64,000 bases of DNA from Tomocerus qinae (Eukaryota; Arthropoda; Collembola; Entomobryomorpha; Tomoceridae). Location: contig CM034547.1 of assembly GCA_020055645.1 (NCBI GenBank), forward strand, positions 26,808,513-26,872,512, written 5' to 3'. Shown here piece after piece: positions 1-64,000 of the stretch. Within the stretch, counting starts at the first letter, position 1. Each line of letters starts with the position of its first letter. The notes beneath the pieces are model-generated. The model was not told where the DNA came from and did no database searches. It saw nothing but the letters and a program-made list of their open reading frames with translations. The position numbers and the translations under genes were made by a program.

Positions 1-3000
1 ATAGTTGTCAGCGATTCCTTTCTTTGACTCTCAGATATCTTCTTTGTTTGTATTGCACTTTTGTTTCAGTGCTTTGTCCAATTATTTGTTTGAGTTTGAA
101 TTAAATCAACCCGGCTAAGTGCTTGTCTTCACCCTGTGTAATTAAATGGTGCACACTTATTATTCTGGAAATGTATCGAGTAAAGCACTTGGTAAATAAT
201 ATGGTCTAATAATACACACATGTTTGCCTTTAATAGTTACTTATTTGCTTTGAAACATTGAACTAAAGCACAACCTTATGTCATACACTAACCTGATGCA
301 ACAGATAATTATAACAGGATCTAATTACTACTGTAATAACACAAAGCAAGTACACGTATGTGCTTTTATAAGGATTAGGAAATGACCTGGTGATACTATA
401 GTTGATTAAAAATATCCACCTCCCCCTCTACATTAATCTCCACAAGATAAAACGATATAAATACGATTACAAACATATGCACTAGTGTAATAACTATCCA
501 GACGCCCTTTTATTAGCCTTAGTCTTACTTCAAAAACAAACAATGATTGTTTTATCTGGAAACTTCAGACACTGACTTCGACCAACTCGTGTTTTGTATA
601 GTAACTGGGCTTAGACTTTGATCGCTAGGTATTACCACTACAGTGGGATTCACAATCGATAAGGAAATACTACCTTATTATTAATTTTGCTTTAATTCAC
701 ACATCATGTTATATATGAGCCAAGATTCTATACGAGTATCTGCAACGGCAATGAACATTTATTGACAGCAGTTTCTTAAAATGCCCCAAACGCTGCTAGT
801 GTATGGCCGTATGGCATATGGTCATGTCATGGGAGTTGGATTTATCTATTCATCAAATCCATCCCATGTAAAGCTACCACAGCTGTAAATACTTCCCAAA
901 ATAGATATATTTAGTAAAATTACTTAGAATTTATGCCAATTCTAATGGGATTGTTTGTATTTGTACTAAAACTTGAATGTTTTTTAAAAATGAATCAACA
1001 GTACTTTGGGAAGCTAATATTTTGTGAATACTTACCGTGACTAAATGGACGTTGGATGTATTATGGTCGTGTTGAGCAACTTTGCAATTTCAGTTTCACA
1101 TGATGAGAATACGAAAAGATTGAAGTCACCTTTTCTTTCATCTATCATCCTTCAAAGATAAGACGAGGACAGAACAAGGACGACAAACAACCGAGTTAGG
1201 GGAATTACAAGAAATCCTTTTGTGCACCAAACGATTTTCTAATAACATTGGAAAGCTGCACAACAAGGTTCAGGGTGAACAATGAACAAGAACGAAGAGC
1301 AGAATACAAATAACTGTCTGTATGTTGGTTGGAAAGACTGATGACAACATAAATTAAATCCTCATTGCAATGTTTGATAGATTTAAATGTCTTTTAATTA
1401 GTTGGGAATAAATCCTCGGTTGAGTAAGTAATTGGTGTAAACCGATTGTGGAAATCAAAAAAAGATTTTACAACTTAAAAGATCTAACTTATTGATTTTG
1501 AGAGCAAGATATAGGACAGAATTGAAAAGAAGCTCAATGTACCGTAGAAGAAAGTAGGTGGATGCGAATATGAATGGGAGAAAGCTAGGAGAGCTGTTCA
1601 TTCAGAGAGTGATCCGTCTGCACTGGGGAAAGCTGCTTTCTCTCTTCTGCTTTTGCCTGGGTACGGCACGGACACGACTGTCAACAGTGAACTTGGATTG
1701 CAGTTGCAATTTGCAATATCCGTAGACATCGTGACTAGTGAGCAGCAATCATATTAAACAGAATGCCTCTTAGCGAGGTCTCCATTCATTTTTGAATCTG
1801 ATTTTCCCTGGGGCTCTTAGTCACGAAAATTAAGTTATCTCTCTATGTCTACTATGCTAAATTATATGGACATATTTTTTACAAATACAATTCAATTATT
1901 ACACATACGTCTGTTAACCCTACGAGTGCTGAGAAGAATAACTTTAGTAAACATATTTATTTTTCTTCAATAAATAAATCAAATAAAATGGTATCTTTAG
2001 CTTTAGCTATAAAATACTACCACTTCAAAGTTCTAGGTAGAGGTGTCCAGTCTGGAAAAGATTTTTGTAGTACAGAGACTTCGGTTTGGAGCAGCAGTGT
2101 CACTTAATGAAAAGAGAGAAACGAATGAACCAGATTGTGAAAGAACCTTCTCTTGTTACATTTAATTTCATTTACGTTGGGAATGCTGTTCACCATAGTT
2201 TTTTGGTGAAATAGCACGAAAATGAAAGTGAAAGTTTCCTTGAAAATTGAATTTCTACATTAGCACATTGCATAAATGAGGCTTTGGTGTTTAGTGTTTG
2301 AGTATTTAGTGTTTCTGGCAGAGTACTTATACAGGTTGTTCAGTTGTTCATGCAATTTAAACATGCTTTTAGACACATTAGTATTGTACTATGTGAAGTG
2401 CATGAAATGTATTCTTTATAAACGTGAAATGAACCTTACTCCCACATAATAAAAGCTTAGATAACTCATGGAGACAATGAAAGGCTTTGATGAAAATGGC
2501 ACGTAGGATTTGTGAAGCTACTATAATGTATGTATGTATACCATGCAATGTAGAAAGCATTTGCACTAGAAAGCTTTCATGAAGATATTATTCTTACCTG
2601 TTCGTTAAAGTGTACACATCTCTACCACGATATATTATACTGTAGTCAATGTATTCAAATAATATGATATCTGACCTAAATAGATAGATGCAATGGTTGG
2701 TTGCCTAATAGGAATCATTCCTTTTTGCTACACATGAGTGAGCAAATCATATAGATTTGGACTCTAGTGCAATATTGCAAACATGTTCTATTAATAGATG
2801 CATTTTATTGAATCCTAGTTCGCTATAGGATTACGACATCTATTCTACATCTACACTTGTTTATAAGATATACGATAGGTAGTACTTTTGAAATAGTGAG
2901 CACATGTTCGTTGTACATTCTGTGTCCATGTTATATTATGATCACGATTTGACAGTAAGTAAAACTTGGGTTGAAGATTCACATCAGGAGACAGCAGCTT

Positions 3001-6000
3001 CTAAATGTACAGATGGAGATAAAGAAATAGAAAATAAATAGAGAGGGTCTCCACAAATCTATTGGGAAAAATCTGTCTCTCCACTACTTTGGGAGATAAC
3101 ATTCGTTCCTGTGATTTTCAGTATGACGTACACCAAACAGATATACAATGACTGTTGACAGACGTAGATAGATGAATTGTCCACGAATTCCAAGTCCTAC
3201 GAGACACTTACTTTAACCTTCTAAAATAGACCGGATAGGGGATAATGGTACCATTCTTACTCACCGGCACCCGCAAACGTCTCCAACTAATATACCATAC
3301 CTTTTATTCACGATTCCAGGTATGTAATGATTGTGGTGCATTAATGACTGTACGGCGTGTACGGCAATGTAACGCATAACGGTTGTAGGTGTAAGCAAAA
3401 GTGTAATTAAAAGTATAGAAAACCAGAAATAGGTACAGCACTTTTCATCTTTTCATCGGAAAGTATTGTGTGGTTACTACACTGTTACACACTCGAAATT
3501 AGAACTCTGTACAATATCACTTTTCTCCCCATTTGTCACGCTTAGTTGTCACTTGCTGTTGCTTTAAATCTTCACATTTAGATATATGGCCGCTGTAAGG
3601 CTAAGTAGACACAACTCAACGAAATGGAAATTAGAAATAACAGCTATTATCACTACCACATATACAAACAGTATAATATAGGATAACATTGTGAGAGACA
3701 GTAAAAAGTTGACTTCCATTTCCTATATACACTCTTACGTGCTTTTCAGCCAAATCAACGGCCATGAAATCAAGTAACGCATCTAGAAAACCCTTTCAAG
3801 TGCATACCTACTACATATTATAGATAACTACCTATATAAACTTGACTAAGCAGCAAGACTACCAAGAATTTTGAGACTGCTGCTGTGTTCTGATTATTTT
3901 AATATTATAGCTGTCAAGTCAATACATTGCTTTGCCTTTGCTTTAACTAGATGGTAATAATATTATTTAACGTAGTTGTAACTGCGTGCTAAAGTTAGAG
4001 GATTGCATTAGATTTGGTAGGTAAAATGGCATAGTAAATAGCATAGGTAACAGTATAATAGTAAAGTACATTATTTAACTTATTGCTATACAAACATCTA
4101 TCCGTTTGATTAAGCCAAAGCCTTTCCAGTGGAGACAAGAAATACCTACTGACTACAAAGAAAATCACCCCTTAGCACAAACCAAACATAAATGTTGAGA
4201 GATGTATTAAGTGGTAATTTCGTCGTATAGTAAGGATAGATTGGTTGAAGCACCTTTATCAAAATTGCCAACTTCCGAGTTATTAAACGTTGGTTGAACA
4301 AAGATGAACTTGTTGACAAAATGTATAATAATTGACATTTTGTAGGTATTCGTAGAAATGGAATTTATTAATTTGCCCTTCCACAACTACTAAGCTAATA
4401 TTTGAATGGTAAGACATATCAAGCACATGGTAAAATTAATCTCTGAACTGAGGTCGGCCACTCTAATTGCTGGAGGATCTCAATTCACTTGAATCCGCAA
4501 TAGTAAATACCTATATAAACATCATTCAACTTCATAATATCATGATCATCAAACGACGGATGATACATTTGGTACTATCACCTTGATTTTACTAGTTTTA
4601 ATGAAGTTTTAACAAGTAGCAATTAACAAGACTGTCAAAAACCTTGGAAGAGAAGCAATTTGGTAATGGAACGATTTCCTAATAATTTAAATATTTAATT
4701 TTTGGTGAGCTAAACTTCAATTAGTGCACTTTAAACCTAGAATATCTTTGAAGCAATATGTCGGAAGAATGGTTAAAGCACGTTGAGTTGTGGTCTACAC
4801 TCTACAGACACTCCAGGCACATTTCCATGAAAATCCCGTTTAAACTAAATGAATTTTGCACAATATACTAAATTATATTTAGAAAAGGCTTTAACAATTT
4901 TCTCCCTTTTATGGCAAATCGCATCATTCGTTGTGTACATCAAAAAGATGGTAGACTTCTTGTAGTAATTATAACTATACTCTAAGGTATGTACTTACAG
5001 GAAATCCCTGAAGTGTTTCTTCTTTCGTGAACAGAATGCGAAATGTGTAAGCCTTCCATGAATTGATAGTTCATTGGAATACCTGTCTCGCTATTAACGT
5101 CATTACAGCTCAGCTAAATTTTTTGATTTGTTGTCTGGTGGTCTTTGAACGACGGCTAATTAATAATTTAAAGGGAATTTCAGGATATAGAGCATTTTCG
5201 GTTCGGATAATGAGTGCACTTAATATTTAATTAAAGGGCTTTTATTTACTTTCTAAGTTGAACTCTGTCGATTCGGTTCATTGGTTGCAGATGTGGAAGT
5301 AGCTACTTTGGATCTTAGCAAAGATCCTTTGTGGACGTGAAAGTGGATTTAACGATCTCTTCTTTAGAAAATGTTTTTGATTCCTGTCCAGTGTCTTGTC
5401 ACCCTGGCCATGCGAGTATACAAGTTAATTCACATAATCTCTGTTTTTAGTAATAAATCATGACCTACTCTGTTTGCATATGAATAGAAAAGAAAACGAT
5501 TTGTTTTTATGATGAAAATCATTTAGAAATTTTATGCAATAAAGCCCAGTAGGCCACCCACAGTGAAAATAAAATGAAAAGTTTAGAATTCGGGGCAGGA
5601 GAGTATTGTGTTTGTAATATTCAAGAAAGATGACAAGAATTTATATCTAGATGCGTAAATCTAAAATATAGCAATACAAATATTTCAAAGACGAGCTGTC
5701 TAGCGAACTATGAGGATTTCATCAGTGGAATAACAAATTGTAAGAACGTAGTAAAATATAATTATTACGACTAAAGCTAAAGGAAATGTCGAAAATTCAA
5801 GGAAATGTTATGATATTATTTGTTTCGGAGGAGTTTCGTGCTTTGTATATTTTATATCCGAGGCGATGGTGCAGCTATCAACAAAGCGAAGACCACAGAA
5901 ACCAAACTCATATTTCATTAGAGCAGCGAAAACAAGTACCACAGCAATACCCAATGATAGCGGGTGAAGCGAAGCTGTCACCGCTTTGAATTGTAAATTA

Positions 6001-8595
6001 AATAGGAGCAGTGAAAGAGATTTTAGAGGAGAATAGCGTCAACACCTATAGAGAGAGAAATAGTTAGCGGATTTCCAAGAAGTGGCGGAGTAACTTAATC
6101 TTAAGAATAACAAAGCCAAATAATGGCTTGTATATCCTCTGAAAGATCCTACATTTACTATTGTAATTGTGAATTCCTCCAGCATCCGTTCGGGCGAGTT
6201 CAAAGAAAGTTTGCATTTGAGCTTAGAAAACACAAGTCTTCCTTTTGCTCCCTTTCATTTGATGACACGTGTGTAGCAACAACTCCTTCCCATTAGATCA
6301 CTGTATTATTATAGACCACGTACTGGTACTAGTCGACTTATGTCATGCCCAAGCTTCAAAGTAAACTGTACTTATCCTATCTATACACGCAAAGATGTAG
6401 GAGGATGGGCTTCTGTGTGATTGCACAAAGAAAGATTCTCCCAATAGCCGGATACAGACATTATTGCATTTTGTATTTAGAAAAGTCAGAAAACTGTTTC
6501 TTTACACACAATCATAATCCTAAGCTAACATCTAGGATTTACCATGATATTACCTCAAATCCTACCCTTATTGCCTATAAGCTCCTAGCCACAAATCTCT
6601 GTGAATATTATGTAAAAGGAGAATCATTTTAAGTACTCAACAAATGCACTTAAAAAGAAATAAAATAACATTAATGATGTATCTTGCATCATCAATTCAT
6701 CGAAATATTCCTTTTACATGTAAGCATAATAAAATGCAATTTCATACCCATGGAAGGATCACGGTGACACATACACTTACGTTATAATAGAACTCTGCAA
6801 AAAACATGTCAGGAGTTAGAACTTTTCTTAGTATTGCACATTGTGCACAAAGATTTTCTTACTCCTAATAAGGTACTCGTAGCATTTTCAGAGTTTTGCT
6901 GATGCTGCTGTCCAATACAAGGCAGTAAATAATAATACATAAATACCTAAAACACAACATTAGGTGCAATGAATGCTGAATAACAAACTAAATTAATGGT
7001 CTGCCAACCAATAAAAGACCCATCGACGAGTTTCTCCTGTCGATTCTGCAAACAAAAGCAAATGCTGCTTCTCCTTCCTCATAAAAAGATTATATCGTCC
7101 TTGGAATATCCTTTGAATATGCTTCTTTTTATTATGTCGATCTCACTCTATTGCATTGCTTATGCTTACTCACAAGGGAAGCAGTAAAATAGCCGGGATT
7201 CAGTTTTGCAAAGCATGGATATCCTTAGATGTAGTAAATGGTGACTACACTCCAACTAACAAGGGAACTTTTACAAATACCGTGGTCAGAATTTTTGAAC
7301 TAAATTGGCATAATACTATCACAGGTAAAATCTTCTGTAAAATTTTCTCGGATACAAGCACCGAAAACCTAGAATTTAAACGTAAACAATACATTTGTCT
7401 ACTGATATATTAATTGGGTCAGATTTAATATTTTTCGCATGTATTCTTATTTCTTATCAATGTACATAGTTCTCAAATTCTCAATTAGTACATATTAATT
7501 CCTGGTGACTCCCTGGTTATGATTATTTTTGATAGCATTAGCAAAGGATCCAGGAATTTCATAATTTCATCTTATGAAAATGCATGGTCTCCCTTGTCAG
7601 CCCATATTTCTGAATATGGTGAGAAATAGAAAATTATTAAAGATATATAACTGCAGTATACAGAATGAAATCCCCAGGGACTTTTCGCACAGCGAGATAC
7701 TATTCCCAATATAAATAGACTTGATGCAGTATCTATAAAACATGTTACTATGTCGTGTCGAGTTCATGTTACTTTTACTATGCAGTAGTCATACTATATC
7801 AAATGTCTAATAATATTACAAACACTTTGGATGAGGATGAATTACTCCAGTGTAACCCTTAGGCCTTAGGTACAAATCATGTCTTTTTCCACCTAGTGAT
7901 GACGTAGAATTCATTAATAAAGTATGAAACGTTACTTACTACTGTCTATTTTGTGTTTGTCATGGGAAAAATCAGCAGCAGCTATTGTCACTAAGGGTCA
8001 TTGGTCGGGTGGTACAAGTGTTCTTGCAAAATACTATGAATATAGTCTCAAGCACGTATACAGAGGCACATTTCACTGAAACCCCCGGAATTCCTCGAAA
8101 GGATTTCCAAAAAAATGTACCAGGTCACGCTTGAATATAATCTGCATCTGTATATGACATCGCCCGTACTATATATGAATGAAATCTCAGTCCTCCCCGA
8201 CCCCGACACTCACATATTTCGTCTGCTTGTCTTGTTTCCTTTAATGATATCCAGTGCCAGTCAAGTGTCTCAATGACACTCAGTCAGAAATGTATCAGTA
8301 GCTCAGAAAATACTGAATTGGATAAAATAACATCACATTTGCAATTCTTCGACCAAATTCATTGACAAAAGTTACGTTTGTTGTTTGCAGATATTGTTTG
8401 ATTCTCTTAGATTATAATGATGTCATGCAAAGAGTTACTTTCTATAGAAGAGAGTCATTGAGTATCTGATTACTGAAATGCTCCTTTGAAACTTGCTTTA
8501 GGTTGACAAACATCAAAGCTAACATAATGTTGTCTGAAAAGATATAGATCAAAATGCTTTCGCGTGGGATATCATTTTCGAACGCCATATAAATG
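1..8595. other. Non-coding region, no supportable gene
   Basis: This long AT-rich stretch contains only short scattered open frames with no recognisable domain, signal peptide or coherent exon chain on either strand. The longest with an ATG start (6345-6632, plus) has no motif I recognise and no flanking splice structure. I see no tRNA, rRNA or clear repeat array. It may hold regulatory DNA or the 3' flank of the chitinase cluster. Confidence 0.6.
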
Positions 8596-8601
8596 TTTAT
8601 T
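8596..8601 (-). terminator. Candidate poly(A) signal of chitinase A
   Basis: AATAAA on the minus strand, about 120 nt downstream of the chitinase A stop codon. The hexamer is common in AT-rich DNA, so this is only positional support. Confidence 0.4.
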
Positions 8602-8720
8602 TAGGTATACTACTAGAATGTATTCATAGGATGTAATACAGTATTATTAGAAAGATGAAAGACAATATTATTTACTTATTGTCCAAAGAAGAGTATATTC
8701 CCAACATAATATTGTGATCG

Positions 8721-10862
8721 TCATTGGGCATCGATTTTCTTGAGTCTATGCCATTCCAATCGTTCATTGATTGCGGCAAGGATGGGAAAATTTCTCCAAG
8801 CCAAACAATAATTTTTAAAGTCATCTTGCTCTAGTGACCAGACCATCATTCCGCCTAAGCCTCTATCCATGGCGAAATCAACCTGAAAATGTTAAATTGC
8901 ATTCTTTTGTATTTTAAAAGTGTTGGATAGGCAGAGTTGTAGAAATAAATGCTGTAATAACTTTCTCCTGGGCACTGATTTCATCATCATAGCCAATCCA
9001 TTTGTTGTTGTTGAAAGCATATGGGACTTTATAATCATGGTCGAAGTGAAATTCCCATTCGGGCAAATTCCTTCTAACGTCCAAGCAGATCTAAAATGGA
9101 ATTTACGGATGAATGAATTCTGGTGGTCATTTCAAGAGATTAATTCCCCATTTCTGTACATCAGATGTATTTATGTGATGGCATTTCGATGTCATGTAAT
9201 AGCCTTCTGGTGTACCTCATAGTAAGCCATAGTTCCTTCCTGTTGGGTGAAAGCGAAAAGCGGTCCAGGCCCAGCAGCTTTATCGTAAAAATTGTGCTTC
9301 GATCTTTCGTTCAATGTATAAGTCCGCCCGTACGTTCCAACACCTAAGACAAGTTTCTCTGGAGGTGCTCCAAGTTCTATGAAGTAATCAACTGCCCATT
9401 GCTGCACACGCATTAAATTCTTTAATTCCCACACAGATATCGACGTCTAATGCTCTTAAAATAGATTACTAAGAGTAAGTGCTTACAGTTGTTAGCGTAC
9501 TGTTCGCTTCATTTTCACCTGGTTTAGGAAACAGTGGGCTTTGGTGTCCAATTAATTGAGACTCCGGACTCTCGCTCCAAACCTTGAAGTCGTACAGCAT
9601 CAAGTTGAAGTAATCAATGTACCTTTTGTGACAAAATAAAAACATTAACCATTTATGCAAGATTTACGAAATCACATCTTATTTACTTGGAAATTTCAGG
9701 AACGTCGTAGGCGGCATCAATTACATCTTTACCACAACCAAATGCAGATGTTAAGAACATGGTACGACCTATTTCAATTTCGGTTCGGTTTAAACTCTCT
9801 TTCAGTTCCTGTAAGGACAACATTATTAGGTACGTAGTACAAACAATTTTATTGTATTCCAATTTTTGCATCTGTCTGTATTACTCTCAAAAAGATTGGA
9901 AAGTTAATTTTATCTTCGTCTATCCCCCCACGTTTCGCCGGGTATTCCCAGTCCATATCAATGCCATCCAGATTATGTTTTATTATGAAAGCGATAATAC
10001 TGTCAATGAAAATTCTTCTACTGTTTAACCTTCTGGCCATATCTGAGAACCTTTGGGATCCCTGATTCCAACCACCAATTGCAATCAAAACTTTCAAATT
10101 TGGGTTACCCCCGGGCCCATCTCTCAATAAAGTAGCCTTTTTCAACATTCCTGAAAAGCAGTTTTTAGTTTAGCATTCAGAAAATGATTTGAATTAAAAT
10201 TCGGATCATAATGCACACCATGCTGTCCTTGATCAAATCCTGGTTTCTCAGGATTTTCTTCACGATCCCATGTCTCTAAATCTAGTCCTGGATCAAGGGA
10301 GTTGATCTTACTGCTGTTTATATGAAGACCAGCAAAGGAGTATATAAGATGTGTACATAAGAAAGGGTTGATATCGTCATTTGTGAATTTCCCTTCCTCT
10401 TTAAATTCTGTAGGAAAAAAGATTGAGCTTTACTGCAGTTATGTATTAGAACTAATTGAATTATAAAACTTTAAAGTACCAGGATAATAAGACTCGTGAG
10501 CTGTTTTGTAGAAAGCCCACGTTCCCCAGTAGCACATTACAACCTTGCCACCTATTAAAATATTTCACCGAATAAGATATGTTTATATAGTGCATTTTGC
10601 ATTATTTTGTATGTAATGTAATACTCTGAACTGAAACATAAATAGTTATATTGTAACATAGAATATTAAGCATTCGTTGTTTTTCTTACCTGATTTCGTA
10701 GATGCTGATAAAGTCGATACGAAAATGCACCAAGTGCAAACAAACAACACTGAAAGGAACCAATAAAAAAATTTAAATCAAACTACTTATAACCATGTTT
10801 AAATACCCCGTGGTCAGTGATTATATATGTCTTTCGTTCATACCTTTGCAAATGAAATTCAT
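8721..10862 (-). CDS. Chitinase A, secreted GH18 catalytic domain without chitin-binding domain
   Basis: Predicted endochitinase (GH18) that hydrolyses beta-1,4 linkages in chitin. Ten exons join in frame to 461 aa: 10844-10862, 10690-10749, 10480-10551, 10219-10407, 9885-10150, 9687-9808, 9487-9622, 9216-9446, 8962-9090 and 8721-8882 (stop TGA). The first two exons encode a hydrophobic signal peptide starting MNFICKVLFVC. The GH18 core follows: KVVMCYWGTW early, LKVLIAIGGW near residues 132-141, the catalytic motif DGIDMDWEYP at 175-184 with acid/base Glu182, then YFNLMLYDF, LGVGTYGRTY and the C-terminal GGMMVWSLEQDDF. All family-typical catalytic residues are present, so it should be active. 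The protein ends soon after the barrel with no peritrophin domain, unlike chitinase B. One intron (9447-9486) is only 40 nt. It lies on the same strand as the M15-like gene and chitinase B upstream. Confidence 0.94.
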
Positions 10863-12947
10863 TTTGCTATTTTTATACTGTGTTCGGCTTGTTTTATTTA
10901 TTCTTCCACTTTAATTTTACATATAAGAGCTCCAGCTCCTTAATGAAAGTTAGTACAAGTATAATACTTAAAATATCTTATGTGTTATAAAGATTATTTG
11001 GTACATATGCCGAAATTCCTATCCTACTTACTACTTATGGCATGGCATACGGCAAAAATAAATTATCATTTGCTATTTATATAATTTCACAGTGCGTGCC
11101 ATTGTCGTCAAAGGCTTCGGCTTCACTGTGAACCGATATCGAGTTTAGTAGAACAGGGAGAGTTGTCATCTGAATTGACGTTCGATAAACAAGATATCAA
11201 ATCGTTTGGTACATTACGCACATAATCATTTGTTTAACTAACGGTGGAAAAAGTAAATGTTAATGTTACTACGTATGCTAAACTCAATGAGATTATCAAT
11301 ATTTTTCAACATTTACTCGTATATTGCATCGGTTGGTTGGGATTACTTACGGCTCTTGAACTTTGTCTTCTACCTAACATTAGGAGGTTTATCAGGCATC
11401 CGAGAAATGACATAAATACAACTCCAACCATGCTGACCCATGTTGGATGTGTCCGATTTGCGTAGGTAATTTTCTGTAAAATGTTATGGCGTAAGCGTAA
11501 GAACAAAAGCAATATCATCGTTGTGTTTGAATTGGAAATGATGTGTCAACTTTTGATTGAAAACATTATATAATAATTAATTATTACCATATAATTGAAC
11601 AGTATAACATACATCGATGGACTTCTCTTGTAGTAATGACTTTTTAGAAATCACCCGCCAGCCAACAATACATTTTTCCGACCGCAACACAAAATGTGGA
11701 TGTATATGGGTCAGAATCCACTCACATTCGTTATTAGCTTCAGCGGGTATTATTGGTGAATTAATACCTGGAGGGAATGGATTCTGAAACAGTGTATATA
11801 TATCCATTATTGAGTTGCGGTCGGACAAATGTATTGTTGGTCAGCGGGTGATTTCTAGAAAGGACTTTACAAGAGAAGTCCCCCGATGATAACGTATGTA
11901 AGTAAATGTTGACACTGTTTCCTATCTACCACTCTACTGACTAATTTCCAGCAGATAGATAGAGCAATAATTAATTAATTATCTTTGTATTGTATCAGCA
12001 CCTATTATTAGACAGTTTAAAGTATTTTTACATCTGCCTATGGGAACTGTTACTGGTATTCAATCTAAATGTAAATGTCAATATCATCAGTGTTAATGAA
12101 AGTATTGTACATGTGCATAATGAATTATTGCACAATGTACTTGAAAATTGAATGAGGTTGGAGGAGGTTACGCTGCTGCGTCATTTACGTTCCCGGACAA
12201 ATAATGCATAATGATTTTCTTGAAACCAATTTACTATTGAATAAAATTATTCCCAGTTTTTAATTATGATATTGGCGTTTGTAGGAGTAAGCACAGAAAA
12301 TTAAGAGATCTTGGTAGACAAACCTGAAGTGACAAGTCCCGCATTATATTCACACTTTCCTTGAAACGATAATTTTTAACCTCTTTGGAAAATCATGGAA
12401 GCAGAAATGCGGAGGAGTGGTTGCTCCTTTGCCACTTAAAGATGTTATCAAGGTACATTCTGTTTAAGTAGGTCGTGTCGTGGGAGGAAGATGTGGACTC
12501 TTGCAGAAAATTTTGGCCCTATGCCTAATAATATGAATTGTATTGAAGCTGGTGGCTTAGGGTCACTATATTCTCATTTCTCATCATCTACCATAGGTAT
12601 ATGTATCCTACGCTTTAATATCAATGATTGCATATCACGGATGATAGCCATACCTTACAATTTTGTTACAAATACTCTGCAACCTGCAACTGAATTATTA
12701 TAAAAATCTGAACAGAACTTTTTCCATGTCAGCAAACGGAAAAATACAGAAGTACAAAAAATTCAGAAATTCCACGTAATATTATCTACGTGCTTAGTAC
12801 TATTATGGTGCAATAATGATGAAATGATTACTCCGATGGATGATTACTTCTGGAATGTTCATATGAGATACTTGATGAAGAATTTCTATTTCTATCAACT
12901 CAGGTAATCGCTAATGAGCCAAAATGAATGTTTTTTGCTTTTGCTTA
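10863..12947. other. Intergenic, chitinase A to M15-like gene
   Basis: About 2 kb between the start of chitinase A and the 3' end of the M15-like gene. It should contain the chitinase A promoter. Short open frames (for example 11577-11828 minus, 12491-12703 plus) show no domain or splice support. No repeat was recognised. Confidence 0.55.
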
Positions 12948-12953
12948 TTTATT
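12948..12953 (-). terminator. Candidate poly(A) signal of the M15-like gene
   Basis: AATAAA on the minus strand, about 55 nt past the TAA stop of the M15-like peptidase gene. This is a typical spacing. Confidence 0.45.
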
Positions 12954-13006
12954 ATTGTAGCTTTCAAGCATCGAAATTCAATTGTGTCAGAAGGTCGTTC
13001 TAAAGT

Positions 13007-14080
13007 TTAATAATAGAGAATATCCCAATGGTTTCCTTCCTTAGCGTAAATGTTTCCAGCTGCCGATTGATATTGGGGAGCACCATCTCCAGGCCTGTCA
13101 CACATACAATACATCTTAATTCTAATGGAAATTCTTCATTTTTGAAATATTATTGCTAAGATTATTTTATGACCTGTTGCCAATAAAAGCAAAACGGGTG
13201 GTGACGTAGTTATCAATGCAAGTGCTTATCCTGATGTCCAATTTGTATCCATTCCAGTGGGAGTAGGTTCCACTTGCGTGGCCAGTCTATAAAAAGAAGA
13301 TTGGAATTTAATTTGGTCGAGATTGGCAATCGTGAGTCAAAATGATGTTTCTAATTCGAGTTAGGGTTAAAGGTCAAAGATGTAATAGGTTATACTTCGG
13401 TTCCTCCGGTTATGGTAATAGCACATCCAGAAGCAGACTTGAGAGTGATAATTTGGGAAATTGTATTTTCACGAACTTGATCGAGGGATGTGCAAGTTGG
13501 AACATTTCTGTCACTGCAACCTCCCGAAGATGAAATGCTGATGCCTGGAAGTCGTAAAGAGAGACATTTGGGAATTCACATCGTTATTAGTTTACCCAGA
13601 CGAAAACATAATAAACTCCCAGGGAGTAAATAATTCCTCAATTCCCTTATTAAACATACCGGGAAAAATGTCAACAAGTTATGCTTTCTGTAGTTAGTTT
13701 TATAAGCGCCCATAGAAATCAAAAACAAGAAAAATAATTGAATTTTCTGGTTTCTGGTTGTGCAACTTATGCTATAAATGAACTGCCAAAGGCTTTGGGA
13801 GTATTATTTTTGAAAGGTAGTATTCTAATTTAATGTTGGTTATATAGTAACTCACCTGCGTTTCGAATAAGATTCAGGGCTTGAGCATGAGTGTACTTGG
13901 CACTGTAAATATTTATATAGATTAGCATTTGCATAAATGCAAGGTTTAAATTGAATATTCATCTTGCAAAGTGAATAGCACAAGAACATCTCTTTGTCAG
14001 ATATGAAATGAATAGAACTCTTACCTTGCAGTTGAAGATAGGGCAATTAAACCCACAATTACAAGAAAGAGCTTATTCAT
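13007..14080 (-). CDS. Secreted M15-like DD-peptidase (Hedgehog/DD-peptidase fold), possible horizontal acquisition
   Basis: Five exons (14025-14080, 13856-13902, 13396-13544, 13174-13286, 13007-13094) with GT-AG introns of 79 to 311 nt join in frame to 150 aa. Residues 1-18 form a clear signal peptide (MNKLFLVIVGLIALSSTA). The mature domain has the zinc-site pattern of M15/VanY-type D-Ala-D-Ala peptidases: His94 and Asp101 in SHWNGYKLD (HxxxxxxD), then Glu141 and His144 in EGNHWD (ExxH). Four Cys (44, 52, 75, 107) could make two disulfides, fitting secretion. Known: M15 enzymes cleave D-Ala-containing peptides of bacterial peptidoglycan. Inference: this acts on bacterial walls in gut or environment. 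Compact single-domain proteins with GHASGTYSHWNGYK-like cores are, as far as I recall, mainly bacterial and fungal, so horizontal transfer is likely but unproven. It is flanked on the same strand by two chitinases. Other members of the fold could bind rather than cleave. Confidence 0.83.
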
Positions 14081-15162
14081 TTTGCAGGGCAAATTGAAAG
14101 AACAGCTTAAAATGATTCCTGGACAAATTAATTATGCTTTTGAATGCTTCACTTGCGACTTGCGACTGTGGATGTTCTCCAGCAAAACCTCCTTAAATAA
14201 AAGCATTATAAATGCAGACATTCCAACATCGACAACTCAGGAAAATGAGATAATTTTGTCCTAACTAGGTATGTACTAGGTATATGCTCGTTGTTGGTAA
14301 TTTTGAACAATATGCAAGTAGCAAGTAAAGAGACCTTTAGCAATTAGATATTTAAAACCAAACAATTGAGGTATACAAGCTGTGTAAGTAGATACTTAGG
14401 CATTTTATTTGTTACCAAATGCTGAACATATTTCGTTAATTTGTTTGAACAAACATTTATTTGCGATTCAATTTCATGATACTCCTTTAGATTAAACAAG
14501 GCACTCAATGATCCTTGCCAATTTCATGTAGCTGCTGATAATAATATTATGAGAGCCATAAATGAAGATGGTACTTAAATTACTTACTCCATAATGGAAC
14601 AAGCAGCATAAAATGTTTACCTATGATTGAAAACTCAGGCATTCACCTTAAAGCTGCAGGTATACATTTATTTCTGTGAAGCATAATGGATGGAAACCCA
14701 ACAGGTGGACAAAACATGCAGATAGTTAATAATACCAATGATAACATCAACATATTCTGCAATTCACTTCACAGACCACTCTTTGCATAGGTTATCGATT
14801 ATTATATTACTTTGCAAACATCATCCACATGAAAACTAAAAACACATATTATCTCTTTGTTATCTTCGCACCAGAAGCTAAACGAGATTTATATCTAGGT
14901 AAATAAAATAAGCTTTTCCAATCCTTGCAAACTTTAAATTATTTGAAAGCAGATATTATATTAATAGCAAATATTTTTAAGGCTGCATGACGATCAATGT
15001 TAAGGTGTTTTTTCCTATTGGTTGTATCGTGTAGAATTATATTGTTTTAGCATTTTGCAACAACAAGACTTGACGTGATGCAAAATGGTATGTATGTAGA
15101 ATAAATAAATAAAGGTAATGCAAAGACTTGCAGATTTTCAGGTATGAAAATCAACTATTGTC
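14081..15162. other. Intergenic, M15-like gene to chitinase B
   Basis: About 1.1 kb that should contain the M15-like gene's promoter and 5' UTR. The plus-strand frame at 14082-14264 has no recognisable content. A short TTGCGAC tandem duplication lies near 14153-14166. Nothing else was recognised. Confidence 0.5.
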
Positions 15163-15168
15163 TTTATT
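15163..15168 (-). terminator. Candidate poly(A) signal of chitinase B
   Basis: AATAAA on the minus strand, roughly 100 nt downstream of the chitinase B stop at 15270. Confidence 0.45.
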
Positions 15169-15269
15169 ACAACTTGAGTACAAATAATCAACATAATTTG
15201 GGAATAAAATCAAAATGTAGGTTTATCTTAAGCAAATCCGACTAAATGTAGGACCTGCATATCGACAAC

Positions 15270-18200
15270 TTATTGAGGACAGTCGGTAACCAATTCTTTG
15301 TGAATGCAAGCTCTAGTCCCTTTGTCAAAGTAGGTTCCTGGTGGGCAATCTCTTCTGTAGATAGTCCACCCCTCTCCATTAGCAATGCACCAGTAGTAAA
15401 CAGAGCAATTATTCAATGGGTCTGGATTATATCCTTCGTATTGACAGATTTCTGTCACTGGAGGAGGACGAGCTGTAGTGGTTGTGGTCTACCGAATTCA
15501 AATTAGTGATTAGATCTTTATAAAGACAGTCTACAGTAATAACGTAGTAGACCTTGACTTACCGGAACAGGTCCAGTTGGTTGAGGGCCTGGAGTTGTGG
15601 TTGGAGGAGGTTGATATTCGCCATTTAATACTCTGTAGATAGTTTTGATCAAAACAAAAGGTTCTCCGTGACAAAGCCCGAGAAAATCATCTGTTTCTAA
15701 CGACCATACCATTCCACCACCAAGTCCCATGTCTACTGCCCATTGAGCCTAAGAATATATAACATATAATTATGACTATTTCATCATTACTATTATGTGA
15801 TTCTCCATAAAAGAAAACACCATTTGAAATTAATCCAAAGGGCTTTGCCGTTCGTAAATTACGAAATGTTATACAATCAGACAGAACTAAGCACCTACAG
15901 ATTCTTGTCACTAAGGATTTGTAACTGGAGTGCGATAACGAAGCCCTGAAAATTGTTATCCGTACTTAGACTAAGCTTCTAAAATAAATTTTGCATTTCA
16001 AAGCAAATTCCTTTCTAATAATTGTCGCATGCATCTCATTAGTTTGCTCCAGGGTAACTTATATGTATGGTTAATTCTGGGATTATAATTTGAGAGAAAA
16101 CCAAACCACATGAACTACCTATATGACTTCAAATGCAGAGACGCACGTGGAACTACATTAATTGGAACTTCATATGCTTACTGCAAAGTAGCCGAATGTT
16201 TTATTGTCCTTTTATCTAAAGGTGATCCCCATCTAAAAGACACATTACATAGAAAGGATACAGCAGAAAATTTGCACAGCAGGTATCTGTAACCAATACA
16301 TTCCTATGGTAATTGCCATTTTTCGACTTTTAACATGTGAAGGGTCTGTCCGCCCGAACTGGCTCCGTGTAAATCACACGGAGCCACGGAGCCAGTTCGG
16401 GCGGACAGACCCTTCACATGTTAAAAGTCGAAAAATGGCAATTACCATAGGAATGTATTGGTTACAGATACCTGCTGTGCAAATTTTCTGCTGTATCCTT
16501 TCTATGTAATGTGTTATTAGATAGGATCAATCTTTGCGTGAAACCATAATAACTGAAGTATAACCAATTAAAGTCTCTGAGACAAGAGCGTAGAATTGAT
16601 AATCAAGCTATGTACATAAACGAAATACATAATTATAGAGGTCGAAATTCGAGATATCCAGTTTCCCATTAGATATAGTGATAAAGCAAGAAAACCGCAG
16701 GATCTGTCAATGGTGTCTAATTAGGTAGCTAAAAGTAAAACCCTTTCAGAAATGTATATATGATGTTTATAAATTATGTTATTACTCAGCACAGGATCAA
16801 GTACTCTATTCATTAGTACATCTCAACTTAAGTTGTTATAATTTATCAAGTACATTACCTTTCTGGCGATACTTTCTGGAGAATCATATCCGATCCAAAG
16901 TCGTCCGTTGTAAGCATAAGGGGCTCCGTAGTAAGGATCCTCCTTGATCGTCCAAAGACCTGGCTCAGATCGCATCCTTTCGCAGATCTGTTTGTCATTA
17001 ACAAACATTACCATTAAAGACAAGTGACACTCATCCAAGGGAAAGCACGGGAAATGCAATAATCGTGCTGGCGGAGTAGTGAGAAAAGATTTAGCTTTGA
17101 TCTTATCAAGTAGTAAAATATATTGTAGGTAGGTATCATTAATCGCATAATGACAACTCCATTCCCTATTTCCTTTTCAACTCCCACGCTTACATGACTT
17201 TAAAATTGTGTTATAGGCGAAAGGCTTATAGAAAGCAAGGACGAAGATAGTTTTAATTATAATGGTAAAAAATGATTAAAATAGGTAGTAGAAAATCATT
17301 AGTCTAGTTAGGGGAAAAGAGGTTTTCCAGGATTTTAGGGTTTAATTTTATTATCTCTAACACACCTTGTTGGGTATTATAGATAAGTGAGTGAGAAGAG
17401 CTTACTTCGTTGTATCCCCATGTTCCAGCTTCTCTTGTGTATGGTCCAGCATTTATAGGTTGGTTCGCTGGGGCAAAAAGACCATTTTCATTAGGGTTGT
17501 CCAGAGTAAATCCACGACCGTATGTCCCCATTCCCAAAATAAGCTTTTCTCTAGGGGCTCCATGAGAAATCCAGTAGTTGATGCTGTGATTCTATATTAT
17601 CATCCATGCTCTTTTTAATCAAACCCGGAAGTCAATGACTTTAAAACAATATGAAACGCATAATTCTTATTATTCATTAATTCTGTCCTAGCGAAAATGT
17701 CAACTACAGCCAGTTCGCAGTAGGGAAGGTGAATAACTTTGGATTTGCTAGAGTAAACACTTACTAATTGTAATTATCTTTCTATTATGTTCCTAGAATA
17801 AATATAGACACTAGAGACGTTGCAATTAAATGAAAACGTTCTTGTAAGTGGACGATATGATTCTAAACCCAAATTCCTCATTTTCTTTTTGTACAATACA
17901 CTATAGTGTAATTGGACCCAATCTAAAGTTTCTTTCTAGAGACAATTGTTAAGTTTAAGCCCAAGAGAAAAAAATAAATGTTGATATCACAAGAATAGTA
18001 ATCTCCCATGTTGAAAAAAGAAAAGTTTTAAGGAAATCAATGGTTTGCTATTAGCTAAAAGGTTCTTCCCCATTGAAATTGGAATCCAAAATCCAAATGA
18101 GGTTCGTAGACTTTCTGCATGTGTCTCTAGGAACAAAAGAGAGTTGCTCTATTATCTGTTGAATTGCTGGAATTATATAACCCGAATAATGCTTGGATTG

Positions 18201-21200
18201 CACAAGTTCAGCATCTTGTCTACACAATGAAAACTGAAATTACATTGTGTTCTGCAATAACAATAGTTGAGTTGCTAATTATCTGTACTGAAGTGACACT
18301 GCAGAAAACACTTTTGTTCATTTCATACATACTACTTACGACTCATTTACACACGCAGGCACGTATTTAGAAATTTGTTCAAGGGGGGCGCAACCAACAA
18401 TAATGTCAAAAAGAAGAAATATTCAAGCGAAACGCGAAAACATTTTGCAATTTTTAAGAAAATATTTTTCTCAGATTTAGGGGGCGCTGCGCCCCGCCCG
18501 GCCCCTACTGGATACGCGCTTGTACACACGTACCAACTGCTTTTATTATCCCTACACACGTCTTATTCATGCAGTACCTACAACTACACTCCTTTTCAAA
18601 TTATCATTCGCTCGTTGTCACGTACAATTAGTACAATAGTATTTAAGTGTCTCTGTTGATGATGTCGTTGCTAATTTTAACTTGGTATATAATAATGTAA
18701 ACACTACTGACTGGCTAACGGAAGTAATTGATTAGTATTTACAGTTCCACCCCCCCATTTACCAATTGCTATTTATTATCTGGAGAAGTATTTAGCAAAG
18801 ATAATTAATGTACCTATACGGTCTTCAATGCAACGAATACCTGATTTAGTTTAATATACTCTCGTAAGCAGATTGTGGCAGACTTCGCCTACTTTTTATT
18901 GTCCCATCCTTGGGTTTACTATAGTCTGCTCGTAAGAGCTCTTCTGTAAACTACGTATGCAAATTATATAATTTATGCAGAGTGATTTGTGAACAATCCT
19001 ACAGTCCATTTTCACCATGCAGTAGTAGGAAAAGCTTTCATCTGCACAAAGGACACCAAAATATTTCTCCGTGCAATATTGTGATTGCTGCTACGAAATT
19101 GAGTCTTTTATGGTGTACATGAAAGGAAAAGTTGGCTAAAATCACGTGTTGGTGAAAGCAATGTTGATAATCAAACGATAGTTGCTTAGACCCATTTGAC
19201 ATTGGTGTTCTCGATGAGTATGTTACAGTATACTACTGTAACACTATATGCATGCATAACTGCTTATAGATGGATTAATTTCCGTAAACATTGTAAACAC
19301 ACAGGTGCCTACTCGTAATTCTAAATTGAGTGATGTCAAGAAAAGGTCATTTGATTCTGGGGTGTGGACTTTGACACGTGTCTTTACCTCTTCTCATTTT
19401 CTTCACCATCTTTTCATGCACACGCTATTATTAATTAAAAGTGCTTAAAATTCAAAACTATTCATAGCGTAATCTCCTGCTGTTAACCTTTTTCAGTTAA
19501 TTAAATGTTTTGTTATTGAATTTGCATCTTACAAGATGAAACCTTTTGAATCAAATTTTTCAAATTAGAATAAAAAACAAAATCTTACTAGATTCAGAAG
19601 AACGTGGTCGTCAAAATCTACTATAGGGCTGGCATAAAGTGGAGCATGATGTCCAGTGAATTTTTCCCATGCTCCATGGTAGTCGTAGCACATAACGTTG
19701 ATGAAATCAAAATCTCTACAAAAACATAATAATAAATATTGGACACAAAATAAGGGCAAGAGTGGAACAGTGGAAAAAGTGAACAAGCAGAGAGGCCAAT
19801 TAAAACTGTAATCAGCGAGTATGAAATAGAGCAAAAGTTATTAGTCAACACAGCAGCTGGCATTAAATGGTATAGTGAGCATAAAAGGATAGTCTAAAGG
19901 GCATCATGCAGCTCGGACGGAGTTCAATGAAATTCAATGTCTGGCAAGCCACATCCGTGATATTTGGCGATCCGTGCTAATTTCCTAATGTCCATTAGAA
20001 CATTAAAACAGCAGAAGTCCCAATGGTCATCACTACTGCCCAATTGTTTTTTGTCACCCTTTTTCTCTATAGTTTTCCCTTTGCAGGAATTAGGCTGCAG
20101 TATTGAATTAAACTTTCACAGGAGAAAGTACTTTGGCCACAGAAGAGTGCCAACTTTGGATTAGTTTGTGTTAAGTGATCACACCAAAAGAGAATTAGTG
20201 AAGAAGGAAATTACCTAGTAATGCTTGGAATATCATAAGCCGTTTCCATTGTACTCTGCCCTGCAGCCACAGCTGCGGTCAACAGATATCCGTGTCGATC
20301 GAATTCAACTCTCATTTCTCGAACCAGCAAAGCAAAGTTTTCCTGAAAATTCAATTACATACAATTATTATTACTTATCTCAAAAAACCAAAAAAGTTTT
20401 GGCTAGCATTCTGAACTTTTTACTTTAACACATAACAACATACATACATAAACACGAACATACCCTTTATTATTAAAATATTTAGAAATACATGCAGAAA
20501 GGCCAAGGCCATGAAACTGGTAAAAATATGTAATGCATAACGATACTATACAAGTTGAACTACTTGATGAATGAAAATATCGTCATTCTCTCTCAACAAG
20601 ACCATTAATTTCTATATTTTAATGATCTCAAAGAACTTTTTCTGTGGAATATTTTCCCTTTTTTCATTGAACTTTATACACTGAGGGGCTAGCTTTTGTC
20701 TATTTCCATTCTTATTATGGCAAAGTCAAGTATAAACATTTATGGCTCTTCCTGTTAAATCATTGTTAAATAGTTTTACGATGACGTAATGCTACATCCA
20801 TTGAACTTCACATACATGAGATATCTACAATGTTATATTGCAGATGATTAAGGAATGCATGATGATACGGATGGTCGAATACAAAATGAAACATTTAATA
20901 CGAAACGAATGTTATTAGTTAATGAAGCTATAGTACTGTAGGCCAAAAGGGTTACATTGACAAAAGTGAACACAGTAGAAGCAACTATACTAACGAGTAT
21001 AGTATTTACCCTGAGGTGAAAGTTATTCCTGTACAATGGATGATGTTTTTGAAATGTTAATGTCGAGTAATTGTATGACGTCATTATTTCACTAAGAGAT
21101 GCAAGTTGGTGGAAATAAATATTTTTCAAAGTTACTACTCCTACCCGTTCCTAGTATACATGGTTCATTTACCACTGTTTTGGTTGTACCACTGTTTAAT

Positions 21201-23219
21201 GAAAAACAAACTACGTCTCACTAAACATTTTATGTTATCAGTAGTGTATGGTATGCTGCGGGTGAATTAGTCCATAATAAACATACTATATAGAAATGCT
21301 AGCACATTCATGACCCTAATGATTTCTTCCGTTTAAAAGTCTATTTGGGTAGAGATGAAAGTAGATTCATGGGGATTTATGAGCTCTTATCGCCGTAGGT
21401 ACAAACGCCTACATACAGGTAAGTATTTTATCCCTCCCACTATCACACGACTACACAATAGATAAGAAGCTTAAAATAGTTATCCGTAGCGGATGTATGT
21501 AATGTAAACGTAAACATTTAAGACGATTTTGTTTACGAGTTATACAGACCATTAGCGTAATAATAATTTGTAATTTTATCAAACTGTAATTTTCTCCCTT
21601 TATGAAACATAGGTATAGGTGATCAGTGCATGGTTGTTGAATTATTTACTACAGCCCTAGAACTCGACCCAACTTTGCAAAACTTAAGTAGATCACGGCG
21701 TAGTGCATATTCATCAATCAAACAAATTGAAAATAAGCATCCTATAGCTGAGAATCAATATCTAATAATAAGTACACATCAGCGCAGCAGCAACAAATTC
21801 TCCCTTTATCTGCAGACACTATAAGAAACTTTTCTCCTCTTAATCATCTCTTCAATCCGTTACGCATTGAAAAGGTTGAAAAGCCATCGGTGAAAGTTTC
21901 TTATGATGTCAAAATATTAAAATAGAAAGTTTGGATTATTGGATTGCACTTTCTTTTACAAAGTCACCTCCAAAGGCAAAATGGACATGACATTATCAAA
22001 ACTGCGTTGAAGTGGAAATTCGCCAATAAGCAAAGAAGCTTGTTTGAAATATGTAGGGATTCCTGCTGAGCGTGTCTAAATAACCATAACCACACCTTCA
22101 ATCTAGCTCCTGAAATTAAACAGCTTCCTATTGATTAGTGAAAGCTATTCTGGACTGAAAACTTTTGTTGGAAATTAATTTTAGAAGAAATACTAACTGG
22201 ATGAAAACCGGTCTCACCGACAACCCAGACACAATGATGCATTTATGAGTCTTCTCCAGTGTGGTGTAAAGATTTTGCCTTTACATACATTGGACTTTGG
22301 ACTATCTCTCATAATAATTTATTAGGCTAGTTACCTTATCCTCAGGAGCTGAGCCTTCACGATTAGCTGGGTATTCCCAATCTAAATCAAAGCCATCAAA
22401 GTTGAATCTTTGGATGAAAGGGACGACACTGTTGATAAAACGACGACGCCCTTCATAAGTCTTAGCCATCTGGACGGATACAAAAACATGTTATGATTAC
22501 ATTTTCAGGTAGGTGTAGTGTAATGTTATTTAGGATTGGTGATGTACCCGAGAGTATTTCTCTGAACCTTCGTTCCATCCTCCGATGGCAACAATTGTCT
22601 TCAAACTAGGATTCCGAAGTTTCAAGTTGGTGAAACGTTTGATTGCACCTAAAGAAGACATAGAAACGGGTCAGGTGAAAATAGACGTAGCTGGCAATTC
22701 AATTTTTCATAATTTTTCGTAGTAAATTGAAGTTTTAGGCTTTCTACCACTCACCTCTACCCCAATCTTCTTCCAATTCATTGTATGGATCAAGTACCAT
22801 TATTTCTCCTGACTGAGAAATTCCAGTGAAGCCGAAGATCAAATGTGTGCAAATATGGGGATCGATAGATTCCACATCAAACTTTCCATTTCCAGGTCTG
22901 TAAACAGCCCAACTCCCAAAGTAACAGACCATCTTTTTCGTCGGTGCTGTTTACAAATGACAACAATAGATACTCTTTTGTCTTTATATTTATAAAAATA
23001 CCATAGTACAGGTTATATAAAAGTGACGTTACAACAGGTATGTAAATATTAAATATTTGCCCAGGAAGTGCTTCGGAAGAACAGTGAATCAGTGAACATT
23101 CTTATTATTGCGACATATTGCTAAAAATAAATTTAAAAAATTTAGGATTTGATACCTTTGTCTGCTGGCAAAGCAGAAGCCAAAGATGCCAACGCCAAAA
23201 CAGCTAAAAGCAGCTTCAT
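15270..23219 (-). CDS. Chitinase B, secreted GH18 plus C-terminal CBM14 (peritrophin-A)
   Basis: Predicted chitinase. Ten exons join in frame to 488 aa: 23156-23219, 22755-22946, 22548-22648, 22335-22469, 20215-20342, 19589-19715, 17406-17591, 16859-16987, 15563-15748 and 15270-15488 (stop TAA). The N-terminus ([16 protein letters not shown]) is a signal peptide. GH18 motifs in order: [37 protein letters not shown] with catalytic Glu151, [19 protein letters not shown], and [14 protein letters not shown] Pro/Thr-rich linker spans about residues 398-427. The last exon carries a peritrophin-A/CBM14 module with its six cysteines at 431, 444, 450, 464, 477 and 486. This is the usual layout of arthropod gut or moulting chitinases. 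Introns 4 and 6 are about 2 kb each; intron 6 holds a hAT-like MITE, and intron 8 a long perfect inverted repeat. It is not a close copy of chitinase A, so the pair looks like an old duplication. Confidence 0.95.
15749..16858 (-). other. Chitinase B intron 8
   Basis: A 1.1-kb intron between the exon encoding [10 protein letters not shown] and the exon encoding the GGGMVWSLE segment. Ends are GTAATG...TTCTTAG on the minus strand. Its main content is the inverted repeat at 16240-16514. Confidence 0.85.
16240..16514. repeat. Perfect 130-bp inverted repeat (long hairpin)
   Basis: The left arm 16240-16369 is the exact reverse complement of the right arm 16385-16514, with a 15-nt spacer; I checked the arms base by base. 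The centre is GC-rich compared with its surroundings, and the right arm carries an extra ACGGAGCC unit, so a smaller alternative hairpin (16361-16370 with 16376-16385) can form. Beyond 16240 and 16514 the symmetry continues weakly (TCTAAAA against TATTAGA with gaps), so the original arms were probably longer. No target-site duplication is evident. It may be a fold-back transposon, a hairpin RNA source, or an inverted-copy assembly or replication artefact. Confidence 0.9.
17592..19588 (-). other. Chitinase B intron 6
   Basis: A 2-kb intron between the MCYDYHGAW exon and the GMGTYGRGF exon. It begins GTAAGATT and ends ATATAG on the minus strand. Apart from the MITE at 18356-18522, I see no feature in it. 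Confidence 0.85.
18356..18522. mobile_element. hAT-like MITE, 167 bp, with 8-bp target duplication
   Basis: The element begins CAGGCACGTATTTAG and ends with the reverse complement of CAAGCGCGTATCCAG (11 of 15 terminal bases match). It is flanked on both sides by the identical 8-mer TACACACG (18348-18355 and 18523-18530). The G-rich tracts just inside each end, the CAG start and the 8-bp duplication are typical of non-autonomous hAT elements. There is no coding capacity. It sits in an intron of chitinase B. Confidence 0.8.
20343..22334 (-). other. Chitinase B intron 4
   Basis: A 2-kb intron following the exon with the catalytic [10 protein letters not shown] motif. Splice ends are GTAACT...TTTTCAG on the minus strand. 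Open frames inside (20848-21129 minus, 21630-21824 plus) have no recognisable content. Confidence 0.8.
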
Positions 23220-26200
23220 GATGATGAAATGTCAGTTTGCAACAACTAACAAAATATTATGGCCGAATTGGCAAATGAATAGAAATTGATCTGTGCTGAG
23301 GAATAAATACCTTCGCATTTTAAAAAGAGCTTCAACCTGGAATTGATTGGTAATTAAAATAAAATCTGTTAATCTGCTATTTTATCATGTACGATTAAGA
23401 ATTAATCAGTTAGCATTGCACACAAGAGTCAACTATATCTATCGTATTCAATGGCATAATATTGGCAAATAGAGACATTTTTTGGGGCGAGTTTGAACTT
23501 TAGGACTTTGTAGATCCACAGCTTGGCAAAAGGCTCATAAGATTACCGATTTGTGTACTTAGGAATTTCAATTAATTAGTAATAATTATATTCACATAAC
23601 CAGAGGTAGAGATTATTCCTAGAAAAGATCATCGCATGTTTGTATATCTGCACTGTGGTTGAAAGGTGGTAGCGGACAGAGCTGCTAATCGCATGGTAAT
23701 CTTTCCAATATTTACTTAATACTCTACTGTTTTGCAATAACAATGTACTTGAACCTGGCAGGAGATAACGTAAATCCTTGTGGGTTGGTTTTGTTGGTAC
23801 TTCCAATTTTCCACCAACGGCAGTAGAACAAATTAATTAAAAACGTATTTGGCTCATAACTCTAGAATTCATCATGGAAATTACCATATACTGATACAAC
23901 ACTTACAACAGGGAAGAAGAAGGACTCCCAATGCCAGGTATCAAATTACTAAGTATGACTATGCTTGAAATGACAATTTGCGGTTTATTCATTATTGGAG
24001 TATATCTGTAGTAGTCTCAATTATATCTCAAGGACTGCAGTGCACTACAGAATTGATTATTGACCCTGTTTGATACGCTGTGGAATGAATACAGAAGATT
24101 CAATTATTTACTATAATCAAGGTTAACATGTGTATCAAAGAGGAATTTATTGATGCCTGAAACTGGAAGTCCTTTGGTATTATGGTCCTATTCCCTATAA
24201 TTTGCCTGTAGATATTTGCAATACATTTACAATTGCAGTAATTGTAGCATGATGATCGATTAATTTCATTATTAATCAACTTGAGGCTAAAAGGATATCG
24301 GGAATGTTCTCTGCAGACTTTGATCCATACTTAATTAACTCGTTGTACTTATCCTAATTACTAATTCTCATGCTTATCATAATTCGCAACTTTATTCAAT
24401 TTAATGCATGCAGATAGTTGAGAAGCAAGTTTTATTTTATTCTATGCTTATCAGCTTCACTGCTAGCGAAAACAAGCATTATTTTCAAGAGGTTGATATA
24501 TATTTACTTTTCAATTTGAAGTAGACTGACATGGTTGACATCATTCACTGGTTTCATTTTTTGTTTGCTATTCTGCATAGACTGAATATTTTGTTTACTC
24601 CAGCGATAGATTTAGAAATTGAATTTGAGTTGACTTTCTTTTAGATGAGTGAATCAGACTGAAAGGAGCTTTCAATAATAAATATTTGATCTCTGGGTTA
24701 GGAATTGTTCACAGTTCAAATAATTTCAACCGAGAATAAAAGAAATACTGATGCAATGTTTCATTTCCGTGTTTTTGTTGCGATACTATTCATTCTAGAC
24801 CGAAAGTAATAACGATATCTCAGAGTGCCCCCTACAGATATTTATGATTTCGTGATATACTTTGGCTTGTGTGTTTTGCTTTCTAAATTGCAGCAAGTTT
24901 CATCGCATAAATATTTTTATTGAGGAAAACAGGATATTTTGCACACTTTACAATGGCTAGGCTATTTCTGTTAGCAAACTTTACCCAAAAGGATAAAACT
25001 GAGATGAATGCATTTACTATGTAACTATGTGCTTGCATTCAGAGATAACTTGCTGTAATGGTTAACTTTGGAACATCTTCTCTGTCTTCCGAGACATGAA
25101 ATGGGGAAGGAAGCATTGTAAAATTGTAATGGATACTGACGTTGAGTGCAGTAGATCAAATACCGTATAACCTGAATTAGTCAACCCCCCACCTCAAAGT
25201 GTTTTTCCCTTTTCGCAGAATAAACCACTTAATTTTTATATCGAATCTTTTTACTTAATTTGACATGTCTAGGTCATCCACATTCTCCAACTACAAAAAA
25301 TACCTTATCGAAGGCTTCATCCTATCTCATTGTTAAGTATTCACAATTTAAACACTTCATGTAGCTAATTTCCTCACATTTTCTTTCTCTCAAAACTTTG
25401 CAGAATTTATTAAACCTTTAAACGCCCACATGGTGTAAGAAAAGGTATTTAAAATATCCTTGGTAGGATAATTATGAAAAATGAAATAAAAAATCGCCAT
25501 TTACGTCAGACCCGTGTAGGATATTGATTCAGAGAAGATGCATTTCATTGCAAAAGTTTTCTTTCACCACAATTTGGATTACAATAACATGTTTTCAAAT
25601 AAAATGTACCATTATGATTACCAATGCAAAAACATCACGTATTCTTCGTAAGTACGTAAAACACAATATTGCAACTGTTTTAATAATCCTTTCCATACGG
25701 CTTCTTTTTCTATGGCTAGCAACCTTGAATATAATATAATTTCATTTCACTTCGGTATCATTTACTCGACGAATGTGCAAGAGATCATAGAGAATCAAAT
25801 ACCCTGTTGAACACATGCATTCAAGTTGATAATTTTATTTTGTCCACTTTTTTATCCTGACTGTGCTGCAGTTGTATTTTCCTTCAGGTCGGTTTAGCTA
25901 TTAGTATAAACTTTCACTAGTAGCCAAGAGACTTTCACTCATGAGATGCATTCGTTTCTGTAGTCTCATATTTCAGTGCCTTCAGATGTTACTTACCTCA
26001 CCCTCTTGGCCTATACGATCTGTTTTCTCATTAGACCTTTAACTTCCGTTTCTGGTTTCACCCATGGAAATGAAATTGCATTATCTCATTTTCTTTCAGG
26101 GTCTCCTATAAATATTTTATTAAATATTGCAAAAATCAGGCTTAGCAAAAACTACAATGATGTACATGGAATATAGAAGTGAAAAGACTATTGTTTCAAA

Positions 26201-29200
26201 CGTTATCCGCTGAGGATGATGTTAACCGTGAGCGTGGGTAGGATAGGATTATGCTGCAGGTTCTTCCTATACAGAAATATATAAATAAAGTATTTATATA
26301 GGATCATGTGATGATGTGGTTGGATTGGAGTAAATCCACAGCCAATTTGATTTTTATTTGCTTAAAAGCTAACTCAAAGGATTTATACCTTCGTAAACTT
26401 TACAATTCTAATACTAAGAGATGAAAAAAGGAATAAAATGGAGTTGTGATATTATTTTAGGGGTAACATTGAATCGAAAATCAATAAGATGATTTATTCC
26501 ATTTATATTTGTATTATGACATATTATATAGACTAAGTTATTAGTATTTACAAACGTAAAGTATCAGTTAATTTATTATGCATTGTTGTTGAAACCGTAA
26601 ATAGTTATAGATACAGAATATTCATTTATAATATAATTATCGATTATTCAGAAAATAAATGGCTCTACACGGCCTATCTCTCTTGAACTTATAAATTACA
26701 ATAATTCATCTCAAATAATACTAATTACATACATGATAATTTGAAATTGGTTTTTACACATATATTATTGTATATACCTTATCATATTATAATCATGCAA
26801 TTTTGCAACTAATTTTCTTATGCTTACACTTACATCTCTATACTTATAAGTAGCATAATGAATAACATTTATGCATCAGTTTATTTAGAATCTACACTAT
26901 AGTAGATTTGCATTGTCCGTCAATTTTACTTATTACTACGTCAATTTGTTTATCTACTTGTATAATGATCATTGCAAAAAAGCAAAAAAACTATGAAAAC
27001 ATTAAAGATGCAACAATTTGTAACAATAAGTAGTAAAATAGTACCCTAATAAATCTAGAGATAGCAGTCAAGTCATTTGTAATTGATTTTACAGGTAAAT
27101 AATTATTAAGCTTTACAGTTCAAGTTGCAAATTATAATTAAATAATGAGCAACAAGCAGGAGATCTATCTCACAGGGAAATTAATTTAACAAACTTACAA
27201 ACTATCACGCACAAACAATAGCCGATATTTATATTTTCCTTCATTATCAGATTAACTCCTCAGTACAATACAAAATTTCATACACGGCTTGTCAGACTTT
27301 TCGGTATAATTTCATGGTTTTTGTAGTTTCGTTAAATTCAAGTTTCGTGATAGCTTTAAGCTGAAGTCTTGTGTGTATGTTCCTTTCAAAGCAATTAGTA
27401 CTCTATTTAATTACGGATTCTATAAAGTAATGGAAATCATTATTTTCATAATTTTGATCAATAAGTCTTTGATGTAAATACATGAGCCGTCGTTTTGTGG
27501 TTTGCTTGGACCTCGGCAATTTCTATCAACATTCAAAAAACACATTCAAGTCTATGAATTACTTTTCCCAGTTTTTTTCTACGTTTTCTTTCAATTTTAC
27601 ACATAGGATACAATTGTCATTCATTTAATAGCTACACAAAATATCTTACATAGATTTTGTAGGTACTGTAAACATCAAGTCCATAAGTCGCAACTATATT
27701 CTCAATTACATTTACTTAGTTTCCGTACCTAAATACGGTATTTCACTTTAACTCTCACCAAACTAGTACCAACTAACCAAAAGTAGCATCTGGCATATAC
27801 CATTCAAAAGGCCAATTCTACAGTTACATAATGATGAAACATTTCAAATTAATTGCTCATTTAAATCACTAAAAATTCCAAAAATCTGTCAATTTTCAAA
27901 ATTTCTGGGTTTTCCTGGCCATAAAACAATATATTTAACATATTATTATTTTCAACCACGGTTTTAAGAGTTAATTATGAGAAATCATCAATTTAGATTA
28001 GATCATCAATCTATAACAATGTAACTTTGGAATTTCTCCCCAATGAATCATGTCAAAGTCAAATATGCTACTTCCTGTAGCTGGGATGAATGTCTGATGG
28101 TAGTTAAAGTCAAACACCCTATACATAATTAGCTCACAGTATGTTGTTTCGTATATGTAGCAAATGATTCACTACAAAACCATCATTATAATATTATCTA
28201 ATTCTACTCTTGATTCCTTTGGCTCTCTCATCACTAATGTTAAATAGTTGCACAGTACAAAAGCAGCAAATAAATAATCTACCTTGATGAATTTGATTTT
28301 ACAAACGGATTACCCATTATTTATATTCTCCGTATTCATCTTTATTCTATTTAGCTGCATCATTTGACTGCAACTTTCACAAGAATATTTTACGAATAAT
28401 ACCACGCTTTAGCTTAGAAGACACCATTACACCAATTTACAGTAATATAATATTCCAGGAGTTCCAGAAATATTGGGATGACATTCATATTTAATTTCCC
28501 ACAGGCAACAACAAACTACGTCAGAATCCTCCAGACCCACATCAATCTAAATATGGAACATAATTGGCCTTATAATTCCTATACAAAAAGCAGCTATGTT
28601 TAAGAGCCTTAGAAGTACTCAAATACACAAACAACAATTTATACCCTCTCAATTAAGCATTTCTACGTATTTACGACATTGCGTAGCTACTTTTCATACC
28701 TTAAATTCTTGGAAATGGATGCGAAGTTGTTATTGGAGGATTCATTATGTAATATTAAACATTTAGCTCCCGATATTGAAAGATTGTCAAGCATAGAACG
28801 TTTAAGTATACATTTAGTAGCACATTGAAATGTTGATTACACATTTATAATAAATAGGTGTAAGTACCTAGCGTAAGTACAATTACATGAACAACATAAA
28901 TGTACCTACTATATACGTATATTATTAGTATTTATGCTACAGACGAATAATCTAACCCTGTCTTGTTGATTTCTGTATTGAGTTGAAATGAAATCCTTTA
29001 CACTCTCTGCTCCAGGATGAAGCGATAAGAAAATGGTTCAACATAATAAAATTGACACCCACTTAAATAAATGGGTCTACTTAGATTAGACACAGCATCT
29101 TAATCAACTGTGTCTATCAAACAACATAATAAATGTCAACCTACAGTTAGGTAATATGTCCACGTATATATAACTATAGCCTATAGAGGGATGTATAAAC

Positions 29201-29330
29201 TATATAAGTCATGGTAATATAATAATCTGTATGCTATATATGGTGTAATATGCAAACTTTAATAAAATTGTGGTATAGGTATATACTAACTTAATTATAA
29301 ATAATATTATGCAATAGTTAACTTTAAGGG
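23220..29330. other. Intergenic, chitinase B to SLC46 3' end
   Basis: About 6 kb of AT-rich DNA. The right part probably includes the SLC46 3' UTR. I see no gene with domain support. A short open segment on the minus strand at 27998-28118 looks exon-like and is discussed as a finding. A small palindrome (TATATAAATA, 3-nt spacer, TATTTATATA) lies near 26276-26300. Confidence 0.5.
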
Positions 29331-32300
29331 CTAAGGTTCATCTGCAGCTATGACAGATCGTCTGCAGCTCGTCCCATGATTCTCAATCGATGGCTCCACG
29401 GAGGAAGCAGTCTCATACCCTTGTGCCTCATATAGCGACAGCTTCTTCAGTCTCCTTCCCACATACCTGCACAACAACCCCAATAAAATAAGTTATTTCC
29501 ACACTCTCATGACATAATTCATAATGTAATTCATGCTTAGATTACACAAACTAATTAATCATTCACGTAAAGTTCCAATTATTACATAATCCTTCATAAT
29601 TGCCTCATACGCCCCCTCATTTGCTTTAATCTTTGTCATACTTTTGATGTTTTTAGTCGCAAATACTAAATCTTGGAAATACTAATGGGAATTCAAAGGA
29701 AAAATTAAGGACTGACACGAACAGTAAAAAGGTAGCTAATAGTTTTTCTGCGTAGAGCAAAAAGTGAGTACGAAATGGGGAAAAGAATCATTAAGATATC
29801 GTTCATGAAATGTAGGGCATTGTCATTTTATCTGAAAAGGCACGTTTGTGAACCAGCGCAATGTTCAATAGAAATGCATAATGTTGGTACTTTCGATTAG
29901 ATAGAAAAAGTCATTATCATAATATTTATGTAGTACAAAGAAACAGTTAGTAATGACTGTCGTGTACATGATAAGTAGGTACTCCCTGCTTCCCATTGTT
30001 AAATTTGTGCTACTTAAGGAGATAATAACATGAATACAATAAGCACTATTGCATGTAAAAGAAAACTGTCGTTTCGCTTTTCAACTGTTTGTTCATTGTC
30101 AGCCACCTTTGTCCCCATAAAATGCATTCAAAGTCAAATTGGATTGTACTACTTCAACCTTTATGACAGCCACCTACTAAAGGACTCACTCAAGCCATCT
30201 CCCCAAATCATAATAATACCAAATACAATTATTATGACGCACTTAGTGATCTAAATATGTATAGACACGAAAATATAATTTTCTGTAAAAGTGCTAAAAT
30301 CCTTTCACGTAAGAGAGCTATTGAATTTTATTTTTACCCGGTATCCTTTCTCACGCACCTAAAATAAAATTATTTTGGTACCCATTGATGTGAGTGAGAT
30401 TAACAACCTACTGATTTAATTGAAATTCTTTGAATTACAGATTTTGCAGTGCCAGGAAGTTTCAAGCCCACATTGTAACTCAAATTGTAATCTAGTGCTT
30501 AGGTGTTTCATAACTCATAATATCTGCTAGTGTGTGTCTATTTTCACATCTAAACCTTTTAAGGTGGGGTGAAATGTTGAAAGCTAGTAAATGAAAAATA
30601 CTGGTAGAAACTAGTAGAAAAGCTTCTTAGACTGGGAAGGTATTAACCTTTATGAAAGAGTAGGTAATTATTATAAAATGTATTATGTTTTCATTTGTGA
30701 CAAATGTGTCTTCTTGGGTTATTCACCTAAGAAATAAAAGTCCACCTTTGTGTAGGACATAAAAAGTACGAAAATGGATACGTACTATATACCTGCTTAT
30801 GTAATTATGAGTATGCATTTATGTAATAGTTATATAGCATGAGAAGCATGAAAAGTGCGTTGTGATGTTAGCATGATCTATAGCACTGGGGAACATCAAC
30901 ATTAATCAAAAGCTGTCCTATCGTATTACATGTATCTTTGCACTATATTTATTATTATGGTGTTTGTGCTGAGTCCTGAGATATTCTTATTGAATCTGAG
31001 CTTTAGAAAGATTTCCCTGGATCTACACAATATTAGCTATTTTCCAGAAATATTATATCTAAATCTTAGGAATAGAGCACGCAGGGAAGTAGTGTACAAT
31101 TACGTCAAAAGTAGCAACATAGAAAAGCAAATCGATAGTCTCTCAACATCTCTGAGAAGCCATAGCACTCAAACTGGGATATCATGTTCTTGTTTATAAT
31201 AATGGTAGGAAATACTTAGAAGTCTAAAAGATATCTTGAAATCCATTTCTTACATTGTTACATACACAGAATCTGCATCTGAGATTCTCTTTGACTTGTA
31301 CGGAAAGAAAAAAGGGAAATTTTTATTAATGCTAAGTATTCGCTGGAGGGAGAGGCCAATCTCGTTATTTGAATTATGTAGAGAAACTTTTATGTATTTT
31401 ATGTAACATTTTAGACTCGTTCTTGATACAAAAAAGTGTAATGGAGCGAAAGCTATTTACGTCGTACTATTAGGATTTTAGAAGAAGGAGGCAGGAAGTA
31501 TTAGAACTTATTGCAGGTAATAAATGGAGTTCTGACACGAATTCGGAAACACGCACTAGCATTTTTCTATTTGGATAAGTACCTTTTGGTTATTATTTTT
31601 CACTTCTTTCCTATCATCTTAGATACAGAAATAAACTCACCACATGATACAAACAGGAATGATCAAGAGACCAGCAGCCAAAACGAAAATGAATCCATGA
31701 AAAATGGGTCTGGTCAAAGGGTAGAGGCTGTTGAAAAGAATGGAGGCGAAGAGAGTGCACAAATCTTCCATGATGGCAACGAAGGCGAACATCTTCCCTG
31801 TAAGGCATAAATTTTATATCATTAAAACCATTTTCTTCTATGTCAGTAATATTCAGGATCACAGAAGATGCGAAACGAGCAATCATTCATTTCGTACAGA
31901 TAGCTCGTTAAATTGGATGTTTATCCAAGGTTGAAACTTGTATCAGATAACTAAATCATTCATTGCGCCATACAATTGCTATTTACAGTAATAAAATATG
32001 ACCTAGTCGCAAATAGTGTTATTTATTATGCAATTAAAAACTCGGGAACCATTTACAAATTGCTTTCCCTAGCAAAATATTTGTCATTACTAAATTCCGT
32101 TATTCCAAGGCCTCTGTAATTCAATTCAGTAAGCATAACTTGATTAACTGAACTACTAAGAATCACTTACCTTGCACTTTCTATGAAAAAATTGGATAGA
32201 ATGTTCCAACTTTACAAGCCCCATGCATAATATTATTACAGTAATTAGATTACATTCAAACCTAACTTCCTGTGCTCTATGGACTTTTGATTGCGAGATG

Positions 32301-35300
32301 AAAAATCACGGAAAAAGTTTCTCCGGACTCAAATCCTAAATTCCTTCCTGTGCTTTACGCTGACATAAAATTATACTACGGATAAACAATTAACGGAGAG
32401 AAAGTAAACAATGGATACTTGAAACATATCCCAAATTATATAACTACTACTGCAAATTATTTATTATTATATTAAGTCTCAGGTTTATTTAATGTAAAAT
32501 AGGGTTTTCTGTGATGATCAGTCATGCATTGCATGGATGTTTCCATTTGCACTTTTTACAAACATTTAGGTCACCCGCTCTCAGAAAGTCAAACTATCCA
32601 TTTACGTATTGTTCGACGTTAGTTATCTAAACATTTGAATAGTTTCCAATTAAAAATAAACTAATTGCATTATTTGACAATGATCATCATAAAAATGACA
32701 GCGAAGGAAACGAGGCTCAATAAATATAGTCGCTAATTACGTAGTTAATAACCTTGAACAGTCCAATGCATTCAATCATGTAAAACATCAATATTTAACA
32801 AGTGCATTTTTTGTAGAATCGCTGATAAAAAGATACTTGAACATGTAGACTAATCAAAATCATCTATTTACTTGTTTTCAATTCAAATCAGACATAAATT
32901 TAATTATAAAGATATGAATTTCTGCACTTTGAACTTTTTGATGTCTATAGTCTTCATATGCATCGCAAATCACAATCTTTCAATTAACTTGTACGAAGCA
33001 GATGCGAACACATTTTTATATCACATACAAAAATATTATATGTTTATATTATCATATCTACTTAATTAGAATCCGCTATACATATAACAAGGTTGACAAT
33101 TAGTCTAATAAAAGCTGTTCAATTTGGTGGAAATGAAGCAAACTTTCAATTCCACACAAGTTTCTCTATTCTCGACATTCCGTAACGTAAGTACATACTA
33201 GAAATATCCAGTTTCAAAAGATAACTTCAAATGTGTTAATGATGTGCCATTTTGCGATTAACTGTACAATATTTTCCTAATTAACCATAGTTTCTAATTA
33301 AAAAGCCAACAGGAAAATTCCAAAGAATTCTTTTTAATAATGAGGGAAAAATTTCCAAGATCTGAGGTGATTAATTTCAAGTTCAAGATAGGCAGCGAGA
33401 ACTGCCTAGAACAAAGCTAGTACCAAGAAATACTGCAAAATGTAGTTTTTACTTATTAATGAAATGATCGAATCTTCATAGAATCACCAAATTACCTTGT
33501 TCGGATGGTGCAACCAATTTGGAAAGTAATGCCCGGGCAGCAGGGATAGTAAAAAAACTGAATACTGCTACAACTGGTACTGTGAACAAAAAATAATTCA
33601 TTAATCGTACTTGGTCTACATTGTGTAGGTTAGGGATGCCCCTGCGAATATTACTTATGCAAGAGCTCTGGGCGAACTCACCACAAAATGACATGTAAGA
33701 ATTATAGCTGAGACCATAGAGAGCCAAACCGGCCATTCTGGAAATTATGCCTATGATACAAATTGTTGTGTCTGGAAACTGGAATTTCTGGAGAAGTGGC
33801 ATTGCCAAAAGAAGACTGAAAGCCCCCAGACCGTATTTAATCCCGAAGTAGTACGAGTATGTAGGGTAGCTCCACTTTAAAGGAGTATCTCTTGCAAACA
33901 AGTATGCCACGTCCAGTTCACCTGAAAAGACAATTAACAAATTATTAAGCACCATTTAAAGGACATATTTTCCCTTTGTGCAATTTAATTGCACGTTGGT
34001 TGCATGACTGCACTTTATTATGGCTTACTCTATTTTAACCAAACAAACCGTCCGACATCTCATAATAAGTCATTAATCTTTCGCTCCTCCTGTGCCCAAT
34101 TTGCTACGATTACACGTTTCGCATTTCAAGGGAAATAAATAATTACTAGCCATGGCGAGGTAAATTTCTCACTGCAGTTTAAATTAAAACATGACATTGA
34201 CATCGTTTTGTGTCTTATACTACTGAATTACGTAATACTGCTGTAGACACAGACAGATTAACGCAAATTGCTACTTCTAATAGAATATATACAATTATTT
34301 CGCTTCATCACTCTGCAATCAATTAATTGAATAAATGTTACACTAAATACATAACAGAGACCAACCTTTCCTTATGGCTAAATTGTTAGTAAATAGTTAA
34401 TTAACCCTCCAATCTCATAGCATGCTTTTAAATGGTGAAAACGATTCCATAATTGTGGTCAAGATATTATTTGTGAACTCGTGTATTTGACATAAAAATT
34501 CAAAGCGACATAAAAATATGTTTGAAACACGTTAAAGTAGCCAGTTGTTCATCATGTGGCAACACTTATGTTTAATGTTTAAGTACCAGTATGCCAATGA
34601 CGTAACTAATAATTACTAATTACGTAGGATCAAGTATTTTCATTAGGATACTTTAGCCCATCATCAGAGACCTAGATTGTTTGACTAATGAATTAGTCAT
34701 TTTGAGTATCGAAATAAATTGAATGAAACTACGCTGGCAATTTTAAAACATTAAACTATTAGGAGTCGTTGCGTTATCAATCGCAGCTGAAAGATCAAAA
34801 GGAGTAGAGCTCACAAACTACGTCATATTTTATACATACTACTAACGGATACAATGATGTACAGTTTCTATAGTATAGTAATGACCGACCTGAATAGAAT
34901 TAAACGAAAAAAATCTTGTATACCTATATATGGGTATACAAGTTATTACTGGGTGATGAGGACTCCTTTTATGAAAATGTTGGAGTGTAGCATGATCCTG
35001 AAAATTATCATCACATGGATAAACTTTGATATTTAGCTATCTATTCACTAATCTGTCAGTCATCCGTATTGGTTATTTACAAAAGCTATTTTAGCGACGA
35101 AAATTATACAAACAGGACTCTTGTGATTTGGTAGTCCATAAACACATACTGAGAGTCACAGCAATGAAAATGACAAACTTACATGTCAGGGACTGTGTTA
35201 GGTAACTTTTGGTCTTGCTGTAGAAAGTAGATAAACATTATGATACCAAAAGGTGCGATGCAAATATAATAAAAAATAAATTCCATTCTACTTTAGCGTT

Positions 35301-38300
35301 CTATCTGTACTAGATGGTCATCAATGTGATATGCGATAAGAATAACCATCATTTTAATGTTGTTACTCTCTATTACTGTACAGAGTGATTTCACAGCAGG
35401 AGCGAACACATACCTAAAATTATTGATTGGGATTTATTTGCTTTTTCTCATCAATATGCTATTAAGTAGTAAAAAACGCTGTAAATTTTAATATTTTTGG
35501 CCTGAAGAAGATAACAGTGGTTATCGTAAACTTGACACTTGGTTCTCATCAAAAAAGTTCATAGTGTTAACCTCGACAGTCCTATTTTATTAGCTACGTC
35601 TGTCAGAGATATGAAGGATCTTAATTACTTTCATCACAAGAGTCAAGAATCCCATAAATTCATGCAAGGATAATCATTAACGGACATTAATATAAAATCG
35701 CAATAGATTTTGTTTACGGGCACGAGCAAGCCTGAAAGTTGAGTGACTTTAAGGAGATGTGCTGATGGGCATTGTGAGACACTTTGATACATTTGCTATC
35801 TCAATAGTTTATTTTATTGCTATCAAACTATCCTTGAAAATAGGATTTTATGCTACAGAGAATCTGAGGCTAAAAAAATTGCTTTGTGTCGGGAGGTGAG
35901 TTTGAGTTTCCTACAACTACAAAGTAATCTGAAAACTATTTGAAAAGCTAGAAAAGTTTCGGTAGGTGTAAAATTGTGGCTGTTAATGCATTGACTTGAG
36001 TATTCTCAAACTGCCCATCAGCAACCCCTCCTTAATTAATAAAAGTATCTACAACTTTAGGCATTTCGCCTTGAGCCAAACGGCAAACTCTTCCTACGTA
36101 ATTGTAAATATCGTAGTTCACCTAAATGTCATAGTGTCGGTTTTTACTGTAAATGTCGGGCGAAACTTGTGTAATGGTAACTACTTTGTGTACCCAAGAC
36201 TCAACTCTATGCGCATTTAACATTTGTATATAAACTCTTTACATCCAAAACATATCTGTTAACTACTCTACATCAAAAGGTATTTGCAGTAGTCTGTGGT
36301 AGAAATGTATTACTATGTTACTATACAATTCATACATTCTCGATGACTTCTCCGTTTTGAAAACAGACATGTTTATTTTGCAAATGTGTAGTAAGTAGAA
36401 GTGAAGTGAGTAAATGAGTGCTGTGTACACAGATTGATGTTTCATTAATGAAATAAGGTCTCGTTATCAGTACTGATGTATATAAATGACTTGTCAATGA
36501 ATCCCAGTGCCCTCATGGCCTTGGTTTCAGTCCAGCAGCCAGTTGGGGTTAGGCTTTATCATACTAAAATATCTTTATCTGTAGGCATTCAGCAAACTCT
36601 GATATTATGCTACACTACACTTGTGTGTACATACAAACGTGATCCAAAGGCTACCCAAACAGCTATAACAACTATTATTAATAGTATTATGTCTAAAAGA
36701 TATTCTATCCATTGTTAGTTCATGTGCTAAATAAAAACAAAATCTCGTATATAGAAAAAACAAACCGGCTGAATGAATATCATGTTCCACGCTAGGCCAA
36801 ATACATAATAGTTGTGTCAGTGTCACAAATCAGATTGTTACGCAATTAATGCAGAAATTGCGCAGATATACTTTTCACCAAGTTGCTAACTTAATTATAA
36901 ATATTTCTTACATAAATGATATCGATATATAGTTATGACTATATACAATATAATTCATTATATACAATGTATCAATGAAGATTGAAGCTTAACAATTTTC
37001 TATGCATATAATGCCAATTTAAATCCGTACATTTCGTAATAGCTTTAGAATGAAGCACAAAGGAAAACTAAAACTTTTTTAGAAAAATATTATGAACTTG
37101 TAATATTGAGTTAACAGTTGTTGAAAGAAATTGTTGCCGTCGCGTCGATAGGTTGAAAATTGAAACTATAGAAGTTTCAGTGGAGAGAGACTGAAACTAT
37201 TATTACATGAGCACTAAGTAAGCGAAACAACTTATTCTATAACTCTTTTACTTTTTTCCACAACATGACAACGGAATGGAATAGTGACCTCGAAAGTCGG
37301 AACTTGAGAGATGTCTCAAAATGTCATTATATTCTCATCTCAAGGGAGGTTCGACCAAAGATGTATATGTCGTAGCCAATTCATCAACCAGCCTAATCAT
37401 TGACGACACTATGAACGTTAAATTTGGCTAACCAATTTTGACGCACAATTTGGATAAATTGGCTTCGTTATAATATTTTAAGTAAATTAGCTTGAGGAGA
37501 AGTTTCATTATGTTTGATAGACTGGGAGAAAAAGTTTAACCTAATATAATAGTATAATAATAATAATAGTAAGTATAGCACCGCCTCAATAATTGAATTG
37601 CTAATTTTTAACAAGGACATGTTAATATGCCCATATAAAAGTGAAATTAATAATACCAACAAAAAGGTAGTAAAGTATAGTGAGTGGCTGGACTCTTAAT
37701 TATCTTTAAGGCAAAACAAACAAGCTACTCACAACGTTAGATTAGTGTCAATGGTTTATAATCATAGGTCAATGAATTGTTTTAGAGAATTTGAGCGACC
37801 AAAATGGCCATGTAGCTTTGAAGTGTCCTTGAATTGTCTGGTCTAATGTATTGGCTATGACAGATATCTAAATGTATATAGAGTTGCTGTTTCTGAATCA
37901 AAAAATTATTCATATTATTCTTGTAAGGTAAGCCAGCATAAAGAGATCTTTCTGTAAGTAAATTAAAAGGGCTTTATCCATTTTTTAATTTTCTTGGCTG
38001 AAGAAGTTCTTTGATAGTGAGTCTAAGTGAGTGGCTTCTTTACAATGGAAAATGAACGGTCCATATAATACTATTTTGATAGCTATTTTAGGGCAGACTG
38101 TTGGGATACAGTGGGCTGTGCTCATCCCATTTTGCATGAAAATAATATTTGCTAGCCTCTATTGTTTGCTTAAAATAGGTAGTGAAACGAGTCTTTATAC
38201 TTTCCATCGTGCTATCAAATTGCATTCATGAGTGAAATGCCCTGCTATTTGAGAACCTGTGTTTACTCTTACTCCCAAGCAGAGAGAATAAGGATAGCAG

Positions 38301-41300
38301 AGTAAATAGAGTAACTACAACTCGGCCAAATGGTACTTAGATCTTCCATCAAAGTGATTAGAGAACAAATGTAGGAGGATTATCTCAAGAACATTGTTAG
38401 TCTGCTTTTTACGGAAAATCTAGCTGAAAAGTATCTGTAGACTAAAGATATGGTTAAAAGTATCTCAACGGAAAATCAATATTGTGGGTAAAAAGAGACG
38501 GGGGAGTCTTGAAGCGTAAAACGTGCCGACCCAAGCGAACATCTTTGAGATCATTGAATAAAAGCTCCCTTCATTGTTTCATTTTGATTTTCTTTGCATC
38601 TTTTAAAGATCTAAGAATAGGTTGAATAAATCATGATGTCAAAACTTCATGAATGAATAGTATTATAGTAAAAATAACCTGACTCGTTAATAATTGCTTA
38701 TATAACGATGATTCTATATTATTATCACTCCCGACTCAACTATTTCTCATGCAGAAAAAAGGTATTGTGACGTACTTAAATACGTACGTGTATTCGTCTG
38801 GCTGTCAGAACATCTCTGTCTATATAATGATAATAATAATGATATTAAGCATATAATTTTCCCTTTCAGGTTCTTACTTGCATTACAGTAAAGATTATTG
38901 GTACTTATACAGGTAATATGGACTAATGAAAAAACATGAATTTTATTTCTGTAGTTCATTCGCCGCCCTGAGGCAAACCAAAAACTTATTGGTATGTAAT
39001 GAACTCTGCAGAGTACAAAAACAGTCAAGTGCAATGCCATTTGGGTATGTATTTAGGTACGTACTTAGTACATGTGCAGAAATGTAGCTTAAAAAACAGC
39101 TTAGCTTACACATGGCTATATCTGTACAACAATAAGCCAGCATAAACACCATGACGGAAAATGTGCATTGTGGGAATTCTGTGGTGCAATGTTCTTTTGT
39201 AGGTAATTCACAGGAGTTGTTCACACTGCTGTAGTGTCATGAGTCATGACATGACACCTCATGCCTCCACAGTAAAAATCCTCAAAACAGTCAATAGTGA
39301 AAGTTTTTCCAGAGATTTAGTCAATTAGATATGCATCTATTGTAAAAATTGAATCAAATAGTTCTAGATTTTTTTCTACACGATCACCTGGTGACCTCAT
39401 CTCCATTCTGCAACAACAGATCTCAATTTCCTCAGGAAAAATTAAATAAGGGAGAGATAGGGTTAATGGAAAAGTAGGGTTGGCACTACTGCGAGGCGTG
39501 TAATGATCGAGGTGGAAACTTTTGTTCCAGTGCTACTTAAATCAATCTGGTCAAAGGAAAGCGAGATGCAATTACTGCTATCGAGTTGAGCTACGTCTTT
39601 CTTGTTACATGACAATGGTAACATTGGTGTAGTTTACTAACCAACATGGATGTTTGCATCTTTATCAGGGAATGAATCTTGCAAAAACTCTCTGATGATT
39701 GTTTGTTTTTTTTTCTGTGGTAGGAATCGGAATTTATCCGACAGAAAACCACAATGCTAGAGAGTCTAGACATGAAAACAAGAAAATTCTTCTTAATTGA
39801 CAATTTGGGATTTTTGTGGTTTTACTCTGTCTATATACAAAATTGTCGAGCTATATTTTCACTATATCGTTCCAAATGGATTATACTCACCAGGAGCGAC
39901 TATTAAAGTACTAAATTACTTTTGACTAGAGAGATAAGATTTTTATAGGTGGATACATCTAAATTCTTATAGGTAGCCTGGTTTTCTTTTCCCTTTCATC
40001 TCTGATATGTTTATGATCAGAGAGTAAGAATCATTTCATTCGTTCGTTCACAGTCAGGAGCAAAATAATACATACCACAAATTATCTACGACTACTACTC
40101 TATCAGAGAGCGAAAGAAAGAAATCCGTCGGACGGAACACAAATACCTTTGAGCCTTTTAGCAAGCAAGAAAGATTAGGTAGTTATAGACTGCAAAAACT
40201 TGCTCCTGATGAAAATAGAATTGTATGCCTAGAAAATAAAGCCATAAGAGGAAAAAGAAATCATTGAAGTGTATCTCACCAGCTGTGATCATCATGGTAA
40301 TAAATCCGGCTGCAATGACAAGATTCAAATAAAGTCGCTTGTTATCCTCCCGCTTCTTCCAAGCAGTTTTCACCGCATCTAAAAAGTGGCGAGCCCCAAA
40401 ATAAGTGGAGCAACACGACTCGTTCTCACAAATCTTATTTGAATTTCTAACGACAGGGCCCAGAGGAAGTTCCGAGTTTTCTCTACTTCGTCGGTTGTTC
40501 GAGGAAACCATTCTTCGCTCATCCTCAAGTCCGGATCCGGATCCTGAGTCGTCATTACGTGCACTGCTGTTTCTGCTGCTGCTGTTACTGCTCTCTCCAC
40601 TGCCAATACTTGGGCGGCTTGAATGGTTATTTTCAACATTTGAATCTCCCGCGGGAATACCATTGCTTTTATTAGGGACTCCATTGATGGAATGCTCAAT
40701 CTCATTAATCTCTTCGTCGTTAATTCTGAAATCTTCATCCTCGTCACTGTGTGTCAAATGTGGGGAATCGGAACGTGGAAGAAGGGCGGACTGCTGCTCA
40801 TTGTGTATTTCCACATTTGTAGGGAGTAAATCTGGAATGGGAGATTGTATCGTTCCAGGGGGTTGATCCTGTGTGTTTTCGCCAAAATTGTCATGTACAT
40901 CCCGGACGACAAAGACAGCATAGAGAAAAGCCAGACAGTAGCAAATCATCATGAAGAAAAAAGCGTAGCCGTGACCTGTCTTCTCCAGCATAGACCCAGA
41001 AATAAAAGGACCGATCGTTCCTCCGATAAATGTCATTGCTTCTAAACGGGAAATCCTTATAGTTCGGTTTTCCTCGGAACTCACGGAAGCCACGTAAGTC
41101 ATGCAAGACATTATGCAACTGGCAAACCCTCCAGATAGTCCAGATAAAGAAGATGCAAGACAAATCCAGCCGACAGAAGATTGAGGTTTGAATGACATGA
41201 CAATATACACGAGGCAAGCCATGATTCCTCCAAGGGGTGGAAAAACAACCGGCCATTTTCGGCCATACCGATCGCTCCAAGATCCTAAGTAAATAGATAT

Positions 41301-41573
41301 CAATATCGAAGGGATGACTAAACTTATGGTGGACATTAAGATCCAATGAGACGATGTGCGCTGGACGTACTCCAGTTCCTCCAGGTGTTCATTTGAGTGA
41401 AGATGTTCGCACACCTCTTCTGGATAATTCGTCCAGCAAACCTTGGAATACACCAAATCTTGAAATAGGGCATATTGCGAAAAGGTTGACAGCATGTAGA
41501 GCAGAAGAACTGGCTCTACCGTGATCTCCGAGATGAGCCTCCGGATATTCAAAGTACACGCACTGGTCATCAT
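29331..41573 (-). CDS. SLC46-type major facilitator transporter (proton-coupled folate transporter/SLC46A3-like)
   Basis: Membrane transporter of the MFS, SLC46 family; known members carry folates or other small solutes with protons. Five exons join in frame to 636 aa: 40280-41573, 33682-33921, 33496-33579, 31641-31797 and 29331-29466 (stop TAG). I chose the ATG at 41571-41573, because the longer open frame upstream lacks an ATG. The start EITVEPVLLLYML is typical of the family. The loop after TM2 carries GSWSDRYGRKWP (about 97-108), the MFS signature. Exon 1 encodes TM1-6 plus the start of TM7; exons 2-4 encode TM7-12, including SKLVAPSEQGKMFAF and ILFNSLYPLTRP, strongly SLC46-like. The central loop (about 229-395) is unusually long, acidic and Ser/Asn-rich. 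The C-terminal tail is hydrophilic. Intron 1 exceeds 6 kb. The substrate cannot be read from the sequence. Confidence 0.93.
29467..31640 (-). other. SLC46 intron 4
   Basis: A 2.2-kb intron (minus strand GTGAGT...TTGTGCAG) between the TM12 exon and the C-terminal tail exon. The plus-strand frame at 30930-31199 and other open frames inside show no domain. No repeat was recognised. Confidence 0.8.
31798..33495 (-). other. SLC46 intron 3
   Basis: A 1.7-kb intron between the SKLVAPSEQG exon and the KMFAFVAIM exon, with GTAATT...TTACAG ends on the minus strand. AT-rich with nothing recognisable inside. Confidence 0.8.
33922..40279 (-). other. SLC46 intron 1
   Basis: A 6.4-kb intron splitting the transporter within TM7 (minus strand GTGAGA...TTTTCAG). 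It contains a possible retroelement remnant near 35501-35540 and small palindromes at 34915-34942 and 39235-39251, but no gene I can support on either strand. Confidence 0.8.
35501..35540 (+). repeat. Possible Penelope-like element or hammerhead remnant
   Basis: The stretch reads CCTGAAGAAGATAACAGTGG followed by TTATCGTAAACTT. It has a CTGANGA box, then a perfect 6-bp stem (GATAAC with GTTATC), then GTAAAC where a hammerhead would have GAAA. Cores of this form occur in Penelope-like retroelements. One key base differs and no coding part is visible nearby, so this is at most a degraded fragment. Confidence 0.25.
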
Positions 41574-44500
41574 TATTTTATGTATTCTTAGTGTGACACA
41601 AGGATTTTCTCCAATAGAAGTAAAGTAATAAGTTTTCAAACAAAGTTACTAGAGACAAATAATTTGCTCGTAGAAGCCAGTCACACTTGCATTTTAACAA
41701 CCGATGACATTTAATTAGAATTTCTCAATGGAATCCATAAACCAATGTCGGCATTCATAAATAAATACATAAAACCTTGTTTATCATAATAAAATTGTTC
41801 AATCAAAGCAATGCGAATTATTTCTTGATATTGACGAGGGGACAGTGGAGAATGTTCAACTTGACTTTGCCGGATGGGCGGCAGTTCTTCTGTTGGCTGC
41901 CGATACAAAAGAATATTTAATTGCTTCCTTCTTTCCTTTCCTCGTAAACCTTAACTGATTTTTCTTCTTGTGTAAAACGAGAAAGAAACTTGACTTGGCA
42001 TTGACTCGAATCAAGTTTTATGAAAATTTGATTCTTCTCAAGTCAAATCAAATGCTATGCATGCTTTCGAGACACACGATAACAAGAATCGTCCACAAAA
42101 GAAGGTGTTTCGACTATGCTAGTATATCTTTTATATGAACTCTCCCGTGTTTTTAATGTTCATGTTTTCTTGAATTTCAATTGAATTCTGTCACAGGACG
42201 GAGCTAATATATTTCTTTGACGCTGTGCTCACAAAACGGGAGAACATTTTTTATAATTTCTTTAGAATCCCACTCGGTACTGTCGGTACTTGGCGTAGTA
42301 TATCGTAACTCGTAGAACAAAGAAATCCCTAACAGTCTACCGCGTTTGAAGTATTTCTGTCGTGAAAATTAATTGTTTTTGCAATTCACAGAGTAAAATG
42401 ACTTATACGCTCCGTTATAAGCTATATATTTAGCACCATAATATACTTCCTTGTACTTGGCTGTAGTGACAGATATATTTAATGACTTATTATTAGGTTA
42501 CCGTTGAATTAATGAAGTTGGTCAGTTATATGTATGTATAGGATACCAAGAAAATGGTATTGTATTACATATCGTAATCAAATCAGTTTATAATTGTTTG
42601 TTACTGCATTAGCGTCGGATATATCAACTTTCATAACTTGTGCTTCTAATTACCTCGTGTTAAGAATTGTGAAAATGACGTGACGTGAAAGATACGAAGA
42701 TGCTCTGTAATCAATTCTTTGATTCGAACGTCAAGAGTGGAGTAAAAGTCTTTGCAGAAAAGGATCAACAAGCGGAAAACCCAAGTTGAGACAAGATTAT
42801 CGTTAGCCCAGAACTGCCAGAGTCTTGTCATGTCATGTCATTTTGAGCATAACTTGAGCCACATTCAACCTCTAGGATTAATATTCACTCCACACCACCA
42901 CAAAACTCAAGAACCGGTTTAACACGATTAGGTCACACTTTGACTGAGCACTTTTTTAACCCATTATACCAAAATATTTTAATTTAAGCTCTTTCTCCGA
43001 ATTTTTAGTTGCTGCGAGATTGATTTGATATGAAGAACAATCCTCAGCATGGGCCTTTGAAAACTGATAAGTAAAAGTAAGAATTAAATTTGAGAAATAA
43101 ATGTTGCAAGGTTGGATTCGTGTATAAATCAGCAAATAATTTATTTACCCTTCTTGAGTAAATCCTTGATATTCTCGTCCTGTCAAGTGACAAACGTCCT
43201 CCCCTTCTCTAGCTCGGCTATTCTGGATAAAAACAATGCAAAAACAGCACATTAAATAATTGGTCCATAAATACAGGAATCTATTTGCAAAACATGCACT
43301 ATTTTATGCCAGACCCCTAACAAATGTTGTAAATAATAATTAACAATCTAATAACAAAATGTAAAATATAATTCTTATAGTACTTATAATATTATAGCTG
43401 AAATAAAGTCCAGTAATCACTTGAAGCAACTTTGACTGCTGTGTTCAGTGCCGGACTATTATATATAGTATATCAGTTGAATGGTTGAGTGTGTATGAAA
43501 AAGTTATCGATGAATATAGTTAGTAAAGTACTACAATTCTGTCACATCTCTAATCCTGTGTACAGTGATGATGATAGAAAAGTTATAATGTGCTCTTAGT
43601 CAGAGAGTAGTAACTACTGGCATGGTATGACAGATAGCGGATGGTGGGATAGATAGAAATTAGTTGGTTAGGTATGTAGCATGTAATGTACGTAGATACT
43701 GAAAGTTAGTTCTTACCTACCTAAGTTACAACTATTTATCTCTATGACATACACATAGTACATACGAACATTTTATTTTCCATCATAAATAATACAACAT
43801 GCCTTGTGAAGCTGATTCTGATTGTAAATGGGATGCTTAGAGGACCATCTATAGTGGGCTCATGATCTAATGCATCATAATATCCAAACAATCGTCTGAA
43901 TGGTAGGTACACTATTATTACACACGTTGAAATCCCACCATATAGTAGATAGACAAATGTGTCATTCTATATAGGCTAATAATGCTAATGACTACGTGGT
44001 ATATAAGGCTTCGTGTGCACCCACTTTTGTGTGCTATCTACACAGATGGGCCATGCAGTGGTTGGGATAGGATAGGGATAAACTCTTACCTTGAAGAAAT
44101 GCATTGGGTTGCATTATAATAAATAGTCTTTACTGCATCTACTATAATAGTAGAGTGAGTGAGTGATGTACCTATTTAATATCATACGACTTGTGTACCA
44201 ATCTGAGATTCCGATGTACCTAACTTGAGCTTTATGTTCGAATACTGGTCTTGTGTAAGATACTATCCTCTCTGGTCTCTGATGGACTCGAACAAGTATA
44301 ATCTTTCTGAAAGTAAAGTCAAAAGTACTCGTTTGTTCACTATACACAAAGTTCAGCTTCATTAATATTTCTATTACATTAAGCAATACAGTTGTTTCTA
44401 CACTACACACACTAGTGTGTGAAATCCAACAAGGTTCATAAAACTTTTATCGTGTGGGTTTTTTGGGTCGGTTTTGTGTAGGTTGACTTTATCCAATTAG

Positions 44501-47500
44501 AATAATATATCTTAAAATGAGAATTATCGTGTGGGTGCTAAGAGTGCAGGGTTGCATTTAATTGTACAAGATTCGAAAAAATGGAAACCCTGTGCGATTT
44601 GGATTTGATTTGGTTGAGTACCTAAGCGACTCACTCACTATCGTATAATAGCATGTAATGGGAACAGAGAAAAGGGAATGTCAAAGTCAAGTTGAAGATT
44701 AAACTACACGCCAGGCGAGTAGACTATACTCATTCCAGTAATCATTCAACAGTACGCAACTGAAGCGAACAGAGCCAAAGATATTATACTTACTACGATT
44801 TACTAGTACTCAGTAAACAAAATACATGCTAGGATATATTATATAGGATATAATAATAAAAGCACTATATGTATCACATCTCTCAAAGTGGCTCAAATCA
44901 ACTCACTCTCTTACGAAATAAATTTTTAAACAGATATAGGGCAAGAGGATGATGATAAAGAAAGTCAAGAGCTAAAAACAACACTAAGTCACTCAGGCAG
45001 TCGGAAGAATTCTCTATTGCCCAATATTTAAGTTTATAAAATGTAAATTGAAGAACTGCATGTATAAATAATTGTTACTTACGTTCTTATCACAGTAGAA
45101 TCCAAGATTAATATTAAAATGTTACAGGGAACAAAAGGATATAGGTGTGTTGATGAAAAGAGACACGAAACATACAGAAGCACTTTGGTTGAGATGTAGA
45201 TTAGTCCTATAATGAGTTGAAGGGGAGTCTTAGAGCTTCCTCGTCTTTGAATTTAAAATATCATTGGGTATTGTATAAGTGAGTCTACTCGGCATTTGTT
45301 ATGTATTCATACAAATAATGATTTGAGTTTTCACAAGAAAACAGTCTGTCTATATAGTCTATAGTATAGTGGTATTTTGTATGTATTATTGAGGAGTAGA
45401 CGAAAAACGTCTTTATTTGCAAATGAGGAGAATCAGACAAAAGTTGGGCGAGCATGAGTGCACTACTTCCCCTGTTGCACTGCAGTATTAGTATCAGAGG
45501 AGAGAAGCTAGTTAAAAAGGCTCAGTCAGTAAGCGAAGAGCACCACATTAGAAACTTTACATGGAAACTCGGAAGGTCACCTACAAACAAAATATTCCAC
45601 GACTTTACTACTCCTTACTCCTTATTAGCTCTATCCCAGCATTTCTTCTTGCATGCATGTAGAGTTTGATAGAGATGAGACCAGACTCAGTACTTTTCGA
45701 GTAACATGAGACGAAATCAAGAATATAGACAGACTATACTATATTGACTGGAGTGGAAAAAGGACTAATCGTTATTTTTGTATGTAGGTATGTAGTATGT
45801 AAACCTTTACTTAATAATATGTAACTTAATGGGTAAATACACTTATATATATAGGAGTATGTAGGTATCTGTGTAAATAAGATGTCGTATCAATATGCTG
45901 AACAACAACTCCTAAAGGATAGAACTAGATTTGAGCATGCAATATTATACTGAAGTGATGGAGTGAATTAAAGTCAATATCTACACGTACAAGTGGTAGA
46001 GTCCAGTCAGTCCGAAGTACATAAAGTAGTGACTGACCAAACAACTTTGCAATTGTAAAATTGCAATCCACACCGCACCACGTACTAATTTGCAAGCAAG
46101 AACTTAAATGCATATTAGATGTAGTATGCTACCGTAACATAGAGTGGAAGTCAAGTTCTCATTACAGGTGCAATTCAAATCTATCCTCACTATGCACATC
46201 TTTTATTTTGCTTACTTTCTTTTGTGACTTTTACAGTAGTTGAACATTTTTGCAAACCTCGATGCCCTCACTTATACTATGCTAAGGTACTTTATACTCT
46301 ACGTTTGTTGGGAGAACTTGACTTTGACTTGAGTCGGACCCTGCTACACGTGAGTAGTGAAAAGATTTGATTGATTAACCTGATATGATAGCGTAGCAAC
46401 AGCAAGTAACACTATTAAGACTGGTCAAGTAATGCCAAATTGACTCAACTAACTAGCAAAGTAAGCTAAACCTCTCACGTCACATGGCAATAAAACTTTT
46501 ACTTGCTTATTACTGCCAATTCTCCTGACTTCGTAGAAATTGCTAATCCTGAATTTGTAGTGGGTGGGTGTGACTTTACTAATAGTATGCTCATGTGCAG
46601 AAATCTTTGTTTTCATTTTCTTTACCTGAATAATATTCTAAAGTTTTTTTTATTTTGCATGCAGATGAATAGTATAGTTAGGTACTTGGCTCTAACATCA
46701 TGTTATTATTCTCTTTTTTTGCGAGGAATACTGGGAAGATAATCTTCCTATTGAAATAGAGAGTCATGCCAATTAAATTGACCTATTTTTGTGGAAAGTT
46801 TATATTATCAAAATAAATGCTATTATTTAACAAATCCAAACTCCATCCATTTGGGAAATGGTCAAGCTTGTGTACGCATAAAATTGCATGTAGGTCATCG
46901 CTATAATAAGCACAGTGCTATTATCCCAGATATAGTCCAGGAAAAGTCAAGTGAAGGACATTATCCAGCGCAGTTTTGGACCACGTTTTTTTCTATGAAA
47001 TAATAATAATCTAAAAAAGCGAGTGTTATAAATTGTAACACATTCTGATCTATATTACATAAGTTTCTGCATTGGCAAGCAACTTTTAAAATGTATAGTT
47101 AAAGACTATTGTTAACATCAAAGATTAGATTAAAATTTATGCCAAATTAATGTTCTCGGGAAATTCTAGGTTACATGTGTACTTAGGATATCCGTTTAAA
47201 GTACTTTTGTCATACATGAGTGACAATTGCATACCCTGTCATAATCAATGTTTAGAAATGTGACAGTTATGTACTGTAATGGAATAATACACTCTGTGTT
47301 TGTAATAAACACTGTCATCCACTTACATGTAAAGCTAAATGACTGAATGTTAGTTGCAATAAAAATAAAGTGAATTATATGAAATACCGTGGGATAGTCT
47401 CCAGTAACTGTTGCACACACTGCAGTATTTTATGTTCATAGATTACAATGATTTATAAAAACGATTGATTACTACATTAAAGTCTTAAAACGTTATCATG

Positions 47501-50500
47501 TAAGTTAGTGGTAACAGTCACGTACTTATGTATCGTAGCAAAACAAACACTAAACAAACTCCAACTAATGTTAATTATTCATTAGCAAACACAATTGCAT
47601 GTGATTTTAATTCGATACTGTCATCAGCATTTATACAAACCAACAGGATATGTCAATTAGTACAATACTTCAAATGGTAGCTAAAACCACGATGTGACAA
47701 TGAAGAATTAACTAAAAATTTTATGCAATTGAGTTTAAATTGATGTAAAATTGACTTACTTTAATTGGAAGAAGTTGAAGAAGATTGTCATTTCTCGCCG
47801 AGATGTATAGGTAGATTTTCTACTGTAAGAAAACTTTCATTTCTTGACAGTTAACAATTTATCGATGTTTGTCCCGCCGGTGTTTTGCTACAAGTCATGT
47901 TTGTCACACTTAATCTTAATTGTAAACAGGAATTTTTGTACTGTGAGTGTACGTATTTATTATTTTGTTTGTTTTCCTCTTGTAGAAGAATTCTAGTTGC
48001 ACCTTACATTCTAAATATCAGTCATTTAAATTTGTATATGTAGGATATAGCTATCAAAGTCACCATCTGAATAGAGTTGACTAATAATATGGTTTTATTG
48101 TGGCTAATAATAATACAAAGTATTAATTATGTCGTAATAGAAGAGTGTTGTTAAAAGATAGAGATTAAAGCAAGTTCTTCCCGTCAACTGCTGTCAGTGG
48201 TAGACTGAGTTGGTATAAGGTATGTTGTTTATGTATTTGTGTAGGATAGTATAACTGATAGTTTGTGGGAAGATAATAAAGGGGTTTACTCGTTTGCTTA
48301 TGCTCAAATGGTATGGTAGTTCACTAGAATCCTCAAGGGATAGACATCGAAGACAATATTGCTTGAATATATACACAGTATAGCTATATGTATTTCTGCA
48401 TCACGTAATTTTATTTTTACTTTCGACTGAGTCCGTGTCTAAGTTGGTGTTTAGCTACTTTCTTCGGATACTTCTAGCTAAGGTTACATAAAAGACATGC
48501 TTTCAGAGCCTGCCTCTAAACTTGACCATGAAGTTACACACCGGCGGCAGCAGGCGCTATGGAATTGGGAATATTATATACGTGCATGACATATACAGAG
48601 AGACTTTTCTAGCAAACTTACCTACATAACATACATAACTATGTCCTACGTTAATTTATGCTCAGGACTAGTTAAGGTATTATCTTGAATGTAAATTATA
48701 AATGTATTTGTTACTACAAAAAATAGTCTTGCATATATTTAGTATAATAATGCTAGGTTTTATGTTACGTATACACAGTCTGACTGAAATTAATAGTATG
48801 GATATACGTCGAATTTCTGATTCGAACTCAGAGAGAGTGTTCATTAATTTGTATTGTGTTTTTGACAGGTGTACATGTTCTAGTAAGTTTATATAACATT
48901 TTCCTACTAGGACTATATGCTAATTACAATTATTCTGCGAAGAAATGGGATATATTATGCATGCTGATTGTGAGAAGACGATGATAGTTACATCACGCCA
49001 CAAAAGAGTAGACCAGGTGTGTCGTGTGTTATTTTTCTATATGTATTATTGTGCAAATTCCTCTAATGGCGAAGCTTTTGACGTTTCTGGTATTACAACA
49101 AACAAGGTGAAGATAAGAAAAAGGTTTTAACGAACTTTCATTACATTAGTAGGCTAAAAGCATTTAGAGATGTGTAGTAGTGTAACTTCATGTAATCTTT
49201 ATAAAACGAGTGAGTATATATATAACCAGAGTCTATAGATACAATTACAATTACAGACTTAATCTTGGCGAAATCTCTCGATATATATTATGATGATGTA
49301 TGTGTTCAAGAAACCGGAACGGCGAAGAAAACTTGAAGCTAAAACATAACCTTGCCTTCATTTGTCTGAGATCTGAACTGAAGTCTGGACAAAATAAGGT
49401 TGGGCAGCTGGAACGTTGTAGAAAAGGATTGGTTTACATTTTACATCAGACTGGATTGAAATGAATGATAAATATGTTAGTTTTTTGCTTATCACTCGTT
49501 GTTAGTGACTCAAAGATTAGCTGCTGGAAAAGTTTCATTGAAATGGATTACATTATCTCCTCTATATGTATGTAGGTCCAGTTTGCATTCTATATACTCT
49601 TTGCTGATTGTTAATCTTTAAATAGGCAAATACTCGTTGATATTCAAATACTTAAATACATATACCTACTCCACTCTGTTTGAACCTATTGTAGTCTTTC
49701 TCTCTTCCCCAACACATATTTATATATACCTACTATACATTTATAATGATATGTTCACAATTGTGTGCATATGTATATTAGCTTTTTAATGGCTCGTAAT
49801 AATGATGATTACAATATAGGCGTGTGAGACCAGACGGACGGCGTAAGTAAGAAAGAGAATTTCAAATCACAAAAAATTGAAGGTCTTTGCGAATCTTAGT
49901 TTGTGGTTTCACAAAGCTCCTCTATTTTTACAGATATATAATACGCACCTACTACTACACTGACTTATATATATGTACTAGCTACACGAATCTCTCTCTC
50001 TCTCTAGTTCACTAACAGTATCTTAAGACTAAAGCTAAAACTTAAAAGGAGGCTTGGTAAAAAGCCTTGAAGGAAGTCATTGTTAAGCAAAAATTTCTAC
50101 CAAGTTCTATGATTCCTTAGGAAAAGAACCTTATGTCAGAAGAAAAGATTTTATCCACCACAGTGCTCTGTGCAACTGTTTTTGTCCCATAGGTTTCCAG
50201 GTATTTTCAATTCAATGGATAGGTTATGCTTCTCTGACTATTTTTTATGGCCAAATTGTGTAATTAAGGATAGAACCCTAGGATGTTAAAACTTTACGCA
50301 ACTTTTGACTCGTTTTTGCATGCGTAAACAAACCTCGCAAAAAACTTCAAAGAGATTTGTTTCATTATATTATTTAATTTGGCAAAGATTCCTTATACTA
50401 TTCCTTCACAGTCCACAGCACAGCACTACTTACCTAGTTCTGTTAGGTACTTTGCTGATTTGCTCTCCTTTGTTCTACTGGGTGCTAAATGTAGATAATT

Positions 50501-50905
50501 CTATGAATTCATTATAACATATTCTAAGAAATGAGAATTTTGTAAATTGTAAACTGATGCTTATGATATGGATCACCAAAAGGAGACGATTTTATTGTCT
50601 CTCTTTGAAACTGAAACTCTGTCAATGTCCTTGTCCATGGTCCGTAGTGAGTCTTGACTTGGCCAAGAATTAGATTTCCGTAAAGGAAATGTCCACATTC
50701 CTGCTATCTACTGAGCGGCAGACAATGAACATATTTTCAAGCGCTAACATTTGAGGTGCTTTTGAGAAAAAGTAAATAAAAGTGCTTGTTGGAGAATATT
50801 GAGATTGATTTGGTTGGGAATGGGATTCTGTTTTTGATTATTGATGATTTTCTCCTAAATTGTGTAGTTTGAAAATTAAAAAAAGGTATTTAAAAAACGT
50901 AAGCT
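41574..50905. other. Intergenic desert, SLC46 to NDUFS4
   Basis: More than 9 kb without a gene I can support. It should contain the SLC46 promoter near its left end and the NDUFS4 promoter near its right end; the two genes are divergent. Short microsatellites occur (for example a CT run near 49991-50004, and TAGGTATGTAG-type repeats around 43670 and 45785). Open frames such as 46791-47003 (plus) lack an ATG start or domain. Confidence 0.5.
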
Positions 50906-51906
50906 ATGTCTGCCCAAGCAATCGTTCGGGAAGGGTTTAAAGCTCTCCGTTCTTTCTATATTCCTCAGTAAGTCATGTTTACATGTATTTAAATAAATAT
51001 AATAATGCAGGGTTTGCCTGTTTTTCAATTTTTGCTCGGTTTTAAGCATTTTTTCAGTTGTAAACATTAACATTAGTGAACATTTTGACATTTTTAATCT
51101 AGGCGGGCTATTAGCATCGGTGCCAGTCGTTTAGGCTCTGAAGACGATAAAAAAGAAATTTTAGCAACGAAAGAACCGAAAAAACGTAGTCCAGATGAAG
51201 TTCTTTCCAGCAAAGAGGAGATGGAGCAAAAATCTAAATTGCAGAACTTAATAACTATTGAAACCACTCCGGTACGTTTATAAAAAGTGTTGTACGTGTG
51301 TGTACGTGTGTTAATCATATTTTAAATTTTTACTACAAGTAGAACCCACTTTCAGATTGCCGATTGTAGAAATTGGATGGCTCTAGTAAACTTTGTGAGG
51401 TAAATATAACTGAATAAAAATTTATTGCACATTTTAGAGTGATATTGCAACAACTACTGGTGTACCAGAGGAGCATGTAAAAACCCGCAGAGTCAGAATT
51501 TTTAGACCATCAAAAAATGCAATGCAATCAGGAACGAACAATACACACAAGTGGAGAATGGAATTTGAAACGAGGGAACGATGGGAAAATCCTTTAATGG
51601 GATGGGCTTCAAGGTAAGCTATGCTATGTCATGATATTTAAATATGATATTGTAATCATCACGTTATTAACTTTCCCTGAAAATCAAAATACTCAATACG
51701 AAATGCTGATTTCCAATTTTAATTTCAGTGGAGATCCATTATCAAACTTAAACATTGATTTCGCAAACAAGGACGATGCTATCGCATTTTGTGAGAAAAA
51801 TGGCTGGCCATGGTTTGTAGAAGAGCCTGTAGATAAAAAGCCCAAGTCAAAAACTTACGGTGCTAACTTCTCTTGGAATAGGAAGACGCGAGTTTCTACG
51901 AAATAA
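50906..51906 (+). CDS. NDUFS4: NADH dehydrogenase [ubiquinone] iron-sulfur protein 4, mitochondrial
   Basis: Accessory subunit of the N-module region of mitochondrial respiratory complex I, needed for assembly and stability of the NADH-oxidising arm. Four exons join in frame to 194 aa: 50906-50967, 51103-51271, 51438-51613 and 51729-51906 (stop TAA). The N-terminus ([19 protein letters not shown]) is basic and amphipathic, as for a mitochondrial presequence. The conserved core is easy to recognise: [39 protein letters not shown] (spanning the exon 3/4 junction), [15 protein letters not shown] and the C-terminal [16 protein letters not shown]. Length and C-terminus match the family. Its 3' end converges on that of C1GALT1 about 550 nt away. 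Confidence 0.96.
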
Positions 51907-52456
51907 TAAGGCAATTAGTGTACAAATATATATTATACTTAGTTACGCCGTATGTCGTACATAGTTGTCGTAAGATAGTTTCACCGTACTTTAGCTTTCT
52001 GCTGTCAAAATTCCCGTCATCTGGCAGAATCCCGTCATCATATTAACTCAACTCGACTAGTCCAAATTCATCTATTCTATACTTGCTTGCAGATCATGTA
52101 AGAATGTGTACAATGGGTAAATTCGGTGGATAGGTACGCAGTACGTTACTATAATACTGTAAATAATTATTCACAATTCTTGGGTTTTATGCTGAGTGTG
52201 AGTCCGATATTGGTATATCTCTGTATATAACAATCTCGATAATATTTAAAAAATAAAAAACTTTACGAAGTTTGTCCATATTATGTATTAATTATAAAAT
52301 TAATATCTTCGCACACTTCATATTCAATATATTCTTATTGGGGTAGTGACACTATAGTATGCGTAATTGGAATTCTCCATCTTGATGAAAAATAATTATC
52401 ATCTTAATTGTCATACCAGGAGAAAAATCTTATATAGAGAATACTACAAATGGTGA
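51907..52456. other. Convergent 3' region between NDUFS4 and C1GALT1
   Basis: 550 bp holding the 3' UTRs of two convergent genes. A plus-strand AATAAA lies at 52252-52257. No coding segment is apparent. Confidence 0.6.
52252..52257 (+). terminator. Candidate poly(A) signal of NDUFS4
   Basis: AATAAA on the plus strand, about 350 nt after the NDUFS4 stop codon, in an A-rich run. Confidence 0.4.
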
Positions 52457-54423
52457 TTAAGTAATGATTTTATTAGCTATTTGCTGCAAATCTAGCTTTA
52501 ACTTGTATATTAGGAAATATAAATTTTTCATCTCATAAGGGGTTATTTGATGCAAGGATATAAGTTTTGAACTGCAGCATTTTTCTCCCTGAAAAAAGAA
52601 CAAATCATTACAATCACATCACAATGCTCCATAAATTTATACACTTCTGCTTGTTTATATTTCACTATTACATTCCCGTCTATAAGTACATGTCCTCGGG
52701 GAGTTTATACGAATTATTTTGGCACAAGGAGATTTTTGACATTTACTGGTATGCTAAGAGTAGTACATACATAATGCATAATATTATTACTTCATATTAA
52801 ATGGGAATAGGACAGGAGATTTTGTAAAACACTTTTATAGATAGGTATCGTCGTGTGTTAAATTAAATTGCAATGCATTAAATTATGTAACATGATATAA
52901 CTGGATACTTCTTGTTACCTAACTTTTATGTTCTCAATTTACAAGATGTCCTTATGTGTATCGTAATTTGTGAAATATTTTGTACATTGCCTTAATGTAC
53001 TTATTTGTATATGTAAATAGATCATTCCGTGTCATATTACTGTTTTAAGAGGATTCCACGCTTGTCTCCAAATCCAATGGAAACTAGAGATATCTCCATT
53101 GAGTAAAGCGCTGAGAGGAAGAGGAAGAAATCGTTCTCTGCCCTGCAGATCAACCGTACTGACATCCTCGACTCCCGCAGCTAAAAAGCATTTTCCTGTT
53201 CCAGAATTTATTTATTTATGATTATGCCTAGAGAACTTATAGTGCATGTTACTAAACTTTACTATACTTAGGTATATAAGTTCAACCAACTTACCAAGCT
53301 CCAAGTCTTCAATCCCTCGCTTCCCAATCCTATCACAATTTGGCATATAGCGTTTATTTTCTGAATTGTCATCTGTCTCACCTGTCTTCAGCAACCGAAC
53401 CAATTTCGACAAAGCGGATGTACTGAAGACGTATCCTGCTCCTCCTGACATGTAACCCTTTAAAAATAAATTAGCAATTTCTTATCTGCTCCGCCTACAC
53501 TTCTTCTACTTATCGATAGTAGGCTACCGTCCTTAGTACTTTCTCCCTGACATACGCGCCTACGCTTCTCAATAAATATATGCTCTTATGAATCACTTAA
53601 GAAATTAGTGGTTTAAAAACTAATAATCTTCAGTAGGTCGATACAACTTACCTCTTCCATTCTACTATGTCTCAGCTTATAACCAAACCATACAGGTTTA
53701 TTGCGGTTCAGGTCCATTTCTTGGATATAATCTCTCAAATTTTCCAGTATGACGAATGTGTCATCGTCAGCTTTTATAAACCAGTCATAGCTCTATTCAT
53801 AGTATTAAAGCATCAATTTACAAAACGCAGGCACTCTTCAAGAAATCAGTAAACTTACCCTTAGCCAATTAATTAGAACTATCATAACAACTCAATAGTA
53901 CAAAAATGACTAATGTTACCATTGAAAAGTCTTGCTCTAACTGGGTGATAGCTGATTTCGTTTTACCCCACAAATATTCATAACCTTCTGTAGCATTGAG
54001 GAAAGTGACAGGTAAGTCACTATTGTTGAACCGTCCATAAAATATTAATTTATCGCAATGTTGTCCCCAAGTACTTTTGATAATTTGAGCTGCTAGCAAC
54101 TTCCTGCGAGATAAAAGAACGTAGCAGAGTATTTTATCAGATTTTAGAGGTTTTGAGATCAGCTGGTCTAATATGGAAGTAGGAGCTTCTCTTTTCCGTT
54201 TGTGAATATTGAATAAGGATGTTTCACGATATTTCTCAGAATTTGAAAGCGTTGATGGGTTATTAGAGTCGGAAATGTTCACTGATGCAATGACTAAAAA
54301 CACAATTATTGTCCCACAAACTAGAAACTTGAGTATTTGTCTTGAGTATTTAGGTAAAGAAATCATAGTGGGCGACTTGAGACGTATATGAACTGGAACC
54401 GGAGTGGAGAACAAGGAAAACAT
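52457..54423 (-). CDS. C1GALT1: Glycoprotein-N-acetylgalactosamine 3-beta-galactosyltransferase 1 (core 1 synthase)
   Basis: Golgi type II glycosyltransferase (GT31) that adds galactose to GalNAc-Ser/Thr to form the core-1 O-glycan. Five exons join in frame to 364 aa: 53920-54423, 53652-53792, 53295-53457, 53041-53195 and 52457-52588 (stop TAA). A single membrane anchor spans about residues 30-50, after a short basic cytoplasmic tail. The catalytic domain starts at ILCYVLLSRRKLLAAQ. The metal-binding DDD motif is at 177-179 in KADDDTFVIL, followed by GYMSGGAGYV (216-225), IEDLELGKC, GRERFLPLP (288-296) and the C-terminal CCSSKLISLHQITP, matching the family's CCSD...SFHYV region. The last exon is easily missed because reading through its donor gives an early TGA. 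Exon 4 has two in-frame AG acceptors 15 nt apart; the upstream one keeps the conserved GKC. Length equals typical C1GALT1. Confidence 0.94.
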
Positions 54424-57400
54424 CTTTTCATCCTATAATGAAGTTTTTTAGCACAAAGAAATTAGTGTGTAAGATGAGATCGGATGGGAAGTGAATGAAC
54501 ACTCAAGAGACATTATTAAATCTGAGGCACTTTTTGAAGACGTTGTAAAGACATCGAGGCAGGTCAACGGCTTACAATTTTCCAGTCCGCTGCGTTTTAC
54601 CCATTTCAAACGCAATTGGTTACCTTACCTGCATCTACTCTACCCAATATTATTGTTACATGTATCATAATATGTATGTAGGTATTCATTCATGGTAATT
54701 CAGTTCATTCTTTTAAGAGCACAGGAGATTGCAAGGAAATAGAATTGTCAAGCCAAAACGAGCGAGGAAAAATTCGCACACACACAATTACATTTGGGAA
54801 CTACACATTACAAAACAGACAGAAGTGTACAAATTGCTCACTACACGAAAGTATAGTACAAATAGCACAACAGTCGACAGTCAGTCAGTACCTGTATGCA
54901 TGCATGGCTGATATTTACCTGAAATTCTGTCTCTGTACGTTACACTAGTTTCACGTTACCGTCTAAACTTCACATTCTCCTGTGACATTTACAGATTGCC
55001 TGGAGTCATTTTACATTGATACTAACTGCCAACAAACTCATGCATGTAATGAACTAGCTACTTACAAAACTTTATGTACTGGTTAATGACATGATGAGCA
55101 AAGTTTATAACTCTACAAATTTGAATTAACGCTTACACAATTCAAACCTTATATTATACTATCTCTATATTATAACCACAGACTGAGATAAACCAATAAA
55201 TTTACCAACCTAACTATGAATCAATTATGTCAGGTAGGAGAGCCTGGGTGACCTGCATTTATTGTGTAACGCAAAACCCCTTCCCCATCTGTAACGTAAA
55301 TGTTAGTAACACTTTTAGGTACCTCCTCCCATCAACTGCACACGTAATATGTGTACGTTCCTTAAAGGCAAAATAACAAAATGGGCATGCCCACTTCCTC
55401 TTCCATCGAAATGAGTTACCTGATTGACTCTAATTGTCAACAATCTCATCTGCGGATCTGCGGGAAAAGTGTTCAGTTATGTGACAAGTGGTGGGAGTTT
55501 TGCAATTATTTATAAATTCTGCTAATGGTTGCTGGACCCTTTCTTAATTTTCAAAATTTTACTGGGAGCCTAGTTCTATTATATCGTAGACCAAGAAAAA
55601 TTTTCAATGACTAAAATGACTGAATGACTTGTAGACCTGCAGTGTTTCATTTTAGCCGGACAAAAATAATTTTGATCAGCCAGCCGGCTAAAGTGGCTGA
55701 AATAGCCAAAAATCATGGTTGTTTTAATTTTCCGCACAATGAAGGATGATTTTCTCAGTTCACAGTCCCACTTGACTATTTTTGGCAATTTAGGCCATTT
55801 TGACCATTTTAGCCACTGGTTAACAAAGAATTTCAACCAGCCGGCCGGCCATTTTAGCCAGCCATTTTAACCAACCAGGTCAACGAACACTGTGTATACC
55901 TACTACTCCAACCTAATGCGGACTAATGCGGACGAAAAGGGACGGATGAGGACGATTGACGGAATTAGTTCGAAAAAGGTGAAAGATGATGAAAGGGGAC
56001 GAATGAGGAATCAACTAATCAAGGTTCAACCTTGACAATCTAAAATTTTACCTACCTTGAATAAAAGTATTTATTTATGTACTAGTATTTTATATTAATA
56101 ATTTACATTGTCCATTTTAGACGTTCAAAATCCACTGAAACTCATCTATGATCATCCTAATGTTTAACTAATATGTAACATATTTCATCAAAGTCAAAAC
56201 GTAACATTTGAGGCTAGTGAATGTGGTATTTAAATATCTTTAAATTGTCACTGTCTGCCAAGGAATGATGAAAGGGTTAAGAAAATGCATTTTTCCGGTT
56301 GTCGAATGAAATGTTATTGTTAATTCTTTGAGCAAATTAGCTTGGGAATGATTATCTAATAATACAAAATAATGTGTATTTATAGTTAAATATTATGTTT
56401 TGCTTAAAGAATGAGATGAATCATCAGTAGTTTCATGGTCATCATATTTTCCTTAGTGCAGCCTTCACCGATGGCATTCTTGTAAATGAGATAAATGGCA
56501 TAGCCGATGGCCAACTTTTATTGTAATCAATACTTGTACAATGTTTATAGGTAGCACCTTTCAAACTTATTGCGTAAGGCTTCTTTTCAACAACATCAAG
56601 AATTTTTATACCCTTAATATAACTATCACACCAATTTTTATTTCTAAATAATTCAAGAAGAATTCAATTGAGGAACCTATACCAGTTATTTATGTAAAGT
56701 ACAATCTGTAAATTTTTCTATTTTTTTCTTTCTATTCATACTATTGTGATTGTGATATTATAACTAATGCATACCAAACATGCTCTATATGCCAGATATT
56801 GCAGGTTGCAGGCAGAAGAGAGACGCCAAAATTATTTGGCTAATATAATTTACAGAATATCAGATAGGCAAGAAACATTCAAGAGTAGTTTTAGAAGGTA
56901 GTAAAAGTTTCAAACTTATCACAACGGGATTATTGCATGAAGTTGATTAAGAAATAACAAAGAATTATTTCAATACTTTCACCGTGTAATTTAGGATTTC
57001 TCTTTTCACAATAAAATTCGTAGGCACAATGTGAAAGTTTTAAAGTGAAAGTGGGAGATAAAGTGAACTAAACTGTACTAAAGTGACCTAAAGTAAAACT
57101 TAGCAGTAAATAAATATTATTGCAGTTGACCCTTAACATATGACAGAAGTTCATAGTATAACAGAAGTGACAGTTGGGGAAAAGGATACATAATAATTAA
57201 AGTAATTGGGCATAAGTTTTACTTGCTGAAGTTTACTTAGTTTGGCATGTCTACGGGTACAGAGTGTACAATTATATTATGAAGGATTATTCTTTATGCA
57301 AATAAAGTAACAAATATTTCTTTTGGGTAGGTCTCCTTTTCCACCTCTTCTACCGTGTATAATATAATTCAACTATTAATTATATTAGTGATAAACATGC

Positions 57401-57556
57401 ACAATGAATTTACATATCTCACTTAATGACTACATGGCCATGATTCGTAGGTCTATTTATATATTAATTGAAGTCTATAATAATATAGGATCACTTTACT
57501 TAGTTTGCAAACAGTATGATAATGTTGTGGCAAAACACTAAAACACTAAAAATAAA
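54424..57556. other. Intergenic, C1GALT1 to ionotropic receptor 3' end
   Basis: About 3 kb without supportable genes. It includes a small MITE-like element (55639-55893) and, just after it, short GGAC/ATGAGGAC-type imperfect repeats (about 55916-56010). Open frames inside lack domains. Confidence 0.55.
55639..55893. mobile_element. Putative MITE, about 255 bp, with near-perfect 8-bp flanking repeat
   Basis: The ends read GCAGTGTT and, as reverse complement of the right end, ACAGTGTT. Flanking 8-mers are GTAGACCT (55631-55638) and GTATACCT (55894-55901), 7 of 8 identical, in keeping with a hAT-type 8-bp target duplication. Internally, AAAATGGC/CAGCCGGC-type words recur in opposite orientation on the two sides (for example CAGCCAGCCGGC left, GGCCGGCCGGCTG on the reverse of the right). 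There is no coding capacity. Moderate confidence because the terminal repeat is short. Confidence 0.5.
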
Positions 57557-59554
57557 TTACACATACGATTCTGACAACTGGCCTTGGACAAAAATGGCAT
57601 GGCCATCGAATTGATTACTATTCTGCAGTAATTTCCTTTTTTTCATTACATGATGCACAAATTCCTTGACGAAGGAAACCGCAGCTATAAAATGGCCAAC
57701 AGAAAGTAAATAGAAAGAGCCCATCAAATGGTTAATAGTTAGGGCTGTATTGCTATTATCAAACTCGCTGTAGTTGACTTTTGTTTGATTAGTGTCTTTT
57801 TCCCATTGCTTCCTTTCCTTGCGGATGAATTTATAGTCCATTTCCCTCCATCGTTTCATCAAACCGAAATCCATTGCTGATATGATGACAAAGTTGAAGT
57901 TAGACTGAAAAATAGCTCTTTTTTGCATAATGATGCCAACGGAGAGGAAGCAAGTTGTAGCGGGAGCTTTAACCATGGGGACTCTTCCAGTACGATCACT
58001 CAAATTTTTATGGTACACGTAATCGGCTATATCATCCCAAGCGATGCAACTGAATTTCGAATCGAAGGTCCTTTGGAAACATTTGACTTCATCTTCTTCC
58101 AATTCCATTCTGTTGAAGATTTTCACATAGGTAGGGTTAGTCGATGTTTTCAGAAGAGCATAAGCCGCACCTCGTAAGTACTGGAGACCAAACTTTGTGT
58201 TGGAATCAGCAAGTTGCTCAAAACTCTGAGGACCTCGTTCAACATTTGGAAATGCCAAGAAAGAAATCAGCTTGGAACGGTAAGCAGTTGTCATCACCAT
58301 GCAAAATAGAAACCAGAAAGATGTAAATGTCCGGATGGTATGGGAAGGTATGGACGACGGCAAATGGACATCTTGTTCCAAAAATGTTCCAAATAAACTC
58401 CAGGCAATAGGATTAAATCCCCAGTTTGATTTGTACTTTTTTGCAATTAAGAAAATCAATAGTTTTAATAGAAACATCACTAGAAAGCTTGAGATTAAAA
58501 TTAAAAACCAAACAAATATTGACAATGGCCAGTAAATTGATTTCCAGGAATAATATGGCTTAGGTTTTCCAGTAGTAAAAGTGAGCCACGTATAAGACAC
58601 CGGAAAAGTGTAACCCACCACTTTGTTACGAGCAACTGTCTGCCCTGTGACGTGTCCTAATTCTGACCGTTCATACAAAACATCACTGACAGATCCTATC
58701 CATGTACCATTTGCCAATTTCAGACCTGTCCCACCTCCACCGAAGGATGGAAAAAACTCACAGGTAAAATTGTATTTTTCCATCAGAGCATCCATGGTCA
58801 ATTTGTACAAACCTCTTTTCGCAAACCACAGTCCGTTCTTTTGCGTGATTTCGTTCAGCCATTTCGTTCCTGTTGGTGTACTCACTTGTAAAATTTTCCC
58901 ATGGAAGTTTTTCACATGATCTTTGTACAGTTCTTTAGCCGACGGAACTTTTAATAAATTCGATTCGTTTGGCAATAAGTCCAACACCATTGAATTGCCA
59001 TAATTACAATAAAAACAAGCTGTCTTAACTGTGATACTTTTACCATCTGCATTTTCGGCAATGGCAATTTTGTACTTAATTTTCATACCAAAAGATTTTG
59101 ATGTCAGCAACGATTCCATGTACTCTATTTTAGTTATGAAAATGAAAGGATCTTCGTGAGTTCTTGTTGTTTCCACTAAATACTTTAAAAGATTTTTTAA
59201 CTGTAAGAGTATTACTTCTGACACTTTTTGGATCGATGCTACTACCATTACACACTTGTCTCGAAATCTGTGCACATCTAACAGCTTTTTATTTCGTGGT
59301 TCGGAAGAGTTATTAGGCAAAACACTACTACTTAGAAGAAATAAATCCTTATTCAAAAGAATTTGCAAATCGTTCGTGAATATTTGGGATGCTGGCATCT
59401 CGTCCCGAAATAAAACTAAAGTACAATCCATGAAGTTGTCTTTGATAAACTCGCTTATAAATTCACTGCTCAACAATCTTCTACAGTTTGAAAATTTTGG
59501 TAATATGAAAATTAGCAGTAGAATTAATTCATTAATTTTCCACAACATTGTCAT
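57557..59554 (-). CDS. Divergent ionotropic receptor (IR family, variant glutamate receptor)
   Basis: Predicted ligand-gated cation channel subunit of the arthropod chemosensory IR family. A single uninterrupted exon encodes 665 aa from the ATG at 59552-59554; the open frame extends further upstream but without an ATG. Residues 1-24 form a signal peptide. An N-terminal region (about 25-220) is followed by the split ligand-binding domain: S1 about 220-330 (KRGLYKLTMDALMEKYNF), TM1 about 340-372, a pore loop around NPIAWSLFGTFLEQD (about 381-395), TM2/3 with TTAYRSKLISFLAFP (about 422-436), S2 to about 600 and a final TM at about 604-633. The TAYRSKL motif replaces the SYTANL gate of classic glutamate receptors, as is usual in divergent IRs. 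I do not see the glutamate-coordinating Arg, so the ligand is probably not glutamate. Lack of introns suits a recently expanded, lineage-specific receptor. Confidence 0.91.
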   Translation of the reverse strand: MTMLWKINELILLLIFILPKFSNCRRLLSSEFISEFIKDNFMDCTLVLFRDEMPASQIFTNDLQILLNKDLFLLSSSVLPNNSSEPRNKKLLDVHRFRDKCVMVVASIQKVSEVILLQLKNLLKYLVETTRTHEDPFIFITKIEYMESLLTSKSFGMKIKYKIAIAENADGKSITVKTACFYCNYGNSMVLDLLPNESNLLKVPSAKELYKDHVKNFHGKILQVSTPTGTKWLNEITQKNGLWFAKRGLYKLTMDALMEKYNFTCEFFPSFGGGGTGLKLANGTWIGSVSDVLYERSELGHVTGQTVARNKVVGYTFPVSYTWLTFTTGKPKPYYSWKSIYWPLSIFVWFLILISSFLVMFLLKLLIFLIAKKYKSNWGFNPIAWSLFGTFLEQDVHLPSSIPSHTIRTFTSFWFLFCMVMTTAYRSKLISFLAFPNVERGPQSFEQLADSNTKFGLQYLRGAAYALLKTSTNPTYVKIFNRMELEEDEVKCFQRTFDSKFSCIAWDDIADYVYHKNLSDRTGRVPMVKAPATTCFLSVGIIMQKRAIFQSNFNFVIISAMDFGLMKRWREMDYKFIRKERKQWEKDTNQTKVNYSEFDNSNTALTINHLMGSFYLLSVGHFIAAVSFVKEFVHHVMKKRKLLQNSNQFDGHAIFVQGQLSESYV

Positions 59555-59800
59555 ACTATAGGGCTTTTCATTCTCAGCAAACACAATCACTAGTGCCCTA
59601 TAATTTGCACATGAAAAAGTAGTAATGATTTATCAATTGTGACAAAGTCAAATGTTTGTTTGAATAGGTACAGCCCAAATATGTTGACACAGAGCTTCAT
59701 CCAAAAATATATTTGTGCCTTGCAATGTCCTAAGCCTGAATCTTGTCTTAAGGTAGCAAATGCATGTGAATCTGAGTATTGTAACTACTTCAAAAGGTTT

Positions 59801-59989
59801 TCATGAACCAAGAGGTGCCCAAATGGCTATAAGCATTAAGAGGGCAATTGAGTATTGTAAAGTAAAATCAATTGGTAGGAACCAGAGAATTTCACCGATA
59901 AAAAAGTAGATAAAAATCGCAACATAGTTATGTATTCTACTTGAAGTTGAATCGTTGGAAGTCGGAGCGCTTGTCTTGTAATTAGCCAT
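59801..59989 (-). CDS. Small hydrophobic ORF, uncertain
   Basis: A 62-aa ATG-to-stop frame with a polar N-terminus (MANYKTSAPTSNDSTSS) followed by two hydrophobic segments (NYVAIFIYFFIGEILWFL and YSIALLMLIAIWAPL). The profile fits a small two-pass membrane protein. I recognise no family, splice context or poly(A) signal, and it lies about 250 nt upstream of the ionotropic receptor start on the same strand. It may be chance in AT-rich DNA. Confidence 0.2.
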   Translation of the reverse strand: MANYKTSAPTSNDSTSSRIHNYVAIFIYFFIGEILWFLPIDFTLQYSIALLMLIAIWAPLGS

Positions 59990-60379
59990 GTTATCTATAA
60001 TTTGTCAGGGGAGGCATGAATTCAACCTACTTATACAAACTACATCAATAAATATTTTATCTGTGTGTAAGAGCTTTTTGATGAGCTCTCTTCTTTAGTA
60101 AATAGGTACGTAAATATAAGTATTCAAAGAGACAGTGTTAGTTAATTGCATTTAAAAATTCTTCCCTTTGTTGACCACAGTTTATAAATTGCTTCCACTA
60201 GTTTAGTAAAAATTTAAATAACGTTAATAATTAATGCACTTTAGCTTTTGTTGTTAGTTCTAGTTTTGCTTACAATTGTATCGTATAGGTGAATTGTGTT
60301 GAAGGTCTGTGAATGTGAAGATTCAATGGTTTTTTTCCAGTGATGTGGTATGTAAAGTGTATATTCATTAGATAATTAT

Positions 60380-60958
60380 AAATTAACGACCTACCCCCAA
60401 TTTGTCAACACTAAAATGTCAACAGGGCAAAAAAAACCGAAAACACCTTTTGTCAACACCATTTTATTTTTTGTCAACAGCAATTATCTTTTTTGTCAAC
60501 ACAACTGTTATTGATGCTATACCTTAAAAATTAATTCTGTCTTTAATGGTAAAAATCAGTAATGGCTATTAGTACTTGTACTAGATAAAATTAAACAATC
60601 AAATAAGCCAAATAATCAGTACTAAGAAAAGTATCCAGAATATTCTAAGATTTTATAGTTTGTTAGCAATGATATAAATCCATTCAGAGAGTCATTTTGG
60701 TTAACTTTCGAATATTTTTTTAAGTTTTAGAATAGCCTGAGGATCTCTTTTGTTAAGAAAGATTTGCTTCACAATTATCCGTTCGTGGACAAATAATTAT
60801 AAATCATGTTTTGCATACACATATTATACATATGCACATGTGCATGTGTTGACAAAAAGCTTACTATGTGTTGACAAAAAGTGATTTCTAAAAATAATTT
60901 GTTGACAAAATGGTGTTGACAAAAAGGTGTTGACAAAAAGGGGTAGGCCCAAATTAAC
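60380..60958. mobile_element. Fold-back/MITE element with GTCAACAC repeats and 8-bp target duplication
   Basis: The element body is 60388-60950 (563 bp), flanked by identical 8-mers AAATTAAC at 60380-60387 and 60951-60958. The left end reads GACCTACCCCCAATTTGTCAACAC; the right end, reversed, reads GGGCCTACCCCTTTTTGTCAACAC. Each side carries about five copies of a TTTTGTCAACA(C/G) word: direct on the left (from about 60401 to 60505) and inverted on the right (from about 60846 to 60940). The middle has no open frame of note. This is a non-autonomous DNA transposon; the 8-bp duplication suggests hAT or a related superfamily, and the repeated words may be transposase binding sites. Confidence 0.85.
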
Positions 60959-62767
60959 CTATATTCGTGGATATAATGAGTATTGAGTATTAAATGAACA
61001 CTTAAATTTGAGTGCAATGACTGAAAGTGTATCAAGAATCATTCCTTTAAAAATAATTTAACACTTTTACATTATTTCTACAATTTTGCTTAGTAAGCTG
61101 CTGTGCAAATACTGTGTCTGGAAGATAGACAGGTTGACACTATACAGACAGCCTAGTATTGTGTGAGACAGGATTTACTCATTATAAGTTGCTAATAGTC
61201 ACTACTATTCCACAACTGACATTATGACACCACGGCTAATTCTATAACTACTTTCAGAATTGAACTCGTAATATATATATAGCCATTCTTTTATAGGAAA
61301 AATACTTCATAATATTTTTACTGTTTGTGGAACCATTACCTAATGTATCCTGCCAATTAAACCATGTTGTATCATTAAAAGCTTGCGTTTGGAGAAAGCT
61401 GTCATCCTCAGTTTCAACACCATAAGTGAAAGCTTCCATTATTAGTAGAACCAAATTCAACCACAAATTGCGCTAACTGATGGCTTTCATTTTTAAAGCA
61501 AATAGGAATATGTTATTATTGCATATTCTCAATCTTGATGATAAAAATAACTGCTTGAAGATTGATTGGAGATACACTAATCGTAAAATATTGTGAACAT
61601 TAAATGGCAATTATGCATTCTCACCACTCGCACACGACGCAATTAACGATACGGAAGGAAAGTGATTCTCTGCTTATTTAATAAATCTTCGAGTTCTAAG
61701 TAGAAGGACGATTTTTATCCTCTGAGAAAACTTGGCTAACGAGGTTACTATTAGTAAAAGTGACAGATAGACAAAAGTTTCTAGAATAAGTTAATAGTTA
61801 TCATCATATTATATAGTTACTCATCAGTTCATAATGTTTGTATATCATTCCAAGTGTATATAGTAACACTTAGAAAATTAGGCTGTAGGCAAATTAGGAG
61901 GTTGGAAAATCTGAGATTGTCATTTATGAGCTCATTATCATTTCCTATTGAATAGTGAATTTTTATGACAGTTCTTTGCAATTAATTTCAGTGCCAACCT
62001 TACTATAGTTATCCACCAATAATAGTCATTTTACGATATTTACGATTACACTACGACCATAAAAATTTATCAATAGTATCAGACAGAAGTATTCAAACGG
62101 TACAGTGATAAAGATAAAGGATGACAATATTACTGATAGGTAAGACTGAATACTTCAATAGATTTATTTCGCTTATGGAAATTTATGGCAGAGCACTGAG
62201 CACATAAGTATCTACATTATGTTGTATGAGGCCGTTTTATGCACACTATGGTTTAGATTTTCAACGGAATTGGTATGGGTTATTTTTAATTATTATGGAT
62301 ATCAAAGATTATGAGTTATTGACAGAGAGCGGAAGTGTGTTTATTTAAAATATCAAAAAGTGTACTATAAAATGTACTAAAAAATTGGAAAAAATGTGCT
62401 TAAAAGTGTACTATAAAGTAAGGTTTTCTTAGAATTTTGTAAAAATACCTTTTAATCCGCCAAAATTTTTTATTGGTATGTTTTGGTAAAAATTTTAAAT
62501 ATTTGAAAATGTTTGCCAAAACTTCGTGTTTATTTAACGCACGAAAAGTTGAAAAATGTGTTTTAACACATTATATATTTGAAATCCTGGGCGAATGAAT
62601 CGTTCAGACGGTTTAGATACGAAGTTTCAAAGCTATTGATGTGGTTATAGATAATTGATAAAAGGTTTTCACGTCATGATGAGTATATACTAGAGTAACT
62701 AGAGTATCATAGGTACTAAAATTGACAGAGAAACAATAAATGCATGCAAAAAGACACCTTGTATTGT
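60959..62767. other. Intergenic, fold-back element to GH71/99-like gene
   Basis: About 1.8 kb without a supportable gene. A minus-strand open segment at 61254-61466 has no ATG at its start and no family match. Around 62350-62420 the word AAAGTGTACTATAAA recurs in a short imperfect repeat. Confidence 0.5.
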
Positions 62768-62773
62768 TTTATT
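62768..62773 (-). terminator. Candidate poly(A) signal of the GH71/99-like gene
   Basis: AATAAA on the minus strand about 30 nt past the stop codon at 62803. Confidence 0.45.
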
Positions 62774-62802
62774 TATCAAATATTTGTGTATATAAATATA
62801 AG

Positions 62803-64000
62803 TTAATGAATTTTGCTCAAGAGTTGTGCTACTCTATCGAACTCGAGATCAAGAATAGCTTCTTGAACTTCATCTAGTCTAGTTTGTACTTCTTTCTGTC
62901 CCTCAAAATGCTTACGCTTGTAGTAAAGATCTTTAATAAGCTCAATTTCCTTATTACCATATTCAACACCGAATTTCTGCTGAAGAACATTGAGGAATCC
63001 ATTTCCGAACTCACGAGTTGGTTCTATCATGGTACCTTCTCCGTAGTCATTCCATGTGGCCAATTGGATCCAGTTTACGTTACCATTGATTGCCAAGTCG
63101 AGAGTTTGAGTAAATGTTCCAAGACCATTGTGTCCAATATTCCATTCTGGTCCTGGCCATCCTGCATTATTCAAAATATACTCATTAAAATTACGAGAAT
63201 ATTATTATTAGAAAATATAAAATGATTGTTTACCTCCGATAGAGTAGAAAGTGTGGAATCCAGGATAGGCAACTCCGAATTTGACTCCAGGTTGATGATT
63301 GAAATAAAAGTGATTGAGACCTTGGATGAAATCGAAGTAGATCCATGGGTATTCTCCAGCTGAGCTTCCGGCAGCTTCTTGGGATTGGTACCAGAGAGTA
63401 AGGAATGTGGGTCTTTGACTCAGAGCTGAGAAAATGTTGCTCCACTCTGAAGGGTCTTTAAAAGTTTGTGGACCAAAATCCAGGAGGAGGGGAGCATTAT
63501 TGACACGAATATAATTTCCTCGGGTGAAATAGTTGTTGCTAATGTAGGACATATCTTGTCTTCCAGCTTGTAATTTATCACCGATAAATCCAGCATCGTG
63601 AGCCATACCGATATTATGATCTTCGTAGACAATAGCAAATCCTAACCCAAAGTTTTGAGTTCTATCAATTAAAGCATTGGCGTTCTGAAGATTTTTTGGG
63701 TAATCCCAGGCGTTGACAGTTCCTGGCCAGTCCATAAGTACACCGTCAATACCAGCAACTCTCATCAGATTGAGTTGGTACTCAATCACAGAAGGATCGC
63801 CCGAACCTATAATTAAAAGAAGATTAGATGTAAACATTTTCAATCAGATTATTCAGATAATCAATAAAAATTATTTTATTACCATAAGGGCCAATTTCAG
63901 GGTAGTAGTGGGCTGCAATTTGACGTCTGCCATTTCCATCGACGATGTCTGGATTCATATTGGCCATAGTCCAATGAATACCCCATTGGCCAGTTCCTGA
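62803..64000 (-). CDS. GH71/99-like glycoside hydrolase, 5' end beyond window; possible horizontal acquisition
   Basis: The 3' part of a glycoside hydrolase of the GH71/99-like type. Three exons are visible: 63883-64000 (continues off the right edge), 63234-63806 and 62803-63161 (stop TAA), joined in frame by GT-AG introns of 76 and 72 nt, about 349 residues. Segments in order: GQWGIHWTMANMNPDIVD, IAAHYYPEIGPYGSGDPSV, AGIDGVLMDWPG, FAIVYEDHNIG, LLLDFGPQTF, WYQSQEA and TWNDYGEGTMIEPTREFG (63031-63054 encodes WNDYGEGT). The last resembles the catalytic EGT-IEP loop of GH99 endo-alpha-mannosidases, but with Asp where GH99 usually has the first Glu. To my knowledge this full architecture is chiefly bacterial (Bacteroidetes and others), so horizontal gain is likely. 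The substrate is unknown; alpha-mannan or alpha-glucan of microbial walls is an inference. Confidence 0.85.

Follow-up and report, generated by a model that had tools for sequence, protein, structure and literature searches.

The gene on the minus strand at positions 14080-13007 of the window, by which we mean the whole 64,000-nucleotide stretch of Tomocerus qinae DNA analysed here, is real. We consider it likely that it descends from a bacterial gene for a small, secreted, LAS-like zinc peptidase of peptidoglycan, which was taken up by a pancrustacean, duplicated, kept and put to use in digesting or restraining bacteria.

Gene structure and conservation of the two animal copies

The gene was re-derived from the sequence with the same five exons, four introns, 150-residue product, four cysteines and His94/Asp101 and Glu141/His144 pairs as in the preliminary description. 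The spliced coding sequence comprises exon 1 (14080-14025, 56 bp), which covers the start codon and the greater part of the signal-like N-terminus; exon 2 (13902-13856, 47 bp); exon 3 (13544-13396, 149 bp), encoding Cys44, Cys52, Cys75 and Glu84; exon 4 (13286-13174, 113 bp), encoding His87, the His94-x6-Asp101 motif and Cys107; and exon 5 (13094-13007, 88 bp), which ends with Glu141-x2-His144-Trp-Asp146 and the stop codon. These are joined by introns of 122 (13903-14024), 311 (13545-13855), 109 (13287-13395) and 79 bp (13095-13173), all four of which start with GT and end with AG. A single AATAAA (12948-12953, minus strand), 54 bases past the stop, is a possible polyadenylation signal. The N-terminus, MNKLFLVIVGLIALSSTASA, looks like a secretion signal as judged by eye, the resemblance covering the first 20 residues. 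The gene model is further supported by bacterial relatives that can be aligned to the identical C-terminal end. In shuffles of the mature protein, the motif HxxGxxxD[hydrophobic]...ExxH[aromatic][acidic][hydrophobic] arose in none of 300,000 and is therefore not a product of chance; the shorter HxxGxxxD...ExxH arose in 118 of 300,000.

A protein search of the animal genome (E <= 10) found the exons of just two genes. The second copy, at C2:42028033-42027261, lies 15.2 Mb from the gene in the window and has exons of 56, 47, 149 and 201 bp, against 56, 47, 149 and 113 + 88 bp; intron 4 is missing from it, and introns 1-3 have the same place and phase in both copies, so that at least three introns predate the duplication. 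The two proteins are identical at 126 of 150 residues, and the codon differences between the copies are distributed 19, 14 and 83 over the first, second and third positions. Under the GY94 codon model, omega between the copies is 0.042 (2dlnL 154 against omega 1), and 0.030 (2dlnL 151) for the mature part alone. With Biopython, LWL85 gave a dN/dS of 0.064 and NG86 left dS undefined; the maximum-likelihood value of 0.80 was set aside, because third positions hold 83 of the 116 differences and the codon model gives 0.042. The animal copies show strong purifying selection, and the omega value together with the pattern of codon changes indicates that both were retained as proteins. The earlier proposal that the gene had been domesticated in the animal is upheld by the introns, the second copy, native-looking neighbours and an omega of 0.04.

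Bacterial relatives and origin of the gene

A scan of bacterial and archaeal genomes by pattern matched at least 595 stretches. At least 510 of these code for a relative, and the 80 best were carried forward. These best 80 of at least 510 share 57-71% identity with the animal protein in the best segment and, by record title, come mostly from Streptomyces, then from other Actinomycetota, with one from Dictyobacter. Among the matches listed, the nearest relatives are bacterial (mainly Streptomyces, Knoellia and Promicromonospora), and the top identity over the mature protein is 72%, to Knoellia subterranea. The spread is patchy: with the starting genome counted in each case, a relative was found in 18 of 186 genomes from the family to which K. 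subterranea belongs, in 8 of 396 sampled from its phylum and in 3 of 301 sampled from that of Dictyobacter. Plasmid records with a relative number 42 (40 Streptomyces, one Deinococcus and one Nonomuraea); none was found in the phage records and viral contigs searched, so carriage by phages is unsupported. A Cys-rich tail, such as CGGC, ends 91 of 114 bacterial domains and is absent from the animal, Dictyobacter and Deinococcus proteins.

For phylogenetic analysis, 116 sequences, in which the two animal copies were the only eukaryotic rows, were thinned to 71 at 92% identity, and a second tree was made from the 59 rows left after dropping 12 long-branched ones. In both trees the animal pair forms one clade (99/99) within bacterial rows, on a stem of 0.4 changes per column. 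In the 71-row tree it joins rows of Chloroflexota and Deinococcus, and wall-binding fusions, in an open group (88/89); in the 59-row tree it lies inside starred sets of 19 (99/98) and 27 (95/89) rows. Forcing the animals together with Knoellia-type rows (p-AU 0.191) or with Promicromonospora (p-AU 0.526) was rejected in neither case, and their grouping with Chloroflexota and Deinococcus has a support of 73/86; hence, we name no donor. The microbial origin previously suggested, for which nesting in a tree had been the proposed check, agrees with what we found: relatives are bacterial, with identities of up to 72% over the mature protein among the matches listed, the animal pair nests within bacteria among the sampled rows (bacteria and the two animal copies), and the gene is integrated in the animal genome and intron-bearing. 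From these comparisons it is very likely that the gene was transferred from bacteria, a direction that we infer to hold beyond the sampled sequences.

Other origins must nevertheless be weighed. The high similarity to bacterial proteins could reflect bacterial contamination or an assembly chimera, but the probability of this is negligible: the gene contains spliceosomal introns; the GC content of its coding sequence is 0.435, against 0.50-0.78 (median 0.71) in the best 80 of at least 510 bacterial loci; its contig, 71.8 Mb long in an assembly of 334.4 Mb, carries it at 26.8 Mb, between GH18 genes; and a second copy is found elsewhere with matching introns, this common intron structure being what rules the possibility out. 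An arrival by way of another eukaryote, such as a fungus, or one older transfer inherited by several soil animals, is a good deal more credible, and we rate it as somewhat unlikely. It would fit the three common introns, by which the gene was already eukaryotic before its duplication, the 0.4 changes per column on the branch of the animal pair, and the report that springtails harbour large numbers of genes transferred from bacteria, fungi and protists; for Folsomia candida, that report gives 809 foreign genes, 39.9% of them bacterial in origin (PMC5490193). Nothing observed here speaks against such a route. In the account that we favour, uptake from a bacterium, the donor would have been an actinobacterium, or a member of the Chloroflexota or Deinococcus type that shares with the animal proteins the absence of a Cys-rich tail; the recipient would have been a pancrustacean, perhaps a springtail, in which at least three introns would have been gained before the duplication, with strong selection then keeping both copies.

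Family identity and predicted fold

The protein had been described as M15-like. That label stands as far as the wider LAS fold group and part of the metal motif are concerned, and falls on the lack of a match to any M15 model and of similarity to a VanY profile. Pfam returned no match to the animal protein at E <= 1, and no M15 model was among the weak Pfam matches of 34 bacterial members; NCBIfam gave neither an M15 model nor a family match, a PHROGs scan assigned no family, and sequence searches of the PDB gave weak matches only (best E 0.14 and 0.28). From these searches, the family appears to be in none of the family libraries searched (Pfam, NCBIfam and PHROGs). A VanY profile built from 8 of 20 fetched loci scored 13.8 against the family profile in hhalign, below the highest score from 60 column shuffles (15.4); the score against one M15_3 protein was 13.9, a value without a shuffle control of its own. 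Unlike the M15 enzymes (VanY/LdcB and the Zn D-Ala-D-Ala carboxypeptidase 1lbu), the present family therefore matches no M15 model and resembles the VanY profile no more closely than shuffled columns do; it has S-H-x-x-G-x-x-x-D where M15 has S-x-H-x-x-G-x-A-x-D, and it lacks the substrate Arg that M15 enzymes carry after a TSG-like strand. The missing model match, profile similarity and Arg argue against membership of M15.

Foldseek on its own gave no hit with E <= 0.001 against either the PDB or viral models; ranks 2 and 9 went to two phage proteins called 'Peptidase M15A, C-terminal' (E 0.05 and 0.21). With two predicted structures, the Hedgehog and MepA folds of the LAS superfamily came out at the top with modest scores, and, with LysECD7 and VldE included as members, every match down to rank 36 for the first model and rank 35 for the second was a LAS fold. 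The predicted fold is consistent with the LAS superfamily (Pfam clan Peptidase_MD), and the H-x6-D metal half-site of that group is present as His94-x6-Asp101 in both animal copies. The protein is probably an LAS-like peptidoglycan peptidase. The E-x-x-H form of VanY is present in the protein as letters; in place of the second half-site, H-x-H, which PMC6027127 gives as the Hedgehog and DD-peptidase motif, we found H-x-D (His144 and Asp146).

The putative metal site

Across 114 bacterial domains, some of which repeat one locus, Glu84, His87 and His94 occur in every one, Asp101 in 110, Glu141 in 112 and His144 in 111; at position 146, 111 domains have Asp and three have Glu. Both animal copies retain every putative catalytic residue. 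Asp101 is missing from four rows, two of them from a single locus, and each of these rows has also lost Glu141, His144 or both. Divergent members with such a joint loss (L112, second frame; L123; L125) are perhaps inactive, to judge from these replacements, and the genomes of L112 and L125 also carry an intact member.

The alignment ranges of the predicted structures, read on the assumption that the last strand aligns without a gap, suggest Asp146, in preference to His144, as a possible third metal ligand. In both models, Asp146 (model residue 126) is paired with the metal ligands His197 of 1lbu and His211 of MepA; the second model also pairs it with His133 of PLY500, another metal ligand. His183 of mouse Shh (3d1m), a zinc ligand according to PMC6027127, likewise lies opposite Asp146 in both models. 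In the same ungapped register, the first His of the H-x-H motif is matched by His144. The two models differ by two residues in their register on LdcB (4mph), which consequently decides nothing.

Genomic surroundings

The location between two chitinase-like genes, as first described, was confirmed by GH18 exons on both sides and a CBM14 exon on the right. Both neighbours lie on the strand of the gene, and each has a GH18 exon above the Pfam cut-off. The left one (8721-10564, minus strand; outer limits approximate, set by eye from reading frames) matches PF00704 at 9852-10169 and 9192-9446, and below the cut-off at 8914-9090; the right one (15270-17591, minus strand), which probably extends further upstream, matches PF01607 at 15270-15488 and PF00704 at 17307-17591, and below the cut-off at 16826-17176. 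In the 9-kb stretch examined around the second copy, the exons close by are those of a carboxylesterase.

Several other features were seen. A perfect inverted repeat (16240-16514; two 130-nt arms and a 15-nt spacer) lies between exons of the right chitinase-like gene, and nested inverted repeats (11612-11888; 53 nt at 89% and 21 nt at 90%), some 1.1 kb beyond the stop codon, resemble a small non-autonomous DNA transposon. Frames at 62806-63843 on the minus strand, weakly matching GH99, GH71 and WbsX, all under the curated cut-off, are possibly another transferred glycosidase gene. Elsewhere in the assembly, a long mitochondrial stretch, with a retroelement-like frame beside it, lies inside a 140-Mb contig (C1:36668000-36677900), and a small contig contains another, which is broken (C81:6000-15900); the two are nuclear mitochondrial inserts or assembly joins. 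The mitochondrial order is nad2, cox1, trnL(taa), cox2, trnK, trnD, atp6, cox3, trnG, nad3 and the A-R-N-S-E-F tRNAs, trnL between cox1 and cox2 being a mark of Pancrustacea; the arrangement is compatible with a springtail.

Probable role at the bacterial cell wall and proposed mechanism

Ten longer bacterial reading frames were scanned for domains: eight contain PG_binding_1, one of them together with a GH25 lysozyme domain, and two contain none. In the annotation of 42 of 43 matched plasmid records, five matches lie under GH25 lysozyme genes and six under peptidoglycan-binding proteins, and in Deinococcus an annotated N-acetylmuramoyl-L-alanine amidase gene precedes the family gene. GH25 was not matched in the search of the animal genome. 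The wall role proposed at the outset thus finds backing, for the bacterial family, in the peptidoglycan-binding and GH25 fusions; with the amidase neighbour, these fusions support peptidoglycan as the putative target of the bacterial proteins and, through common ancestry, of the animal ones.

We infer metal binding, cleavage and biological use along the following lines. Within the predicted LAS zinc peptidase fold, zinc would be held by His94, Asp101 and a C-terminal residue, either His144 or Asp146, the latter in the place of the last His in Hedgehog and M15-type enzymes, and would activate a water molecule; with Glu141 or His144 as the base, a peptide bond in bacterial wall peptides would be cut. 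Disulphides among the four cysteines would stabilize the secreted protein, which the animal would use to digest or restrain bacteria. A more specific reading, in which the family comprises uncatalogued LAS metallopeptidases with an unusual His/Asp/Asp metal site (H-x6-D plus H-x-D, the latter replacing H-x-H) and no M15 substrate Arg, serving as wall lysins in bacteria and domesticated by an arthropod as a secreted antibacterial or digestive enzyme, is possible but less likely than not.

Two other functions deserve comparison with a wall-cutting peptidase. The protein might have kept the LAS fold and bind peptidoglycan or another ligand without cutting, as a recognition or signalling protein in the manner of Hedgehog; the top fold scores are those of Hedgehog, H-x-D stands in place of H-x-H, the M15-type Arg was not seen and no activity is known for the protein. 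We think this unlikely, given that the putative catalytic residues are all kept in both copies, that omega over the mature part is so low, and that bacterial relatives are fused to lysozyme or wall-binding domains. Less probable still is a functional cluster for chitin and peptidoglycan formed by the gene and its chitinase-like neighbours: they are adjacent and on one strand, but adjacency is weak evidence for eukaryotic genes and the second copy adjoins carboxylesterase exons instead, so a functional tie to the chitinases is not supported. Cleavage of bacterial wall peptides by a secreted enzyme is the function that we prefer.

Comparison with known systems

That animals acquire bacterial wall hydrolases is already known; what appears to be new is the bacterial family, with at least 510 related stretches, for which searches of Pfam, NCBIfam, PHROGs and PDB sequences gave no coverage. 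No title or abstract start in the open-access literature searched describes it in an animal. If active, it would be a new enzyme family for peptidoglycan biology and for the antibacterial repertoire of animals, and the two strongly conserved animal copies make a clear gene to test.

The final motif of the Hedgehog N-terminal domain is H-x-H, as is that of MepA (M74), against H-x-D in the present family. The cwh cell-wall hydrolases of ladybirds, also reported from the springtails Folsomia and Orchesella, likewise represent a bacterial wall-hydrolase gene moved to arthropods, with native genes on its flanks; in that source they are described as cell-wall hydrolases, the non-ladybird copies being said to lack a signal peptide, and we set them beside the present family by description only (PMC7807722). 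Also comparable are rusticalin and the rusticalin-like proteins of ascidians and Trichoplax, in which, according to two reports, an animal MD-clan/M15-type domain is of bacterial or phage origin (PMC6339383, PMC7379824). There too, intron-bearing animal genes encode a LAS-type peptidase domain held to stem from a wall-cutting enzyme; by the same accounts, rusticalin has significant similarity to the L-Ala-D-Glu peptidase of phage A500 and is joined to Cys-rich repeats, whereas the present family matches no model and stands alone behind its signal-like start.
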